Positions 1 through 64,000 of a stretch of 64,000 nt of DNA are shown here, piece after piece (position 1 is the stretch's first letter; each line of letters opens with the position of its first letter). Position numbers and translations under genes: made by a program. Below the pieces are notes generated by a model. That model was not told the DNA's origin. It ran no database searches and worked only from the letters and a program-made list of their open reading frames with translations. The stretch is from Kordia antarctica (GTDB taxonomy: Bacteria > Bacteroidota > Bacteroidia > Flavobacteriales > Flavobacteriaceae). Location: the NCBI RefSeq assembly GCF_009901525.1, contig NZ_CP019288.1, forward strand, positions 5,237,501-5,301,500, given 5' to 3'.

Positions 1-853
1 CTATTGCCGCTGAAGCAACTTCTACTTTACCATTTGAAGCATTAATTGCAGATAATATTTTTTCAGATAAGTTAGATTTTGTAATGCGTCTCGATTTAAA
101 GTCTACAACATATCGTAATGTGAATGTAATCCAGTTTTCATTAAACAACATCGTTACCATTGGTTGCACTTTCGCATTTTCAATATTGTATTCACCAATC
201 ATTTTATCCCAAGCGGCTTGCGAATTATTTGCAAAATCGCCCAATTCTTCTTTTAGTATGTTTTCAAATAATTCTTTGGTATACTTAAAATCACTATTCG
301 TTTTTACGGGCACAATTAGTTCATCCCACAAAAAAGGAAAATCGCCTGAATAATTATAAACAGGATCTTTGAAAACAAAACTATTTGCTACACGTACCAT
401 TTTCCCATTGTAAAGATCGCCATTTACCCAATCGCCAATTTCCATTAATGTTGTTCTGAGCAATCCAATATCAATCACATCTCCTTTAACGCTTCCTAGT
501 TTTATTCTATCTCCTACTTTAAAAAAGCGTCCAGTAAAAATAGTTATATAACCAGCAACGCTGACAATGACTTCTTGAAGCGCAAAAGCAATTCCGGCGC
601 CAGCAACTCCAAGAGCTGTTCCAATACCTGAGAATTTGGTGTTGAAAATAAACATCAATCCAATAAAGAAAGCTATATATCCAAGAAAAGATACCAACTT
701 TCTAAATTTATACTTAGTTTCATTGTCATTGACTAATTTGACAGCTCCGTTTTTTAGCACACGAACCGCAAAATAGATGACAACAAAAAGTATAAATATA
801 GAAGCTAATTTTACAAAAACTGGATGTTGTAGTATGTTATAAAATTCCTCCAT
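1..853 (-). CDS. MscS-family mechanosensitive ion channel, C-terminus cut off by window
   Basis: The reverse strand is open from an ATG at 853 to the window edge, about 284 codons, so the 3' end is missing. I translated it directly. It opens MEEFYNILQHPVFVKLA, followed by hydrophobic helices and then the small-residue stretch GTALGVAGAGIAFALQEV typical of the pore helix (TM3) of MscS. Next comes a beta domain with TGRFFKVGDRIKLGSVKGDV, the conserved MscS motif. Family role: tension-gated inner-membrane channel that releases solutes after hypo-osmotic shock. It is not co-oriented in a tight operon with anything upstream; the Ca/Na exchanger gene lies 56 bp beyond its start on the same strand. 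Family call is secure, specific gating properties unknown. Confidence 0.85.
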   Translation of the reverse strand, partial: MEEFYNILQHPVFVKLASIFILFVVIYFAVRVLKNGAVKLVNDNETKYKFRKLVSFLGYIAFFIGLMFIFNTKFSGIGTALGVAGAGIAFALQEVIVSVAGYITIFTGRFFKVGDRIKLGSVKGDVIDIGLLRTTLMEIGDWVNGDLYNGKMVRVANSFVFKDPVYNYSGDFPFLWDELIVPVKTNSDFKYTKELFENILKEELGDFANNSQAAWDKMIGEYNIENAKVQPMVTMLFNENWITFTLRYVVDFKSRRITKSNLSEKILSAINASNGKVEVASAAI

Positions 854-909
854 TTTGGTTTTCAATGTTATTGAATATGCTTAAAGATAAAAATTAATGC
901 AGAGACGTA

Positions 910-1866
910 CTAGTTTATCTCTTTTGAAATTACATAAACAGTAAATAAAACAAAAGCGAATAACAATATAGCAGCTTCCCATCGGTCAAGTTTTAATTTT
1001 TTGCCCGTAAACATTGCTACTAATAAAAATAAAGTTCCACCGATTAAAAAATACAATGACGGATTAAAATTTGTATTGTAATCTATTGGATGAATAATAC
1101 TGCTAATAGCTAAAACTAATAAAATATTAAAAATATTTGAGCCAATAATATTTCCAATTGCGATATCACTATTCTTTTTAAAAGCTGCAACTACAGAAGT
1201 CACTAATTCAGGTAAAGAAGTTCCAGCTGCAATAATTGTAAGTCCAATCATTTTTTGGCTTACGCCTAATGATGTAGCAAGCTCTACTGCATTATCTACA
1301 ACCAATTTACCACCTATAATTAACGCTAAAAGACCAATGCAAATCAGCAACCATATCTTTTTATTTGAAGTTGAACTCACAACGACTTCACTTTGTACTT
1401 TTTCCTTCGTCATCTGTTTGTAGATGTAAAAAAGAAAACCTGCGAATAAGCTGAGTAATAGCAAGCCATCTATTCTAGAAATTCCGTTACTTCCTGAATA
1501 AAAATTAGTGGAAAGTAGCAAAAAAATTACCGCAGCGAGTAATGAAATAGGAATTTCATTTTTAACCATTGTTGATTGTACTGCAATAGGATAAATGAGT
1601 CCTACAATACCTAAAATCACAAATAAATTAAAATTATTACTTCCTATCACATTGCCCAAAACAATATCTGAATGCGCCTCAGAAGAAGCGATAATATTTA
1701 CCACTAATTCTGGAGCCGAAGTACCAAAAGCAACTATAGTAAGACCAATAACTAGGTCTGAAATGTTATATTTTTTGGCTAATAAAGTAGATCCATTAAT
1801 CATCCAGTTGGCACCTTTTATAAGGAATATAAAACCTAGGATTATTAATAGTATGGGTAAAGTCAT
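910..1866 (-). CDS. Calcium/sodium antiporter (CaCA family, YrbG-like)
   Basis: 318 residues, almost entirely hydrophobic with about ten membrane segments. Two internal alpha-repeats are visible in opposite halves: GTSAPELVVNI with GNVIGSNNFNLF (about residues 48–85) and AAGTSLPELVTS with GNIIGSNIFNILLVL (about residues 213–255). These GTS(A/L)PE motifs carry the acidic residues that bind the exchanged cation in the CaCA superfamily. Length matches bacterial YrbG-type exchangers (about 320). Expected role: inner-membrane exchange of Ca2+ for Na+ or H+. The next gene upstream on the same strand starts 28 bp away (1894..2595), so the two may be cotranscribed. Confidence 0.9.
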   Translation of the reverse strand: MTLPILLIILGFIFLIKGANWMINGSTLLAKKYNISDLVIGLTIVAFGTSAPELVVNIIASSEAHSDIVLGNVIGSNNFNLFVILGIVGLIYPIAVQSTMVKNEIPISLLAAVIFLLLSTNFYSGSNGISRIDGLLLLSLFAGFLFYIYKQMTKEKVQSEVVVSSTSNKKIWLLICIGLLALIIGGKLVVDNAVELATSLGVSQKMIGLTIIAAGTSLPELVTSVVAAFKKNSDIAIGNIIGSNIFNILLVLAISSIIHPIDYNTNFNPSLYFLIGGTLFLLVAMFTGKKLKLDRWEAAILLFAFVLFTVYVISKEIN

Positions 1867-1893
1867 TTATCTCTAATTATTTAGTATGTGGTT

Positions 1894-2595
1894 TTAATCT
1901 TCTACAGGTTCGTCTTCATCTGGATGTGTTGTACCTTCAAATGATTCTATATATTTTAAGTCGTGAAACCAGTATAATGACGAAATTATTTCAAAAGTGA
2001 GACTGTTTCCTTCAGCACCCATTTTTTTGAGTTGCCAAATAATATTCTTTGCTTCTGAAAATTCTTCGCCTTCTATCTCATCTTTAAAAAGTCTGTTGAT
2101 AAGTGTGTTTTCGGGCATTCCTTTCGTAAGTAGTCTCAGAATTGTAGCTTCGTCTTGATCTTCAAAAATTTCTAAATCATGCGAATTTTTTGCTTCAATT
2201 GATGCTTGAAAACGTACGGCTTCTGGATGCGGAAATTTTCCATTGTATGATTGATACAGAAGTTGTCCAACATTAAAAAATGCTTCATGCATTGATAATT
2301 CGGCATATTGTTCCCAGAGTTTTTCATCGATCATTTCATGAGAAAGATTTTCCTTTTGACCATCGTTTAGTTCATCTTTAAAAATATAATCTAACAAAAT
2401 TTTTGCAGCTTCATTTGGCTCATTATCGGTAATAGCCATCATACACATTTCTCTTAATTCTGCAGGATCAATAGTGGAACTATCCCCATAATCCATTTCC
2501 TCTAAAAGCTCTATATAATTCCGATCAGTCCAAGCGTTAGGAAGTTCTTCAATTGTTGAGAATTTTGAGATGTTTACGGTATAAAGTGTTTTCAT
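1894..2595 (-). CDS. Conserved-looking acidic hypothetical protein
   Basis: 233 codons with no signal peptide or membrane segment. The protein is acidic and Leu/Glu rich, probably all-helical (LREMCMMAITDNEPNEAAKI; AELSMHEAFFNVGQLL), and ends in the acidic tail DEDEPVED. I do not recognise the family. An A-rich leader precedes the ATG, usual for this phylum. It lies between the CBS-domain transporter and the Ca/Na exchanger, all on the minus strand. Codon use looks like the neighbours, so I take it as a real cytoplasmic protein of unknown function. Confidence 0.7.
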   Translation of the reverse strand: MKTLYTVNISKFSTIEELPNAWTDRNYIELLEEMDYGDSSTIDPAELREMCMMAITDNEPNEAAKILLDYIFKDELNDGQKENLSHEMIDEKLWEQYAELSMHEAFFNVGQLLYQSYNGKFPHPEAVRFQASIEAKNSHDLEIFEDQDEATILRLLTKGMPENTLINRLFKDEIEGEEFSEAKNIIWQLKKMGAEGNSLTFEIISSLYWFHDLKYIESFEGTTHPDEDEPVED

Positions 2596-2662
2596 TTTTT
2601 TACTATTAGTTATGTTTTTTAATAAATATATTTTTGTTCCTGTACAGGATTATTTTTAGTAT

Positions 2663-3673
2663 TTAAGATTCTAAAATAGTACGCTTCGTTTGTTCTAGAG
2701 CGAAATGTTGCATATCGGTAGCAAAATCTACTTCATCGACAATTTCTACTTTCAAAATTTCTTCAATTATATCCTCCAGCGTTACAATACCAATAAAAGT
2801 ACTATACTCGTCATGTACAAAGGCGATATGCACTTTTTTATCAATAAAACGATTCATTAACGTATCTAAACGCATGGTATCTTTTGCGAAAATTGGTTTG
2901 GTTTTACTAATAAAATCCGCTACTGTTTTGTTTTCTTCAAACAAGCCAATTAGGTCTTTTGAATAGAGAACTCCTACTAAGTTGTCTTCACCTATTTCGT
3001 ATATAGGAATTCGTGTAAATCCTTTATTTCTAATTTCAATAAGTGTAGTTTTATCTAAAACCTGCGTTTTTTCAAGCTTGAAAAGTACAGGTTTTGGTGT
3101 CATTATTTTTTTAACTAGTACTTCAGAAAAAGATAAGGCACCAATCATAATACGCTCTTCATCTTCATCAATATCTGATGCTTCATTATTTTCGTGATGT
3201 TTTATAATTTCTTTAATTTCACGTTTGCTCCAAATGGTTTGTAACTCTTCTCCTAATAATTTATCTAGAACAAGTGATAATGGATATGCAAGAGGATACA
3301 TAATAAATATAAATATTTTCACTAACCAAACTGTTTTCGCGCCAAGCGTAAGTGCAAATCTTGAAAAGAAAGCTTGTGGCAAAATTTCGCCAAATATTAC
3401 AATTAGTACTGTGGAAATAACACCAGCAACTAAACCACTTGCAATTTCGCCTAAAAATATGGCAGCCGCTGAGTTTACAGCAACGTTACCAATAAGAAGT
3501 GTGCACAATAAAAGGTTTCCTCTTTTTCGAATTGGATACACTTTTATAGCTCTTTTGTCTCCTAATTTTATTTTTCTTTCAAGCGCAGTTACATTCAAAC
3601 TAAAAAAACCAAGTGTAAGTCCGCTAAAACAGCCAGACAATACTACTAGGATACCAACAATTAAATATTCCAT
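2663..3673 (-). CDS. CNNM/CorC-type transporter: DUF21 plus CBS pair
   Basis: About 336 residues from the chosen start. The N-terminal half is a DUF21 membrane domain (GILVVLSGCFSGLTLGFFSL, then three more hydrophobic segments and FGEILPQAF). The C-terminal half has two CBS motifs (VKKIMTPKPVLFKLEKTQVL and FVHDEYSTFIGIVTLEDIIE). This is the hemolysin C/CorC/CNNM architecture, associated with Mg2+ or Co2+ transport. The shorter C-terminal CorC_HlyC domain seen in many homologues is missing or very short here. The reading frame extends 11 codons further upstream to 3706, but the start at 3673 places the first membrane segment right after the initiator Met, as is usual. Confidence 0.85.
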   Translation of the reverse strand: MEYLIVGILVVLSGCFSGLTLGFFSLNVTALERKIKLGDKRAIKVYPIRKRGNLLLCTLLIGNVAVNSAAAIFLGEIASGLVAGVISTVLIVIFGEILPQAFFSRFALTLGAKTVWLVKIFIFIMYPLAYPLSLVLDKLLGEELQTIWSKREIKEIIKHHENNEASDIDEDEERIMIGALSFSEVLVKKIMTPKPVLFKLEKTQVLDKTTLIEIRNKGFTRIPIYEIGEDNLVGVLYSKDLIGLFEENKTVADFISKTKPIFAKDTMRLDTLMNRFIDKKVHIAFVHDEYSTFIGIVTLEDIIEEILKVEIVDEVDFATDMQHFALEQTKRTILES

Positions 3674-3983
3674 TTTTTTACTATAAGTTTTAAGTATTTG
3701 AGACACGTTAAATATTAGAAAGTCACATCAAATAGTTAATTATTATGAGGCGAGTTTACCTATTAATTATCGCCCTAATAAATACAAAAATAGTAAACGA
3801 ATTTATATAATCAATAACTTATTTCTACTGCTACATCTGCGGCTGCTGTAATTTTGGCAGTTATTAGTACAAAGAAAATTAGTAGAAAGTTCGGCTTTGC
3901 TAAAGCCATAAAGGCAATTTGACGAAAAGTTGTTTTCTATCTAAATTATTTATTAGATAGTGGTATTTGAAAGAGGAATTCTT
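3674..3983. other. Gene-free gap, nothing convincing
   Basis: About 310 bp, AT-rich. The only structure I see is a small hairpin GGCTTT-gct-AAAGCC at 3893–3907 without a T-tract. No ORF, tRNA or repeat shared with the rest of the window was noticed. Confidence 0.4.
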
Positions 3984-4310
3984 TTATTGGTGCTTGTTGA
4001 CGTAGAATTTTTTATTGATATCTTGAAAGACTAATGAAAGCGCTAAGTTCATATAATTTGTCATTTTATCGTCATCATTCAGGTACGTATTGGACTTGTG
4101 GTTAATATCTTGTAGCATTTGAAATGCATCATTATAAATAACTTCTGAGTCATCAATGAATTTTTCTAACTTCCCCGTTGATTTTAGCGCAACATAATTG
4201 GCTTTAAATGCAAAATTTAAATAAGCATCTATCTCTTTACTCACTTCATTATACACTGGATGTTTAATTTCTTTAGAAATCGCTTGTCTAGAAAAGGGGT
4301 TGAACTTCAT
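3984..4310 (-). CDS. Small hypothetical protein
   Basis: 108 residues, MKFNPFSRQAISKEIKHPVY..., soluble and predicted helical, without signal peptide, Cys or recognisable motif. I do not know the family. It is divergent from the ECF sigma factor gene at 4512, with a 200-bp shared intergenic region that contains a short palindrome TCACA-N6-TGTGA (4359–4374). The regular codon usage and the isolated position between two clear genes support a real gene. Confidence 0.6.
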   Translation of the reverse strand: MKFNPFSRQAISKEIKHPVYNEVSKEIDAYLNFAFKANYVALKSTGKLEKFIDDSEVIYNDAFQMLQDINHKSNTYLNDDDKMTNYMNLALSLVFQDINKKFYVNKHQ

Positions 4311-4511
4311 TTTATTAACTTTTTATTTTAATTCTGAGACACCTAAATGTACAACAAGTCACATTATAGTGTGATTATTTTGCTCTCTTTCGAAACACGT
4401 AAAAAAGGCTTTAAAGACTATTCATAAAGTAATTAGAAAAGAATAATTTATTACTGTACTTTATTCTCTACCTTTAAACCTTTAAATATTTTTTCATCCT
4501 CCAAAAGTTAC

Positions 4512-5138
4512 ATGGGTTTTTTAAATAGATTATTTTTAGTTACTGTGAATACGACTAAAAACCTTTTAGGTAGCTCTAAAAAGTTTTCGGATGAGGATTT
4601 GGTGGCTCAAATAGTAGCTACGAATAACACGCTGCTTTATAGTACATTGTATGATCGTTATGGTAAAAAAGTCTATAACAAATGCTATAGTTTTGCCCGA
4701 AATGAAGAAGAAGCAAAAGATTTAACTCAAGATGTTTTCCTAAAGTTATTTATCAAACTGAATACATTTAAAGGCACGTCGAAATTCTCGACATGGTTAT
4801 ATTCTTTTACCTATAATTTTTGTGTTAATTATGTAAACAGAGACAAGGCTCGAAAAATGAATGATGCTTCAGATTCTATGGATAATCATGATTATTATTT
4901 GTCTCATATGGAAGATATTAATGAAGAAGAGTTATTTGAACTAAAAGTATCAAAACTAGAAACAGCACTTGACCAAATTGAGCCGGAAGATAAATCTATC
5001 TTACTTTTAAAATATCAAGATGATACTTCAGTAAAAGAGTTGCAAAAAATTTTAAGCATCGGAGAAAGTGCTGTGAAAATGCGCTTAAAAAGAGCTAGAA
5101 TCAGAATTGTAGAAGAATACAAAAAACTTGAGCAATGA
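4512..5138 (+). CDS. RNA polymerase sigma-70 factor, ECF subfamily
   Basis: 208 residues. Sigma region 2 is clear at about residues 45–115: LYDRYGKKVYNKCYSFARN, then EEEAKDLTQDVFLKLF and KFSTWLYSFTYNFCVNYV (the -10-recognition helix). Region 4 follows (LDQIEPEDKSILLLKYQDD; IGESAVKMRLKRARIRI), the helix-turn-helix for the -35 element. Flavobacterial ECF factors often couple to a small downstream partner, and a 57-codon gene overlaps this stop as ATGA. No transmembrane anti-sigma or TonB/SusC-type pair is adjacent, so the cognate signal cannot be read from context. Confidence 0.9.
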   Translation: MGFLNRLFLVTVNTTKNLLGSSKKFSDEDLVAQIVATNNTLLYSTLYDRYGKKVYNKCYSFARNEEEAKDLTQDVFLKLFIKLNTFKGTSKFSTWLYSFTYNFCVNYVNRDKARKMNDASDSMDNHDYYLSHMEDINEEELFELKVSKLETALDQIEPEDKSILLLKYQDDTSVKELQKILSIGESAVKMRLKRARIRIVEEYKKLEQ

Positions 5139-5308
5139 AGAAGAATCCATTTAAGGAAATGCGGATTCAAAAGGATTTACCGCCAGAAATAAAGAAAAAG
5201 GTACTAAATGATATTGCTTCTATCACTCTTGCAACAGAACTTACAGACTTATTTACCGTAAAATTTGCGACTATTTTTCAAGATTTACTTGGGAAAAGCA
5301 AAAAGTAG
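5135..5308 (+). CDS. 57-aa protein overlapping the ECF sigma gene (possible sigma regulator)
   Basis: A short frame whose ATG overlaps the sigma-factor TGA (ATGA, 5135–5138). It reads MKKNPFKEMRIQKDLPPEIK, then a helical stretch, and ends LLGKSKK. It is soluble, without Cys, zinc motif or membrane span, so it is not a classical anti-sigma factor. The overlap implies translational coupling to the sigma factor. I infer it modulates sigma activity or stability, but nothing in the sequence proves this. The opening, KKNPFK then LPPEIKKKVL, resembles small proteins I have seen behind flavobacterial ECF genes. Confidence 0.7.
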   Translation: MKKNPFKEMRIQKDLPPEIKKKVLNDIASITLATELTDLFTVKFATIFQDLLGKSKK

Positions 5309-5665
5309 TTTATAAGTTGAAGGGTTTATAAGTTTATCTGCTTTGTAACTAATTCACATACCAAAATACCAAAAGCGTTTACACTGAGCTTGTCGAAGTG
5401 AAGCGTGTCCAAAAGCGACAGCGATACTAAAGGCGAAGCCGTTTCCAAAAGCGAAGCGCGTCCAAAATAACAATTCATCCTAAAAAAAATACAATTCAGT
5501 AGTTTCTTTTTTCACGAGAAGGTCATTTATAAGATATTTGAATCATCAATCAAAACAATCAAAAAATGATCAGTATCGCATTTATTATCGTCAATTATGT
5601 TTTTTCAATTATCTGAGAAACCATTCAAACACTAGCAACTAATTAAACAATTAAAAAAGACAACA
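5309..5665. repeat. Intergenic repeat mosaic
   Basis: No gene. 5314–5365 (a GGTTTATAAGTTTATCT core followed by TAATTCACAT) is shared with 51583–51632. 5382–5400 is CACTGAGCTTGTCGAAGTG, a REP-like motif found widely in bacteria. 5395–5470 repeats 'AAAAGCGAAGCG/TCCAAAA' units (AAGCGTGTCC, AAGGCGAAGCCG, AAGCGAAGCGCGTCC). Similar GCGAAGCG units recur near 9560, 12060, 13940, 32330, 51690 and 59820. Confidence 0.6.
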
Positions 5666-6292
5666 ATGAAAAAAGTAGCATTAATTTTAAGTTTAGTCTT
5701 CATAGGAATGACTGTAAACGGGCAAACGAAATATGAAAAAGGAATGCAAAAAGCATTTTCTTTATTAGAACAAAACAAAAGGAGTGAAGCGTCAAATTTA
5801 TTTGAGCGTATCTCAGAAGCTGCACCAACAGAATGGTTGCCATCATATTACGCAGCACAAATTAATATTACAGGAGGTTTTGGAATTAAAGATAAAAATC
5901 AACTAACATTACAATTAGACAAAGCACAATTACAATTGGATCATGCAACAAGTATTTCGCCAAACAATCCAGAACTCATGATTTTGCAAGCCATGTTATA
6001 TACGGTTTGGGTTGCTTATGATGGCGCTACATACGGAATGCAATACGGACCAAAAGTCAGTGAAATTTACGGAAAAGCGTTGGCAATTGACAAAAACAAT
6101 CCAAGAGTTGTATTATGCAAAGCAGAATGGGACATTGAAAGCGCACGCTATTTTAAACAAGACACCGCAGTATTTTGTGTAGCATTTGAAAAAGCAAAAA
6201 CACTTTTTGAAACCGACAAACCTGAAACTGCATTTCATCCAAGTTGGGGAAAAGAGCGTGCAACAAAATTGGCAGAAGATTGCAAAAAGTAA
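5666..6292 (+). CDS. Secreted TPR-like protein
   Basis: 208 residues beginning with a Sec signal peptide (MKKVALILSLVFIGMTVNGQ, cleavage expected after NGQ or just before). The mature part is helical, with TPR-like pairs: MQKAFSLLEQNKRSEASNLF (about residues 27–46) and LDHATSISPNNPELMILQAM (about 90–110), then ALAIDKNNPRVVLCKAEWDI. Probably periplasmic. It sits 57 bp ahead of the LytS/2TM kinase gene on the same strand and may share its transcript. It could be a sensor partner, but I have no direct evidence. Confidence 0.75.
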   Translation: MKKVALILSLVFIGMTVNGQTKYEKGMQKAFSLLEQNKRSEASNLFERISEAAPTEWLPSYYAAQINITGGFGIKDKNQLTLQLDKAQLQLDHATSISPNNPELMILQAMLYTVWVAYDGATYGMQYGPKVSEIYGKALAIDKNNPRVVLCKAEWDIESARYFKQDTAVFCVAFEKAKTLFETDKPETAFHPSWGKERATKLAEDCKK

Positions 6293-6349
6293 AAGCATCG
6301 TATAAAAATCCTTAGTATATTTGAGCGAAAGCGCACTTAAACAAACACC

Positions 6350-7711
6350 ATGAAAGAATTTAGCAGAATAGTATTTTTCGGAGCTATCATCGCCATGCTA
6401 TTATTAGCGGTAGATTTAATATTCAGATATAGTTCGGGAAAAGTCATCAACTTTGACCAAAGAATGCTGATAAGCTATGCATACTATTGCATGTATGCCA
6501 TTCCAATTAGTTTGGTGAATTCCTATTTCTTTAATTACATGAATAGCGGTGTGATTTGGACAGGATCAATAAAAAAGTATCGCTTGCTTATTGGAATTGT
6601 AACTTCTGTAGCTATTACAATGTTCACCTTTTTTTTAGTGCGAATGGTTCATGTAATGGCAATAAACGGAAAAACATATACTGTCTTTATTAAGGAAGAA
6701 AGTATGGGATCTTACATAAATGCGCTTCTAATTACGTTCTTTTTCTCTTTATTCTTTCACGCATTATACTTTTACAAAGAATTGCAAAAAAAGAAAGTTA
6801 CCGAACAGAAAATCATCGCAGGAACAGCTTCGGCACAGTTTGATGCTTTAAAAAATCAATTAGATCCACATTTTTTATTCAACAGTTTAAATGTATTAAG
6901 TTCTTTAATTGATGAAAATCCGCGTCAGGCGCAAAAATTCACATCAGGACTTTCCAAAGTATATCGATATGTATTAGAACAGAAAAATAAAGAATTAGTT
7001 ACCGTTGATGAAGAATTTAAGTTTGCAAAAACGTACATGGGCATATTAAAAATGCGCTTTGAAGATAGTATCATTTTTGAAATTCCTGACGCAGCAAGCA
7101 ATCCAGAAAGTAAAGTTGTCCCATTAGCATTGCAATTATTACTAGAAAATGCAGTAAAGCACAATATGGTAACGCCGTCAAAACCGTTGCATATAAAAAT
7201 ATATGAAGATGGAGGAAATTTAATTGTACAAAATAATCTTCAAGAAAAACAAATTGTAAAAAAGAGTAGCGGCGTAGGATTAAACAATATCACACAACGA
7301 TATGACTTGCTTACAGAACGTGAAGTATACATTAACAAAACAGCATCGGACTTTCAAGTATCAATTCCGATGCTCACAAAACAAATAGAAATCATGAGAA
7401 ACAAAACTATAGGTTCAGGCGAGAGAGGTTTGAATGATGAATATATCAAAGCAAGAAAACATGTAGAGAAATTAAAAGAATTTTATTATAATTTAGTATC
7501 ATACTGTCTAGTAATTCCATTTTTAATATTTATTAACTTAACAACAAGTCCAGAATTCCATTGGTTTTGGTTTCCGATGTTTGGTTGGGGAATTGGATTA
7601 ACTTTCCATGCAATGAGCGTATATTTTGAAGATGGACGTTTCGGAAGAAATTGGGAAGAGCGTAAAATCAGAGAATATATGGAACAAGATGAACGTAAAA
7701 AATGGAACTAA
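6350..7711 (+). CDS. LytS-type sensor histidine kinase fused to a C-terminal 2TM domain
   Basis: 453 residues. Four N-terminal membrane segments (about 5–150) lead into the His_kinase domain with the phospho-acceptor motif LDPHFLFNSLNVLSSLIDEN (about 173–192) and an ATPase region (LLENAVKHN; GVGLNNI). After the kinase comes an extra 2TM module (about 365–453): a basic helix, two membrane segments and the signature NWEERKIREYM. The same signature closes the next two small proteins. Role: signalling to a LytTR response regulator, of which 8714..9469 is the nearest. The gene ends in TAATG, overlapping a possible start of the next gene. Confidence 0.88.
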   Translation: MKEFSRIVFFGAIIAMLLLAVDLIFRYSSGKVINFDQRMLISYAYYCMYAIPISLVNSYFFNYMNSGVIWTGSIKKYRLLIGIVTSVAITMFTFFLVRMVHVMAINGKTYTVFIKEESMGSYINALLITFFFSLFFHALYFYKELQKKKVTEQKIIAGTASAQFDALKNQLDPHFLFNSLNVLSSLIDENPRQAQKFTSGLSKVYRYVLEQKNKELVTVDEEFKFAKTYMGILKMRFEDSIIFEIPDAASNPESKVVPLALQLLLENAVKHNMVTPSKPLHIKIYEDGGNLIVQNNLQEKQIVKKSSGVGLNNITQRYDLLTEREVYINKTASDFQVSIPMLTKQIEIMRNKTIGSGERGLNDEYIKARKHVEKLKEFYYNLVSYCLVIPFLIFINLTTSPEFHWFWFPMFGWGIGLTFHAMSVYFEDGRFGRNWEERKIREYMEQDERKKWN

Positions 7712-8067
7712 TGGAACTAATGGAAGATGCTAGAAGAAATACAGATAACATACAAATAGAGAATGAAGCGTATGTGCGCGCTAAGAAAAAAATGGAATCA
7801 CTTCGTGGTTTTTATACACACTTAGCTGTATACATATTGATAAATTCCATCTTTACTATACGCACGATTTACGAACGTGTACAAGACGGTTTTACAATAG
7901 GAAATGCACTTTCAGACGGAGAAATATACACATTATGGATTATTTGGGGACTTGGATTAACCATTCATGCTGTCAATGTTTTTACATTCATAAGTATATT
8001 TGGTCAAAAATGGGAAGAGCGAAAAATGAAAGAATATATGAATAAGGATACTCGTAATTGGAAATAG
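7702..8067 (+). CDS. 2TM-domain protein
   Basis: 121 residues: basic helix (YVRAKKKMESLRGFYTHLAVY), two membrane segments separated by a short acidic loop, then the tail WEERKMKEYMNKDTRNWK. This is the 2TM fold that also forms the kinase C-terminus just upstream. Three in-frame ATGs (7702, 7711, 7720) are formed by a repeated ATGGAACTA; the one at 7711 overlaps the kinase stop (TAATG). Family members accompany LytS/LytTR pairs in flavobacteria; whether they gate the kinase or bind it is not established. Confidence 0.8.
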   Translation: MELMELMEDARRNTDNIQIENEAYVRAKKKMESLRGFYTHLAVYILINSIFTIRTIYERVQDGFTIGNALSDGEIYTLWIIWGLGLTIHAVNVFTFISIFGQKWEERKMKEYMNKDTRNWK

Positions 8068-8086
8068 TTTAAAAAAATAACACATC

Positions 8087-8431
8087 ATGGAAAGATTATC
8101 ATCAAATAAAACAGCAGCAAACTTTAAAAATTACGCAGAAGAAGAACGGTATATACAAGCACAAAAAAAAGTAGACAAAATCAAAGGTTTCTATGGACAT
8201 TTCGCTTCTTATATTATCGTCAATGTATTCATATTAACAATGATTGGATTAAACTTAGACAATGGAGAAAGTTTCTGGCAATTTGGACACTTTTCTACAG
8301 CATTCTTTTGGGGAATTGGAGTTGCGTTTCATGCACTAGGCACTTTTGGATCTAACTTCATGTTTGGAAAAAATTGGGAAGAGCGAAAAATAAAGGAGTA
8401 CATGTCTAAAGACGAACGCAATTGGGAATAG
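8087..8431 (+). CDS. 2TM-domain protein
   Basis: 114 residues with the same plan as its neighbour: YIQAQKKVDKIKGFYGHFAS, two membrane segments and NWEERKIKEYMSKDERNWE. It is more diverged in the loop, which suggests an older duplication than the identity of the motif implies. It starts 19 bp after the previous 2TM gene, so the three 2TM copies (one fused, two free) form one transcription unit. The response regulator starts 282 bp downstream after a repeat-filled gap. Confidence 0.8.
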   Translation: MERLSSNKTAANFKNYAEEERYIQAQKKVDKIKGFYGHFASYIIVNVFILTMIGLNLDNGESFWQFGHFSTAFFWGIGVAFHALGTFGSNFMFGKNWEERKIKEYMSKDERNWE

Positions 8432-8713
8432 TTTTGAAAGTTAAAAGTTAAAAGTTAAAAGTTAAAAGTGAAGAGTTAAAAGTGAGAAGTTAAAAGAAAT
8501 TTTAAATGCTAAATGCTAAATGTTGAATTTTAAATGTAAAAGTTTTTTTTTGAATAACGAATAACGAATAACGAATAACGAATAACGAATAACGAATAAC
8601 GAATAACGAAAAGTGAAAAGAAATTATAAATGCTAAATGTTGAATTTTAAATGTAAAATTGCTTCTTTCTAACAACTAACAACTAACAACTAACAACTAA
8701 CAATTAATCAACA
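8432..8713. repeat. Three adjacent tandem-repeat arrays plus a dispersed module
   Basis: From left to right: a (TTAAAAG)n heptamer array 8439–8497, degenerate; the module AAATGCTAAATGTTGAATTT (about 8513–8537); a clean (GAATAAC)n array 8552–8610, about eight units; a second copy of the AAATGCTAAATGTTG module 8627–8660; and an (AACAACTA)n array 8671–8705. All lie between a 2TM gene and the LytTR regulator. Confidence 0.8.
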
Positions 8714-9469
8714 ATGAAAGTAATCATCATAGAAGACGAAAAACCATCTGCACGAAGACTGAATCGAATGCTTGAAGCAGAAGACATGAAAGTAGAAGTC
8801 ATGTTGCATTCGGTAGCAGAATCAGTAGAATGGTTTCAGAACAATCCGCATCCAGATTTAATCTTTTTGGACATTCAACTTTCTGACGGATTGTCTTTCG
8901 AAATATTTGAAGTCATTGATATCACATCAGCAATCATCTTTACTACTGCGTATGATGAATATGCATTGCAAGCGTTCAAACTGAATAGTATTGATTATTT
9001 ACTAAAACCTATTGATGAAGACGAACTCATTACTGCCGTAGAAAAATACAAAACACGCGCGCCAAAAACACAAAATGTACAACTCAACTTTGACGACATT
9101 AAAAAGCTCTTAATCAACCCGATAGAACGGACTTACAAGAAACGCTATACCATAAAAGTCGGACAACATTTAAAAATGATTCCAATTGACGAAATTGAGT
9201 GTTTTTACAGCGAAAACAAAGGCACATACGTATTTACCACGGAAGGCAGAAACTATCTCTTAGAAACGTCTTTAGAGCAGTTAGAAGATGAATTATCTCC
9301 AGAAATATTCTATCGCGTAAGCAGAAAATTTTACATCAATATCAACGCAATCAAAGACATTATAAGTTACACCAACTCACGATTACAAATCAAACTAAAC
9401 AACTTTAAAGAACAAGAAATCATCGTAAGCCGAGAACGCGTAAAAGACTTTAAAAATTGGCTGAACTAA
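8714..9469 (+). CDS. LytTR-family response regulator
   Basis: 251 residues. Receiver domain at about 1–120: acidic IIEDE near the start, phospho-acceptor Asp in DLIFLDIQLSDG (about residue 57), switch Thr in FTTAYDEYALQAF and Lys in LLKPIDED. LytTR DNA-binding domain at about 145–250 (VGQHLKMIPIDEIECFYSEN; FYRVSRKFYININAI). It should bind direct repeats upstream of target genes once phosphorylated by a LytS-type kinase. Its last 39 residues are identical to those of the second regulator at 11163, and the DNA is nearly identical too. Between this gene and the 2TM/kinase operon lies a repeat-filled gap. Confidence 0.92.
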   Translation: MKVIIIEDEKPSARRLNRMLEAEDMKVEVMLHSVAESVEWFQNNPHPDLIFLDIQLSDGLSFEIFEVIDITSAIIFTTAYDEYALQAFKLNSIDYLLKPIDEDELITAVEKYKTRAPKTQNVQLNFDDIKKLLINPIERTYKKRYTIKVGQHLKMIPIDEIECFYSENKGTYVFTTEGRNYLLETSLEQLEDELSPEIFYRVSRKFYININAIKDIISYTNSRLQIKLNNFKEQEIIVSRERVKDFKNWLN

Positions 9470-9663
9470 GTTTTGAAATTATAAATGTTGAATGCTAAAT
9501 TTTAAATTAACAACGAATCAACGAATCAACGAAAAACAAACAACAAAGGAACAAAGCGAGTCCAAAAACAGCAGTTCACTAACTCCAAACAACAGCTCAC
9601 TATCATTTTTTTTAGTAGCATATTTGTTTTATTGACTTTTATACTTGAACTTTAAAAACAAGT
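9470..9663. repeat. Composite intergenic element, copy 1
   Basis: Order of parts: ATAAATGTTGAATGCTAAAT (about 9480–9500), GAATCAAC tandem units (9511–9535), CGAAAAACAAACAACA, then AACAAAGCGAGTCC, AGCAGTTCACTAAC and finally TAGCATATTTGTTTTATTGA near 9615–9640. The same order, with more GAATAAC units, follows the second response regulator at 11907–12160. Confidence 0.75.
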
Positions 9664-11166
9664 ATGATGAACACAAAAACAATAGTACAAATACTCAAAA
9701 AAACGATACTATCTTTATCATTGGTACTAATTGTTATATTTATTTATGGAATTACCATGATAGGATTCCCTGCGATGGGAGAGACAACGGAAAAAATAAT
9801 ATCAAATCTTATTGAAATTTCTTTGTTTGTAGGACCATATTTATTTTTCACAATACTAACATTCTACAGTATTGATAATTGGATGGTACAAAAAGGAAAC
9901 ACTAATAAAACTTTAATGTACTTGTTTTCTACAATCTTAATACCTGCTATTGTTACCGGAATCTCTGTAGTCATACTTTTATTAATTAAAAAAGGGAATT
10001 TGTCTTTTACACATGCAGGTTATGTAATAATATTAAATACTGTTGTAGGCGCAGGGATTGCTTTATTTTTCTCCATTATTCACTATCTGAAATACAAATT
10101 CAAAACTAAATTCAATAACCAAGATAAAATCGTATGGAAGAGAGTTTCAGTATATAAAAAAGTGTTTTTATACGCATTAGGATTATCAGCAATGTATATG
10201 ATTTTCTTGATACCCTTTTTCCCAAGATTTGGAGGTTTTTCTTTTGAAGGTATCAGTGTATTTTATTTAAGGAGTATTATTACTGCCTTTATTTGTTGGC
10301 ATTTGGTATTACTTTTTAATAAACTTTTAGAACACAAGATTTCATTTTTTGCATTATTAGGAGTGACTACTATGGGAACTTTTATTATAATGCAATTTAC
10401 GATGCCATTACTAAGCTTCATTACATTATTATCTAATCGTGAATATGAGGCTGTAATGAAAATTTTTAATTTTAAAAGAGAACTAACATATATTGGTGCT
10501 GATAGTCTATATGTTATTTTCTGTGTATTATTCTATCAATTTTTATATTTCAATCAGAAGCGTTCTGTTGAGCAAAAAGCATTCAAAGCACAAATAGGGA
10601 AACAAACTGAAAAATATGAAAGTCTTCGTCGTCAGTTGAGTCCGCATTTTTTGTTTAATAATATAAATGTGTTAACTTCTTTGATTGAAGAAAATCCGCA
10701 GAAAGCAGTTCGTTTCTCAGAATCGTTAGGAGATATATACAGGCACTTTTTACGACAAGAAGATGAAGATGTTGTTTCACTAGAAAGCGCGCTTAAATTC
10801 TCAAAAAATTACTTAGAACTGTTGAAATATCGGTATGAAGATGCATTTCACTATACGTTACCAGAAAAGACTAAATTCATTTGTTTTATCATTCCATTAG
10901 CATTGCAACAAGTCATTGAAAATACCATAAAACACAATGAGGTTTCTAATGAAATGCCTTTGAAAATTACTATTAGAATCCAAGACGATTATTTAATCGT
11001 ACAGAATACAAAACGACTTAAAAAACTCACCGAAGTATCAAAAGGAACAGGAATTGAAAATATTAAATCTCGGTATCATTTTTTAACCGAAAAAGAAGTA
11101 ATTATTGAAGAAACCGCGACTTTATTTACCATTAAATTACCACTTTTAAATCTGGAAAATTCATGA
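9664..11166 (+). CDS. LytS-type sensor histidine kinase with long membrane sensor
   Basis: 500 residues. About eight hydrophobic segments span roughly residues 12–300, a larger sensor than in the first kinase. The His_kinase domain follows with LSPHFLFNNINVLTSLIEEN (about 323–342), then the ATP-binding region with QQVIENTIKHNE and GTGIENIKSRY. There is no 2TM tail. The stop overlaps the start of the response regulator (ATGA at 11163–11166), so the pair is translationally coupled and very probably cognate. Signal unknown. Confidence 0.9.
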   Translation: MMNTKTIVQILKKTILSLSLVLIVIFIYGITMIGFPAMGETTEKIISNLIEISLFVGPYLFFTILTFYSIDNWMVQKGNTNKTLMYLFSTILIPAIVTGISVVILLLIKKGNLSFTHAGYVIILNTVVGAGIALFFSIIHYLKYKFKTKFNNQDKIVWKRVSVYKKVFLYALGLSAMYMIFLIPFFPRFGGFSFEGISVFYLRSIITAFICWHLVLLFNKLLEHKISFFALLGVTTMGTFIIMQFTMPLLSFITLLSNREYEAVMKIFNFKRELTYIGADSLYVIFCVLFYQFLYFNQKRSVEQKAFKAQIGKQTEKYESLRRQLSPHFLFNNINVLTSLIEENPQKAVRFSESLGDIYRHFLRQEDEDVVSLESALKFSKNYLELLKYRYEDAFHYTLPEKTKFICFIIPLALQQVIENTIKHNEVSNEMPLKITIRIQDDYLIVQNTKRLKKLTEVSKGTGIENIKSRYHFLTEKEVIIEETATLFTIKLPLLNLENS

Positions 11167-11906
11167 AAGCACTAATCATAGAAGATGAAATTCCATCGAG
11201 TAGGAGATTGGCTAGAAAACTTGCAGACGCAGAAGTTGAGGTTGTTGCAGAACTTTCTTCTGTACGACAATCAATTGCTTGGCTGAAAAACAACGAACAT
11301 CCTGAAGTATTTTTTGTAGACATTCAACTTGGTGACGGATTGGTCTTTGAAATATTTAAAGAAGTATCAATTACAAGTTATATCATTTTCACAACTGCGT
11401 ATGATATGTATGCGTTGCAAGCGTTTGATTATAAAAGTATTGCGTATTTACTAAAACCAATTACAAACGAAAAATTAGCGGAAGGGATTGCCAAAGTGAA
11501 AAATTTTCAAGCGATTCCAAATCGAATGGAAGAAATTCAGCAATTAGTACAATATTCAAAAGAAACTGTAACAAAAGATAGTTTTGCGGTGAAAATTGGA
11601 CGAAAAATTAAAATCATCAAATTGGCAGAAATTGTGTGTTTATACAGCGAATACAACACAACATTCATTCACACAAAAAACGATCAATCTTTTCCTATTG
11701 ATTATTCGTTATCACATTTGGAAACGGTATTGCCAAGGCAAATATTCAATCGAGCCAATCGTAAATTCATCTTACATAAAACTTTTATAAAAGACATTAT
11801 AAGTTACACCAACTCACGATTACAAATCAAACTAAACAACTTCAAAGAACAAGAAATCATCGTAAGCCGAGAACGTGTAAAAGATTTTAAAAATTGGCTG
11901 AACTAA
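11163..11906 (+). CDS. LytTR-family response regulator
   Basis: 247 residues: receiver (IIEDEIPSSRRLARKL; phospho-Asp in VFFVDIQLGDG; FTTAYDMYALQAFDY; LLKPITNEK) and LytTR domain (IGRKIKIIKLAEIVCLYSEY). Residues 209–247 are identical to the end of the other regulator in this window, and the flanking 3' non-coding DNA is homologous as well. Upstream of that point the two proteins are clearly diverged, so the identity looks like gene conversion or a local segmental duplication rather than conservation. The recognition helix region may be included, so both may share DNA targets. Confidence 0.92.
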   Translation: MKALIIEDEIPSSRRLARKLADAEVEVVAELSSVRQSIAWLKNNEHPEVFFVDIQLGDGLVFEIFKEVSITSYIIFTTAYDMYALQAFDYKSIAYLLKPITNEKLAEGIAKVKNFQAIPNRMEEIQQLVQYSKETVTKDSFAVKIGRKIKIIKLAEIVCLYSEYNTTFIHTKNDQSFPIDYSLSHLETVLPRQIFNRANRKFILHKTFIKDIISYTNSRLQIKLNNFKEQEIIVSRERVKDFKNWLN

Positions 11907-12165
11907 GTTTTAAATTATAAATGTTGAATGCTAAATTTCAAATAAAAAAAAGTATTTTTCGAATAACGAATAACGAATAACGAATAACGAATAACGAATA
12001 ACGAATAACGAATAACCGAATCAACGAAAAACAGACAACAAAAGGAGCAAGCGACCTAACATCTAGCAGCGAAGCGAGTCCAAAAATAGCAGTTCACTAA
12101 CACCAAAAAACAACTCATTATCATTTTTTTTCGTAGCATATTTGTTTTATTGACTCAACTAACAT
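11907..12165. repeat. Composite intergenic element, copy 2
   Basis: Same parts and order as 9470–9663: ATAAATGTTGAATGCTAAAT, a (GAATAAC)n array at 11961–12017 (eight units), CGAATCAACGAAAAACA, AGGAGCAAGCGACC, AGCGAAGCGAGTCC, AGCAGTTCACTAAC and TAGCATATTTGTTTTATTGA ending near 12155. Confidence 0.75.
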
Positions 12166-12265
12166 AGTAGCCTTCGAGGAAATCTCAGGCTACTAAATAT
12201 TGCTATTTAATTACGAAGTAATTTAATTTATGTAAAGCAGCAGCCTGAGGCACTCGAAGGCTACT
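12166..12265. repeat. Long inverted repeat with REP-like arms
   Basis: The left arm AGTAGCCTTCGAG (12166–12178) pairs with CTCGAAGGCTACT (12253–12265), 13/13. CTCAGGCT (12184–12191) pairs with AGCCTGAG (12242–12249). The right arm contains CTGAGGCACTCGAA (12245–12258), which recurs at 26183 and, with two changes, at 26873. It lies 3 bp past the stop of the beta-barrel gene and may serve as its terminator. Confidence 0.75.
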
Positions 12266-12268
12266 TTA

Positions 12269-12901
12269 TTAGAAATTATAACCAAAAGAAAGTCCCGCAG
12301 TATACATTCCTTTTATTTTTTGTTGATTTTTTGAGCCAGTATTGATGTTCGTAGTTACGCTATCAATATTTGTAAAATCACCTTGGTTATTGATAGTGAA
12401 TCCCATACTATAATTTTCATCAAAATTGTATGCGAGTCCAATTGAAGTCTGCAACCCAAAATTCCAACCTTCATAAGTTCCTACAATCGTCATGATATTA
12501 GCGGCGTCATATTCTTCAGATGAAACATTTCGACCATATAATCCAATATTCCCATAGATTCTCACTTTCTCCGCCACATTAAAATTATACATGGCAAGTA
12601 ATGGGATTCTTAAGGAATTTCGTTCATGATAAAAACTCCCTGTCGAATTGAATCCATTTCCAGAAAAATTATCAAAACCAAGACCAGTAGCAATTCCAAG
12701 GCGATCTCCAATTCTGTAATAAACTAATAATTCTGCGGAATTTACATTCAAATTGTAATTCGCTTCATTGTCGATTTCAACTTTAGCAAAACCAATTCCA
12801 CCATAACTAAAAACACTAAATCTTGATTGCGAATTTTGTGCGTTCAATTGAATACATGAAAAGATGAAAATAATTAATAAAACTGTGTTCAGTTTTTTCA
12901 T
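12269..12901 (-). CDS. Outer-membrane beta-barrel protein
   Basis: 210 residues with a Sec signal peptide (MKKLNTVLLIIFIFSCIQLNAQ). The mature part is alternating beta strands with aromatic girdles (FSVFSYGGIGFAKVEID; YRIGDRLGIATGLGFDNF; YNFNVAEKVRIYGNIGLYG) and it ends in the aromatic residue of GLSFGYNF, typical of barrel insertion signals. This fits the small OMP_b-brl family common in Bacteroidetes. Substrate or role unknown. It is convergent with the regulator block, separated by a long inverted repeat. Confidence 0.8.
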   Translation of the reverse strand: MKKLNTVLLIIFIFSCIQLNAQNSQSRFSVFSYGGIGFAKVEIDNEANYNLNVNSAELLVYYRIGDRLGIATGLGFDNFSGNGFNSTGSFYHERNSLRIPLLAMYNFNVAEKVRIYGNIGLYGRNVSSEEYDAANIMTIVGTYEGWNFGLQTSIGLAYNFDENYSMGFTINNQGDFTNIDSVTTNINTGSKNQQKIKGMYTAGLSFGYNF

Positions 12902-13024
12902 AAGAGATTGTTTTAATTAATGAAAAAAGCGAAATTAATAAGAATATTCCAAAATTAAAAAAAGATGCAGTCGAGATTTATAAATATCCACTAATAATTC
13001 CTTGATTTATGTAAACTAGGAGAG

Positions 13025-13705
13025 TTATTTGATAGAATTTTTGAAGTCATTGAAGCTAGCTTCATCCTTAAAGTCCTTGAGAGTTTTTCCTTCCTCATTA
13101 CAAATCATGAAGTATATAGCTCTTCCTTTATCTCTGATTTCACTCTTACTAATCAAAAATAATCCTTTGTAAGCACCTTTTTTTACGAGTTCATAGTTTT
13201 CTGTGGCAAATAATTCTTTCCATTTTCCATTTTCTAAATTCACTCTAACTAATTGATTTGATGTTGCATATTTTTCAGTTACGAAATAAATATATTTAGT
13301 ATCTAATGATATAGTTGGATTGATAATATGGAGAATTTCATAACTATTATCTAGACCATCAGCATATGGTTTTTTATCTGTGATTGTTCGTTCTAATAAG
13401 TTCTCAATATTTACTTCCATTAATTTATACCTTTTGTAGTTTGTATATTGATTTCTTTCTTCAACACTACGTATAAAAATTACTTTTTGAGAATCTTCTG
13501 ATAGTATAGGATTCTTATCACTTTTATTGAACGTTAATTGTTTTTTTATTCCTTCAGAATTTATAGCGAATAAGTTATCATCTTCAATAATAATTTTTGC
13601 TATTATTACTTTTGAATCATCAGTAGTTTGAGAGTTGTTACTTTTTTTACTTTCACAACTCATTAAAATTAGAATCAAGAATGATAATCGTATTGTATTT
13701 TTCAT
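13025..13705 (-). CDS. Lipoprotein with TolB-like (PD40) propeller blades
   Basis: 226 residues. Lipoprotein signal MKNTIRLSFLILILMSCESK, with Cys15 as the lipidated residue. The body holds propeller-blade motifs of the PD40 type (ITFNKSDKNPILSEDSQKVI-like strand; LDTKYIYFVTEK), consistent with a short beta-propeller fragment of two or three blades. No catalytic residues recognised. Anchored in a membrane, function unknown. No close partner on the same strand. Confidence 0.65.
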   Translation of the reverse strand: MKNTIRLSFLILILMSCESKKSNNSQTTDDSKVIIAKIIIEDDNLFAINSEGIKKQLTFNKSDKNPILSEDSQKVIFIRSVEERNQYTNYKRYKLMEVNIENLLERTITDKKPYADGLDNSYEILHIINPTISLDTKYIYFVTEKYATSNQLVRVNLENGKWKELFATENYELVKKGAYKGLFLISKSEIRDKGRAIYFMICNEEGKTLKDFKDEASFNDFKNSIK

Positions 13706-13901
13706 ATTTAGTGTAGTATTACTAATGTGGAATTGAAAGAAATATTTTCTATAAAACTATTACTTTTTACTTTTAAAGAAAAATATTATTCAATCGAGTT
13801 GAATATTTTCTTCTTCAAAGCACATTTTTCCTTTATTCAAGAACGATATTGATTCACTAATTAGATAAGTTTTGTTTATTTTCAACACAAACACACAGTA
13901 C

Positions 13902-13960
13902 AAATCAACAAAAAACTAATCAACAAAAGAGCGCAGCGACCTTAAAGCAAAGCGACCTAA
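13902..13960. repeat. Partial copy of the composite module providing a stop codon
   Basis: AATCAACAAAAAACTAATC, then AAGAGCGCAGCGACC and AAAGCAAAGCGACCTA. The CTA of the last AGCGACCTA is the complement of the LETM1-like gene's TAG stop (13957–13959). The rest of the 13706–13956 gap shows nothing else. Confidence 0.5.
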
Positions 13961-15138
13961 TCATCATCTACCCGATTATCATCAAAACTAGAAAGTAAAA
14001 TCTTTGGAATATACTTAATGACAATCGGTAACAATAACATTCCGCCAGGCAACATAAAAATTGCCAAACTTGGAATAGTTTTAAAAATATCTAACAACTG
14101 ATCTTTCACACGTTTTTGCTCTTCATCTGTGAGCGATCGTGTGGTAGATTGCGAAAGTAACGACATCAACTCCTTACTTTCATACAATTCCGAAGCCAAC
14201 CGTTTTTTATTTCTATTGATTAATGTTGTCACCATATTGCTAGAATTTTCATAAAAACTCTTCACCATATTGCGCGATTTTAACAAAGCAATATCATCTC
14301 TATGTTCGGTGTAAAACAAGTGAATATCATCGGTTGCTTTTAAAAGTATTTTCTTCGAAATTTTCAAGTCTTTCCCTAAACGATTCAATAAATCACGTTC
14401 TTGGTCGTCAATTGTTTTATCTGTCCAAAAAGTCATACATACCAAATCAATAATATACTGTTTCGTCAGCGGATTGGTTATATATTGCAAAATATCATCG
14501 TATTGCAAGCGAATTCTATTATCAAAACGAAAAGAAGCTTCAAACAATTTAATCAAACTAGTATCATACTTCGTTTTAACTTTCTTTAAATCAAGTGCTT
14601 CAAAAATAATGGCTTCAATCGACGCTTCTAAATTTCGAAGATATACATTAGTAACTTCGCCCGTTTGGATATACTTCTCATAAGCAAGTATATCAACAAA
14701 AAGTAAAGTATTGGTAATGAAATAATTGAATTTTTTGGTAATTACGTTGTCGTCAATCGCGATTCGTTTATTAAGCATACTTTCGAGTAAATCGTATGAT
14801 TTTTTCTTTCCCATAAACAATTCTTCAAGAAAAGAACTCTTATAATCTGCCACCATATTGTAGAATCCTGTGACGCTATCAATAAAATTTTCTTCTGAAC
14901 GATAATGTTCGTGCATAAACAGAAACGACAATAACATATTGACTTTACACAATTCTTCATGTGACAAATCGTTGGTGTCAATCATATCAAAAAGTGTACG
15001 AAAATTGGTTCCATAAATAAATCCGCACGATTTTAAATCGTTATAAAAATCGTCTAGCGTATGTTGCTTTTCCTTCTGAGGAAGCGCACGATAATCTTGG
15101 AGTAGTTTTTTTATCCAACCTTTGGAAGATGGGTTCAT
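13957..15138 (-). CDS. LETM1-related protein
   Basis: 393 residues, mostly helical and soluble. Only the C-terminus is membrane-like: TIPSLAIFMLPGGMLLLPIV (about 360–380), followed by KYIPKILLSSFDDNR. This proline/glycine segment is the LETM1-type motif. Flavobacterial relatives are annotated 'LETM1-related biofilm-associated protein' in databases; that name is from memory and its function is not shown here. The central part has several Leu-rich helices. Expressed alone on the minus strand; its stop codon lies within a dispersed repeat. Confidence 0.7.
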   Translation of the reverse strand: MNPSSKGWIKKLLQDYRALPQKEKQHTLDDFYNDLKSCGFIYGTNFRTLFDMIDTNDLSHEELCKVNMLLSFLFMHEHYRSEENFIDSVTGFYNMVADYKSSFLEELFMGKKKSYDLLESMLNKRIAIDDNVITKKFNYFITNTLLFVDILAYEKYIQTGEVTNVYLRNLEASIEAIIFEALDLKKVKTKYDTSLIKLFEASFRFDNRIRLQYDDILQYITNPLTKQYIIDLVCMTFWTDKTIDDQERDLLNRLGKDLKISKKILLKATDDIHLFYTEHRDDIALLKSRNMVKSFYENSSNMVTTLINRNKKRLASELYESKELMSLLSQSTTRSLTDEEQKRVKDQLLDIFKTIPSLAIFMLPGGMLLLPIVIKYIPKILLSSFDDNRVDDD

Positions 15139-15327
15139 GATTGCTCTAATATTATACCAATCAACTTCAAAATAACCAATTAAATTTGTTTCTATTTCCT
15201 TTATACTTCAATATAAAATATAAGCGTAACTAAGGCTATGCTGATATTTTCTTTTTTTGTCTAAATAAAATATAATTCAAATTTTGCATCAATTATTTTA
15301 AAATTTATTGGGTATTAAACGCAAAAA

Positions 15328-15355
15328 TAAAGCTACTTTGGAATAAGTAGCTTTA
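15328..15355 (-). terminator. Terminator of the SOD gene
   Basis: Hairpin TAAAGCTACTT-N6-AAGTAGCTTTA (11-bp stem) followed on the minus strand by TTTTTG, 24 bp past the SOD stop. Confidence 0.75.
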
Positions 15356-15378
15356 TAAATACATTATTTTTTAATTTC

Positions 15379-15957
15379 TTATTGAATTATTCCGCCACAA
15401 CTTACGCGTCCTCCTGCATCTCCAGTTGGTTGCGTTACAAAATCATCGGTTCCTTGATGCACAATAATTGCTTTTCCAACAATATTTTTGTTTTCATCAT
15501 CACAATCAATACACCACTGATCAGTAGTAAAAGTAATAGTTCCAAGACCATCCGCTTTTACTTCAAAGTTTCCAATGTCGCCTTTGTGATATCCTTCTGC
15601 TGCTCCCCATTTTCCATGTGGTTGTGCTGTCGGATTCCAATGTCCACCAGTTGATTTTCCATCAGCGGAAGAACAATCTGCTTTCTCATGAATGTGAATT
15701 GCATGTTTTCCTTCGTCTAAACCTTCCATAATAGCTGACATGGTTACTTTCCCATCTTTTTCTGCAAATACGACTTTTCCAAAAACTTTACTATCACTTT
15801 TTGGTTCTAAAGAGAATGTAATTTTCTTTGTCTCAGTCTCTTCCGTTGTTACAGTTTCTGTTTCCGCTTTTGTCGGATCTTTTTTATCTTCTTTTTTCTT
15901 ACAACTTACGGATAGCACTAACAGTGCTGAAGCTGCAATTAATATTACTTTTTTCAT
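15379..15957 (-). CDS. Cu/Zn superoxide dismutase, lipoprotein
   Basis: 192 residues. Lipoprotein signal (ALLVLSVSCKKKEDKK, Cys19), then a Thr/Glu-rich linker and the SOD fold from about residue 45. Metal ligands are visible: HAIHIHEKADCSS (two Cu-binding His and the disulfide Cys), GGHWNP, HGKWG and GYHKGDIGN (bridging and Zn-site His/Asp), IIVHQGTDDF (last Cu His) and GGRVSCGGI (partner Cys). It should dismutate superoxide at the membrane or periplasm. An extra CIDC pair between the Zn and last Cu ligand (WCIDCDDEN) is less usual. Monocistronic, with its own terminator. Confidence 0.92.
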   Translation of the reverse strand: MKKVILIAASALLVLSVSCKKKEDKKDPTKAETETVTTEETETKKITFSLEPKSDSKVFGKVVFAEKDGKVTMSAIMEGLDEGKHAIHIHEKADCSSADGKSTGGHWNPTAQPHGKWGAAEGYHKGDIGNFEVKADGLGTITFTTDQWCIDCDDENKNIVGKAIIVHQGTDDFVTQPTGDAGGRVSCGGIIQ

Positions 15958-16059
15958 TATTTTTGGATATTTATTTAATTATTGTATTTAACAAGGTAAG
16001 CAGATAATCAAACAAAAACAACAAAATAGTATCTGATTAAAAATAAGTTCCTAAACAGC

Positions 16060-17976
16060 TTAATTTTTAAACGGTTCTTCTTTCTTTAAATACATATCTA
16101 AAAACTTCAAAATTCGACTATTTGCTTCAATCTGGTTTTCCTTTTTTACAAAACCATGTCCTTCATCTTCAAACAAAACATATTCCACAGGAACACCATT
16201 TTTCTTAACGCCTGCAACAATTTCATCTGACTCTATTTGCAAAACTCTCGGATCTTTTGCACCTTGTAAAACCATTAATGGCTTGGTTACTTTATCGGTG
16301 TGAAAAAGTGGCGATATTCTTTTCAATCGAACAGAATCTACCGTGTGCGGATTTCCTAATTCTAAATACAATGCATCTTTAAACGATTCCCACCACGGTG
16401 GAATATTTTTTAACGTACGAACCCAATTCGTTACACCAAAAATATTAACGCCAACATCAAATTCTTCTGGCGCATACGTAAGTGCCGCCATTGTCATATA
16501 ACCGCCGTATGATCCGCCAATAATTCCAATTTTGTCGCCGTCAATTTCATCTTGCGAAGCCAACCAATTTTTACCTTCAACACAATCTTGCAAATCACCT
16601 TCTCCGTGATTCAAATCGTCCATTTTATAAAACGTTTTCCCGTAACCGCTACTTCCTCTATTATTTACAGCAAGTACAGCATATCCATGATTTGTTAAAT
16701 ATTGAATTAATGGATTAAAAGACTGTGTCGATTGCCCACCTGGACCACCATGAACCCAAACCAACGCAGGAACTTTTTCGGTTGCAGAAGCTTGATGCGG
16801 TACATAATAAATAGCAGGAATAACTGTACCATCAAACGATTTATAACGAATCACTTTTGCAGTTACCAAATCAGAAAGTTCAACAGTTTTATTAAGCGTA
16901 CTGGTCAATTTTAGTAAGTCTTTAGAAGCTAAATCATACACATATAAGTCGGATGGCGTATTTGAACCACCAACATACAAACGCATTTTAGTCTCATCTC
17001 TAGAAAAACCAACATTGGTAATGCTTTGATCTTTAAAATCGGGTAAATCTATCTTTTCACCTGTGCTTGCGTTTGTTATTTCAATAGCATTTTTAGCATC
17101 TTCATTTGAGTAGGTAACCCGATAAGTTCCATTGTCGGTCACATAGCTGCCGTTGATATCCCATGATTTTTTAAGTACTATTTCACGTTTTTCGTCTGCA
17201 AAATTGTACTTCATCAAATATGAAAATTCAGCATTTGCATCTGTTGTATAATACAAAACCGAATTGTCACTTGAAAATTCTTCTGCTGAATTTGCGCTTT
17301 GTTGCGTATTTACTTTCGCAAACTTTTTGGTTGCTATTGTATATACAAATAAATCGCTATCATTTGTGTTGATACTTTTGCTTAGTGCTAAATAATTTTT
17401 ATCATCAGAGATATTCTCAATATTATAACCTTTTTCATTTTTATAAATAAGTTTTGGAGTGAATGTTTTCAAATCTATTTCATACAAATCCATATAACGA
17501 CTGTCACGTTCGTTTGATTGATAGTAGAAACTTTTTTTGTTTTTTGCCCATTTATAAAAAGAAGCTCTGGCACCTTTTTTTGGAGTTAATTCGGTAGAAG
17601 TTCCATCAATATTTTTTATGTACAAATGAAAAATCTCATCTCCATTATTGTCCATTCTATATAAAATACGATCGTCTTCTGGAAAGAAAGAAACAGAATA
17701 GATTGATGTACTATCCGATTCCGTGATTGGCGTATAATCGCCGCCTTTTGTCGGAACTGTATACATATTGTAAATTCCAGAACGGTTACTCGTAATCAAT
17801 AACTTTGATTTATCAGAAGAAAAACTTCCACCAAAAACACGTTCGTTATCCATAATTTGTTCAATGGAATATTCCTTTACATTCTTGGCAATATCTTTGT
17901 CGTCAGCTTGCTTTTTATCATCTTCACAGGAAATAAAGAAAAGTGAAAGCACAAATAATAAACTTAGTTTTTTCAT
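16060..17976 (-). CDS. S9-family prolyl oligopeptidase-type lipoprotein
   Basis: 638 residues. Lipoprotein signal (LFFISCEDDKK). N-terminal beta-propeller (about 40–370) with PD40-like blades, then the alpha/beta-hydrolase domain: oxyanion region VHGGPGGQ, nucleophile Ser in GIIGGSYGGYMTMAAL, Asp in LQGAKDPRV and His in FEDEGHGF. Expected to cleave short peptides after Pro or Ala at the cell envelope. It begins 4 bp after the BNR-propeller gene (17981..21247) on the same strand, so the two are cotranscribed and may act together on peptides or glycoproteins. Confidence 0.92.
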   Translation of the reverse strand: MKKLSLLFVLSLFFISCEDDKKQADDKDIAKNVKEYSIEQIMDNERVFGGSFSSDKSKLLITSNRSGIYNMYTVPTKGGDYTPITESDSTSIYSVSFFPEDDRILYRMDNNGDEIFHLYIKNIDGTSTELTPKKGARASFYKWAKNKKSFYYQSNERDSRYMDLYEIDLKTFTPKLIYKNEKGYNIENISDDKNYLALSKSINTNDSDLFVYTIATKKFAKVNTQQSANSAEEFSSDNSVLYYTTDANAEFSYLMKYNFADEKREIVLKKSWDINGSYVTDNGTYRVTYSNEDAKNAIEITNASTGEKIDLPDFKDQSITNVGFSRDETKMRLYVGGSNTPSDLYVYDLASKDLLKLTSTLNKTVELSDLVTAKVIRYKSFDGTVIPAIYYVPHQASATEKVPALVWVHGGPGGQSTQSFNPLIQYLTNHGYAVLAVNNRGSSGYGKTFYKMDDLNHGEGDLQDCVEGKNWLASQDEIDGDKIGIIGGSYGGYMTMAALTYAPEEFDVGVNIFGVTNWVRTLKNIPPWWESFKDALYLELGNPHTVDSVRLKRISPLFHTDKVTKPLMVLQGAKDPRVLQIESDEIVAGVKKNGVPVEYVLFEDEGHGFVKKENQIEANSRILKFLDMYLKKEEPFKN

Positions 17977-17980
17977 GATT

Positions 17981-20900
17981 TTAATTTTTTAGTTGGAATG
18001 ATGTAGTTTCTTTAAATGGTTTTAAATCAATCTGTTCCATCATAGAACGATAGGTTTTCCATTCGTCGTTAAAGAACGTATTTGTTTTGTTTAATGCATC
18101 ATTAAGTTCATTTTCAGCATGTTTCATCAATTGATGTTCTGTGTCTGTCAATCCAGCTTGGCGCGAATTAGCATACCAACTTGCCGAACCAATTCGTTGC
18201 ATGACAGTAATTTCAGGATTTCGCGTAATTCCTTGACGTTTGTCAACTTTCCCTAAATACAATGCAAGAACTTCATCAATTCTTTTCACAATATTTTTCG
18301 ATTCCTTAATAGCATCTTTGTATTTTTTCTTGTCTAATTTGCCAAGTGTAGCTTGATATTCTTTTGCGATATTCTTACTTTCTACCAACTGTTTCACAGC
18401 GTCTGCGGCAGTTTGTGTCATGCTTTCAATTTTCTTTCCAGCTGCATAGGTTTCATTAGTATTTTTCTGAGAAACTTCTAATCTTGGATCGCCCGCAACT
18501 TTAATTGTAGTTTCAGAAACTTGATCGCCATATGTCATTTTCAATTGATATGTTCCAGGTTTTACGTCCATTCCGCCAGATTCACGGTTGCGTTTACGAA
18601 TACTTCTTGAAGGTCTATCAACTCCTTTTTCGTCCATTCTCCAAAACATTCTGTGAATTCCATTTTCCTTTGGAACTTTATTTTTTAAAGTACGAATTAA
18701 TTTTCCATTATTATAAATCTCTAATTTTAACGAATCCCAAGTAATTTCTCTTTCTTCATTTTCCTCGTCTTCTTTTTGGGAATTTACTCCTGTATCTTCT
18801 TGTTCGTTCTCTTCAGCTTCAGTTTCAATTTCAATTTCAGTTTCAACTTCAACTTCATTTTCATCTTCTTTCACATCTTTCTTATTAAAATAATAGGAAA
18901 TCATTGCGCCACTTCTTTTATTTTCTCCATGATAAATGGCATCTCCACCAAAACGACTTCCCGTTGGTTGTTGATATGCCGCTTGATACGCAGTTGGCGG
19001 TTCAAACAAAGCAATATTTTTTGTCAGAATATTTTTATCGCGAGCAATCGCACGCAACGGACGAATATCGTCTAAAACCCAAGCGGCTCTACCAAATGTT
19101 CCAATCACTAAATCGTGTTCACGTGGCTGAATCACTAAATCTTTCGTAGAAACTGTCGGGAATCCAGCAGTCCATTTTTGCCATTTTGTTCCAGCGTCAA
19201 GCGAAATATACAATCCATCATCTGTTCCTAAAAACAGTAAATTCTTATTCTCAATATCTTCCACAATAGCTAATGTATAACTTTCTACATCTGAAGCATC
19301 AACAATGCGTTCCCACGTTGTTCCGTAATTTGTAGTTCTATATGCATACGGTTCGTAATTGAAACGTCTGTAATCATTCGCGATAAGCAATGCTTCACCT
19401 TTCTTTTTGTTGGAAGCTTTTACTTGTACAATCCAACTTCCTTTTGGTAAACCTTTCAATCCATTGGTCACTTCTGTCCATTCTTGTCCGCCATTTCTTG
19501 TAATATGAACGCGTCCGTCATCGGTTGCTGCCCACAACATATTTCGTTCCAACGGAGAAGGTTCAATGACTAAAACTGTACAATGATTTTCTGCACCAGT
19601 TGCATCCATGGTTAATCCGCCACTTTCTGCTTGTTTCAATTTTTCAGGATCATTCGTAGACAAATCTCCCGAAATCACGTTCCATGTCAAACCTTTGTCG
19701 GTACTTTTATGTACAAACTGACTTCCAAAATAGAGTGTGCTATTATCAAAAGGATCAATATTAATTGCGGCATTCCAGTTGAAACGTAACTTTACATCAG
19801 CATCTGAATGTGTTGGTTTCACGGTGTAATTATTTCCTGTAATCCAATCATAACGAGACACAAAACCTTGTTGACTCATAGACCAACCGTAACGAGAATC
19901 ATCTTTATCTGGAACAACGTCAAATCCGTCACCAAACGAAATTTCTTGCCAATAGGAGTTGCGAATCCCTTGATCTTTCCACACATATGCAGGTCCGCGC
20001 CATGAACCATTATCTTGCATTCCGCCATACACATTATACGGAAATTCATTATCTACATTAATATGATAGAATTGCGCAACGGGTAAATTCCCAATAAATC
20101 GCCAAGTTTCTCCACGATCTTTTGAAATGTTCATTCCGCCATCATTTCCATCCATCATAAATTTTCCATTCGTCGGATGAATCCACCACGCATGATGATC
20201 TGGATGCACACCATTGTCTACTCCGTAGGCTGGCATTAATTGTCGGAAGTTATTTCCTCCATCATCAGAAACATTTACATACGTAAAAATTGTGTACAAT
20301 CTGTTTTCGTTTTGTGGATCTACATAAATTTCAGAATAGTAAAACGGACGATTTCCAATGCCAGGTTTGTCGCTAACTTTTGTCCATTTAAACCCGCCAT
20401 CAACACTTTTATATAAAGCATTCTTTTTTGCTTCAATTAACGCATAAATTATGTTCGGACTGCTTGGAGCGATTGCAATTCCGATTCTTCCCAATTCACC
20501 TTTTGGCAAACCTTCTTTATCAGTCAATTTTTTCCATGTTTTTCCGCCATCATGTGTAATGTGTAATCCAGAACCTTCGCCACCAGATTTGAAAAACCAC
20601 GGATCACGTTTGTGTTCCCACATTGCAGCAATCAATTTATTTGGATTTGTTGGATCCATCACTAAATCAGCCGCTCCAGTTTTATTATTTGCGAATAATA
20701 TTTGTTTCCAAGTTTCGCCGCCGTCAGTTGTTTTATAAACGCCGCGTTCTGGATGTTCTCCCCAAGGTGAGCCAATTGCCGCCGCATATACAATATTAGG
20801 ATTTGTAGGATCGATAATCACACGATGAATGTGACGCGTTTTTTCCAATCCCATGGCTTTCCAGTTTTTTCCGCCATCTAAAGTTTTGTAGATTCCGTAA

Positions 20901-21247
20901 CCGCCATTTAGACTATTTCTAGGATTTCCTTCTCCAGTTCCAACCCAAATTACGCTCGGATTTGATTGTTGAATCGCTACTGCGCCAACAGAAGCTGTCA
21001 CTTCTTTATCGAAAAGTGGTTCCCATTTAATACCGCCAGAAGTAGATTTCCAAAGTCCGCCAGAAGCTGTTCCAACGTACATAACATCAGGATCATTTGT
21101 GACAACATCAATTGCTGTAACGCGTCCGCTCATTCCGCCAGGACCAATATTACGCGGTTTCATATTTTTTACCGTTTCCATGGAAAACTCTTGTGCAGAG
21201 ATACTTATTGCGGAAAAGGTGAGTAGCAATAGGATTAGTTTTTTCAT
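17981..21247 (-). CDS. Secreted BNR/VPS10-like propeller protein with acidic insert
   Basis: 1088 residues, Sec signal MKKLILLLLTFSAISISAQ. Ten or more Asp-box/BNR repeats between about 40 and 750 (SxxGGxxW: STSGGIKW, TLDGGKNW, TTDGGETW, THDGGKTW, SVDGGFKW, STDKGLTW, TRNGGQEW, SLDAGTKW), the VPS10/sortilin-like propeller. After residue 790 a very acidic insert of about 45 residues (Glu/Val/Thr alternation) precedes a C-terminal beta and helical region (RMFWRMDEKGVDRPSRS; DPRLEVSQ). Not a known glycosidase: no catalytic motif seen. Operonic with the S9 peptidase. Confidence 0.85.
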   Translation of the reverse strand: MKKLILLLLTFSAISISAQEFSMETVKNMKPRNIGPGGMSGRVTAIDVVTNDPDVMYVGTASGGLWKSTSGGIKWEPLFDKEVTASVGAVAIQQSNPSVIWVGTGEGNPRNSLNGGYGIYKTLDGGKNWKAMGLEKTRHIHRVIIDPTNPNIVYAAAIGSPWGEHPERGVYKTTDGGETWKQILFANNKTGAADLVMDPTNPNKLIAAMWEHKRDPWFFKSGGEGSGLHITHDGGKTWKKLTDKEGLPKGELGRIGIAIAPSSPNIIYALIEAKKNALYKSVDGGFKWTKVSDKPGIGNRPFYYSEIYVDPQNENRLYTIFTYVNVSDDGGNNFRQLMPAYGVDNGVHPDHHAWWIHPTNGKFMMDGNDGGMNISKDRGETWRFIGNLPVAQFYHINVDNEFPYNVYGGMQDNGSWRGPAYVWKDQGIRNSYWQEISFGDGFDVVPDKDDSRYGWSMSQQGFVSRYDWITGNNYTVKPTHSDADVKLRFNWNAAINIDPFDNSTLYFGSQFVHKSTDKGLTWNVISGDLSTNDPEKLKQAESGGLTMDATGAENHCTVLVIEPSPLERNMLWAATDDGRVHITRNGGQEWTEVTNGLKGLPKGSWIVQVKASNKKKGEALLIANDYRRFNYEPYAYRTTNYGTTWERIVDASDVESYTLAIVEDIENKNLLFLGTDDGLYISLDAGTKWQKWTAGFPTVSTKDLVIQPREHDLVIGTFGRAAWVLDDIRPLRAIARDKNILTKNIALFEPPTAYQAAYQQPTGSRFGGDAIYHGENKRSGAMISYYFNKKDVKEDENEVEVETEIEIETEAEENEQEDTGVNSQKEDEENEEREITWDSLKLEIYNNGKLIRTLKNKVPKENGIHRMFWRMDEKGVDRPSRSIRKRNRESGGMDVKPGTYQLKMTYGDQVSETTIKVAGDPRLEVSQKNTNETYAAGKKIESMTQTAADAVKQLVESKNIAKEYQATLGKLDKKKYKDAIKESKNIVKRIDEVLALYLGKVDKRQGITRNPEITVMQRIGSASWYANSRQAGLTDTEHQLMKHAENELNDALNKTNTFFNDEWKTYRSMMEQIDLKPFKETTSFQLKN

Positions 21248-21655
21248 TATTTTTTGGTTGGTTTGTTGTTTTTGTTATTCGTTTTTTGTGAATTTGTCAA
21301 TTCGTTGGTTTGTTTTTTTGTCTTGTATGTGAAACGTCATTGCGAAAGTTTTGAAAAAACTTGTGGCAATCTGTTTATTTGAACAGATTATTTCGTTGCT
21401 GTCGCTCCACGTAATGCCGTAATACATGACTTTTACATTTTACATTTAAAATTTATCATTTTGAGTTTCTAAGTACTTCTCGATACAAAATTCTTCTAGA
21501 ATTTTACTCGAAGTGACGCTTGGTATTTTAATCATTAAATTATTGAATCATTCAATTTACATTAAACAGATTACTTCGTCGCAAACTCCTCGTAATGACG
21601 TTCCGTAGTTATTTTTACATTTAAAATTTATAATTCAACATTTATAATTTCAAAA
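21248..21655. repeat. Intergenic repeat mosaic
   Basis: No gene. 21336–21380 holds CGTCATTGCGAAAG, then GGCAATCTGTTTATTTGAAC. 21551–21600 holds ACAGATTACTTCGTCGC and CGTAATGACG, an inverted relative of the first part. Between them, ACTTCTCGATAC and ACTCGAAGTGACG resemble parts of 32205–32255 and 59389–59480. It ends with a reverse copy of the AAATGTTGAATT module (21605–21655). Confidence 0.6.
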
Positions 21656-24600
21656 TTATTGATGCCCCAAATGACAACCGCAACCTAGTCTTGAAAAACT
21701 TTTAGATTCTTCATGCCAAGGAAATGCCGCATTGTATTTGCTATTTTCCCAATAGAATTGAGAGCGTTTTTTTGCTTCGTTTCCAATCTCGTTCATGGTT
21801 TCTGTATCATATAAACGTCCGTTAATCATTGTATGCGTAATGCTTTCTGTGTTTCTGATATTATCTAAAGGATTTTTATCTAAAATGATTAAATCTGCCA
21901 ATTTTCCAACTTTTAATGAACCAATATCGTTTCCTGCGCCAATATATTCTGCCGGATTGATTGTTGCTGTTTTCAATGCTTCCATTGGCGACATTCCACC
22001 TTGACTCATCATCCAAAGTTCCCAGTGTGCGCCGAGTCCTTGCAATTGTCCGTGCGCTCCTAAATTCACTTTTACACCTTTATCTGCTAATGCTTTTACG
22101 GTTTCAGAAGTTAAAATATGTCCGTTTTTGTATTCTTCATCAGGCAACATTCTGCGATGTCTTGAGCGAGCATCAATAATTCCTCTTGGCGTGTATTTTA
22201 ATAACTTTTCATTTTCCCAAACGTTTGTATTTTGATACCAATAAAACTCACCATTTACGCCACCATAATTTACAATTAACGTTGGTGTGTAGCCAGTTTT
22301 ACTATTTCCCCACAATTCAAAAACGTCTTTATATACAGGCGAAACAGGAATGTTGTGTTCAACTCCTGTGTGTCCATCCATAATCATCGTCATATTGTGA
22401 TAAAATGTTGATCCGCCTTCTGGAACTACAAATATTCCTTCTTCACGTGCGGCTTGCAAAATTTGTTGGCGTTGCTCGCGTCGTGGCTGATTGTAGCTTT
22501 TTACAGATAATGCGCCAAATGCTTTTGTACGTCTTATTGACGAACGTGCGTCTTCCAAATTGTTGACAACTGCTTTGAAATCGCCGTCGGCTCCGTATAA
22601 GATAAATCCAGTAGAGTAGAGTCGTGGACCAACTAAAGTTCCGTTTTTCACTAATTCAGACAATGCAAAAACAGTTTCTGTATTTGCTGACGGATCATGC
22701 GCTGTGGTAACTCCAAAAGCTAGATTTGCATAGAATTGCCAATGTTTCTGCGTTGTTAATCCATAACGGAATGCGCCAATATGTGCGTGCGCATCTACGA
22801 TTCCTGGCATGATAGTTTTGCCTGTCATATCGTAGGTTTTGGTTCCGCTTGGAACACGTATGTCAGCAGCTTTTCCAATAGCTTCAATCCGATTGTCTTT
22901 GATTAGAATTGTACCTTTTTCAATGACTTCTTCATTTTCCATCGTGATGATTCTCACATTCATAAATGCAATTCGTCCACTTGGTTTATCTGTTTTTTGT
23001 GTGAGATTGATCTTGATTCCTTTCGTAGTTAATTCAGGAGTTTTTTCGGGCGAACCGTCTAAAAAAGTAAATCTATTTTTAATTTCATTCGAAAAGTATT
23101 CGTCACCTAAAGTCCATAGTACTTTTTTACTGTTTGAAGACCAATGTAAGTTTACACCAGCATCTTTCGCAATTTGAGCTACAGGAAAAGCTTTTGTTTT
23201 GTTGTCCAAGTTTACCGTTTGACCGGTTACGATCATTGGCGCAACATATGCTTTGTGCAATTGTGAAAATGCAATCCATTTGTTATCTGGACTTGGAACT
23301 AATCTATTCGCATATTTTGACGTAAAGTGTGTGCGTTTGTCGTTTCCTTGAAGATTCACGCTGTGTAACGACTTTGTTATGTTTCCAAAATACGTTCCTC
23401 CAGTTTGAATAAAAATACGTTTTCCATCTGCTGAAAAGATTGGATATTCGCCTTGTTCTGTCACGAGTTTTGCATCGCTACCGTTTACTTTCATGGTGTA
23501 GATTCCAGCATTTTTAGCAAACGTAAATCCTTGATCGCTGTTTCCACGTTCCTTTCGGTAAACGATATGAGTTCCATCTGGAGAGAAAGAAGGCGTTCTA
23601 AAACTTCCTTTGTCGGTTGAAAGTTGCATTGAGTTTCCACCATTTACAGAGATTTTTCGAACTGAACCTGAATTTAGATCATTCCAAGTAACATACACTA
23701 GTTCATTTCCGTTAGGAGAAAAACTCGGTTCTGATTCAAAATCAGTTCCGTTTGTGATTCTTTTAGGCGTTCCGTTTGGTAAGTTTTTCTTCCATAAATA
23801 ACCAACTGCATTGAAAACCAACGTTTTCCCATCAGGTGAAGTGATTGCTTGCCGAATTACTTTTGCATCAAATGTATCTGGCGCAACAGGTGTGTTAAAC
23901 GAAACTGCTTCTGCAATTTTGATCGTAGCATTTACTTTGAAAGGAATATTGGTTACTTTTAGTGAGGAAACATCTATTTTATGAATTTTTCCGCCTGCCC
24001 AAAATACAATTTCGGTGTTATTCGGCATCCAACTAAAGTTTGGATACACACCAAAAATCGCCCAAGCTTCTTGTTGATCTTTATCTAAAGCGTCATATAA
24101 AGGCCATTCTTCACCAGTTTCTAAATCATGTAGATATAAAACCGATTTTGTGCGAACTCTTTTGATAAAAGCTATCTTTTTTCCATCTCTAGAAACCTGC
24201 GGACGCGATGCGCCACCAGGTCCGCCAGTAATTTTCGTTGTTTTTCCTGTTTGAAAATCGTAACGTTTGATGACATAGATTTGTTTGTTTGGATCTTTAT
24301 TGTATTGAAAAGAACCACCAGGATAGACATCTTCACTGTAATATACGTAGCGTCCGTCTGGAGAAATAGAAGGTTCATTTACATCTTGTTGATCGTTTTT
24401 CTTTTTCGTGATTTGCAAACCTGATCCGCCAGTAATGTGATATTGCCATAGTTCTCCGGCGCCAAGTGAACGTTGAGATGTAAAGTGTTTTCGAGCTACA
24501 AACGAATTTCCATCAGGCATCCAAGTGGAATTGTTTAAGAGTCGAAAACTTTCTTTCGTTAGTTGTTTCGCATCCGAACCATCGGAATTCATAACCCAAA

Positions 24601-24946
24601 TGTTATCGCCGCCGCCTGCATCACTCGTAAATAATATTTTAGAACCGTCTGGACTGAAATGCGGTTGTACTTCAAACGGAATTCCTGTGCGTAATACATT
24701 GGCATTTCCACCAGAAATTGGCATGCTATAAATATCGCCCAACATATCAAATACTATGGTTTTTCCGTCTGGACTTACGTCCAAATTCATCCAAGTACCT
24801 TCAGTTGTAGTAAATTTGTGATCTTTGTAATTGAAGTCTCCAGTTGGATTGGAAACGTCCCATTTTTCAGCTTCTTTTTTGTCTTGAGCAAATAAAATAC
24901 ACGAAAAGAAAAGTCCTAAAAGGACGGAAATATTGGTTCTTAACAT
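21656..24946 (-). CDS. TolB-like propeller plus amidohydrolase, secreted
   Basis: 1096 residues with Sec signal (MLRTNISVLLGLFFSCILFA). The N-terminal part (about 30–640) has PD40 blades repeated at about 45-residue spacing (FSPDGSKILFTSDAGG; ISPDGRYVYYSED; FSPNGNELVYVTW; SFSPDGTHIVYRK). The C-terminal part is an amidohydrolase barrel: metal-binding VDAHAHIGAFRYG, then GVEHN, NLGAHGQLQGLGAHWE and ADLIILDKNPL. Family members are putative imidazolonepropionase/dipeptidase-like hydrolases; the substrate is unknown. The extreme end RLGCGCHLGHQ is Cys/His-rich. Separate transcript from the BNR/peptidase pair. Confidence 0.88.
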   Translation of the reverse strand: MLRTNISVLLGLFFSCILFAQDKKEAEKWDVSNPTGDFNYKDHKFTTTEGTWMNLDVSPDGKTIVFDMLGDIYSMPISGGNANVLRTGIPFEVQPHFSPDGSKILFTSDAGGGDNIWVMNSDGSDAKQLTKESFRLLNNSTWMPDGNSFVARKHFTSQRSLGAGELWQYHITGGSGLQITKKKNDQQDVNEPSISPDGRYVYYSEDVYPGGSFQYNKDPNKQIYVIKRYDFQTGKTTKITGGPGGASRPQVSRDGKKIAFIKRVRTKSVLYLHDLETGEEWPLYDALDKDQQEAWAIFGVYPNFSWMPNNTEIVFWAGGKIHKIDVSSLKVTNIPFKVNATIKIAEAVSFNTPVAPDTFDAKVIRQAITSPDGKTLVFNAVGYLWKKNLPNGTPKRITNGTDFESEPSFSPNGNELVYVTWNDLNSGSVRKISVNGGNSMQLSTDKGSFRTPSFSPDGTHIVYRKERGNSDQGFTFAKNAGIYTMKVNGSDAKLVTEQGEYPIFSADGKRIFIQTGGTYFGNITKSLHSVNLQGNDKRTHFTSKYANRLVPSPDNKWIAFSQLHKAYVAPMIVTGQTVNLDNKTKAFPVAQIAKDAGVNLHWSSNSKKVLWTLGDEYFSNEIKNRFTFLDGSPEKTPELTTKGIKINLTQKTDKPSGRIAFMNVRIITMENEEVIEKGTILIKDNRIEAIGKAADIRVPSGTKTYDMTGKTIMPGIVDAHAHIGAFRYGLTTQKHWQFYANLAFGVTTAHDPSANTETVFALSELVKNGTLVGPRLYSTGFILYGADGDFKAVVNNLEDARSSIRRTKAFGALSVKSYNQPRREQRQQILQAAREEGIFVVPEGGSTFYHNMTMIMDGHTGVEHNIPVSPVYKDVFELWGNSKTGYTPTLIVNYGGVNGEFYWYQNTNVWENEKLLKYTPRGIIDARSRHRRMLPDEEYKNGHILTSETVKALADKGVKVNLGAHGQLQGLGAHWELWMMSQGGMSPMEALKTATINPAEYIGAGNDIGSLKVGKLADLIILDKNPLDNIRNTESITHTMINGRLYDTETMNEIGNEAKKRSQFYWENSKYNAAFPWHEESKSFSRLGCGCHLGHQ

Positions 24947-25085
24947 TGGGTTTTCAGTTTAAGCTTCTAAAATAGCCAATCTTATGTTAATATTTCTTAA
25001 AAGAGTGTTAATACCATCTCTTCATTGAAATCCCTATATTAAAATGTCCTTTTTCCTTTGTATTTCAGCATCAAAAGAAATCGTA

Positions 25086-25460
25086 TTAAAAAAAAGAAAC
25101 ACCTAGCAAAATCCATCCAATTACTAACAATAAACCACCAAGTGGCGTTATTGGTCCTAAAAAGCGCAATTTTTTGCCTTTTGCACTACTGATACAAAAT
25201 CCGTAAATACTGAACGAAAATAAAAAAATTCCTATAATAAAACACCAAGCAACGGCAGTTTGTAATGTTTCCGTAAACGAGAATTGAAACCCGATTATTA
25301 ACAATACAATTGCGTGATATAGTTGGTATTTTACGCCAGTTTCAAAGCTTTTAAGTAAATCTTCTGAAAAAATTTTCTTCAATGCATGCGCACCAAAAGC
25401 GCCAAAAATAATTCCCAATGCGCCATACAGAGCGGCAATTAATAATACATAATCTTTCAC
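25086..25460 (-). CDS. DUF423 small membrane protein
   Basis: 124 residues with four membrane segments. Family signature GALGIIFGAFGAHALKK near the start, then FETGVKYQLYHAIVLLIIGF and GPITPLGGLLLVIGWILLG near the end. Length and layout match the DUF423 (YgdD-like) family of inner-membrane proteins, whose function is not known. Monocistronic. Confidence 0.88.
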   Translation of the reverse strand: MKDYVLLIAALYGALGIIFGAFGAHALKKIFSEDLLKSFETGVKYQLYHAIVLLIIGFQFSFTETLQTAVAWCFIIGIFLFSFSIYGFCISSAKGKKLRFLGPITPLGGLLLVIGWILLGVSFF

Positions 25461-25620
25461 ACGTTTAAATTTTAGTAATTATTCAATAAAAATTTAATTA
25501 TAAAATTAAGAACGTGTGTAACCACTTCGTTCTCACATTAAAAACTTTAAACACAGCTTCTTTGCAGAAGATATGTTTAAAGTTTTTAATGTTCGTTTCA
25601 TAGCACAAAGGTAAAATATA

Positions 25621-26010
25621 TTACTGATTCATCTCCATATCAGAAGTAAATTGACAGCATTTAGGCAACTCTTTATATGCAGCTTTGTCACCAGTTGCTT
25701 GCTCAGTATCGTAACCAGCGGCAGCAATTGCTTTATGCATATCTTTTTCATTTGCTTTTGCTTCATCATATGAAATAGCAATACTTTTCTTCTTTACGTC
25801 CCAATTTGCATCTGCAACACCATCTACACTTTTGGCAGCTTTTTCAATGGTAGTTTTACACATTCCGCAATTTCCACGCACGCCAAAATTTGCCATTGAC
25901 AATTCTTTTCCTTGTTCAGTAGTTGTATTTACTTCAGTTTTTGTTTCGTTTTTACAACCAATTACCGCCAATGAAGCGATTACGAATACACTTAAAATTA
26001 TTTTTTTCAT
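25621..26010 (-). CDS. Heavy-metal-associated (HMA) domain lipoprotein
   Basis: 129 residues. Lipoprotein signal (ASLAVIGCKNETK, lipidated Cys). HMA domain at about 38–110: VRGNCGMCKTTIEKAAKSVD, where CGMC replaces the usual CxxC; then ANWDVKKKSIAISYDE and HKAIAAAGYDTE. A C-terminal KCCQF pair may add a second metal site. Such proteins bind Cu+ or similar ions at the cell envelope. No P-type ATPase or efflux gene adjoins it here. Confidence 0.85.
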   Translation of the reverse strand: MKKIILSVFVIASLAVIGCKNETKTEVNTTTEQGKELSMANFGVRGNCGMCKTTIEKAAKSVDGVADANWDVKKKSIAISYDEAKANEKDMHKAIAAAGYDTEQATGDKAAYKELPKCCQFTSDMEMNQ

Positions 26011-26182
26011 ATCTTTTAATTTATTGATTTTCTTGACTTTTTTCCAAAAATAGCTTCTTTAGATGTATCTCTATAAATAATTAACTAAAAAAATGGAAAA
26101 GAGATACTCTTTTAGACTTGTTTCGCTGTTGGAATTAAAATGTGACATACCGAACTGTTATATAACTCAACAGGAAAGTAGA

Positions 26183-26196
26183 CTGAGGCACTCGAA
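26183..26196. repeat. REP-like motif CTGAGGCACTCGAA
   Basis: Identical over 14 bp to part of the long inverted repeat at 12245–12258. It lies about 790 bp from the RAYT gene start. Confidence 0.55.
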
Positions 26197-26218
26197 ATCC
26201 ACAATAGAATATTCCATA

Positions 26219-26251
26219 AAAAAGAGCAAACCATTATAGTTCGCTCTTTTT
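26219..26251 (-). terminator. Terminator of the 26.4-kb precursor gene
   Basis: AAAAGAGC arm (with AAAC) pairs with GTT-cGCTCTTTT; it lies 25 bp past the stop and is followed by a T-run on the minus strand. Confidence 0.6.
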
Positions 26252-26275
26252 ACTGGTAAATAAGTATATGTCTTT

Positions 26276-26500
26276 TTAGCAGATTGGGCGTGTAGCGTAA
26301 TCTACTTCGTTTGTTTTACAGCGCTCTCTTGAGTTGTATGTACATTCCGGTCCATCTTGTGTGCAAGCTATTGACTGTGGCCCTGTACCACATTGGTAAT
26401 AATATCGCGTTTTCCTAGCACCGCCTATAACTCCGTCTTTATTTAAGCTTGAAACTGTAGATTTTTTAATCTGTAAGCTTTTTAGATTTTTTTTCTTCAT
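26276..26500 (-). CDS. Natural-product-type precursor peptide (MKKKNLKSL leader)
   Basis: 74 residues. Leader MKKKNLKSLQIKKSTVSSLN, then the Gly-Gly site VIGGARK (about residues 25–31), and a Cys-rich core (CGTGPQ, ACTQDGPEC, ERCK, RPIC; five Cys). The leader matches the MKKRNLKSL family found four more times in this window, so I group it with class-I-lanthipeptide-like or bacteriocin-like precursors of Bacteroidetes. That grouping is inference: no modifying enzyme, protease or exporter is adjacent. An operator-like palindrome lies 92 bp upstream and a terminator follows. Confidence 0.75.
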   Translation of the reverse strand: MKKKNLKSLQIKKSTVSSLNKDGVIGGARKTRYYYQCGTGPQSIACTQDGPECTYNSRERCKTNEVDYATRPIC

Positions 26501-26591
26501 GATTTTATAATTTTTAAGTTAGTAATATGGTTTGTGATTGATAGTATTAATTTTCAGAAAATGAAGATATATATAAACCATAACACTCAAG

Positions 26592-26606
26592 TACGGTTTT
26601 GCCGTA
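26592..26606 (-). promoter_or_regulatory. ACGG/CCGT inverted repeat upstream of the 26.4-kb precursor
   Basis: TACGG-N5-CCGTA, 92 bp upstream of the ATG at 26500. Similar sites precede two other small Cys-rich genes (48914–48931 and, imperfectly, 55891–55909). Confidence 0.45.
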
Positions 26607-26972
26607 AAAAGCTATATATACAGTTGTAAATGAATGCTTTATGAATGTTAAGTTTTCAATTTATTGATCTTAGATAGCAATTAAGCACAGTTTATAAGTA
26701 TCTAAAAGTAGAGATCAAACCTTGTGTTTATTACTATTCATTTCATTCTTATGGAAGATGTATCATAGTTGTTTTCGCAGTTCTGACAAATAATTATGGT
26801 TTCAGCTAGGCTAGCTTATCGAATATGTATGTATCATTAATTTTAATAAGGAAAAACATCAAAAAGTGGTTACTGAGGTGCTCGAAGCTACGCTTACAAA
26901 AAATATGCTACGCTTATAAAATATCTTCTGTCTTTTCAGATTTTTTTTCGAGATTTATATCATCAAACAGCA
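26607..26972. other. Gap before the RAYT gene, with REP-like motif at 26873
   Basis: About 365 bp, AT-rich, no ORF. 26873–26886 reads CTGAGGTGCTCGAA (two changes from the 26183 copy), followed by GCTACGCTTA repeated twice at 26886–26920. Nothing else is recognised. Confidence 0.4.
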
Positions 26973-27554
26973 ATGCAAGTGTCTGAAAAATTTAAAAATA
27001 AATATCGAATACAATCTACCCGATTACAGTATTGGAACTACGGACGTAATGCGGCTTATTTTGTTACTATCTGTACAAAGAATAGAACGCATTTTTTTGG
27101 ACAAATTATAAGCGGAACCATGATATTATCCGAAACGGGCAAAATTGCGAATCAAAATTGGTTGACAATTCCGAAACAATTTCCATATGTAAAATTGGGC
27201 GATCATATTGTAATGCCAAATCACGTTCATGGTATTATCATTATTGATAAAAATGATGATGATCCTGTGGAGGCGCGATTAATCGCGCTTCCACAGGATC
27301 ATTCCCATAAAAAATCAGGCGGTTTTGCAGGAAATAAAAATCCAATGCTGAATAATAATTTGTCAAGAATCATCCGGTGGTACAAAGGCAGAACCACATT
27401 TGAATGTAGAAAAATAGATTCCGATTTTGAATGGCAATCTCGATTTCACGATCATATAATCCGCAATGAAAAATCGTTTTCCAATATTTCCAATTACATC
27501 ATCAACAATCCTGCGAATTGGAAGGAAGACAAATTTCATAAAACCCTGTTGTAG
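26973..27554 (+). CDS. REP-associated tyrosine transposase (RAYT, Y1 family)
   Basis: 193 residues. The N-terminal half carries YFVTICTKNRTHFFGQI and, at about 83–91, the metal-binding HUH-type signature MPNHVHGIIII. The C-terminal half has the catalytic Tyr in IIRWYKGRTT (about 137) and HDHIIRNEKSF. RAYTs are single-copy IS200/IS605-related enzymes that act on REP palindromes. Uniquely here, residues about 97–110 (PVEARLIALPQ) are encoded by a near-perfect palindrome, and the last residues HKTLL and the stop lie in another palindrome with the same core. The frame is intact, so it may be active. Confidence 0.88.
   Translation: MQVSEKFKNKYRIQSTRLQYWNYGRNAAYFVTICTKNRTHFFGQIISGTMILSETGKIANQNWLTIPKQFPYVKLGDHIVMPNHVHGIIIIDKNDDDPVEARLIALPQDHSHKKSGGFAGNKNPMLNNNLSRIIRWYKGRTTFECRKIDSDFEWQSRFHDHIIRNEKSFSNISNYIINNPANWKEDKFHKTLL
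27259..27302. repeat. REP palindrome inside the RAYT coding sequence
   Basis: 44-bp hairpin-capable palindrome (one mismatched pair) centred at 27280/27281, core GCGCGATTAATCGCGC flanked by CCTGTGGAG and CTTCCACAGG. It keeps the transposase frame open. It shares its core and general flank pattern with 27539–27590. Confidence 0.85.
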
Positions 27555-27590
27555 ATGCGCGATTAATCGCGCATCTACAACAGGGTTTTA
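27539..27590. repeat. Perfect 52-bp REP palindrome between convergent RAYT and radC-like genes
   Basis: Centre 27564/27565. The left arm reads AAACCCTGTTGTAGATGC then GCGATT, and the right arm is its exact complement. The TAG in the left arm stops RAYT (27552–27554) and the complementary TAG in the right arm stops the radC-like gene (27575–27577). Confidence 0.92.
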
Positions 27591-28198
27591 ATATCCTTAA
27601 TATACAAACCAGTATATTTCTTAATAGTTTTAATATCAAAACCATCAGCTTTCATCTTCCGAGCAATATCAATAGCTTTAGATTTCTCAGCATTCTTACG
27701 TTCATATTGTATTTTCATTTCCTTCATTTGGTCACTTTCGCGATCTTGTATTTCGTACAATCCGCTTTTGCGAAGTTCTTCCATAATGCCTTTATCCTTA
27801 AAAGAAGTAAAGCCACTTTCGGTAACAATCAAATGATCTATCACTTCAATATTAATCATCTTTCCAACCTTTAAAAGTCTGTCGGTAATATCTTTGTCGG
27901 CTGCAGATACTTTCAAGTTTCCACTCGGATGATTGTGTACCAATATCATTCGAACGGCAAGTTTATAAATTCCCATACGGAAAACATCGGGCGGCGATAC
28001 ATTTACACGGTTTTGCGCGCCAATAGCAATGAGTTCTACAAACAAAATACTGTTATCGGCTTTCAGTCCAACAACCCAAAAATGTTCCTGCGCTCTACGA
28101 ATTTTGTTTTGTCGCAGTAGTATTTGCTGCATTACGCTATAAACGTCATGCGCATTAAGAATTGTTATCTTTTGTGTTTCGGTTAGTCGTACGTTCAT
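27575..28198 (-). CDS. RadC-like JAB/JAMM-domain protein with C-terminal helical tail
   Basis: About 207 residues from the preferred ATG at 28198 (five further codons upstream are open). JAB domain at about 5–150: catalytic-type Glu in FVELIAIG, then HNHPSGNLKVSAADKD, which is HxH-x10-D, the JAMM metal site. The remaining 55 residues are charged helices ending in AIDIARKMKADGFDIKTIKK and a short YTGL turn, like the helix-turn-helix tails of Rpn-type nucleases. RadC-like proteins are common on mobile elements; their role is unproven. The last residues IKTLL come from the shared palindrome. Confidence 0.85.
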   Translation of the reverse strand: MNVRLTETQKITILNAHDVYSVMQQILLRQNKIRRAQEHFWVVGLKADNSILFVELIAIGAQNRVNVSPPDVFRMGIYKLAVRMILVHNHPSGNLKVSAADKDITDRLLKVGKMINIEVIDHLIVTESGFTSFKDKGIMEELRKSGLYEIQDRESDQMKEMKIQYERKNAEKSKAIDIARKMKADGFDIKTIKKYTGLYIKDIKTLL

Positions 28199-28301
28199 GT
28201 AGTAAATATACAATAATTAAGAAAAATTATGAGCACTTAAAAAAGTGTTTCGAAATGTTTTACAATGGAATTTTGCCAACGATATGTTCACCTAAAAAAA
28301 T

Positions 28302-28334
28302 AAACCCTTGTAAATCATAGACTTACAAGGGTTT
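28302..28334 (-). terminator. tRNA-Ser terminator
   Basis: Hairpin AAACCCTTGTAA-N9-TTACAAGGGTTT, perfect 12-bp stem, followed on the minus strand by ATTTTTTT. Confidence 0.85.
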
Positions 28335-28337
28335 TTG

Positions 28338-28422
28338 CGGAGAAAGAGGGATTCGAACCCCCGGACCTGTGACAGTCGCTAGTTTTCAAGACTAGTGCAT
28401 TCGACCACTCTGCCATTTCTCC
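28338..28422 (-). tRNA. tRNA-Ser (UGA)
   Basis: Read on the minus strand: acceptor GGAGAAA/TTTCTCC, long variable arm, anticodon stem CTAGT/ACTAG with loop CTTGAAA, anticodon TGA, T-loop GGTTCGAATCC. CCA is not encoded. A TATATTTG box (28459–28466) lies 36 bp upstream, followed by GCATCCGCATTC, also found before the tRNA-Lys genes. Confidence 0.95.
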
Positions 28423-28564
28423 TTGAGTGTCTCATCAGGTATTCCCTGAATGCGGATGCAAATATAGAAAGCTTTTTTAATATTGAAAACAAATCACAAG
28501 GTTTTTTTAAGACTTTTTTTTGTTTCCATATATTATTAGAAACTGTATTCCATAAAATAATGTT

Positions 28565-28966
28565 CTAAGGCGTTGAATACATTATTTTTACAGGCTTCTT
28601 CTCATCGTCAATAGCAACAAACGTAAAGAAACCAGTTACTGCTTTTTTTCGTCCATCTTTATACATATTCTCTCTAAAAATATCTACTTGTACCACACAA
28701 CTTGTATTTCCTACGGTTATCACTTTAGCTACGAGTTCAATTAAAGTTCCTTGCGGAATTGGCTCGGTAAAGTCTATTTTATCTGTGGAAACGGTGACAA
28801 CTTTCTTTCTACTAAATCGGGTTGCACATATAAAAGAAGCTTCATCCATAAGTTGCAAGGCTGTGCCGCCAAATAACGTATCATAATGATTGGTCGTATT
28901 CGGAAATACGGCTTTAAAAATATGTGTTTCAGAACTTTCAATGCGTGCAAGTGTATCTGTATCCAT
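28565..28966 (-). CDS. Acyl-CoA thioesterase, hotdog fold (YciA-like)
   Basis: About 133 residues from ATG at 28966; nine further upstream codons are open but give an unusual MLHKLITLF extension. Hotdog signatures: VFPNTTNHYDTLFGGTALQL with the catalytic Asp in LMDEASFICATR, then STDKIDFTEPIPQGTLIELV and the terminal FFTFVAIDDE. The family hydrolyses acyl-CoA, often with broad chain-length specificity. It is divergent from the nitroreductase gene at 29059, sharing a 92-bp promoter region. Confidence 0.88.
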   Translation of the reverse strand: MDTDTLARIESSETHIFKAVFPNTTNHYDTLFGGTALQLMDEASFICATRFSRKKVVTVSTDKIDFTEPIPQGTLIELVAKVITVGNTSCVVQVDIFRENMYKDGRKKAVTGFFTFVAIDDEKKPVKIMYSTP

Positions 28967-29058
28967 GAATAGCGTAATTAATTTATGAAGCAATTGGTAT
29001 AATTTATAGAAACACTAAGTTTTCCTTTTCTGTATTGCTTATTTTTGTTTGATAATTT

Positions 29059-29709
29059 ATGGAATCAAAGATAGAATTTATGCAAATACTAGATAGTTTA
29101 AAATGGAGATATGCAACAAAAAAATTTGATGCAACCCGTTTTTTAACCACTAAACAACTACAAACACTCAAAGAAGCTTTTAACCTAACAGCAACTTCCT
29201 ACGGATTACAGCCGATCCGTTTGGTAGTAATTCAAGATAAAGATTTACAAAAACAATTATTGCCACATTCGTGGAAGCAACGCCAAGTAATTGATGCTTC
29301 GCATTTATTAGTAATATGTATTGAGAACACTGTTGATACTGAATATATTGAATCTTATTTTGCACGTGTAAAGGAAATTCGTGATACGCCAGACGAAATT
29401 TTGAAACCTTTTAAAAGCTTCATGATTGATTCGTTTTCCAAGAAAACAGCCGAAGAACTCAAAATTTGGGCAACAAAACAAGCCTATCTTGCTATGGGAA
29501 ATTTACTAACGGTTTGTGGTGCGGAACAGATTGACGCTTGCCCAATGGAAGGCTTTATTCCTGAAAAATATGATGAGGTTTTAGGTTTAAAAGCACATGG
29601 ACTTTCTTCAGTTTTACTATTGCCAGTTGGTTTCAGAGCAGAAGATGATATGTTTGGTGATTTCGCCAAAGTGCGTAAGTCTATTTCAGAAAGTGTGTTG
29701 GAATTGTAA
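29059..29709 (+). CDS. NAD(P)H-dependent nitroreductase (NfsB/YdgI-like)
   Basis: 216 residues. FMN-binding features: LKWRYATKKFDATR near the start, PTSYGLQP-like motif as TATSYGLQPIRLVVIQD, then WATKQAYLAMGNLLTVCGAE (dimer helix) and CPMEGF followed by LLPVGFRAEDD near the end. These match the oxygen-insensitive nitroreductase family. A second in-frame ATG (29077) gives MQILDSLKWRY, which may be the real start. Probably cytoplasmic; the natural substrate is not deducible. Confidence 0.88.
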   Translation: MESKIEFMQILDSLKWRYATKKFDATRFLTTKQLQTLKEAFNLTATSYGLQPIRLVVIQDKDLQKQLLPHSWKQRQVIDASHLLVICIENTVDTEYIESYFARVKEIRDTPDEILKPFKSFMIDSFSKKTAEELKIWATKQAYLAMGNLLTVCGAEQIDACPMEGFIPEKYDEVLGLKAHGLSSVLLLPVGFRAEDDMFGDFAKVRKSISESVLEL

Positions 29710-29722
29710 TATTTTGGCAAGA

Positions 29723-29755
29723 TTGTTGTTTTAAAGGAAGAAACATATATATTTG
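29723..29755 (+). promoter_or_regulatory. Bacteroidetes-type promoter for the thioredoxin gene
   Basis: -7 box TATATTTG (29748–29755) with TTG at 29726–29728, spacer 19 bp. About 25 bp before the ATG at 29781. Confidence 0.5.
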
Positions 29756-29780
29756 TTTCGCGCCTTAACACCGTATACAC

Positions 29781-30236
29781 ATGAAAAAATTATTTTTCTT
29801 AGCCGTATTTTTTATTGGATTTTCTGCATTTGCACAAGAAGAAGTAACCCTAAATTGGCTTACAGATTTTGACAAAGCCAAAAAGATTTCTAAAAAAACG
29901 AATAAACCTATTTTAATCTATTTTACGGGAAGCGATTGGTGTCCGCCGTGTAAAATGCTCAAAGAAGCGTACTTTTACACAGAAAAGTTTGAAGAAAAAT
30001 CGGAAGAATTTGTGTTAGTTATGGCAGATTTACCAAGACGTACAGATATCATTACAGACAAACAACGTAAGGAAAACATAAAACTTGCATCGAAATACAA
30101 TAAAAAAGGTTCGTATCCCAATATTGTAATCGTAGATTATAAAGGTAAAGAAATCGATAACATATCTGGGTTCAATATGATGCGTGATACATCCAGACAT
30201 GAGAGATTTATCAATAAAATAATCGAAAACTATTAA
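29781..30236 (+). CDS. Secreted thioredoxin-like protein (CPPC)
   Basis: 151 residues: Sec signal (MKKLFFLAVFFIGFSAFAQ) then a thioredoxin fold with active site GSDWCPPCKMLKEAYF (about 52–60). Later strands NKKGSYPNIVIVDYKGKE carry the cis-Pro region (YPN). Closest to periplasmic DUF255/thioredoxin_7-type proteins. CPPC instead of CGPC suggests a different redox potential. Followed by a strong terminator, so it is transcribed alone. Confidence 0.85.
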   Translation: MKKLFFLAVFFIGFSAFAQEEVTLNWLTDFDKAKKISKKTNKPILIYFTGSDWCPPCKMLKEAYFYTEKFEEKSEEFVLVMADLPRRTDIITDKQRKENIKLASKYNKKGSYPNIVIVDYKGKEIDNISGFNMMRDTSRHERFINKIIENY

Positions 30237-30255
30237 TAAGATACACATAAAAAAC

Positions 30256-30296
30256 AACCTCTTTTCTATACTTTTGTACTAGAAAAGAGGTTTTTT
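30256..30296 (+). terminator. Terminator of the thioredoxin gene
   Basis: AACCTCTTTTCTA-N11-TAGAAAAGAGGTT with six Ts following, 20 bp past the stop. Confidence 0.88.
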
Positions 30297-30393
30297 AATT
30301 TGAACTCATCTTGACTTTTGTTTTTAACCGAAATTTTGTAAAATAAAGAAAAGACAAGAAAAATAATTTTGTTATTTACCAAAAACATACATA

Positions 30394-31587
30394 ATGCCAG
30401 GATTTGAATTATTTAGTGATGCCGAACGAAAAGAAGTACATGACGTATTAGATACTGGCGTATTAATGCGCTACGGATTTGATGGAATGCGCAACGGACA
30501 TTGGAAAGCAAAAGAACTTGAACGCGCCTTAGAAGCGCAATTTAACGTAAATCATGCGCAATTAGTTTCTAGCGGAACTGCGGCAGTTTCGGTAGCGTTT
30601 GCTATCACAGGAATTGGAGCAGGCGATGAAGTTATTATGCCAACATTTACCTTTGTAGCAAGTTTTGAAGCTATTATGATGCTTGGCGCGATTCCTGTTT
30701 TGGTTGATATTGATGATACACTTACGTTGGATCCCGAAGCAATTCGCAAAGCAATTACTCCAAAAACTAAAGCCATTATGCCTGTGCATATGTGCGGAAG
30801 TATGGCAAACTTAGATGAAATTAAAGCAATTTGTGACGAGCATAATTTGATTTTGGTTGAAGATGCTTGCCAAGCAATTGGCGGAACTTACAACGGAAAA
30901 GCCTTAGGAACTATTGGCGATGTTGGTTGTTTTTCGTTTGATTTTGTAAAAACAATGACCTGTGGCGAAGGTGGCGCAATTATCACAAATAACAAAAAAT
31001 ATGCTACACATGCCGATCATTACAGCGATCACGGACACGATCATGTTGGGAATGATAGAGGCGCAGAAACACATCCGTTTCTAGGCTATAACTTTCGAAT
31101 CTCCGAATTAAATGCGGCAGTTGGTTTGGCACAAGTTCGCCGTTTGCCGGAATTTCTAAGCATTCAAAAGAAGCATTATACAATCTTGCGAGAAGCATTA
31201 GCAGACATTCCAGAAGTTGTTTTCAGAACTGTTCCTAAAGGTGGCGTTGAAAGTTATGCGTTTTTAAACTTCTTCTTGCCCGATTTAACGGTAGCTCAGA
31301 AAGTAATGGCAGGTTTCAAAGCAAACGGAATTGATGTCTGTTTTCATTATTTCGATAACAATTGGCATTACATTCGTAGATGGGAACATTTAAAAAATCT
31401 CAAATCATTATATCCGATTTCTACGGAAGTAAAAGAAGGAATGAAATATTTAGACACAAAAACATTTGAACAATCGGATCATTATATTGCCCGAAATATT
31501 TCTTGTTTAATCAAAATGTCTTGGACAGCGGAAGAAGTAAAAGCTAGAGGAGAAAAAATGCGCGAAGTGATTTTGGCTTCTTTATAA
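30394..31587 (+). CDS. DegT/DnrJ/EryC1/StrS-family PLP aminotransferase
   Basis: 397 residues. PLP fold with SSGTAAVSVAFAITG, GAGDEVIMPTFTFVAS, VLVDIDDTLTLDPE, VEDACQAIGG and the Schiff-base Lys in CFSFDFVKTMTCGEGGAI (about residue 187). Substrate binding by the family is a ketosugar or cyclitol, giving an amino-sugar. Here no nucleotide-sugar or glycosyltransferase gene is near, so the target cannot be inferred. The extended acidic SDHGHDHVGN insert is normal for one subgroup. A -7-like TAATTTTG lies at 30364–30371. Confidence 0.9.
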   Translation: MPGFELFSDAERKEVHDVLDTGVLMRYGFDGMRNGHWKAKELERALEAQFNVNHAQLVSSGTAAVSVAFAITGIGAGDEVIMPTFTFVASFEAIMMLGAIPVLVDIDDTLTLDPEAIRKAITPKTKAIMPVHMCGSMANLDEIKAICDEHNLILVEDACQAIGGTYNGKALGTIGDVGCFSFDFVKTMTCGEGGAIITNNKKYATHADHYSDHGHDHVGNDRGAETHPFLGYNFRISELNAAVGLAQVRRLPEFLSIQKKHYTILREALADIPEVVFRTVPKGGVESYAFLNFFLPDLTVAQKVMAGFKANGIDVCFHYFDNNWHYIRRWEHLKNLKSLYPISTEVKEGMKYLDTKTFEQSDHYIARNISCLIKMSWTAEEVKARGEKMREVILASL

Positions 31588-31602
31588 AATTTTAAATGCT
31601 AA

Positions 31603-32178
31603 ATGTTGAATTTTAAATTGAGGAGTTTCTACCTGATAGTAATAGTTTTCTTTTTATTCTTTAGTTGTAAAGTGCAAAGAAATATTCCTGCCAAAGGATT
31701 AGAGTATAATCTAACAAAGAATATATTTAAAAAATTATCTGACACTAAAGATAAGGAAAATACTGAAATAGCCTTCAATGGAGGAATTAAGAGTTGTTTG
31801 ATCTTTCGATAATATTTCTTTCAAAACGTTGGTGAAAATCGCATCAAAAAGGCGAATCTCATAGAAATTGTTGACACATTTAGTGATAATTTATATAGTG
31901 CTTATTTGCAAGTAGATACGGGAGTGTTTATCTACGAAGCATATCTTTCAAAAGACATTATAAAGCTCAAAAAAGTAAGCCTACAAGAGTTTATGAATAA
32001 TAGTAGCTACGGATCTTTATCTTGTATTTTGACTAAAATGATGAATGATGATTTAGAAGATTTGTTGGACGATCATATAACAACAAACTCTCATCACAGT
32101 ACATATATCAGTTGCGTAGATGGTATTAGTAATATAGAAACACAAATTTTAAGAGATAGTTGCTTCCGATCAAAATAA
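31603..32178 (+). pseudogene. Interrupted lipoprotein gene
   Basis: One frame runs from an ATG at 31603 to a stop at 32176–32178 with a single internal TAA at 31810–31812. The first part (69 codons) reads MLNFKLRSFYLIVIVFFLFF then SCKVQRN, a lipoprotein signal with Cys22. The second part (after the TAA) continues YFFQNVGENRIKKANLIEI then DTFSDNLYSAYLQVDTGVFI in the same frame, with the same composition. I read this as one gene with a nonsense mutation. The initiating region is itself a copy of the TAAATGCTAAATGTTGAATT repeat, so the native start may have been replaced. Confidence 0.6.
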
Positions 32179-32204
32179 AATTTAAGTTTAATTATAGTAA
32201 GAAA

Positions 32205-32383
32205 CATTTCTTGATACAATTTTCTATTGAAAATTACTCAAAGTGACGGTTTGAAATGCAAAATTTGAAATGAAAAATTATTTTCGAATAACGAATAACG
32301 AATAACGAATAACCGAATAAACAAAAAGGAGCAAAGCGACTGAAAGTCTAAAGACGAAGCAAATCTAAAAGCGCAGCGATCTA
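32205..32383. repeat. Composite intergenic element, copy 3
   Basis: 32212–32250 resembles the CTTCTCGATAC / ACTCGAAGTGACG family. Then AAATGCAAAATTTGAAATG, (GAATAAC)n 32286–32314 (four units), AAAAAGGAGCAAAGCGACTG and AAGCGCAGCGATCTATTAA next to the ribB stop. Confidence 0.65.
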
Positions 32384-33532
32384 TTAATAAGATATGTAAT
32401 CCACAATTTCCAAGCCGTAACCAATCATTCCAACACGTTTTTCTTGATGTGTATTTGTAACTAATTTTATTTTACTAATATTGATGTCGTGCAGAATTTG
32501 CGCACCAATTCCGAAATCTTTAGCATCCATTTTTATTCTTGGAGCTTTGTATTCGCCATCGTTTTGTAAAGCTTTCAATTCTTTAATTCTACGAAGTAAA
32601 TTTAACGAACTACTATCTTGATTGATAAAAATAATCGCGCCTTTTTCTTCTTCATTAATCAAACGAAACATATCATCGAGCTTCTTATTCACATTTTTGG
32701 TCAACGTTCCTAAAATGTCATCATTCACTAACGTAGAATTGATACGTGTTAACACAGGTTCGTCAGTAGCCCAACTTCCTTTTGTTAATGCAATATGCAC
32801 TTGATTGTTAGTAGTTTGTAAATATGCACGCATGCGGAAATCGCCAAAACGTGTTTGTATATCGAAGTCTTCTTTCTTCTCAATTAAAGAATCGTGTTCC
32901 ATTCGGTAGGCAACCAAATCTTCAATAGAAACTATTTTCAAATCAAAGTTTTTAGCAACTTCCATTAATTGTGGCAAACGTGCCATACTTCCGTCTTCAT
33001 TCATGATTTCCACAATCACGCCAGCAGGTTGTAAGCCAGCCAAACGTGCAAAATCGATAGCTGCTTCTGTATGACCAGTTCTGCGCAATACGCCACCTTC
33101 TTTAGCTTTCAGAGGAAATATATGTCCTGGACGTGCTAGATCAAATGGTCTTGTGTTTGGATCAATAATTGCTTTGACTGTTTTAGAACGATCTGCCGCA
33201 GAAATTCCTGTCGTAACGCCATTTCCTTTCAAATCTACAGAAACTGTAAATGCCGTTTCCATAGGATCTGTGTTATTGCTTACCATCATATCAAGTTGCA
33301 ATTCTTTACAACGATTTTCTGTCAAAGGCACACAAATTAATCCGCGTCCGTGCGTTGCCATAAAGTTGATCATTTCTGGCGTTACCTTTTCAGCCGCAGC
33401 TAAAAAATCACCTTCATTCTCACGATTTTCATCATCGACCACAATGATAACTTTTCCTTGACGGATATCTTCAATGGCTTCATGAATACTATCTAATTGT
33501 GTATTGACTTTCACTTTCGTAGTTGTGGACAT
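32384..33532 (-). CDS. ribB: DHBP synthase with degenerate GTP cyclohydrolase II domain
   Basis: 382 residues. The N-terminal RibB domain (about 10–210) is intact: [20 protein letters not shown] (Mg-binding Glu/Asp), [21 protein letters not shown] and [12 protein letters not shown] with RPGHIFPL. It makes 3,4-dihydroxy-2-butanone 4-phosphate for riboflavin. The C-terminal half keeps the RibA fold outline ([20 protein letters not shown]), but the zinc motif ECLTGD-x-C-x-C is replaced by [11 protein letters not shown] and no Cys are present, so GTP cyclohydrolase activity should be absent. It ends the ftsK–lolA–lpt–ribB operon. Confidence 0.88.
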
Positions 33533-33625
33533 GTTTTTATGTATGATTTGCTCACAAAAATAATCATTCTTGTGAAATATGATCTATGAATGGATAGTAA
33601 AGATTGATGAAAGTATCGGAAGTAG

Positions 33626-35635
33626 TTATAGAATACTTTTAATGTCTTGCTTGACGCGATTTCGGATTAAGAAAAAAGCAATGAAATAAAGTGGAATTCC
33701 TAAAATAGCTATAATTCCATTGAATAGTTTATTGGTAGATTCATTTCCAGTTGCATCCGTAATACTCTTTAAAAATATGTTTGTACGAATGAAATTGTAT
33801 AAAAATAATACACCAAAAATCACAGCTAATACAATTAAACCAATCTTTTGCCATGATTGCAATTCCATATTGTTATTCAGAATTGGTAATGCCAATGCTG
33901 TTATTAAAAATGGCACATAGAAATACAGCGAAAGCTTTGAAGATTTTGTAAAAGCAGCATAATTTTCTTTAGCCGTTTCATACTTTTTATTCTCAAAAGC
34001 GCCCATTATTTGTAAACGTTCTTGCGTTATACCTTTTTTTGCTAGCATTTCCACAACTAGAGAACGCTCACCTTCTGTGTAATCATACTGTTGATAGTTA
34101 CGAACTACATCGATTAATTGTTTATCACTTAACGAACTAAATTTTTCAGTACTTTCTTCATCACTAATCGTAATTACAGCTTTTTCGTATGCTACATCTT
34201 TTTCATCTTCATCCGTAGGTTTTACAAATAGGTTTTTCAGCGTTATAAAAAAACCAGCAAAACTAAACAATCCTTGATCAGACGTTGCGCGTCGCGTAAA
34301 GTAAATACTTAATGGCAACATAATCATTGAAGAAAGCCACGTACCGAGCCACGGAGGAATACTTCCGTCTTCTGCACTGTTTTTTCCAAAAATTCCTATA
34401 AAGTGATAGGCTAAGAATAGACAGACAGCAATAACCATAGGCAATCCAATTCCACCTTTGCGAATTATAGCTCCTAAAGGCGCGCCTACAAAGAATAGAA
34501 TAATACATGCAATGGCAACTGCAAATTTGTCGTGCATGTATATTTTTTGATGATTGATTTTTTTCTCAATGAGCTCAAAACGATTTTGAGTATTTTCAAG
34601 CGTTGTACGGCGACCTTTTATGCTTGTGATGGAAATGTCTAAGGCACGTTTTTTATTTTTTAAGGAAAGAATATTTAGTGCATTATCTGATGCATTAACA
34701 GAATCTAATTGTACAATGTTAGTTGTATCTCTTTGAATAATAACAATTCCTGTACGTTTGTACATATTGTTGCCATAACCAATTTTTTCCTGATCGTACC
34801 TACGTTCGCTACCAGCTATTGTATCATATAACTGCTGTACGTTAAACATTTTATAAGTACTATGATCTGTAGCGGTTAAATCTACTTTATCAACATCACG
34901 TAAATCTATATTCATGATGTATTTGTCAAACGAAACTTTGGCGTGTTGCATGCGCAACATATCTCTTGGATCGTTCGATTTTACATCTTCATAGCGATTT
35001 CCATCGAACAAAACCATTTGTAAAATATCTGAATCAGGACGACTTTTAAGTTCCCCTTTTTTAGATTTCATTACAATCCGATTTTTCTTATCGTTAGATT
35101 TTTGATGAATAATTACATTGTCTAACAATTGATCGTTTTCGCCGTATTTATTATCTACTTTAATATTGATGTTTCCGATATCGTTAAAAACACCTTCACC
35201 AATGGCTAAAGCAGGTTTTTTCTTCGCTAAGTTTTTACGTAAGTTGTATTGTTTAAATTCTGACCAAGGAATCACATTATTACTAAAGAAGAAAGTTCCA
35301 ATTCCGAGTAATACAATAAATACAATTAAGCTTCGCATGGCGCGTTGCAAGGAAATTCCTGTTGATTTCATTGCTGCAAATTCATAGCTTTCTGCAAATC
35401 GACCAAAAGTCATAATAGAAGATACTAAAATACTCAACGGCAATACTAACGGAATTAGTTTTGGCGCAGTATAGAATAGGAATTTCAAAATAATTCCTGC
35501 GTCTAAGCCTTTTCCAGCGAGTTCACCTATAAAAAGCCAAACGGTTTGTAATATAAATATGAACATAAATATTACAAACACGGTCAGGAAAGTAAAAAGG
35601 TAACTCTTTAATATATATCTATCTAATATTTTCAA
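33626..35635 (-). CDS. LptF/LptG-type LPS-export permease
   Basis: 669 residues. YjgP/YjgQ domain at about 1–400: six membrane helices (LKSYLFTFLTVFVIFMFIFI; APKLIPLVLPLSILVSSIMT; AVAIACIILFFVGAPLGAII), with GRFAESYEFAAMKSTGISL coupling region. A soluble jelly-roll part lies between. The last 200 residues include further membrane segments. Longer than E. coli LptF (366), as usual in flavobacteria. Function: part of the LPS transport ABC machinery. It begins 5 bp after the lolA stop, so they are cotranscribed. Confidence 0.9.
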   Translation of the reverse strand: MKILDRYILKSYLFTFLTVFVIFMFIFILQTVWLFIGELAGKGLDAGIILKFLFYTAPKLIPLVLPLSILVSSIMTFGRFAESYEFAAMKSTGISLQRAMRSLIVFIVLLGIGTFFFSNNVIPWSEFKQYNLRKNLAKKKPALAIGEGVFNDIGNINIKVDNKYGENDQLLDNVIIHQKSNDKKNRIVMKSKKGELKSRPDSDILQMVLFDGNRYEDVKSNDPRDMLRMQHAKVSFDKYIMNIDLRDVDKVDLTATDHSTYKMFNVQQLYDTIAGSERRYDQEKIGYGNNMYKRTGIVIIQRDTTNIVQLDSVNASDNALNILSLKNKKRALDISITSIKGRRTTLENTQNRFELIEKKINHQKIYMHDKFAVAIACIILFFVGAPLGAIIRKGGIGLPMVIAVCLFLAYHFIGIFGKNSAEDGSIPPWLGTWLSSMIMLPLSIYFTRRATSDQGLFSFAGFFITLKNLFVKPTDEDEKDVAYEKAVITISDEESTEKFSSLSDKQLIDVVRNYQQYDYTEGERSLVVEMLAKKGITQERLQIMGAFENKKYETAKENYAAFTKSSKLSLYFYVPFLITALALPILNNNMELQSWQKIGLIVLAVIFGVLFLYNFIRTNIFLKSITDATGNESTNKLFNGIIAILGIPLYFIAFFLIRNRVKQDIKSIL

Positions 35636-35640
35636 GCAGA

Positions 35641-36282
35641 CTAATCGTTTTTATCTATATAATAATCCTCGTATTTCGATGCATCAAATATAAATAAGCT
35701 TTTTGATAAAGGCAGATTAGTTTTAAAAGAATTAACAGTTAAAATGGTATTTGTACCATTTTTTCCAGATTCAATCAAGTTGTAGATGTGTTTTGTTTTA
35801 ACGTCAATTCCGAGCAATACACTTTCAATGTCTGAATCTGCGTCCGTTGGCGTTAATTTAATGTATTGAATTTTTCTTCCGCTAACATCTTGTAAAAGAT
35901 CCCAAACATACGTATATCCATTTTTGTAGAACGTTAGCATTTGCGATGGCGATAACGAAGTTTCATCATCATCCGCATCTGAAACAGTAACTTCTTCGTT
36001 GGCAGGAACAATTGTATACACTTTTTTAGTGTCGTATAGTTTTGTAAATCCTAAGAAATTCAATAAATATTTGTCGCCTTCAAGCGTTACATTTCCTTTA
36101 GATTCTTGCTTTGTATTTGCTTCTTTATTATTCAATTCGTATTTGAAGTCTATTTGAATATTTTTATAACTATTCACTTTGGTAGAAACTTCCTCTAATA
36201 GTTTTTTGGCTTTCTCAGCATCTTGTGCATTTGCATTAAATGCGAATGCGCTTACTAGCAACACTAAAACTAACTTTTTCAT
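35641..36282 (-). CDS. lolA: Outer-membrane lipoprotein carrier protein LolA
   Basis: About 213 residues from ATG at 36282 (a start three codons earlier at 36291 overlaps ftsK). Signal peptide MKKLVLVLLVSAFAFNANAQ. The mature chain is the LolA/LolB half-barrel: TKVNSYKNIQIDFKYEL, KGNVTLEGDKYLLNFLG, DLLQDVSGRKIQYIKLTP and KTNLPLSKSLFIFDASKYED. It carries lipoproteins through the periplasm to the outer membrane. Located between ftsK and lptF/G in the conserved flavobacterial order. Confidence 0.9.
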   Translation of the reverse strand: MKKLVLVLLVSAFAFNANAQDAEKAKKLLEEVSTKVNSYKNIQIDFKYELNNKEANTKQESKGNVTLEGDKYLLNFLGFTKLYDTKKVYTIVPANEEVTVSDADDDETSLSPSQMLTFYKNGYTYVWDLLQDVSGRKIQYIKLTPTDADSDIESVLLGIDVKTKHIYNLIESGKNGTNTILTVNSFKTNLPLSKSLFIFDASKYEDYYIDKND

Positions 36283-36283
36283 C

Positions 36284-38728
36284 TTATCCATTTTTTTCGT
36301 TTTCTAATAATTGTTCTAAAGCTAAAAGATCCGGAACTAGCACTTGTCGCGCTTTGCTTCCTTCAAACTGACCTACAATTCCTGCTGCTTCTAACTGATC
36401 TATAATTCGTCCTGCTCTATTATATCCAAGTTTCAACTTTCGTTGTAATAAGGATGCTGAACCTTGTTGTGCAATAATGATCACTTCCGCAGCTTGACGG
36501 AACAGTTTGTCTCTGTCTGAGATATCTATATCAAGACTTATGCCACTTTCTTCACCACTATATTCAGGTAATAAATATGCATCTGGATATGCTTTTTGCG
36601 CACCAATGAAATCTGTAATTTTTTCTACTTCTGGTGTATCTACAAATGCACATTGTATCCGAATTAAATCGTTTCCTTGTGTGTATAACATATCTCCACG
36701 ACCAATTAATTGATCGGCTCCAGAATTATCCAAAATGGTACGTGAATCTATTTTCGACATTACACGAAATGCAACTCTGGCAGGGAAATTCGCTTTAATC
36801 ATTCCTGTAATTACGTTTACAGAAGGTCTTTGTGTGGCAATAATTAAGTGAATTCCAATAGCACGTGCTAACTGCGCCAAACGTGCAATTGGTACTTCTA
36901 CTTCTTTTCCTGCCGTCATAATTAAATCAGCAAATTCATCAACAACTAAAACAATATATGGCAAAAACTTATGTCCGTCATTCGGATTTAGTTTTCGTGC
37001 TTTAAATTTTGTGTTGTATTCTACAATGTTACGACAGAGTGCATTTTTTAGCATATCATATCGATTGTCCATTTCAATACAAAGTGAATTTAGCGTATTA
37101 ATTACTTTAGAATTGTCTGTAATAATAGCTTCTTCCGAATCGGGAAGTTTTGCCAAGTAATGACGTTCTATTTTGTTGAATAAGGTGAGTTCTACTTTTT
37201 TCGGATCGACCAAAACAAATTTCACCTCAGCAGGATGTTTTTTGTAAAGAAGCGAAGTTAAAATACAATTCAGCCCTACCGATTTTCCTTGCCCAGTTGC
37301 TCCAGCCATTAGTAAATGTGGCATTCTGGCTAAATCGACTACTAAAGTTTCGTTGCTAATCGTTTTACCAAAAGCAATTGGCAACTGCATTTCTGCTTCT
37401 TGAAACTTCTTGGAAGCAATTGCAGAACGCATGGAAACAATAGCAGGTTTTTTGTTTGGAACTTCAATTCCGATCGTTCCTTTTCCTGGCATTGGCGCAA
37501 TAATTCGAATTCCTAATGCGGCAAGTGACAATGCAATATCGTCTTCTAAGTTTTTAATTTTTGAGATTCGAACGCCAGCTTCTGGAATTATTTCATACAG
37601 CGTTACTGTTGGTCCAACAGTTGCTTTAATGCTTGCAATTTCTATTTTGTAATTACGAAGCGTCGTAACAATTTGGTTTTTATTTTCTTCTAATTCTTCT
37701 TGATTAATGGTAATTGAACTTCCACTAGTATAATCTTTTAATAACTCAATCGTTGGAAAGCGGAAGTTTCCGAGTTCTAGTTTTGGGTCAAATTCTCCGT
37801 GTTCTTTTACAAGTTTATCAGACAAGTTTTGTGCAACTGTTTTTTCTTCGACTATTTCTTCAACTTTGATTTCTGTTTCTTCTTCGTCTTTCGGAATTTC
37901 TACTTCGAAGGAAGCATCTTTCTTTTCTTTTGTTCTATCGGAATGATTTTTTATAGTTGGTTGAAGATTTTCTACGGATAATTCAAATTCAGATTTGTCT
38001 ACTTCCGTTTCAGACTTTTTGCCTGTTGCTTCTTCAATCGTAGCATTTTCGGGTGTTGTTTCAGTTGAAGTTTCTTCTTTCAAAGTTGGTTCGGCAGTTG
38101 CTTCATCAGTTTCGAAATCGTCTTTTAGTGCGGTTGCTTTCTTGTTGAAATATTCCGTTACACTTTCTGGCGTAAGCCTTAAACGTAAAACAGCATACGT
38201 GATTGCGCCAAATAATAAGAGCAATCCGACACCAATTTTACCAATATAATCTTGCAAGAAAGCGTTTGATTCAAAACCAATAGTTCCGCCTAATAATGGA
38301 ACTGAACTGAAGAAGAATCCTGAAAAGATAGAAATCCAAATGACGATGATACTTCCCCAAAACCAATTGTTGAATAGTTTTTTTTGTGAACTTAGAAACA
38401 GGTTTAATCCTGAACGAAACAGCAATCCAACAAATATAAGTGAAGCAATTCCGAATCCTTTGTAGATAAAGAAATGGCTAATATTTGCGCCAAATTTCTG
38501 CATCCAATTTTTTGTTTCGGATGCGCGTGTAAGTTGTCCTAATTCGCTTTGATCGGCTTCCCAAGTAAAGAAAAACGAAATAAAGGCAATGAAGAGCGCG
38601 ACTGCAAATAACATGAGCAAACTTCCCAGTACAATTCTGTGTTGTTTGGTCAGTGTAAAATCAGGTTTTTTGAATTTCGGTACTCTAGGAGTTTTGTTGG
38701 TTTTCTTTACGGGTTTTTTCTTTGCCAT
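36284..38728 (-). CDS. ftsK: DNA translocase FtsK
   Basis: 814 residues. Four N-terminal membrane segments (about 30–185), an acidic linker (about 185–290; TEVDKSEFELS), then the alpha/beta motor: Walker A GATGQGKSVG (about 473), Walker B VLVVDEFADLI (about 606), GIHLIIATQRPSVNVITGMI and the gamma winged helix at the end (LLQRKLKLGYNRAGRIIDQL). Role: chromosome segregation and dimer resolution at the septum. In other flavobacteria it usually follows dgkA directly; here three precursor-peptide genes lie between. Confidence 0.95.
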   Translation of the reverse strand: MAKKKPVKKTNKTPRVPKFKKPDFTLTKQHRIVLGSLLMLFAVALFIAFISFFFTWEADQSELGQLTRASETKNWMQKFGANISHFFIYKGFGIASLIFVGLLFRSGLNLFLSSQKKLFNNWFWGSIIVIWISIFSGFFFSSVPLLGGTIGFESNAFLQDYIGKIGVGLLLLFGAITYAVLRLRLTPESVTEYFNKKATALKDDFETDEATAEPTLKEETSTETTPENATIEEATGKKSETEVDKSEFELSVENLQPTIKNHSDRTKEKKDASFEVEIPKDEEETEIKVEEIVEEKTVAQNLSDKLVKEHGEFDPKLELGNFRFPTIELLKDYTSGSSITINQEELEENKNQIVTTLRNYKIEIASIKATVGPTVTLYEIIPEAGVRISKIKNLEDDIALSLAALGIRIIAPMPGKGTIGIEVPNKKPAIVSMRSAIASKKFQEAEMQLPIAFGKTISNETLVVDLARMPHLLMAGATGQGKSVGLNCILTSLLYKKHPAEVKFVLVDPKKVELTLFNKIERHYLAKLPDSEEAIITDNSKVINTLNSLCIEMDNRYDMLKNALCRNIVEYNTKFKARKLNPNDGHKFLPYIVLVVDEFADLIMTAGKEVEVPIARLAQLARAIGIHLIIATQRPSVNVITGMIKANFPARVAFRVMSKIDSRTILDNSGADQLIGRGDMLYTQGNDLIRIQCAFVDTPEVEKITDFIGAQKAYPDAYLLPEYSGEESGISLDIDISDRDKLFRQAAEVIIIAQQGSASLLQRKLKLGYNRAGRIIDQLEAAGIVGQFEGSKARQVLVPDLLALEQLLENEKNG

Positions 38729-38938
38729 TCAGGAATCGCTATTTACTGCAAAAATACAAATTACGCTTAATCTGCAAGATATTTAAAATTAATCTTTAAG
38801 CGAAAAGTTTTTTCAGTAATTACGCGCTTTTATAGCGAAAAGGAGTGATGTTATGCTATTGTAGAAGTTTCTGAACAGTTGGAAACCTTATTGAAGATGG
38901 AAATTGCTGCCTTGAAAACATGTGTGTGAAAAGAAAAA

Positions 38939-38956
38939 AGCGGGATTTCTCCCGCT
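38939..38956 (-). terminator. Terminator of the 39.1-kb precursor gene
   Basis: AGCGGGA-TTTC-TCCCGCT, with TTTTTTC following on the minus strand, 9 bp from the stop. It separates this gene from ftsK transcription. Confidence 0.85.
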
Positions 38957-38964
38957 TATAATTT

Positions 38965-39156
38965 CTAGCTATCAGCCTGACAAGCAGCACTTAATAAATC
39001 ACAGTTTATAATACCGCACGTATTCTTTATTGGACCTACACAGCCTGTATTAGCGCAACCAATTAAAGTTTTAATTGCTCCACCTTTTACATTGTTTTCT
39101 AAATTAGAAATTGATTTCTTGTTTAAATCTAAACTTTTTAAATTTCTTTTTTTCAT
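38965..39156 (-). CDS. Precursor peptide 1 of the dgkA–ftsK insertion
   Basis: 63 residues. Leader MKKRNLKSLDLNKKSISNLE, then VKGGA (Gly-Gly site, residues about 24–28) and a core with Cys and Ser/Thr (IKTLIGCANTGCVGP, KNTCGIINCDLL, AACQADS; five Cys). The core motif GCVGP-x3-TCGII is shared with the peptide at 40091, so these two are recent duplicates. An operator-like palindrome lies 66 bp upstream. It resembles orphan lanthipeptide-type precursors; whether it is modified is unknown because no modification gene is in the window. Confidence 0.82.
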   Translation of the reverse strand: MKKRNLKSLDLNKKSISNLENNVKGGAIKTLIGCANTGCVGPIKNTCGIINCDLLSAACQADS

Positions 39157-39221
39157 GGTATTAAGTTTTTAGTTAATAATGAAACAAGGTAGAAAGAATT
39201 TCTTGTATTAAAAATTTAGAG

Positions 39222-39250
39222 ATGTCGCGATTTATAAATTATAACGACAT
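39222..39250 (-). promoter_or_regulatory. Operator-like palindrome A
   Basis: ATGTCG-N17-CGACAT with inner ATTTATAAAT, 66 bp upstream of the ATG at 39156. Homologous sites precede the genes at 39810 and 40273 at nearly the same distance. Confidence 0.55.
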
Positions 39251-39300
39251 ATTTTAAGGAATTGTTGAGTAAACAGAAGCCTTTAAAGGATTTTTTGGTA

Positions 39301-39453
39301 GAAAGTTGAAAGTGGAGAGTTAAAAGTTAAAAGTTAAAAGTTGAAAGTTGAAAGTTGAAAGTTGAAAGTGGGAAGTGAAAAGTGGAGAGTTAAAAGTTAA
39401 AAGTGAAAAGTGAAAAGTTGAAAGTGAAAGTTAAAAGTGGATAGTGAAAAGTT
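39301..39453. repeat. (AAAAGTT/GAAAGTT)n heptamer array
   Basis: About 150 bp of degenerate heptamers AAAAGTT, GAAAGTT, AAAAGTG and GAAAGTG. The rest of the 39157–39633 gap holds the operator (39222–39250), AT-rich sequence and a terminator. Confidence 0.8.
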
Positions 39454-39590
39454 GTTATGCTAACTATTTTTAAAAGCTAAATGTTATTAACCGTATAACA
39501 CTCAAACTTCAATTATAAATAATTTTAGTTGGACATTAATAATTTGTAGCTGAAAAAAAATATAGAAGAACGTTGATTTTAAGAAAGTAT

Positions 39591-39627
39591 AAGGGTTTAG
39601 TAAACACAGTATGAATACTAAACCCTT
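39591..39627 (-). terminator. Terminator of the 39.7-kb precursor gene
   Basis: AAGGGTTTAGTA-N13-TACTAAACCCTT, perfect 12-bp stem 7 bp past the stop; the T-tract on the minus strand is weak. Confidence 0.7.
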
Positions 39628-39633
39628 TTGATT

Positions 39634-39810
39634 TTAGTTTATTGGACACTGCATTGATTCGCAATCTTCATTTGTCCATCTAGTTACACAAACAATAATA
39701 GAATGCCATAACGTTTTTGAAGCTGCTTTTCCTCCTTGTAAATTACCAGTTTCTAAGTTACTAACGGTCGTCTTTTTCAATGATAAATTTTTTAGTGATC
39801 TTTTTTTCAT
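39634..39810 (-). CDS. Precursor peptide 2 of the dgkA–ftsK insertion (58 aa)
   Basis: A frame of 58 codons read directly: MKKRSLKNLSLKKTTVSNLE, then NLQGGKAASK (Gly-Gly site about residue 26) and a core TLWHSIIVCVTRWTNEDCES ending MQCPIN (three Cys). The leader is the same family as its neighbours with several substitutions, and the core is unrelated. It has its own upstream palindrome (69 bp) and terminator, so it looks expressed independently. Confidence 0.8.
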   Translation of the reverse strand: MKKRSLKNLSLKKTTVSNLETGNLQGGKAASKTLWHSIIVCVTRWTNEDCESMQCPIN

Positions 39811-39878
39811 ACTATTAAATTTTATGATTTATAATTAAACCAAGTTATAACAAAAAGAAGAATAAAAAATAATCAGTA

Positions 39879-39903
39879 GTCGTGATTTATGAATCATAAC
39901 GAC
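39879..39903 (-). promoter_or_regulatory. Operator-like palindrome B
   Basis: GTCGT and ACGAC frame TGATT-tatg-AATCA. 69 bp upstream of the ATG at 39810. Shares ATTTAT and ATAACGACA with site A. Confidence 0.55.
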
Positions 39904-39984
39904 AGTTTTCAAACTATTTTTTGAAGATAGATGAAGCACTTTTAAATTCGTTTGAATGTGCGATGATTGAAATATATATAAAGA

Positions 39985-40019
39985 AAAACTAGCTAAAAAA
40001 ATGCTTCTTAGCTAGTTTT
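39985..40019 (-). terminator. Terminator of the 40.2-kb precursor gene
   Basis: AAAACTAGCTAA-N11-TTAGCTAGTTTT, perfect 12-bp stem, then TTTCTTTATA on the minus strand. Confidence 0.75.
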
Positions 40020-40090
40020 GAGAGTAATGATGATACAAGTTCCTTTTATATTTTAGTAAATAAATAGAACTTGAATTTTCTTAAAGAAAT

Positions 40091-40273
40091 TTACTTGTCG
40101 TTTCCTATTGTACACGTATATATAATTCCACATGTTGGATGTGGTGGTCCAACACAGCCAGTCGCAAGAGGACATTCTTTATAAGTCTGAATAGCTCCTC
40201 CTTTCAATGCATTTTCTAAATTAGAAATTGATTTTTTGTTTAAATCTAAACTTTTTAAATTTCTTTTCTTCAT
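40091..40273 (-). CDS. Precursor peptide 3 of the dgkA–ftsK insertion
   Basis: 60 residues from ATG at 40273; the frame is open 11 codons further but the leader starts here, as in the homologues. MKKRNLKSLDLNKKSISNLE is identical to the leader at 39156, then ALKGGA and the core IQTYKECPLATGCVGPPHP, TCGIIYTCTIGNDK (four Cys). Shares GCVGP-x3-TCGII with the first peptide. Site C lies 68 bp upstream. It sits directly downstream of dgkA on the same strand, inside what is otherwise a conserved gene order. Confidence 0.82.
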   Translation of the reverse strand: MKKRNLKSLDLNKKSISNLENALKGGAIQTYKECPLATGCVGPPHPTCGIIYTCTIGNDK

Positions 40274-40340
40274 GATTAAAGTTTTTAAGATTAATAATGA
40301 AAACAAGATAGAAAGAATTTATGATGTTTAAAACTAAGAA

Positions 40341-40367
40341 TTGTTAGAATTTATAAATTAACACAAC
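40341..40367 (-). promoter_or_regulatory. Operator-like palindrome C
   Basis: TTGTTAgAATTTATAAATTa then ACACAA, 68 bp upstream of the ATG at 40273. Less perfect than A and B but with the same AATTTATAAATT centre. Confidence 0.45.
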
Positions 40368-40400
40368 AACTTGTTTGCTAGTTATCAGTACGTTGAAGCT

Positions 40401-40760
40401 TTAAAGTATTTTGGGAAGATAGATGAAGCAACCTATAATTACAGCCGCAACTGCAAATATGAAAACTGCGCCAGCCGCTAAATCTTTGATTAAACCAATT
40501 TTTTTATGATGTTCAGGATGTATGAAATCGGCAATTTCTTCAATAGCTGTGTTGATTCCTTCTAGGCTCATAATGAGTCCGATAATAAGAATTTGTACAA
40601 TCCATTCTGTTTTGGAGATTTCAAAGTAAAATCCAGCAATGGTAATTAACACGCCAATAAAAAACTGTGCTTTTACACTGGCTTCCGTAGTAATGAGCAG
40701 ATATGCGCCTTTAAACGCATATCCGACTCCTTTTATTCTTCCTTTAATGAATTTAATCAT
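40401..40760 (-). CDS. Diacylglycerol kinase family protein
   Basis: 119 residues with three membrane segments. Family motifs: GVGYAFKGAYLLITTEASVK, then GLIMSLEGINTAIEEIADFI (the catalytic/Mg-binding Glu-rich helix) and HHKKIGLIKDLAAGAVFI. It phosphorylates diacylglycerol or undecaprenol in the inner membrane. Its first codons overlap the end of tpx by 8 bp, so the two form one operon; in flavobacteria it normally leads to ftsK. Confidence 0.9.
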   Translation of the reverse strand: MIKFIKGRIKGVGYAFKGAYLLITTEASVKAQFFIGVLITIAGFYFEISKTEWIVQILIIGLIMSLEGINTAIEEIADFIHPEHHKKIGLIKDLAAGAVFIFAVAAVIIGCFIYLPKIL

Positions 40761-41259
40761 CGAGTAATGCTTCTAAAGCTCCTTTGTAATTTGGTTCGTC
40801 TACAATTTCAGAAACTTGTTCTGTGTATTTTACAGTTCCGTTTTCGTCTAATACAACAACAACGCGAGAATGCAATGTTTCTAATGGACCGTCAACGAAA
40901 TTTAATCCGTAATCTTTTCCAAAGCTTCCATTTTTATAGTCTGAAAGATTCACTACATTTTCTAAACCTTCCGCACCGCAAAAACGAGCTTGTGCAAATG
41001 GTAAATCGTGTGAAATGCAAACTACTTTTGTGTTATCTAATTCGCTTGCTTCTTTATTAAAGGTGCGAACAGACATTGCACATGTTCCAGTATCAATACT
41101 TGGAAAAATGTTTAAAACTACTTTTGATCCTTTAAAATCAGATAGTTTTTTTGTAGATAAATCGGTTGCTGTTAATGTAAAATCTGGAGCTTTTGTTCCA
41201 ACTGCTGGTAAGCTACCTGATGTATGAAATTTGTTTCCTTTTAGTGTTACTGATGCCAT
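40753..41259 (-). CDS. tpx: Thiol peroxidase Tpx
   Basis: 168 residues. Peroxiredoxin Tpx family: GSLPAVGTKAPDFTLTATDL, peroxidatic Cys in FPSIDTGTCAMSVRTFN (about residue 59; the first resolved Thr-x-x-Cys), resolving Cys in ARFCGAEGLENVV (about 93). Reduces lipid and H2O2 peroxides using thioredoxin. It is divergent from katG, with a 217-bp shared intergenic region containing inverted repeats. Overlaps dgkA by 8 bp. Confidence 0.93.
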   Translation of the reverse strand: MASVTLKGNKFHTSGSLPAVGTKAPDFTLTATDLSTKKLSDFKGSKVVLNIFPSIDTGTCAMSVRTFNKEASELDNTKVVCISHDLPFAQARFCGAEGLENVVNLSDYKNGSFGKDYGLNFVDGPLETLHSRVVVVLDENGTVKYTEQVSEIVDEPNYKGALEALLDD

Positions 41260-41348
41260 TTTTTTAGGTTTTAGTTACAAGTAGTAAAAATACACAATAA
41301 AGACTTTTATAAATAACACTTGGGAAAATTTTATCAAAATAATTTTAA

Positions 41349-41396
41349 ACTATTAAGATTTTAAGTTTTAATAGTCAAAAACTATTATGAAATAGT
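41349..41396. promoter_or_regulatory. Possible operator in the katG/tpx divergent region
   Basis: ACTATTAA (41349–41356) and TTAATAGT (41368–41375) form one inverted repeat; ACTATT-ATGA-AATAGT (41381–41396) forms a second, perfect 16-bp palindrome. Placed between two divergent peroxide-defence genes. Confidence 0.45.
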
Positions 41397-41464
41397 AACA
41401 ATCAATTTTTTTAGTTTAATTTTTAGTAAATTAGTAGCTATATTTAAGACTAATTAAAATCTAA

Positions 41465-43711
<2,247 letters not shown>

Positions 43712-43733
43712 AACTAGCATTCTTATATAATAC

Positions 43734-43770
43734 AAAAGCCTCTTCAATTTCTTGAAGAGGCTTTTTTTTT
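43734..43770 (+). terminator. Terminator of katG
   Basis: AAAAGCCTCTTCAA-TTTC-TTGAAGAGGC followed by nine Ts. Confidence 0.92.
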
Positions 43771-43789
43771 CACAGATGTTACTTTGATT

Positions 43790-44047
43790 CTATGTATCTA
43801 TTGAACCTAACACACGTTTCATAAAACTATTCAATGCTTCTTTTTTGGGAGTTCCATCTTTTACCATTTTGTCAACTTCTAGCGCTCCATACATATTTGA
43901 AATCAATTCGCCAATAACATCCAATTCTTCATCTTTTAATGAAGGAACTTCCGTTAATGCTTCTAAAGTTTCAATCGTTTCAATGATATAATCTTCATCA
44001 TTTTCTTCAATGAAAGTAGTCAAATGTTTAATTACGGGTAATTTCAT
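43790..44047 (-). CDS. Small conserved protein of the peroxiredoxin operon (DUF6952-like)
   Basis: 85 residues from ATG at 44047 (an extra start at 44065 adds six residues). MKLPVIKHLTTFIEENDEDY, then IETIETLEALTEVPSLKDEE and ALEVDKMVKDGTPKKEALNS. Soluble, helical, acidic. I recall a DUF6952 family in this context, but only from gene order and general appearance. It ends the prx–trx operon, 49 bp from the thioredoxin stop. Function unknown. Confidence 0.7.
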   Translation of the reverse strand: MKLPVIKHLTTFIEENDEDYIIETIETLEALTEVPSLKDEELDVIGELISNMYGALEVDKMVKDGTPKKEALNSFMKRVLGSIDT

Positions 44048-44096
44048 TGAAAATTTATTTTTCATTTCCGTAAAAACGGAAATCTTATTATAATTC

Positions 44097-44405
44097 TTAA
44101 GCTACTTCTGTAACCATTTCTTTTAATACGTCAAACTTGTTGGTTTGTACTTGCGTCTTGAATGCTCCGCCTTTAAAAGCAGCAAATGTTGGTAAATTAT
44201 CTACCGTTGCTAACTTTCTAGATGCTGGAAACTTCTCTGCATCTACCAATAAAAAAACTGCATTTTCATTTTCAGAAGCTAACTTTTTAAATTTTGGCTT
44301 CATAATTCTACAATTTCCACACCAAGTAGCAGAATATTGTACAAAAACGATATCGTTTTCAGCAATTACTTCCGCCAAGTTATCTTGTTCTAATTCCTTT
44401 ACCAT
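44097..44405 (-). CDS. Thioredoxin-family protein (WCGNC)
   Basis: 102 residues, no signal peptide. Active site SATWCGNCRIMKPKFKKLAS (about 28–47), cis-Pro region in TVDNLPTFAAFKGG. WCGNC replaces the typical WCGPC. It starts 7 bp after the peroxiredoxin stop, so it is very probably the dedicated reductant of the upstream peroxiredoxin. Cytoplasmic. Confidence 0.88.
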   Translation of the reverse strand: MVKELEQDNLAEVIAENDIVFVQYSATWCGNCRIMKPKFKKLASENENAVFLLVDAEKFPASRKLATVDNLPTFAAFKGGAFKTQVQTNKFDVLKEMVTEVA

Positions 44406-44412
44406 CCTATTA

Positions 44413-45057
44413 TTAGTTTAAGTGCGCTGCTAAATATTCAGCAGTTCCTTTTGCATTAGGTTTCATCGCTGTTTTTCCTTCTTCCCAGTTTGCAGGACAA
44501 ACTTCTCCATTTTTCTGAACGTGTGTATACGCATCAATCAAACGTAAAAATTCGTTCACGTTTCTTCCAACTGGCATATGGTTAATTCCTTCATGGAAAA
44601 CCGTTCCTTCTTCGTCCATTAAATACGTAGCTCTATATGTTACGTTGTCTCCTTCAACTTGTACAGTTCCAGTTTCTTCGTCGTATACTTCGTTTGTAAT
44701 ATCAAGAATACCTAAAATGCTAGATAAGTTTCTGTTTGTATCTGCTAATAATGGATACGTTACACCTTCAATTCCTCCGTTATCTTTTGAAGCATTTAAC
44801 CATGCAAAATGTACTTCTGGAGTATCACAAGATGCACCAATTACAATGGTATTTCTTTTATCAAATTCTCCTAAAGCTGCTTGAAATGCGTGTAATTCTG
44901 TTGGACATACAAAAGTGAAATCTTTTGGGTACCAGAATAATAAAACTTTTTTCTTGTTATTTATTGCTTCTTCTAAAACATTTAATTTGAAAGTATCTCC
45001 CATTTCGTTCATTGCATCAACGTTTAAATCTGGAAATTTTTTTCCTACTATAGCCAT
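44413..45057 (-). CDS. Peroxiredoxin (AhpC/Prx1-type, 2-Cys)
   Basis: 214 residues: PDLNVDAMNEMGDTFKLNVL, peroxidatic Cys in WYPKDFTFVCPTELHAFQA (about residue 54), Arg in YRATYLMDEEGTV, and resolving Cys in GEVCPANWEEGKTAM (about 178). The GGLG and YF regulatory motifs of sensitive eukaryotic forms are not seen. Detoxifies peroxides with the thioredoxin encoded next. A -7-like CAAATATA (complement of TATATTTG) lies at 45096–45103. Confidence 0.92.
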   Translation of the reverse strand: MAIVGKKFPDLNVDAMNEMGDTFKLNVLEEAINNKKKVLLFWYPKDFTFVCPTELHAFQAALGEFDKRNTIVIGASCDTPEVHFAWLNASKDNGGIEGVTYPLLADTNRNLSSILGILDITNEVYDEETGTVQVEGDNVTYRATYLMDEEGTVFHEGINHMPVGRNVNEFLRLIDAYTHVQKNGEVCPANWEEGKTAMKPNAKGTAEYLAAHLN

Positions 45058-45095
45058 ATTATATTTATTTTTTATGTGTGATTATTTTTCTGGTG

Positions 45096-45103
45096 CAAAT
45101 ATA
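45096..45103 (-). promoter_or_regulatory. Candidate -7 box of the peroxiredoxin operon
   Basis: TATATTTG on the minus strand, 39 bp upstream of the ATG. I find no TTG at the right distance, so the call rests on the -7 box alone. Confidence 0.35.
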
Positions 45104-45212
45104 AATAGGACCGTACGCAGATTCTTGTAAACAAAATTTTAATTCCTTATTAAGCAATAGAGAACGCCTATACTCATAATTTTATGAAATAAGTTTAGCT
45201 TATGGAAATAAA

Positions 45213-45246
45213 AAAACCTTGAATAACGTAATGTATTCAAGGTTTT
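45213..45246 (-). terminator. Terminator of nhaC
   Basis: AAAACCTTGAATA-N8-TATTCAAGGTTTT, T-run on the minus strand, 22 bp past the stop. Confidence 0.85.
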
Positions 45247-45267
45247 CTTTTCTTTATGTAGTTAAAA

Positions 45268-47016
45268 CTATGTTGTTTTTGTCGCTAATTGCTTGATTTT
45301 GATTTTGAAAGCAGCAAACAATAAAGTTGTAAATGGACTTAGCCAGTTAAAGATGGCGTAAAAGAAATATTCGCCAACGCCAACACCTAACACACCTGAT
45401 TGATACGCTCCACAGGTATTCCAAGGAACTAATACGGAAGTAACTGTTCCTGCATCTTCAAGTGTACGACTTAAGTTTTCTGGCGCTAAGCCTTTGTCTT
45501 CATATGCTTTTTTAAACATTTTCCCAGGAACTACAATCGCTAAGTATTGATCGGACGCTGTAATATTTAATGCCAAACAACTTGCAACCGTACTTGCAAA
45601 TAATCCAAATACTGTAGTTGCTAAACTTAATAATGCTTTACTGATTCGCGCCAACGCGCCAATTCCGTCCATTACGCCACCAAAAACCATAGCGCAAATT
45701 ATTAACCAAATAGTTCCTAGCATTCCTTTCATTCCGCTAGAACTAAATAAATCGTTGAGTTCGGCACTGCTTGTTTCTACGGAAGTATCAACTGTCATAG
45801 CATTTAAAGTGGCAAAATAGGCAGATTGTAAAAATCCTGTTGGTTCAGCATTTATGGTAATGGAACCAATAACTTGTCCGTCTTTCAACACATTTGCCGT
45901 TTGTGTAAATGTTTCTGTAAATTTTTTATCGGATTTAGGTAAATTTAATAAGATTGGCTGTGAAAGTGTTATGTTGCTCTCGTTTCCAACCAACTCATAA
46001 GTTCCTGGAGTTTGATAATTATTGTTTGATCGTTGACTGAATCCGTCATCGCCTTTCCAAGTGATTTGATCTTTAAATTGTTCTGGAATGGTGGATATGT
46101 CATATTTCATTCCATTTGTCCAAATGATAGACGTTTGAAATAAGATGGCAAATAATCCTCCTAAAAGCGTTCCAATCATCAATGCGATTAATGGTGGCGT
46201 TTTTCTAATAATTAAGAAAATTACAATTGCAGGAACTAAAAATAGCCAAGGTGTAATATTAAAAGCTTTGTCTATGGCGGCAAGTTTGTCTGTAATGTTA
46301 GGTGTTCCAACGGTATCAATATTTAATCCAATAATAATAAAAGCGATCAAGGTTACAATGATTGTTGGAAACGTTGTATATGCCATATACTTTATGTGCG
46401 CAAACAATTCTCCGCCAGCCATTGTTGGTGCTAAGTTGGTTGTATCGCTCAATGGCGACATTTTATCTCCAAAATATGCTCCAGAAATTACAGCTCCTGC
46501 GGTCATTCCTGCGCTAATTCCCAATGTATTTCCTATTCCTATTAAAGCAATACCAACCGTTGCAGAAGTTGTCCAACTACTTCCTGTGGCAATCGAAATA
46601 ATTGCACAAATCACAACACATGCAGGCAAAAATATTGTAGGATTTAGTATTTGTAAACCGTAATAAATCATGGAAGGAATCACGCCACTTATGAGCCAAG
46701 TTCCTGCTAATGAGCCTACAAAAAGTAAAATTAATAATGCGCCTGTAGTCGATTTTACATTTTCGGCAACCTCATCTAGCATTTGTTTATAGGTAACTCT
46801 ATTGAAGAAACCAACAATAGCAGCGACTGCGGCACCAATTAATAATATAAACTGATTACTTCCGCTCAAGGCATCATCTCCATACACATACACGTTGAAC
46901 GCCAACATGATAACCAACACAATTACGGGAATTAACGCTTCCCAAATATTCAATTCTTTATTTTCAATAATATTTTCGTCTTGTGGTTCTCTTGGCTTAA
47001 TATCTTGACTTTCCAT
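45268..47016 (-). CDS. nhaC: Na+/H+ antiporter NhaC family
   Basis: 582 residues, about eleven membrane segments. Family motifs TGSSWTTSATVGIALIGIG and GAYFGDKMSPLSDTTNLAP (about 165–225), then LAALNITASDQYL-like CLALNITASDQYLAIVV near 510. Between about residues 310 and 420 there is a soluble insertion (YELVGNESNITLSQPILLNL) that splits two membrane segments; NhaC proteins are usually 450–490 residues, so this loop is an addition. Exports Na+ for H+. Divergent from the membrane hydrolase gene. Confidence 0.9.
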   Translation of the reverse strand: MESQDIKPREPQDENIIENKELNIWEALIPVIVLVIMLAFNVYVYGDDALSGSNQFILLIGAAVAAIVGFFNRVTYKQMLDEVAENVKSTTGALLILLFVGSLAGTWLISGVIPSMIYYGLQILNPTIFLPACVVICAIISIATGSSWTTSATVGIALIGIGNTLGISAGMTAGAVISGAYFGDKMSPLSDTTNLAPTMAGGELFAHIKYMAYTTFPTIIVTLIAFIIIGLNIDTVGTPNITDKLAAIDKAFNITPWLFLVPAIVIFLIIRKTPPLIALMIGTLLGGLFAILFQTSIIWTNGMKYDISTIPEQFKDQITWKGDDGFSQRSNNNYQTPGTYELVGNESNITLSQPILLNLPKSDKKFTETFTQTANVLKDGQVIGSITINAEPTGFLQSAYFATLNAMTVDTSVETSSAELNDLFSSSGMKGMLGTIWLIICAMVFGGVMDGIGALARISKALLSLATTVFGLFASTVASCLALNITASDQYLAIVVPGKMFKKAYEDKGLAPENLSRTLEDAGTVTSVLVPWNTCGAYQSGVLGVGVGEYFFYAIFNWLSPFTTLLFAAFKIKIKQLATKTT

Positions 47017-47125
47017 AGTAGTTTTGGTGTGGTTATTTTTGCTAGCGTAATGTTACGATTTTGTAAATTACTATGCAAATCAATTTGGTTGCTTACATTT
47101 GCGAACTTATAATTGATAGTAATTT

Positions 47126-48157
47126 ATGGATTCATTAACGCAAATTGTATTAGGAGCCGCTTGTGGAGAAATCGCAATGGGGAAAAAGATTGGTAACAAA
47201 GCGTTATTGTTTGGAGCAATTGGTGGAACAATTCCAGATTTAGATGTTTTTATAGGCAATTTGATTTACAGCAATAAAATTGATGCGATGCTTTTTCACA
47301 GAGGATTCATGCATTCCATGTTTTTTGCAGTGTTAGCCGCCTTTCTACTAGGATTTTTGATGTATAAATTATATGATAAAGGAAAACGAAAAGATACAAC
47401 GACTCGAAAAGATTGGATCTGGCTGTTTTTCTTGTCAATTTTTACGCATCCTTTATTAGATTGCTTTACAGGATACGGAACGCAATTATTTTTACCATTT
47501 AGCGATTATCGAGTGGCGTTTAGTAACATTTCAGTAGCAGATGTTGCGTATACAGTTCCGTTTTTAGTGTGTTTGATAGTGATGATGTTTTTCAACCGAA
47601 AAAACCCCAAACGAAAATTGTGGTTGAAACTAGGCTTGGGAATCAGTTCTATATATATGTTATTCACGATTGGAAACAAATTTTATATCAATTCTGTATT
47701 TGAAAAATCGTTAGCCGAAAAAGGAATTGATTATCAGCGTTATAATACAGAAGCTTCTATTTTGAATAATGTGTTATGGTTTGGAATTGCGGAAACAGAA
47801 ACGGAATATCATGTGGCTTTTTATTCGTTGTTTGATACGAAAAATGTATTTACCGAATGGAAAGTGTTGCAAAAAAATCACGATTTGATTCCGAAATCGA
47901 ATCCCGATTTGGCAAGACTGGCTTGGTTTAGCAACGATTATTATAGTCTTTCAGAAAATGAAGATGGCACTTATTTATACAATGATTTACGCTATCCATT
48001 AGTTGATATGGGCAATGGAAGTAAACCTGTTTTTAGCTTCAAACTCTATAGAGATGGAAATCGATTCGATATGAAGACTTATGTGCATGATTTTGAAAGA
48101 AACACTACTATTTGGGATGTTTTGGCTGCTTTTTGGGAACGGATTAAAGGGAAATAG
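47126..48157 (+). CDS. Membrane-bound metal-dependent hydrolase (YdjM-like)
   Basis: 343 residues. Signature MDSLTQIVLGAACGEIAMG, then GGTIPDLDVF and LFHRGFMHSMFF with FTHPLLDCFTGYGTQLF: the His and Asp residues of the LexA-binding/YdjM (DUF457) membrane hydrolase family. Four or five membrane segments in the N-terminal 190 residues, then a soluble domain ending in NTTIWDVLAAFWERIKGK. Activity on lipid or phospholipid substrates is assumed for the family but not shown. Followed by a repeat-filled gap. Confidence 0.85.
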   Translation: MDSLTQIVLGAACGEIAMGKKIGNKALLFGAIGGTIPDLDVFIGNLIYSNKIDAMLFHRGFMHSMFFAVLAAFLLGFLMYKLYDKGKRKDTTTRKDWIWLFFLSIFTHPLLDCFTGYGTQLFLPFSDYRVAFSNISVADVAYTVPFLVCLIVMMFFNRKNPKRKLWLKLGLGISSIYMLFTIGNKFYINSVFEKSLAEKGIDYQRYNTEASILNNVLWFGIAETETEYHVAFYSLFDTKNVFTEWKVLQKNHDLIPKSNPDLARLAWFSNDYYSLSENEDGTYLYNDLRYPLVDMGNGSKPVFSFKLYRDGNRFDMKTYVHDFERNTTIWDVLAAFWERIKGK

Positions 48158-48600
48158 TTTTTTTGGTTTATGAGTTTATGAGTTTATGAGTTTATGAGTT
48201 TATGAGTTTATGAGTTGTGCACTTCGGTTTCGCTCGGTGTGAAAGTTTAGCAGTGTTTGTATTGTAAACGTTTCTTCGAGTGGTTTTTTGTAATGAAATG
48301 AAGAAAAATTGCACTTCGGTAAACTCAGCAGAACTATGGAGAAGTACTTTGTTCACAGCAACATTGAAAAATTACTTTCGCCACGAATTCACAAATTTTT
48401 CTGTTCAATTTTGTCATTCCAGCTTGACTGAAAATATATTCCAAACTTTAGTTTCATAATGAAAAAAAGAAGTGCATTATCGTCTCTAATTCTAACAGTC
48501 TAAGCAAGTCCAAAAAATCCAAACAAGTCCAATTAGTTCAACCAAGTCCAAAAATCCAAAAACCCAATCTTCAATCTGGAAATTTTTGACTTACAGATTA
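48158..48600. repeat. Intergenic repeat mosaic with (GTTTATGA)n array
   Basis: Clean octamer array 48166–48216 (six units). Then GCACTTCGGTTTCGCTC and CTTCGAGTGG (48288–48320) and GGAGAAGTACTT (48339), which match 59389–59480. The end is 'AAGTCCAAAAA(A)TCC' phrases (48495–48570). No gene. Confidence 0.6.
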
Positions 48601-48852
48601 TTACACATCATTCATATACAAATAACTTACACAGATTGTGCATATGTTTCCTGTCAGTTTTGCACATTGTATACGCGCTCTATCTTTTGGTTGACATGAA
48701 AAAACGGTTCGAGATTTCTCGTCAATGTCCATGCGTCCACAAATAGATTTTTGCTGTGGGCGACATTCGTTTTCTTCCGTAGGATTTGCCAAAAAAAGAT
48801 GCAATTCGCCTGTTTCTTTGCGTTCTCGGAGTATATAAACGTTTTTGCTCAT
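48601..48852 (-). CDS. Cys-rich small protein
   Basis: 83 residues: MSKNVYILRERKETGELHLF, then SEVEN Cys spaced through the second half (NECRPQQKSICGR, FSCQPKDRARIQCAK, GNICTICVSY). No signal peptide, no MKKRNLKSL leader. I do not recognise the family. The Cys spacing would suit metal binding or disulfides. A near-perfect TTACGG-N4-CCGTAA palindrome lies 62 bp upstream, like those of the precursor genes, which argues for a real, regulated gene. Confidence 0.6.
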   Translation of the reverse strand: MSKNVYILRERKETGELHLFLANPTEENECRPQQKSICGRMDIDEKSRTVFSCQPKDRARIQCAKLTGNICTICVSYLYMNDV

Positions 48853-48913
48853 ATAATATGTTAGGGTTTAGGTTATTCTGGGTCTCAATGATAATCAAAA
48901 AGAATAAGCTTCG

Positions 48914-48931
48914 ATTACGGGAAACCGTAAT
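48914..48931 (-). promoter_or_regulatory. TTACGG/CCGTAA palindrome
   Basis: ATTACGG-GAAA-CCGTAAT, 18 bp perfect inverted repeat, 62 bp upstream of the ATG at 48852. Confidence 0.5.
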
Positions 48932-49002
48932 GCACTATAATTTTATGATAAATCAAGTAAAAATACTTAGGTAATTTCCTTATAATTTGTAAGTATATAA
49001 AA

Positions 49003-49028
49003 AAAAGAACACCTTTCGATGTTCCTTT
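49003..49028 (-). terminator. Terminator of the Cys/Met PLP-enzyme gene
   Basis: AAAGGAACA-TCGAAAGG-TGTTC on the minus strand followed by a run of Ts, 25 bp past the stop. Confidence 0.75.
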
Positions 49029-49053
49029 GCAAATAATTTACTAAAAATTGCAA

Positions 49054-50268
49054 TTATACCATTTCCAACTCCAAAATATTTAATTCCTCCATGCATTCAC
49101 GCATAATGGTATATGTTCGTTTGATATCATTGTCTAATCCGATAGAGAAACGAATCAAACCATCTGTTAAGCCCATCTCAGCTTGTTCATCTTCTGGAAT
49201 TTCGGAAGAAGTAGAAGTTCCTGGCGCGCTAAATAATGTTTTGTAAAACCCTAAACTAACGGCTAAATATCCCAAATTTCGCTTTTGCATCAATTCCATC
49301 AGTTCATTTGCTTTGTCAATATTTCCAACATCAATAGTAAGCATTCCGCCAAAACCATATTCGTCATTCATCATACTTTTAAATAATTCATGCGAAGGAT
49401 GCGATTCCAATCCTGGATACACCGTTTTTAATCCATCTTCTTGAAATTTATTTGCCAAATAGGTTGCGTTATGACTATGTTGCTTCATTCGAATATGAAG
49501 TGTTCGTAAGTTTTTCAATACAGAAGCCGCACGCAAACTATCCATTGTAGCACCTAATAACATACTTGCACCGTTATTCACATTTCGCAATTCATCAATA
49601 AAAACTTGTGTTCCACAAACAACTCCGCCAACAGTATCACTTGAACCATTTATAAATTTCGTCAAACTATGAATCACAATATCTGCGCCTAATTTTGCAG
49701 GCGAAATTGATAATGGAGAAAACGTATTATCGACCACTAATTTTAAATTATATTTCTTTGCCAATCTGGCGAGACCAGTAATATCAGCAACTTCCAACAA
49801 CGGATTACTTACAGCTTCGCAATACAATACTTTTGTGTTTGCTGTAATTGCCGCTTCCACAACGTCCAATTTTGTAATGTCAACAAAAGAAGTTTGAATA
49901 TTGAATCGTGGCGTGAAGTTTTTCAAAAATGCATACGTTCCGCCGTAAATTGTTCTGCTCGAAACGATATGATCGCCGCTTTTACATAATTGTAGTAAAA
50001 CAGGCGTTATTGCGCCCATTCCTGAAGCGGAAACATTTGCAGTTTCGGTGCCTTCCATAGCGGCTAAAGCTTCACCTAAATATAAATTGCTAGGAGTTGT
50101 ATGTCGTGAATACAAATAGCAGCCGTCTGCATTTCCTTCAAAGGTATCAAACATTGTTTTTGCAGAAAGAAATGTATAGGTTGAAGAATCTGAAATGGAA
50201 GGATTCACGCCTCCAAATTCGCCAAAATACTGTAAATCTTGAATGTTATTCGCTGGATTAAATGCCAT
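49054..50268 (-). CDS. Cys/Met-metabolism PLP-dependent enzyme
   Basis: 404 residues of the cystathionine gamma-synthase/MGL superfamily: YSRHTTPSNLYLGEALAAME, VVDNTFSPLSISP and the PLP Lys in IHSLTKFINGSSDTVGGVVC (about residue 208). The Cys that marks classical methionine gamma-lyase (in GCTFAFL) is Thr here (GGTYAFL), so a lyase assignment is uncertain; a gamma-synthase or gamma-elimination enzyme fits equally. It is divergent from an Lrp/AsnC gene 155 bp away, which probably controls it. Strong terminator. Confidence 0.85.
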   Translation of the reverse strand: MAFNPANNIQDLQYFGEFGGVNPSISDSSTYTFLSAKTMFDTFEGNADGCYLYSRHTTPSNLYLGEALAAMEGTETANVSASGMGAITPVLLQLCKSGDHIVSSRTIYGGTYAFLKNFTPRFNIQTSFVDITKLDVVEAAITANTKVLYCEAVSNPLLEVADITGLARLAKKYNLKLVVDNTFSPLSISPAKLGADIVIHSLTKFINGSSDTVGGVVCGTQVFIDELRNVNNGASMLLGATMDSLRAASVLKNLRTLHIRMKQHSHNATYLANKFQEDGLKTVYPGLESHPSHELFKSMMNDEYGFGGMLTIDVGNIDKANELMELMQKRNLGYLAVSLGFYKTLFSAPGTSTSSEIPEDEQAEMGLTDGLIRFSIGLDNDIKRTYTIMRECMEELNILELEMV

Positions 50269-50423
50269 AATTATGTATTTTTAATTTTAGTCAAAAATCA
50301 ATATATAAAGAATTTAAAACAAGTATTATTTAATTTTTATGAAAATAAAACTATAAAATTGTATTTTTGATGAATATTTAAAATTAAACACTTTTTTAAA
50401 GACACTCATTTAGATTTTTTTCC

Positions 50424-50885
50424 ATGTTGAAACTCGATCAAACAGACCGCACATTATTAAACTTGTTGCAAAATGATAGCAAACAAACCAATAAAGAACT
50501 TTCAAACAAGCTGAATCTTTCCGTAACAGCTATTTATGAACGTATTAAAAAGCTTGAAAAAGAAGGTGTTATTAAAAGTTATGTTGCACTTTTAGATAAA
50601 AAACACATTGCTAAAAGTTTCTTGGCGCAGTGTCACGTTCGCCTAACGGAACATTCAAAAGATTTTGTAATGAAATTTGAACGCGAAATTATAAAACTTG
50701 AAGAAGTATTGGAATGTTATCACGTAAGTGGCGATTATGATTATATTTTAAAAGTATTGGTGAAAGATATGGAAGCCTATCGCGACTTTATGATTACTAA
50801 ATTGACCGCAATTCCAAATATTGGAAATACACATAGTATATTTGTCATTGGCGAAGTAAAACATACCACGGCAATTTCTATATAG
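50424..50885 (+). CDS. Lrp/AsnC-family transcriptional regulator
   Basis: 153 residues. Winged HTH at about 5–60 (DQTDRTLLNLLQNDSKQTNK; LNLSVTAIYERIKKLEKEGV), then the RAM effector domain (CYHVSGDYDYILKVLVKDME). Family members sense amino acids and act on a few targets or globally. The divergent Cys/Met PLP enzyme is the obvious candidate target; the 155-bp gap between them carries AT-rich sequence but no operator I can name. Confidence 0.92.
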   Translation: MLKLDQTDRTLLNLLQNDSKQTNKELSNKLNLSVTAIYERIKKLEKEGVIKSYVALLDKKHIAKSFLAQCHVRLTEHSKDFVMKFEREIIKLEEVLECYHVSGDYDYILKVLVKDMEAYRDFMITKLTAIPNIGNTHSIFVIGEVKHTTAISI

Positions 50886-50919
50886 AAATACATATTTTAA
50901 AGTTATAACATGAAATCAA

Positions 50920-51552
50920 ATGAACATACAAAGCGCAGGTTATAAGCTTACAGAATTTTTTTTACTTTTTATTGCGATGCCTGTAAGTTTGGTGTTAAAC
51001 TATCCAATATATCTAAAAATAAGCTTTATTAGTATAGGATTCTTTTACATTCTTTGGATGCTACTCAAGGTAGAAAAACAACGCTTTAAAATCAATGAAT
51101 CGCTAGATTGGAAGCAATTTTGGAGACGCACGTTGGTGTTGCTTAGCGCAATTATTCTCATTATGATCGCATATGTGTATTTTACAGATGCTTCTAAATT
51201 GTTCATTGTTGTACGCACAAAACCATTAGTCTGGTTGATTATTTTATTTGCGTATAGTTTATTTTCTGTCTATCCACAAGAATTAATCTATCGTACATTT
51301 TTCTTTTTACGATACGATTCACTATTTAAAAACAAGAAGTTACTCGTTTTCATAAACGCTATTGTGTTTTGTTTGGCACATTTATTATTCAACAATACGT
51401 TAGTCTTAATCTTAACATTTTTGGGCGGAATTCTATTTGCAATGACATTTGTCAAAACGCGTTCTACTTTATTAGTTTCTATTGAACATGCTATTTATGG
51501 ATGTTGGTTATTTACAGTTGGAATGGGCGAAATGTTAGGTTTTCCAACGTAA
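50920..51552 (+). CDS. CPBP-family intramembrane metalloprotease (CAAX/Abi)
   Basis: 210 residues, about six membrane segments. Family motifs YPQELIYRTFFFLRY (EE/ExxxR-like, here QELIYR, so the second acidic residue is Leu) and NAIVFCLAHLLFNN (His-x3-Asn). These resemble the Abi/CPBP family that cleaves or protects at the membrane, including bacteriocin self-immunity proteins. It starts 35 bp after the Lrp stop. No precursor gene is close enough (nearest is 4 kb away) to support immunity as its function. Confidence 0.8.
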   Translation: MNIQSAGYKLTEFFLLFIAMPVSLVLNYPIYLKISFISIGFFYILWMLLKVEKQRFKINESLDWKQFWRRTLVLLSAIILIMIAYVYFTDASKLFIVVRTKPLVWLIILFAYSLFSVYPQELIYRTFFFLRYDSLFKNKKLLVFINAIVFCLAHLLFNNTLVLILTFLGGILFAMTFVKTRSTLLVSIEHAIYGCWLFTVGMGEMLGFPT

Positions 51553-51582
51553 AAAATCTTTTAGAGAAAAATTTTAGTTTAA

Positions 51583-51705
51583 AAGTTGAAAGGTTTATAA
51601 GTTTATCTAATGTGTAAATAATTCACATTTCCAAAACCCAAAACCCAAAACCCAAAACCCAAAACCCAAAACCCAAAACCCAAAACCCAAAAGCGAAGCG
51701 ACCTA
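51583..51705. repeat. (CCCAAAA)n array with flanking modules
   Basis: 51583–51632 is a copy of 5314–5365. 51631–51692 is a clean (CCAAAAC)n heptamer array of about eight units; it ends in AAAAGCGAAGCGACCTA, the module end seen at 13940 and 32370. Confidence 0.75.
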
Positions 51706-51794
51706 AGGGCTTAGATAAGTTCGAAAATTAAAGAGTCACCTATAAATTACTTTACAGATGACTCTAGCTAGCTTAATTATATCATTTTTTACTT

Positions 51795-54700
51795 TTATTC
51801 AATGATAACACGTTTTGTAATAGTTTCATTTCCAATAGTAAAAATAAAAATATACAATCCTTGTTTTAGTTTTGAACGCAAATCTAAATTGAGATCCAAA
51901 ACTCCTTTGTCTAGTTTTAACTGTTCAAAATTTTGTATTTGATGACCATTAAAGTTGTGAATTTTTAAAGAGACATCTTTTATATCCGTGTCAGCAACAA
52001 TTTTCACATTCATCATTCCCTTATTAGGATTAGGTGAAATAGAGGTAATGGTTGCTCTATTATTTAGAGAATGACCATATATCACACAAATCAGGTCCGA
52101 AGGTGCTGAAGTAGAACCATTAGAACATATGGCTTTTACTTCAATAGTAGTACAATTATTAAAACCTAAAGGTAATGTAATACTTGTATTTGAAGTTTGA
52201 ATCGGCGCGATAGAGATTGGCCAATTACAATTACAACTCGGTAGCCAAACATCTGTACTTTCTACAATGTACCCAGCAGCTCCAGGAACAGGATTCCAAA
52301 AAACTGTGTTACCTTGCGCGTGTACATTTGTCGGTGCATCTAGCAGACAACATTCTTCAAGTGTAAAACTTTGCTGTAACCATAATTGACCACAAACAGG
52401 GTCTTTAATTGACAACTTAACAGCATAAGTTCTATTTGCCTGAAAAACAACAGCATTATTACCTGGTAAGTTCTCAAATATCTCTATAATATTTATAGGA
52501 TCTTCCAAGCTACTTGGTATCCAATCTGTACCTACAATCCAGTCATAATTTCCACTTCCATTTAGAATCCATAGACTCATAAAAATTTCATCAACTTCAA
52601 TACTATCACTTCCATTAAGATACACATCTTCTCCCAAGCAAAACGTGTCATCTTTGTTACCGTCTTTATCTTCGTAGTGATATGCAATAGATAGGTTTCC
52701 ATCTACATACGTAAAATCTTTCTGAACTGATACCTGACCACAACCAGGGCTTTCAAGTGACAATTTTACAGCATAAGTTCTAGGATGAAAAGTAACGGCA
52801 TCATTACCTTGCAAGTTTTCAAATATCTCTGTAACATTTACAGGGTTTTCTAAGTTGCCTTGTATCCAACCTGTGCCTACAATCCAAGTATATGTGCCAC
52901 TTGAGTTTAATTTATATAAAGTTAAAAAATACTCATCAACTTCAAAATTATCACTTCCGTTTAGAAAGACGTCTTCACCTAAGCAAAATGTATCGTCTTT
53001 TTCTTTCTGTGTATCTTCAAAATGAAAATCTATATCACTACCATGCATTGTGAAATCATGTTCCAATGGAAACCAGCCACATTCATCACTATTAATAGCT
53101 AATTTTACTCGATACGTTACACCGTTTTGAAAAATCACGCTTCCATCTGGATCATTTGCATATAAATCAGTAATATCAATTACACCTGGACTACCATTAA
53201 ACCAACCAGGAGATGTACTATTAGAAGATCCTTGACTCGCCAACCAAGTGGTAGTTCCGTCATTGTTAACTCTCCAAACATCCATATAATACTTATTCTG
53301 TGCCCCTTGAATGGTTGCGTTACCATTTAAAAAAATAGTTTCTCCATCACAAAACTCATTTTTTATATTTCCTTGGGCATCTTGAAAATGAAAAGCTACT
53401 GCTTCATCTATTTCACTCTCGTCACCTACGCCTACAGCATAAAAAGCATTTTGAGTTGCTACTACTTGCGGAGAGCATGCACCAAATAAATCAGTTGCTG
53501 CACTGATTGCATTTTCTCGAGCAAATGCATAAGTAGAACCTGAAGTTAGATATTCGGTTTGCATTCTGTATGCTATTTGTTCGGCATCAAAAATGCCAAT
53601 TCCATTCACAGTAAATGTATCTCCATTATCATTTATTCCATCAGTAGTAGCTGATCCTTCTACTAATAAAAAAAACCAATGATTTAATACACTACTATTG
53701 GTGTGAACGCCTCCAAAATCATTTGGGCCAGTAGCCCAAAAAGTACCTTCATAAGTATCAGGTAAATCTAAATTATTTGGGTCAGACATATCTCTTAGCG
53801 CATAAGCATTGAGTGTAATATCTTCACCTGCAAACCATCTGTTCTTTTCAGGAGCAGCCATACTTACAACACAAGCGCCCCAAATATCTGAAAGACCTTC
53901 GTTAAGAGCTCCAGATTCATCTTGATACACTAAATTAGAAGAAAACTCTGCTTCATCAACTGCATGCCCAAATTCATGAGCGCAGACATCTAAAGATGTA
54001 AACGGACTAAACATTGTACCATCACCATCTCCAAATACTATATTGGTTCCTGTCCATTGAGCATTGTTTGGTGTTGTACCTCCAAAATTAGGAAAAATTA
54101 CATGTACAAAAGCATTTATTCTAGCGCCGTTTTCATCATAACTATTTCTCTTGTGGACGATAGAAAAATAATCATAGGTCATTTCTAATCCCCAATGTGC
54201 ATCCAATGCAGCTTGATCCTGACCAGCATTATTCCATTCTGCAGCGGTCCAATTATCGTCTGCGTCTATAAAATCAATAGCATTACCTAAATTATTATTC
54301 AAGGCACCTTGATTATTTCGGGTATGTATTCCATTACCTCTTGTAGCGTCAAAAAGTCTAAAACCGTTCGGAAAACCGTTCGCTGCACCTTGTGTTTCAA
54401 CATTTCTTTGTCCACTGTACATGGTATCTGCATCAGAAGAACACATAACTTGTTCTTTAGTAACTATAGTACCAGAATTGGCATCAACAAAATAAATAGC
54501 TCTATCAAAAGGTATAAAGGTATAAATGTCATATTTATAAACCAATTTGTATTCAAAACCAGTTTTCTGACTATTCTTAATTGGGAGAATTACCAATTCA
54601 CCTTCAGGTTTCTGATAATCACCTCGTAGCGGATTATCTTCATTTTCCCAAGCATAGGCTTTAGCATTAATTTTAGTTAGAAGAATTTCAAATGCCCTCT

Positions 54701-55094
54701 TCGCTGAAATAGTTGCAGTTGTTGACGCTATTTTCACAGTATAAAATTCGCCATTAGCACGTTTTAGCAGTCCATCTTTGGTATGAACTTTATAAATACC
54801 ATGCTCAACTTTTATGTTGTTGTAATAGTGTTGATAGGTGTAATGAGTGAATGAAAGACGATCAGTTTTTGTATTAATCTTTTTTAGCTCATCATTTGAT
54901 TTTATTTTTAATTCTTCTTCAAAGAAAGAGTGTACTTCGCCAATTTTATAAGAATTTGTTTTATTGAAATTGATAAACGTAGAATGTCCAAGTTCGGAAA
55001 TTACTTTTTTTTCAATTTTACTTTCTTGTGCTATTCCTTGAAGAAATAGCCCACAAAACAGGAAACATAAAATAAGTGTTTTTTTTATTTTCAT
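51795..55094 (-). CDS. M4-family (thermolysin-like) metalloprotease with T9SS sorting domain
   Basis: 1099 residues. Sec signal, then an FTP/PepSY propeptide (about 25–210), peptidase domain with VCAHEFGHAVDEAEFS (HExxH, about 377) and the third ligand in NEGLSDIWGACV (about 401). The middle (about 560–960) has three similar beta domains of about 120 residues (DDTFCLGEDVFLNGS / FCDGETIFLNGN), then a Cys-rich domain and the T9SS C-terminal signal (ISPNPNKGMMNVKI; LRSKLKQGLYIFIF; KRVIIE). Exported to the surface or medium; degrades protein. Confidence 0.93.
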   Translation of the reverse strand: MKIKKTLILCFLFCGLFLQGIAQESKIEKKVISELGHSTFINFNKTNSYKIGEVHSFFEEELKIKSNDELKKINTKTDRLSFTHYTYQHYYNNIKVEHGIYKVHTKDGLLKRANGEFYTVKIASTTATISAKRAFEILLTKINAKAYAWENEDNPLRGDYQKPEGELVILPIKNSQKTGFEYKLVYKYDIYTFIPFDRAIYFVDANSGTIVTKEQVMCSSDADTMYSGQRNVETQGAANGFPNGFRLFDATRGNGIHTRNNQGALNNNLGNAIDFIDADDNWTAAEWNNAGQDQAALDAHWGLEMTYDYFSIVHKRNSYDENGARINAFVHVIFPNFGGTTPNNAQWTGTNIVFGDGDGTMFSPFTSLDVCAHEFGHAVDEAEFSSNLVYQDESGALNEGLSDIWGACVVSMAAPEKNRWFAGEDITLNAYALRDMSDPNNLDLPDTYEGTFWATGPNDFGGVHTNSSVLNHWFFLLVEGSATTDGINDNGDTFTVNGIGIFDAEQIAYRMQTEYLTSGSTYAFARENAISAATDLFGACSPQVVATQNAFYAVGVGDESEIDEAVAFHFQDAQGNIKNEFCDGETIFLNGNATIQGAQNKYYMDVWRVNNDGTTTWLASQGSSNSTSPGWFNGSPGVIDITDLYANDPDGSVIFQNGVTYRVKLAINSDECGWFPLEHDFTMHGSDIDFHFEDTQKEKDDTFCLGEDVFLNGSDNFEVDEYFLTLYKLNSSGTYTWIVGTGWIQGNLENPVNVTEIFENLQGNDAVTFHPRTYAVKLSLESPGCGQVSVQKDFTYVDGNLSIAYHYEDKDGNKDDTFCLGEDVYLNGSDSIEVDEIFMSLWILNGSGNYDWIVGTDWIPSSLEDPINIIEIFENLPGNNAVVFQANRTYAVKLSIKDPVCGQLWLQQSFTLEECCLLDAPTNVHAQGNTVFWNPVPGAAGYIVESTDVWLPSCNCNWPISIAPIQTSNTSITLPLGFNNCTTIEVKAICSNGSTSAPSDLICVIYGHSLNNRATITSISPNPNKGMMNVKIVADTDIKDVSLKIHNFNGHQIQNFEQLKLDKGVLDLNLDLRSKLKQGLYIFIFTIGNETITKRVIIE

Positions 55095-55178
55095 AAGTGT
55101 AAATTTAAATTAGAATTGTTTTTTTAAGTAAATAATGATTTAAATGTAAAGACAAAAAAAAGCTAATAATAGTATCAT

Positions 55179-55220
55179 ATATGACGATTCACGGAATTGC
55201 ATATGACAATTCACGGAATT
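55179..55220 (-). promoter_or_regulatory. Direct repeat upstream of the M4 protease gene
   Basis: ATATGACRATTCACGGAATT twice, at 55179–55198 and 55201–55220. Spacing 22 bp, two helical turns, 85–126 bp before the ATG at 55094. This spacing fits binding of a LytTR-type dimer, but no binding data exist. The remaining 55095–55457 sequence is AT-rich and holds no gene. Confidence 0.45.
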
Positions 55221-55457
55221 ATAGGAAGCTTCAAGTAATTTTATATTGATTCGTGCATTTTCATTTGAGGTAGATAATTAGTTAGCCTGTGATTTCTCAA
55301 ATTATGGTAGTATTGGTGTTGTTATATTTGCTATAAATGATATGATACTTACAACAACATCAGGAGATCCAATATTCTTTTTAAAACTTAAAAAAACAGG
55401 TTAGAAGAACTTCAGACCATGATTGGACAGGAGTTCGTTTGGTGAGATATTAATAAT

Positions 55458-55514
55458 AAAAAAATCCCAGCACAACTGCTAGGATTTTTATTTTAAGAAG
55501 AAATTTCTTAGTAC
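55458..55514 (-). terminator. Terminator and flank, copied from the tRNA-Leu 3' end
   Basis: AATCCCAGCA-CAAC-TGCTAGGATT hairpin (55463–55486) with T-run on the minus strand, then TTTAAGAAGAAATTTCTTAG and GTAC, a copy (about 80% identical) of 55922–55977. It lies 150 bp beyond the precursor stop at 55664 and may terminate it. Confidence 0.7.
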
Positions 55515-55663
55515 ACCCAAAGTTTCTAAAATCGAATTTATTGTATGAGGATTTGAAGCTAATTAATGAGTTTTTGAATGCTTCTTAGAATTTAATTGGA
55601 AAAAATACTATATGGAGTTGATAATAACACTTGTTATATTCTCAAGTGTCTAAGGTGATCCTT

Positions 55664-55837
55664 CTATTGTGGCGGTTCTGAAGTTGTTTCACATTCATTA
55701 CAGAGATATATCCAACTTGAAGGGCATGCTTCAGTTTCGCGACAATAATAAGAGCCACCACCTTTTATTGAATTGTCATGTAATTGAGAAATTGATTTTT
55801 TGTTAAGACTTAATGATTTAAGATTTCTTTTTTTCAT
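55664..55837 (-). CDS. Precursor peptide near tRNA-Leu (57 aa)
   Basis: 57 codons read directly: MKKRNLKSLSLNKKSISQLH, then SIKGGGSYY (Gly-Gly site about residue 26) and a core CRETEACPSSWIYLCNECET ending SEPPQ (four Cys). The leader belongs to the family at 39–40 kb and 26 kb; the core is unrelated to them. It lies between two copies of a terminator-tRNA flank sequence. No processing genes nearby. Its 5'UTR holds a 25-bp palindrome. Confidence 0.8.
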   Translation of the reverse strand: MKKRNLKSLSLNKKSISQLHDNSIKGGGSYYCRETEACPSSWIYLCNECETTSEPPQ

Positions 55838-55845
55838 GATTTTTA

Positions 55846-55870
55846 TAATTTATGATTAAATCATAAATTA
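55846..55870 (-). promoter_or_regulatory. 5'UTR palindrome of the precursor
   Basis: TAATTTATGATT-A-AATCATAAATTA, perfect, beginning 9 bp upstream of the ATG at 55837. It could sequester the ribosome site or be an operator. Confidence 0.5.
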
Positions 55871-55890
55871 CATAAAAAAGTAGTTAACCA

Positions 55891-55909
55891 ATTACGGTAA
55901 ACCCATAAT
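55891..55909 (-). promoter_or_regulatory. ACGG-type imperfect palindrome
   Basis: ATTACGG-TAAA-CCCATAAT, 54 bp upstream of the ATG at 55837. Weaker relative of the sites at 26592 and 48914. Confidence 0.35.
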
Positions 55910-55921
55910 TAACATTTAAAC

Positions 55922-55974
55922 AAAAAAATCCCAACATTTCTGTTAGGATTTCATTTTAAGAATAAATTTCTTAG
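55922..55974 (-). terminator. Terminator of the tRNA-Leu/Lys cluster
   Basis: AATCCCAACA-TTTC-TGTTAGGATT hairpin (55927–55950) with T-run on the minus strand, directly behind tRNA-Leu. Confidence 0.75.
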
Positions 55975-56058
55975 TACCGAAAATGGGAGTCGAACCCACA
56001 CGCCCTAAAGGACACATGGCCCTCAACCATGCCTGTCTACCAATTCCAGCACTTCGGT
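55975..56058 (-). tRNA. tRNA-Leu (GAG)
   Basis: Minus strand: acceptor ACCGAAG/TTTCGGT, D-arm GGAATTGGTAGACAGGC, anticodon stem CATGG/CCATG with loop TTGAGGG (anticodon GAG), long variable arm, T-arm GGGTTCGACTCCC. CCA not encoded. Confidence 0.95.
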
Positions 56059-56106
56059 GTACTTTATAAAAATAAAAGGAGTTAAACAAATGCTTAACTC
56101 CTTTTG

Positions 56107-56179
56107 TGATCTGGCTGGGGCTCGAACCCAGGACCCTCTCCTTAAAAGGGAGATGCTCTACCAACTGAGCTACCAGATC
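56107..56179 (-). tRNA. tRNA-Lys (UUU)
   Basis: Minus strand: acceptor GATCTGG/CCAGATC, anticodon stem TCTCC/GGAGA with loop CTTTTAA (anticodon TTT), T-arm TGGGTTCGAGCCCCA. The sequence is identical to the next tRNA-Lys. Confidence 0.96.
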
Positions 56180-56207
56180 AATGACCTTTGTAGTTAGTAT
56201 ATATTTG

Positions 56208-56280
56208 TGATCTGGCTGGGGCTCGAACCCAGGACCCTCTCCTTAAAAGGGAGATGCTCTACCAACTGAGCTACCAGATC
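56208..56280 (-). tRNA. tRNA-Lys (UUU), second identical copy
   Basis: Identical 73-bp sequence to 56107–56179, 28 bp away. A tandem duplication of the gene; the first gene of the Lys-Lys-Leu transcript. Confidence 0.96.
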
Positions 56281-56320
56281 ATGCAAAAAAGAACAGAAAA
56301 TAGTTCCTTGAATGCGGGTG

Positions 56321-56350
56321 CAAATATAACATCATAATTTTATTTTTCAA
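56321..56350 (-). promoter_or_regulatory. tRNA-cluster promoter
   Basis: -33 TTG (56348–56350, complement CAA) and -7 TATATTTG (56321–56328), spacer exactly 19 bp, the Bacteroidetes consensus. It is followed by CACCCGCATTC, similar to tRNA-Ser's. Confidence 0.7.
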
Positions 56351-56428
56351 GGCTTTTTTAATATATTTTTATCTTTTTTTTTATCATTTTTGTAAGCACT
56401 TAAGAATAAATAATTTATAATAGTAAAA

Positions 56429-56944
56429 ATGACGATATTACTTTTAGGATATATGGCAAGTGGGAAGAGTTCTGTTTCCAAATTACTCGGAAAAGAGTTG
56501 GGACTTTCGGTGCTCGATTTGGACGATTATATAGAAAGGAAAGAAGAAAAAACGATTCGTGAAATTTTTGAAACGAAAGGAGAAATTTATTTTCGAACGA
56601 AAGAACATGCCTATTTGAAAGAAATTCTAGAAACAAAAGAAGCGATGATTATATCTTTAGGTGGCGGAACTCCTTGTTATGCAAATAATATGAATTTGAT
56701 TCATGAATACACAAAACACACGTTTTACCTGCAAACGTCGATTCCTGAAATTATAAATAGAGTGAAAGATGAAAAAGCCAAACGACCTTTGATTAGCGCT
56801 ATTGCTGATGAAGATTTGCCAGAGTTTATAGGAAAACATTTGTTTGAGCGCAATGCATTTTACCAACAAGCAACACATCGTATTTTAACCGATAAAAAAT
56901 CAGTGGAAGAATTAGTACAGGAAATTGAAGCGTTATTAAATTAA
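56429..56944 (+). CDS. aroK: Shikimate kinase
   Basis: 171 residues. Walker A GYMASGKSSVSKLLGKEL (residues about 7–24), shikimate-binding DLDDYIERKE (about 31–40) and the FR and GGGTPC region LGGGTPCYANN (about 77–86). Phosphorylates shikimate with ATP in chorismate synthesis. No other aro gene adjoins it. It ends inside the left arm of an inverted repeat (56941), which supplies its TAA. Confidence 0.92.
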   Translation: MTILLLGYMASGKSSVSKLLGKELGLSVLDLDDYIERKEEKTIREIFETKGEIYFRTKEHAYLKEILETKEAMIISLGGGTPCYANNMNLIHEYTKHTFYLQTSIPEIINRVKDEKAKRPLISAIADEDLPEFIGKHLFERNAFYQQATHRILTDKKSVEELVQEIEALLN

Positions 56945-57231
56945 CCTGAGTTCGATGTAAGTTTACTCAAATAAAATTTTGATCATATTTTAAAATAATT
57001 GCTAAATATTTGATTTTCATTTTCGTTTTCTTTGCTCGCACAAAGAAAAGAAACAAAAGAAAGTGCGCTTTTCCAGAGGTATTTTTAGTTTTTCTTTTAG
57101 GGAAAAACTAAAACCGCATGAATTTTTCTAAAATTTCTCCAAGGATTCGAAAATTTTTAACGAAAAATCCCTGCTATACTGCGGAAAAGACAAAAAAAAC
57201 ATTCATAATTTTTATATCGAACTCACGTTAA
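56941..57231. repeat. Inverted-repeat-flanked intergenic element (MITE-like)
   Basis: TTAACcTGAGTTCGATgTAA at 56941–56960 is the inverse of 57212–57231 (18/20). Both ends contain the TTAA stops of aroK (TAA 56942–56944) and the PRTase (57228–57230). Inner 250 bp are AT-rich with no ORF; TTCTTTTAGGGAAAAAC and a GGAAAAGAC stretch look like repetitive flavobacterial filler I cannot compare further here. Confidence 0.6.
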
Positions 57232-57731
57232 ATTAAATACGCAGTATCTTCTCCTTCTTCAAAAACAACATCAATATGCTCTTGAATAGAAGTAGAGAGT
57301 GAAATTCCTTTGAAATCAGCTTTTATAGGATACTTTTTATGATTTCGGTTCACAAGTACCGCCGTTTTAAAATTCTTCAACGGAACGTCTAAAAAGTGCT
57401 TTACACCGTAAATCAAAGTCGTGCCCGAATTTAAAACATCATCAATCAATACCAAAGGTTTATTAATGTAATCTTCCTTGACTAATGAAGTCGTGACAGT
57501 TTGCAAAGGATCTTGCTTATTAATTAGCACTTCACACAAAGTAATAGTAGCCTCCGTTATTCTCTCCAACTCAGCTTTTATCTTTTGCGCAAATACGAAT
57601 CCATTTTTGGCAATTCCGGCAAGGATAATTTCTTCTTCATTTACATTAGATTCTAAAATCTGGTACGCCATTCGACGCGTTTTGTGCTGAATTTGTTGGT
57701 GATTGAGTATAATATTTCCTGTAACGGTCAT
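57228..57731 (-). CDS. Phosphoribosyltransferase-family protein (PyrR-like)
   Basis: 167 residues. PRPP-binding loop VLIDDVLNSGTTLIYGVKHF (about 93–112), N-terminal LAGIAKNGFVFAQKI and the tail DVVFEEGEDTAYLI. It resembles PyrR/Xpt-type PRTases without the RNA-binding extras that would prove pyrimidine attenuation. The S4 gene starts 24 bp beyond its start on the same strand, so they are likely in one operon. Substrate base unknown. Confidence 0.85.
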   Translation of the reverse strand: MTVTGNIILNHQQIQHKTRRMAYQILESNVNEEEIILAGIAKNGFVFAQKIKAELERITEATITLCEVLINKQDPLQTVTTSLVKEDYINKPLVLIDDVLNSGTTLIYGVKHFLDVPLKNFKTAVLVNRNHKKYPIKADFKGISLSTSIQEHIDVVFEEGEDTAYLI

Positions 57732-57754
57732 GTCTTCAAAAATTTAGGTTAAAA

Positions 57755-58147
57755 TTAAGAATTACTTTCATCATCATCAACAGTATCGTCTAGATAATCA
57801 TCAATTTCCCGACGATCTTTTTTGGTAGGTCTTCCAGCGCCTTGCTTTCTATAATGCTCTTTTGCGTGCTTTAACATCTCTAAATGTTCAAAATTTTCTT
57901 TCGGAGTTGTGTCAACTCTATAAATATCAACCAGTTTTGCGCCTACGCGATTTGGCGGAATATCGAGTACCGTTAAATGTCGCATCACTTGATCCTTACG
58001 AACCTGAACTTTATCCGTTGGATATACATCTCGTGAAGGCTTTACAGTGGCACCATTTATTTTTATATGTCCCTTCTTACATGCAGTACTAGCAATGTTT
58101 CGGGTCTTAAAATAACGCACACACCAAAGGTATTTATCTATCCTCAT
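57755..58147 (-). CDS. S4-domain RNA-binding protein (Hsp15/HslR-like)
   Basis: 130 residues. S4 domain at the start (MRIDKYLWCVRYFKTRNIAS; ACKKGHIKINGATVKPSRDV), typical of Hsp15 that binds stalled 50S subunits, then a basic/acidic tail (GRPTKKDRREIDDYLDDTVD). It begins on the divergent side of the FKBP-like gene (58227). Operonic with the PRTase gene. Confidence 0.9.
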   Translation of the reverse strand: MRIDKYLWCVRYFKTRNIASTACKKGHIKINGATVKPSRDVYPTDKVQVRKDQVMRHLTVLDIPPNRVGAKLVDIYRVDTTPKENFEHLEMLKHAKEHYRKQGAGRPTKKDRREIDDYLDDTVDDDESNS

Positions 58148-58226
58148 ACAAAAACTCTAAAAACTACGTTAAAGAATATACAAAAGTAGGATAAAATTGT
58201 ATCTTGCAAGCCAAAAATTAAAAACA

Positions 58227-59216
58227 ATGATGAAGATTATAAAATTTACATTCCTAATGATAATCGTGAGTACGGTTATTTTTTCGTGTAAAAGTGATGA
58301 TGATACTGTGTCTTTTGCAGAATTAAAAGATAGAGGTGAACAGCAGGTGGAAGATGACGCTGCGATAGTGACATTTCTAAGTACGCATTTTTATAATTAT
58401 GAAGATTTCGATTTCACGAATCCTGATAGTGCTGCAAATGATACTTTTGTAATGACATTTGGTGTAATTGAAGGCGCTAATGCTGGTAAAACTCCATTAA
58501 TAGATCAAGTAGAAGAAAGAACAACTACGTATTTTGATGTAGCGTATAAATATTATGTACTTAAACTTCGTAATGGTGGCGGAAAATCATATTCCAATGC
58601 TGATGCTGTAAGTTTGACGTATAGAGGTCAATTATTGGATTTAGAAACATTTGATTTAAGAATTACACAGCAACCTATTGGTTTAGTAACTTCCGTGAAA
58701 GGTTTCCAACTTGGAGTTTCAGAATTTAATGCCGCTGAAGATATTGTAGAAGGTTCAGGAGGTTTTCTAGAAGCTAGAAACGGTGGAATAGGAGCAATAT
58801 TTATTCCTTCAGGATTAGGATATTTTAGCTTAATTCAAACAGGAATTCCTTCGTATTCGCCAATACTATTCTCTTTTAATGTATTTGATGTACAATTTCA
58901 AGATGATGATAATGATGGTTTATTGTCTTCTATGGAAGATATAAATGGTGATAATGATGTTACCAATGATGATACAGATGGAGACGGAACACCAAATTTT
59001 GTAGATGGTGATGATGATGGAGACGGAACATTCACAGTAAACGAAGTAGTTCAGAATACATATACTTTGAATCCTGGCGACATGGAACCTATATTAGCTT
59101 CTAATGAATTTGAAAAAACAAGAGATACTGATGATGCTGGCGTTACAACAATTAAAACAGTTGTTTTAACAGATACGGATGGCGACGGAATACCAGATTA
59201 TCTAGATGTAAACTAA
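58227..59216 (+). CDS. FKBP-like lipoprotein with Ca-binding C-terminus
   Basis: About 330 residues; two adjacent ATGs at 58227 and 58230 both precede the lipoprotein signal KIIKFTFLMIIVSTVIFSCK. The middle (about 105–230) has FKBP-like strands: SLTYRGQLLDLETFD, KGFQLGVSEFNAAED and IFIPSGLGYFSL, though several active-site aromatics of PPIases are missing, so activity is doubtful. The end has thrombospondin-type-3-like Ca repeats (DDDNDGLLSSMEDINGD; DTDGDGTPNFVDGDDDGDG). Surface-anchored; role unknown. Confidence 0.8.
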   Translation: MMKIIKFTFLMIIVSTVIFSCKSDDDTVSFAELKDRGEQQVEDDAAIVTFLSTHFYNYEDFDFTNPDSAANDTFVMTFGVIEGANAGKTPLIDQVEERTTTYFDVAYKYYVLKLRNGGGKSYSNADAVSLTYRGQLLDLETFDLRITQQPIGLVTSVKGFQLGVSEFNAAEDIVEGSGGFLEARNGGIGAIFIPSGLGYFSLIQTGIPSYSPILFSFNVFDVQFQDDDNDGLLSSMEDINGDNDVTNDDTDGDGTPNFVDGDDDGDGTFTVNEVVQNTYTLNPGDMEPILASNEFEKTRDTDDAGVTTIKTVVLTDTDGDGIPDYLDVN

Positions 59217-59242
59217 AAAATAACACAATATTTATAATACCA

Positions 59243-59274
59243 AAAAGCACTTCCAATTCGGAAGTGCTTTTTTT
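59243..59274 (+). terminator. Terminator of the FKBP-like gene
   Basis: AAAAGCACTTCC-AATTC-GGAAGTGCTTTT plus T-run, 26 bp past the stop. Confidence 0.88.
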
Positions 59275-59867
59275 ATACGTTATTGTTGTTTCTTTACCTA
59301 ATACCGAAAAGTTTATAAGTTTATAAGTTTATAAGTTTATGGGTTTATGAGAAAACTATTTTTTTGTATGAATACAATCGTCACTTCGAGTGGTTTTTCA
59401 GAGTGAAACGGAGAAAAATTGTATCGAGAAGTACTTAGAGATTATAATTGGTATTACTTGACTCTAAAGATACTTCTCGATAGTTCTACTGAATTTGTCA
59501 AAGTACAATTTGCTCACGCGAATCAATTTGGAGAAATATAAAGCTTTCATGATGATTAACTAGGTCACAAAAAAAAGCACTTCCGCAAAGAAGTGCTTTT
59601 CAATATTATATTTATAAATTATTAGTGTCCGATAAAATCTTTCACATTCTTTTAAAAACGTTGCTATCAAAGAGCTTCTCAAAACATCTTTGATGTTCCA
59701 CCATGCTTTTAGTTAATTTTTATTAGTAATGAAATTATTTTGTCAAGAGTAAAAAATATATAACTATGAACACTGTTTTTCAGTCAGTTACTAATTTGTC
59801 TTTATTCTATAATCTAACAGCGCAGCGGTCTTTTGTCTTTAGTCGGACAACAGTGTTTATAAATTGT
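59275..59867. repeat. Intergenic gap: (AGTTTATA)n array, repeat mosaic and a second hairpin
   Basis: (AGTTTATA)n 59310–59350. 59389–59480 (CACTTCGAGTGG, AACGGAGAAAAATTG, TATCGAGAAGTACTT) resembles 48230–48360. A second hairpin AAAAGCACTTC-N7-GAAGTGCTTTT (59573–59600) is oriented for a minus-strand transcript, but the nearest minus-strand gene stops at 59868. No gene. Confidence 0.55.
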
Positions 59868-60455
59868 TTATTCCAACTGAAAAGAAAGACTAAAAATAAG
59901 TTGACTAGGTCTTGAATCCAACGTTCCTATTTGAATGTTATTAGAATCTAATACAGCCGCTTCGTTTTCAGAAAAGCCTCTTTCATAACGCAAGTCCAAA
60001 CCAATGTTTCCAAACTGTACAGCAGCTCCAAAATGAAAACCTGCCGTAATATCGTTTTCCACATCTGAAACTGTAGCATTTTCAAAATCATTATCCAATG
60101 TATACTGAAAAGATGGTCCGGCAAAAACACTCAACGGTCCAATTACTTTAATACCAACTAACAACGGAACATCAATTTTAGACATGTCATATGAATTTGA
60201 CTGATATTCACTTTTAGTTTTTGTGTAAATTACTTCTGGTCGCACATATAATTTTCCAAATTGAATATTATAATACGCTCCAACATGATACCCAATTTTG
60301 GCATCGCCATTTTCTTCAATAATATTTTCTCCTGCGGTTACAACTTCTCGCAACTCGCCGTTAGAGTTAAAATTTAAACCTGCTTTCAGTCCAAATTGCG
60401 CAAAGCAACTTAACGAAGCAAGTAAAAAAACTAAACATACTACTTTATTTCTCAT
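59868..60455 (-). CDS. Outer-membrane beta-barrel (porin-family) protein
   Basis: About 195 residues from ATG at 60455 (a nine-codon extension is open). Signal MRNKVVCLVFLLASLSCFAQ. Barrel strands FGLKAGLNFNSNGEL, KIGYHVGAYYNIQFGKLYVR, KVIGPLSVFAGPSFQYTLDN and AAVQFGNIGLDLRYERGF, ending with FSLSFQLE. Same class as the 12.3-kb protein but not closely similar. Isolated minus-strand gene between the FKBP and transketolase genes. Confidence 0.82.
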   Translation of the reverse strand: MRNKVVCLVFLLASLSCFAQFGLKAGLNFNSNGELREVVTAGENIIEENGDAKIGYHVGAYYNIQFGKLYVRPEVIYTKTKSEYQSNSYDMSKIDVPLLVGIKVIGPLSVFAGPSFQYTLDNDFENATVSDVENDITAGFHFGAAVQFGNIGLDLRYERGFSENEAAVLDSNNIQIGTLDSRPSQLIFSLSFQLE

Positions 60456-60507
60456 GGTGTTTACTGTTTTAATGTTATACACTAGAAACGACTTTTTTTG
60501 AATTCTA

Positions 60508-61461
60508 TTATTTTCTCTTAATTACTTTTTGAGATGCTTTCACAATAGAAGCCGCATTTAAACCATACTTTTCCATTAATTGTGCTGGCGTTCCTGATTC
60601 TCCAAACGTATCTTGTGTGGCTACAAATTCTTGTGGCGTTGGCGTGTTTAGTGCTAACGTACGCGCAACACTTTCGCCCAATCCACCTAAAAAGTTATGT
60701 TCTTCTGCAGTTACTACACAACCTGTTTTTGCAACAGATGTTAAAATTGCTTCTTCGTCTAAAGGTTTAATGGTGTGAATATTAATCACTTCCGCAGAAA
60801 TTCCTTCCGCTTCTAACGTTTCCGCAGCTTGTAACGCTTCCCAAACCAAATGTCCCGTTGCGATGATCGTTACATCAGTTCCTTCAGTTAATTGAACTGC
60901 TTTTCCAATCTCAAATTTTTGATCGGCAGGCGTAAAGTTTGCTACTTTCGGGCGACCGAAACGTAAATAAACTGGTCCTTGAAAATCTGCAATTGCTAAT
61001 GTCGCAGCTTTAGTTTGATTGTAATCACAAGTGTTGATAACAGTCATTCCAGGCAACATTTTCATCAAACCTAAATCTTCTAAAATTTGATGTGTCGCGC
61101 CATCTTCTCCTAACGTAATTCCTGCATGCGAAGCACAAATTTTTACATTCTTATCAGAATACGCAACTGATTGACGAATTTGGTCATACACTCTTCCCGT
61201 AGAAAAGTTAGCAAACGTTCCTGTAAACGGAATCTTTCCGCCAATGGTCATTCCTGCTGCAATTCCGATCATATTTGCTTCTGCAATTCCGATTTGGAAA
61301 AAACGCTCTGGATGATTATTTTTAAAATCGCCCATTTTCAACGATCCTGTCAAATCTGCACATAATGCAACTACATTTTCATTTGTCTTTCCAAGCTCCG
61401 TTAATCCATCTCCAAAACCTGATCGTGTATCTTTACTTCCTGTATTTGTATATTTTTTCAT
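60508..61461 (-). CDS. Transketolase, C-terminal (pyrimidine-binding) subunit
   Basis: 317 residues. Transket_pyr and C-terminal domains: GLTELGKTNENVVALCADLT, RFFQIGIAEANMIGIAAGMT with GGKIPFTGTFANFSTGRVYD, the Glu that contacts TDP in FQIGIAEAN, and VVTAEEHNFLGGLGESVART. Works with the next gene as a split transketolase in the pentose phosphate or Calvin-type sugar rearrangement. The N-terminal subunit gene lies 63 bp upstream on the same strand. Confidence 0.92.
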   Translation of the reverse strand: MKKYTNTGSKDTRSGFGDGLTELGKTNENVVALCADLTGSLKMGDFKNNHPERFFQIGIAEANMIGIAAGMTIGGKIPFTGTFANFSTGRVYDQIRQSVAYSDKNVKICASHAGITLGEDGATHQILEDLGLMKMLPGMTVINTCDYNQTKAATLAIADFQGPVYLRFGRPKVANFTPADQKFEIGKAVQLTEGTDVTIIATGHLVWEALQAAETLEAEGISAEVINIHTIKPLDEEAILTSVAKTGCVVTAEEHNFLGGLGESVARTLALNTPTPQEFVATQDTFGESGTPAQLMEKYGLNAASIVKASQKVIKRK

Positions 61462-61524
61462 CTTTAGTGCCCGAGAAGTCGGGTATCTCTATTTGATTAA
61501 ACTTAGTTTTAAAAAATTTAGGAT

Positions 61525-62370
61525 TTAATAATCACCTAACGTTTCTGGGTTTTGAGCCAATGCACTTTCTAATTGTTCATCGCTAGGCGCTTTTCCGTGC
61601 CAGGCGTGAGTTCCCATCATAAAATCAACACCATTCCCCATTTCTGTATGTAACAAAATACACACAGGTTTTCCTTTTCCAGTTCTAGCTTTAGCTTCTG
61701 CCAAACCATCTTTTATTGCTTGAATATCGTTTCCTTTTTCAATTTCTAAAACGTCCCAATCAAAGGCTTCAAACTTCGCACGAAGCGAACCTAAAGGCAA
61801 AACATCGTCGGTTGCACCATCAATTTGCTTCTTGTTATAATCAATCGTAGCGATGTAATTGTCAACTTTATTTCCAGCTGCATACATGATTGCTTCCCAA
61901 TTTTGTCCTTCTTGCAATTCGCCATCTCCATGTAAAGAATACACTAAATGATCGTCTCCATTTAACTTTTTCGTCAACGCTGTTCCAATCGCAACCGACA
62001 TTCCTTGTCCTAATGAACCAGAAGCAATACGAATTCCAGGTAAACCTTCATGCGTAGTTGGATGTCCTTGCAAGCGCGAATTTAGCAAACGAAACGTGTT
62101 TAATTCTTTCACAGGAAAATAACCACGATGAGCCAAAACGCTATAAATTACTGGCGAAATATGACCATTAGACAAAAAGAAAACATCTTCTTCTTTTCCG
62201 TCCATATCGAAACCGTCTTTCAGTTTCATGGTATCATTAAAGAGTGTAACTAAAAATTCAGCACATCCTAAAGAACCTCCTGGATGTCCAGAATTTACTT
62301 TGTGTACCATTCTCAAGATATCTCTACGTACTTGAGTGACTATGTTTTCTAATGATTTGTTATCAGACAT
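61525..62370 (-). CDS. Transketolase, N-terminal (ThDP-binding) subunit
   Basis: 281 residues from ATG at 62370 (frame open to 62430 but without a good start context). ThDP motifs HGDGELQEGQNWEAIMYAAG (GDG-x-N signature, about 140–160), ASGSLGQGMSVAIGTAL and NSGHPGGSLGCAEF. Together with 60508..61461 it makes a complete transketolase. The gene pair is separate from other sugar genes. Confidence 0.93.
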   Translation of the reverse strand: MSDNKSLENIVTQVRRDILRMVHKVNSGHPGGSLGCAEFLVTLFNDTMKLKDGFDMDGKEEDVFFLSNGHISPVIYSVLAHRGYFPVKELNTFRLLNSRLQGHPTTHEGLPGIRIASGSLGQGMSVAIGTALTKKLNGDDHLVYSLHGDGELQEGQNWEAIMYAAGNKVDNYIATIDYNKKQIDGATDDVLPLGSLRAKFEAFDWDVLEIEKGNDIQAIKDGLAEAKARTGKGKPVCILLHTEMGNGVDFMMGTHAWHGKAPSDEQLESALAQNPETLGDY

Positions 62371-62726
62371 TGTGTATTTGTTAGTAGTTTTTGAAAGCAT
62401 CAAAAGTAAGTTATAAAACGACGTTAACAAAACAAGTTTGCGGGCATTTATTAACGAACTACTGTGAATAAGTTAAAAAGTGAATTATTGAATGTAAATA
62501 ATTGATACTGAATTGATAATCCTTTGTGTTAAAGATGAAAAAAGAAGTTTATTAAAACTTTTGTATGTAGCATAGCTTTGGCTATCTGTATTGTTCTGAA
62601 ATCAAGCAAGAGGTTGTATTATTTTTCAGATTAATTAAAAATCGGTTAAATTTGTGAAAAGTATGTATTGTGTGATGAACATATGCTCTATGTAATTTCA
62701 AAACAGAAAACATAAACAAGAAAAAA
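62371..62726. other. AT-rich gap, nothing convincing
   Basis: About 355 bp between transketolase and the small membrane protein. No ORF, tRNA or repeat shared with the rest of the window was noticed. The opposite-strand ORF (62582–62923) overlaps the real gene and has no function signal. Confidence 0.4.
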
Positions 62727-63170
62727 TTGATAAACGAATTTAGATATCGACCACCTTTTAAATACCTATTTCTTGGAATTGGAGGAATACTTGCGGCTTC
62801 GATATTTGGCGGAGTAACTCTAGAAAAAGGCGAAATATGGTTTCGGATAATTACATTCATATTTTTCGTTTTGAATTTAGCATTGGGAATAGGATTTCTT
62901 GCATTATTCATAAATAAGTTCAATGTTGGAAAATTGAAAATTGGAGATGATTTTATAGAAATTTCAGGTCGTTGGAAGAATCGGACTAAACTGAATTTTA
63001 CTGAAATTAAAAGTATCGGAGAAATAGATACTTATGACCAAGTTATTGAAATTAAAAGCGAGAATGGCTTTAATCTGATTGAAAAACAGTGGATGAAAAG
63101 TAAAGAATTTGACATTGTTAGGGAGAAATTAATTGAATGGGCAAATAAAAATACGTTTAGCACCAAATAA
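62727..63170 (+). CDS. Small membrane protein with PH-like C-terminus
   Basis: 147 residues with a TTG start (no ATG fits). Two N-terminal membrane segments (about 10–30 and 35–55), then a soluble part KIGDDFIEISGRWKNRTKLN, EIDTYDQVIEIKSENGF and FDIVREKLIEWANK, which resembles bacterial PH-like (bPH) membrane domains. I do not recognise the exact family. Independent gene before the regulator-propeller protein. Confidence 0.6.
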   Translation: MINEFRYRPPFKYLFLGIGGILAASIFGGVTLEKGEIWFRIITFIFFVLNLALGIGFLALFINKFNVGKLKIGDDFIEISGRWKNRTKLNFTEIKSIGEIDTYDQVIEIKSENGFNLIEKQWMKSKEFDIVREKLIEWANKNTFSTK

Positions 63171-63322
63171 AATGAACGGCAAATTCAAAGCCTATTTACG
63201 AAAAGTACGCTTGAATTTTCTATTCGGTTTGTAATTATTAATTCTGTAAAAATTTCACACTTTTTTTACAATTGAAAACACTCAAATTGAAAACCATCTC
63301 GTAGTTTCGAAGAAAACATAAA

Positions 63323-64000
63323 ATGAACAAAACGTATTTCTACTTACAAACTTTGCTATTGGTAACTATTTTGATTTTTGCATCTTCTTGCAATGGACAA
63401 GGAAAAATTTCCAAAGAAAATAAAAGTATAAGTGAACCTATCAAATATGACGCAGGAGATGTGACTACAAATGGCTTGTTAGACAAAGCTGGAAATATGT
63501 GGTTTACAACAACAAAGGAAGGCGTTTTTCGATATGATGGAACCAATTTCACAAATTTCACGGAGAAAGATGGACTTTGTTCTAACTCAGTCAATTCGGT
63601 AATTCAGGACAACAAAGGCATTTTGTGGTTTGCAACTGCCAAAGGATTGTGTAGTTATGATGGAATTAATTTTGTTAACATTCCACTTCCCAAAGGAACT
63701 TCCCAAGATGTATCGCCTGAAACTGGATTTCCAAGTTCGGAAACGGAAACTATTCTATCTATAATTAAAGACAGAAAAGACGATTTTTGGTTAGGCACCG
63801 ATGCAAGCGGAGCATATCATTTTGATGGGAAAACATTTACATCATATCTAAAATTTAAAGGACGATTGCAACCGCCAACTAATGAAATTTATAACAATTG
63901 TATTCAAAGCATCGTTGAAGATGATGACGGAAATATCTGGTTTACGTCACAAACACACGGAGGAATCAGTAAATATGATGGAAAAGTGTTCACGCATTTC
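63323..64000 (+). CDS. Two-component-regulator-propeller lipoprotein, 3' part outside window
   Basis: 226 codons, open to the window end. Lipoprotein signal (LLLVTILIFASSCNGQ). Propeller-type repeats GLLDKAGNMWFTTTKEGVFR, VIQDNKGILWFATAKGLCSY, IIKDRKDDFWLGTDASGAYH and IVEDDDGNIWFTSQTHGGIS at 60–90-residue spacing, the Reg_prop blade pattern. In Bacteroidetes these propellers form sensor domains, sometimes of hybrid two-component systems, but the rest is not visible. Confidence 0.85.
   Translation, partial: MNKTYFYLQTLLLVTILIFASSCNGQGKISKENKSISEPIKYDAGDVTTNGLLDKAGNMWFTTTKEGVFRYDGTNFTNFTEKDGLCSNSVNSVIQDNKGILWFATAKGLCSYDGINFVNIPLPKGTSQDVSPETGFPSSETETILSIIKDRKDDFWLGTDASGAYHFDGKTFTSYLKFKGRLQPPTNEIYNNCIQSIVEDDDGNIWFTSQTHGGISKYDGKVFTHF

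What the first reader, a model, noticed from the sequence alone, without database searches (positions are those of the whole stretch)
38965..40273. Three precursor-peptide genes inserted into the dgkA–ftsK locus
tpx–dgkA–ftsK–lolA–lptF/G–ribB is a conserved flavobacterial order. Here 1.6 kb with three MKKR-leader genes, each with its own operator and terminator, splits it. Peptides 1 and 3 share a leader and the core motif GCVGP-x3-TCGII; peptide 2 has an unrelated core. Two more relatives are at 26.3 and 55.7 kb. No modification, protease or export gene is in the window, so the family is dispersed and must be served in trans.
Basis: partly seen in the sequence, partly recalled or inferred. 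Interest (0 to 1): 0.78.

Follow-up and report, generated by a model that had tools for sequence, protein, structure and literature searches.

The report
Scattered lanthipeptide genes sharing one factory
The three small genes look like members of a family of well over a hundred peptide genes scattered around one marine bacterium's chromosome, most likely processed by a single enzyme set far away from most of them, and some are paired with receptor-like regulators that may sense the peptides.

Summary
Three leader-peptide ORFs (63, 58, 60 aa) fill the 1.67-kb gap between dgkA and ftsK; two relatives lie elsewhere in the window. Their leaders fit the Bacteroidota class I lanthipeptide motif (LxLxKx5L, then GG). 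The genome, a 5.50-Mb Kordia, gives 143 leader hits, 140 with an ATG, in 84 clusters. It gives one LanB and one LanC hit, adjacent, beside a C39 exporter, 1.5 Mb from the trio; 2 of 143 hits lie within 20 kb of them. All 11 Kordia genomes searched have 122 or more leader hits and LanC. The slot holds related precursors in 7 of 9 other Kordia with a complete slot; leader and core show purifying selection.

New: 16 of 20 TPR-AraC regulators are directly followed by a precursor, against 1 of 24 other AraC-type hits. Nine of 16 such precursors carry strong, mostly different palindromes 76-90 bp upstream.

I read this as a prochlorosin-like, one-factory/many-substrates system of class I, possibly organised as peptide-receptor channels. 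Lanthionine formation, export and sensing are inferred. High RiPP counts in Bacteroidota, with Kordia named RiPP-rich, are already in print.

The parts
40091..40273 (-). P3, precursor peptide gene (60 aa), leader MKKRNLKSLDLNKKSISNLENALKGG, core with GCVGPPHPTCGII
   Evidence: ORF; leader HMM E 1.7e-11; NF038153 11.5 bits, below the cut-off of 22; same core family in other Kordia slots
39634..39810 (-). P2, precursor peptide gene (58 aa), unrelated core KAASKTLWHSIIVCVTRWTNEDCESMQCPIN
   Evidence: ORF; leader HMM E 1.4e-10; NF038153 20.8 bits, cut-off 22; orthologues in L192, L193, L196
38965..39156 (-). P1, precursor peptide gene (63 aa), core with GCANTGCVGPIKNTCGIINC
   Evidence: ORF; leader HMM E 3.4e-12; NF038153 10.5 bits, below the cut-off of 22; same core family in other Kordia slots
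39224..39248 (.). operator-like palindrome of P1 (GTCGTTATAATTTATAAATCGCGAC on the minus strand), 92-68 bp before its ATG
   Evidence: type A motif found de novo; within 6 mismatches in 5 of 140 precursor upstreams, itself included, and 0 of 248 control upstreams
39879..39903 (.). operator-like palindrome of P2 (GTCGTTATGATTCATAAATCACGAC on the minus strand)
   Evidence: 4 of 140, itself included, and 0 of 248; a TTYATRAA-centred site stands upstream of the three P2 orthologues (printout, by eye)
40341..40366 (.). weaker palindrome of P3 centred on ATTTATAAAT
38938..38957 (-). terminator of P1
39584..39634 (-). hairpin after P2, weak as a terminator (poor T tract)
39985..40019 (-). terminator of P3
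26276..26500 (-). precursor relative (74 aa)
   Evidence: leader HMM E 1.2e-10
26592..26606 (.). type B operator-like palindrome TACGGN5CCGTA upstream of the 26.3-kb relative
   Evidence: one of 27 sites in the genome; reversed control pattern 1
55664..55837 (-). precursor relative (57 aa)
   Evidence: leader HMM E 2.4e-13
55892..55913 (.). type B-like operator GTTAATTATGGGTTTACCGTAA upstream of the 55.7-kb relative
40401..40760 (-). dgkA, upstream border of the slot
   Evidence: one match in each of 11 Kordia genomes
36284..38728 (-). ftsK, downstream border of the slot

Best explanation
P1-P3 are precursor peptides of class I lanthipeptides of the Bacteroidota type. They belong to a dispersed family of about 140 precursors with a common leader, served in trans by one enzyme/export locus at 3.74 Mb. 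Proposed pathway: the leader docks on the split LanB, which glutamylates core Ser/Thr and eliminates glutamate; LanC closes thioether rings with core Cys; the C39-ABC transporter with HlyD cuts after GG and exports the core. Expression is controlled gene by gene from short palindromic operators. A subset of precursors stands directly behind genes for membrane regulators with a predicted periplasmic TPR domain and a cytoplasmic AraC helix-turn-helix, which most likely sense an exported peptide. Shown here: gene content, leader family, dispersion, single LanB and LanC hits, co-localisation of leaders with LanC in other genera, purifying selection, regulator-precursor pairing, operator enrichment. 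Inferred: the chemistry, export, peptide sensing and operator recognition.
For: 143 leader ORFs at E<=0.02 of 17,079, 0 in each decoy set; 140 have an in-frame ATG. 135 of 143 fit a relaxed LxLxKx5L pattern and 73 the strict one; of 136 with a GG or GA end, 131 end GG; Cys is 11.9% of cores and 0.1% of leaders. LxLxKx5L leaders ending GG, often with a C39 protease gene, are described for Bacteroidetes class I LanAs (PMC7268733, passages). One LANC_like and one Lant_dehydr_N hit in the genome; both LanB halves, LanC, C39-ABC and HlyD by Pfam; the LanB half matches NisB structures (4wd9, E 2e-24). 2 of 143 precursors within 20 kb of LanBC. Family sample: leader hits (E<=1e-4) in 6 of 149 genomes, all six among the 8 with LanC, 0 of 141 without. 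66 of 79 LanC loci carry a leader-family ORF at E<=0.05, 60 at E<=1e-4; a leader beside LanC in Lacinutrix matches P1/P3 at 16 of 20 positions. All 11 Kordia genomes have 122-150 leader hits (150 = number scored) and LanC. pN/pS 0.27-0.28 in leaders, 0.47-0.49 in cores. TPR-AraC followed by a precursor: 16 of 20, against 1 of 24 other HTH_18 hits; 27 of 42 in named LanC loci, 16 of 30 outside Kordia.
Against: P1, P2 and P3 each fall below the NF038153 cut-off, and only 20 of 87 NF038153 matches in the genome exceed it. 13 of 79 LanC loci show no leader-family ORF within the held flanks. Leader hits were found in only 6 of the 8 LanC genomes of the family sample. Two of 136 cores lack Cys. One of the 143 hits (4340337-4340444, no ATG, GG or Cys) is probably spurious. 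No expression or mass data. The other 10 Kordia have 3-6 LanC hits, so one enzyme set for everything may be special to this genome. Only 24 of 140 upstream regions have a palindrome of score 10 or more, so most precursors have no recognised operator. Two TPR-AraC genes are followed by other proteins.
Confidence: 0.82

Rival explanations
1. The peptides are Cys-rich GG-leader secreted peptides (disulfide bacteriocins or effectors) that use only the C39-ABC transporter; LanB/LanC modifies just the few precursors beside it.
For: Type B operators also precede, at the same distance, a second GG-leader family with another leader (MLKNI..GG), so GG export is the shared feature. Cores are Cys-rich.
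Against: Dispersed and LanC-adjacent leaders are one family: 66 of 79 LanC loci have it nearby, a LanC-adjacent Lacinutrix leader is 16/20 identical to P1/P3, and leaders occur only in LanC genomes of the family sample.
Confidence: 0.12
2. The dispersed genes are mostly untranslated or decaying copies spread by duplication.
For: Truncated or start-less copies exist in the slot of L193 and L196, and two slots are empty.
Against: pN/pS below 0.5 in cores and below 0.3 in leaders for the slot families; intact copies in 7 of 9 complete slots; operator-like sites at fixed distance.
Confidence: 0.04
3. TPR-AraC genes neighbour precursors because they are ordinary cluster regulators that respond to something other than the peptide (envelope stress, a sugar, a partner organism). 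Compatible with the main claim.
For: No ligand evidence exists; two TPR-AraC genes (L214, L215) precede unrelated proteins; a non-TPR, GAF-type regulator of the same size also precedes a secreted protein (L211).
Against: One regulator per adjacent precursor, 16 of 20; sensor part predicted outside the inner membrane; best PDB fold matches are peptide-bound TPR domains and include RapF with its peptide.
Confidence: 0.5
4. A second class of enzymes (radical SAM) modifies many of these precursors.
For: PMC11118758 reports rSAM-modified peptides as well as lanthipeptides in Kordia (section 7 read).
Against: Only 4 ORFs with a C-x3-C-x-[FWYHL]-C motif lie in the 631 kb searched around the precursors, none in the LanBC locus; what these four are was not checked, and no genome-wide rSAM search was run.
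Confidence: 0.06

Closest known systems
Prochlorosins / SyncA-SyncM (class II, ProcM; picocyanobacteria)
   Same: Many precursors scattered over the chromosome, one conserved leader ending GG, diverse cores, one promiscuous enzyme (PMC10783134, passages; 83 precursors in Synechococcus MIT9509).
   Different: Here class I enzymes (split LanB plus LanC), another leader, about 140 precursors, a Bacteroidota host, and pairing of a subset with TPR-AraC regulators.
Bacteroidetes class I lanthipeptides (pinensins; LxLxKx5L-GG LanAs)
   Same: Leader motif, GG end, LanB/LanC and C39 genes (PMC7268733, passages).
   Different: Described from gene clusters; here 141 of 143 precursors lie more than 20 kb from the enzymes.
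RRNPP peptide receptors (Rap, PlcR, Rgg; family name and members recalled)
   Same: TPR superhelix of a peptide-binding kind (RapF with its inhibitory peptide, 4i9c, among the matches), coupled to regulation and next to a small peptide gene.
   Different: Sensor predicted periplasmic, with a transmembrane helix and an AraC-type HTH; the ligand would be a lanthipeptide; binding untested.
Kordia as a RiPP-rich genus (PMC11118758)
   Same: Reports up to 176 RiPP precursors in a Bacteroidota genome and names Kordia RiPP-rich (section 7 read).
   Different: In section 7 and the passages seen it does not describe in-trans service by one LanBC, TPR-AraC pairing, operators or the dgkA-ftsK slot; its supplements were not seen.

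Membership tests
Class I lanthipeptide precursor, Bacteroidota type | LxLxKx5L leader motif | tested here: met
   73 of 143 strict, 135 of 143 relaxed; P1 and P3 (LDLNKKSISNL) and P2 (LSLKKTTVSNL) fit strictly, read from the sequence
Class I lanthipeptide precursor, Bacteroidota type | Curated leader model NF038153 above its cut-off | tested here: not met
   P2 20.8, P3 11.5, P1 10.5 bits against 22; 20 other places in the genome exceed it
Class I lanthipeptide precursor, Bacteroidota type | GG (or GA) cleavage site and Cys in the core | tested here: met
   136 of 143 with GG/GA, 131 of them GG; 134 of 136 cores with Cys
Class I lanthipeptide precursor, Bacteroidota type | LanB and LanC in the genome | tested here: met
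Class I lanthipeptide precursor, Bacteroidota type | Lanthionine or methyllanthionine in the product | not testable with these tools
   needs mass spectrometry
Prochlorosin-like in-trans system | Precursors distant from a single synthetase | tested here: met
   2 of 143 within 20 kb; single LanB and LanC hits; enzyme tolerance itself is inferred
Prochlorosins proper | LanM (class II) and Nif11-type leader | tested here: not met
   The only LanC hit is a stand-alone 405-aa protein beside a separate LanB; leader is LxLxKx5L. No LanM-specific genome search was run
RRNPP-like peptide receptor | TPR fold of a peptide-binding kind joined to an output domain | tested here: met
   TPR plus HTH_18 in 20 G000 proteins; model pLDDT 85.6; peptide-bound TPR matches
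RRNPP-like peptide receptor | Binds the adjacent gene's peptide | not testable with these tools
   needs a binding or reporter assay

The most novel reading that the evidence does not exclude
Kordia and relatives use lanthipeptides as signals. Each TPR-TM-AraC protein is a periplasmic receptor for a mature lanthipeptide made from the precursor gene just downstream, with its own palindromic operator, giving at least 16 parallel peptide-receptor channels in one genome. All channels, and over a hundred orphan precursors such as P1-P3, share one LanB/LanC/C39 factory.
Probability: 0.35. Interest if true: 0.92.

Novelty: new variant of a known kind. Interest (0 to 1): 0.77.

Why it matters
If right, one class I LanB/LanC pair handles about 140 natural cores in one cell, a natural library for learning how dehydratase and cyclase reach specificity, outside the ProcM paradigm. 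The regulator pairing makes the open question of what such peptide libraries do directly testable: are exported lanthipeptides ligands of TPR-AraC receptors? It also shows what cluster-based mining can miss: for Kordia antarctica, antiSMASH reported nine clusters with lanthipeptide as one of the types (PMC7477175, passages).

Tried and rejected
Named-family annotation alone: NF038153 leaves P1-P3 below cut-off and Pfam has nothing, so I built a leader model from the genome itself. Hand-written operator patterns were too loose and were replaced by de novo motif finding and a general palindrome score against dinucleotide shuffles. In one search, motifs 1, 2 and 4 look like coding sequence or low complexity and were dropped, and motif 3 looks like the promoter region; the 35 type B and 24 type A sites include some off-position, probably spurious ones. 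A fixed TTTATAAA-plus-arms test was weaker: 11 of 140 precursors with 5 or more matching arm pairs, 5 of 248 control upstreams. I considered assigning P1/P2 to the TPR-AraC at 2.104 Mb because its precursor (2103588) has a similar palindrome; the match to P1 has 6 mismatches and lies at -194 instead of -92, so I do not claim it. Several operator-sharing counts were no better than controls (346240 type: 7 of 140 against 8 of 248). Radical SAM service: no support in the fetched regions. Grouping regulators by frame length gave 16 of 21 and 1 of 23 (Fisher p 8e-7); a Pfam check then showed that one of the 21 (3898578) is GAF-AraC, not TPR-AraC, hence 16 of 20 and 1 of 24; p was not recomputed and the other 24 were not Pfam-scanned. 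Species name: size and G+C (33.0% of fetched DNA) resemble K. antarctica IMCC3317 (5.5 Mb, 33.2%), but another Kordia of the set is a single 5.48-Mb contig, so the species stays open. The order-wide search scored at most 21 candidates a genome, so its counts are lower bounds.

Full report
What is there. Between dgkA and ftsK lie three minus-strand ORFs of 63, 58 and 60 codons, all starting MKKR and carrying GG at about residue 26. P1 and P3 share leader and core motif; P2 has its own core. Palindromes lie upstream of each, two clear terminators and one weak hairpin downstream. A 22-copy GAAAGTT array separates P1 from P2. The relatives at 26.3 and 55.7 kb are genuine.

Family. NCBIfam's class I lanthipeptide leader model (NF038153) matches all three weakly, P2 at 20.8 bits against a cut-off of 22. 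In the whole genome it gives 87 matches at E<=10, 20 above the cut-off. A model from 33 leaders of this genome gives 141 matches at E<=10 (274 candidates, 150 scored). I fetched 84 stretches around them and searched all ORFs with an iterated model: 143 hits at E<=0.02, 140 with an in-frame ATG, none in reversed or shuffled ORFs. One of the three without an ATG (4340337-4340444) looks spurious. The iterated model was trained on most of these, so the more independent figure is the 139 hits of the first, 33-row model. The 143 form 84 clusters, 49 of them singletons. 135 of 143 fit a relaxed LxLxKx5L pattern; cores are Cys-rich (11.9%) while leaders have almost none. Walker et al. describe this leader motif in Bacteroidetes class I LanAs, often with a C39 protease gene (PMC7268733, passages).

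Machinery. One LANC_like and one Lant_dehydr_N hit exist in the genome at E<=0.01, adjacent at 3.74 Mb. The locus holds a C39-ABC transporter and HlyD on one strand and, on the other, LanC, the LanB glutamylation half, the LanB elimination half, a precursor-like ORF without an ATG, a TPR-AraC gene and another precursor. The window trio is 1.5 Mb away, and 2 of 143 hits are within 20 kb. If these peptides are lanthipeptides, service in trans is forced, at least in this genome. The other 10 Kordia have 3-6 LanC hits, some of them weak and partial.

Comparative evidence. All 11 Kordia genomes have 122-150 leader hits at E<=0.01, 150 being the number scored. In the 10 others I fetched one LanC locus each: LanC, both LanB halves and HlyD are in all 10, and a TPR-AraC gene too; C39-ABC is seen in 7, and in the other 3 the stretches end before it could appear (for one of these, G152's counterpart L232, the longer locus shows it, so 6 seen and 7). 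In a family-level sample of 149 genomes, leader hits (E<=1e-4) occur in 6, all among the 8 that have LanC, and in 0 of the 141 without. In an order-level sample of 393 genomes the best other genome had 5 hits (at most 21 scored each). Of 79 LanC loci in named genomes (Kordia, Aquimarina, Sinomicrobium, Ulvibacterium, Lacinutrix, Flavobacterium, Chryseobacterium and others), 66 have a leader-family ORF at E<=0.05, 57 of 70 outside Kordia, and 60 at E<=1e-4. A Lacinutrix leader beside LanC equals P1/P3 at 16 of 20 positions. This ties the dispersed leaders to LanB/LanC.

The slot. In 10 other Kordia genomes the order tpx-dgkA-ftsK is kept wherever the contig reaches (9 complete). Seven slots hold one to three intact precursors of the two core families; L197 (K. 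algicida) and L199 (K. jejudonensis) are empty; L193 and L196 also hold a decayed copy. Names for these G handles come from matching contig lengths. Pairwise pN/pS is 0.28 (leader) and 0.49 (core) for the P2 family (4 sequences) and 0.27 and 0.47 for the P1/P3 family (10 sequences, paralogues included, synonymous sites near saturation). The genes are maintained, and cores are not free to drift.

Regulation. De novo motif finding in 140 upstream regions gives two operator-like palindromes: type B, TACGGN5CCGTA, at about -78 (35 sites called), and type A, centred on TTTATAAA, at about -90 (24 sites called; some of either kind probably spurious). The exact type B pattern occurs at 27 places in the genome, against 1 for the reversed control; not all of the 27 precede a recognisable peptide gene. 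Palindromes of score 10 or more occur in 24 of 140 precursor upstreams against 3.8 expected from dinucleotide shuffles, and in 9 of the 16 that follow a TPR-AraC gene (15 intact regulators and one remnant). Most of these nine palindromes differ from regulator to regulator.

TPR-AraC pairing. Of 44 HTH_18 hits, 21 lie in frames of 545-621 aa. Pfam shows TPR repeats plus HTH_18 in 20 of them (in one, L216, the TPR scores are below Pfam's cut-offs) and GAF plus HTH_18 in one. 16 of the 20 are followed within 400 bp on the same strand by a precursor, against 1 of the 24 other hits, itself a broken frame. Two more (L212, L216) are followed by leader-like ORFs that I judged by eye; the last two by other proteins. 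In named LanC loci 27 of 42 such genes are followed by a precursor, 16 of 30 outside Kordia. A simple hydropathy scan finds a membrane helix at about 350-450 in 15 of 15 G000 proteins scanned and 41 of 42 others, and an N-terminal signal-like helix in 8 of 15 and 31 of 42. The AlphaFold model of the K. algicida protein (pLDDT 85.6, pTM 0.58) has a TPR superhelix, a long helix and the HTH. Its top PDB matches are LGN/Pins TPR domains with bound partners, and RapF with its peptide and a phage Rap appear at E 2e-5. TPR folds match each other readily, so this permits a peptide receptor but does not prove one. By sequence only the HTH matches the PDB.

Prior knowledge. Prochlorosins are the nearest precedent (83 precursors in one Synechococcus; PMC10783134, passages). 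A 2024 deep-learning survey found up to 176 RiPP precursors in a Bacteroidota genome and named Kordia RiPP-rich (PMC11118758, section 7 read). A LanB/LanC/LanA cluster in K. algicida was listed in 2010 (PMC3091789, passages). A 2023 survey singled out Kordia for many biosynthetic clusters (PMC10734526, passages). My ten paper searches showed no description of the in-trans single-LanBC arrangement in Kordia or of TPR-AraC/lanthipeptide pairing; the library holds open-licence papers only, and apart from that section 7 I saw listings and passages, not whole papers or supplements.

Verdict. The finding is a new, very large class I variant of the prochlorosin type, with a testable receptor-pairing layer.

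Noticed in passing
G000 sites 30987, 202613, 233447, 486913, 697192, 4026982, 5314487 (L176-L180, L182, L218, L113): At seven places the type B operator precedes, 52-57 bp from the ATG, a second short GG-leader family (MLKNI-N-GVK-L-KKEQ--I-GG type) with Cys-containing tails; the two tested have no NCBIfam match. Two leader families may share one regulator.
   Followed up: partly
window 39301-39454: Array of about 22 copies of GAAAGTT between P1 and P2, function unknown.
   Followed up: no
window 26973-28213: ORFs that look like a REP-associated tyrosine transposase (PNHVHGI) and a RadC-type JAB protein (HNHPSGN) next to the 26.3-kb precursor; motifs recalled, no search run.
   Followed up: no
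window 55974-56280: The 55.7-kb precursor lies beside a tRNA-Leu and two tRNA-Lys genes.
   Followed up: no
G000:C1:2770455-2770693: A broken AraC-type remnant still followed by an intact-looking precursor, suggesting that a precursor can outlive its regulator.
   Followed up: no
L193 2892-3026; L196 3268-3357: Truncated or start-less precursor copies in the dgkA-ftsK slot of two Kordia genomes.
   Followed up: no
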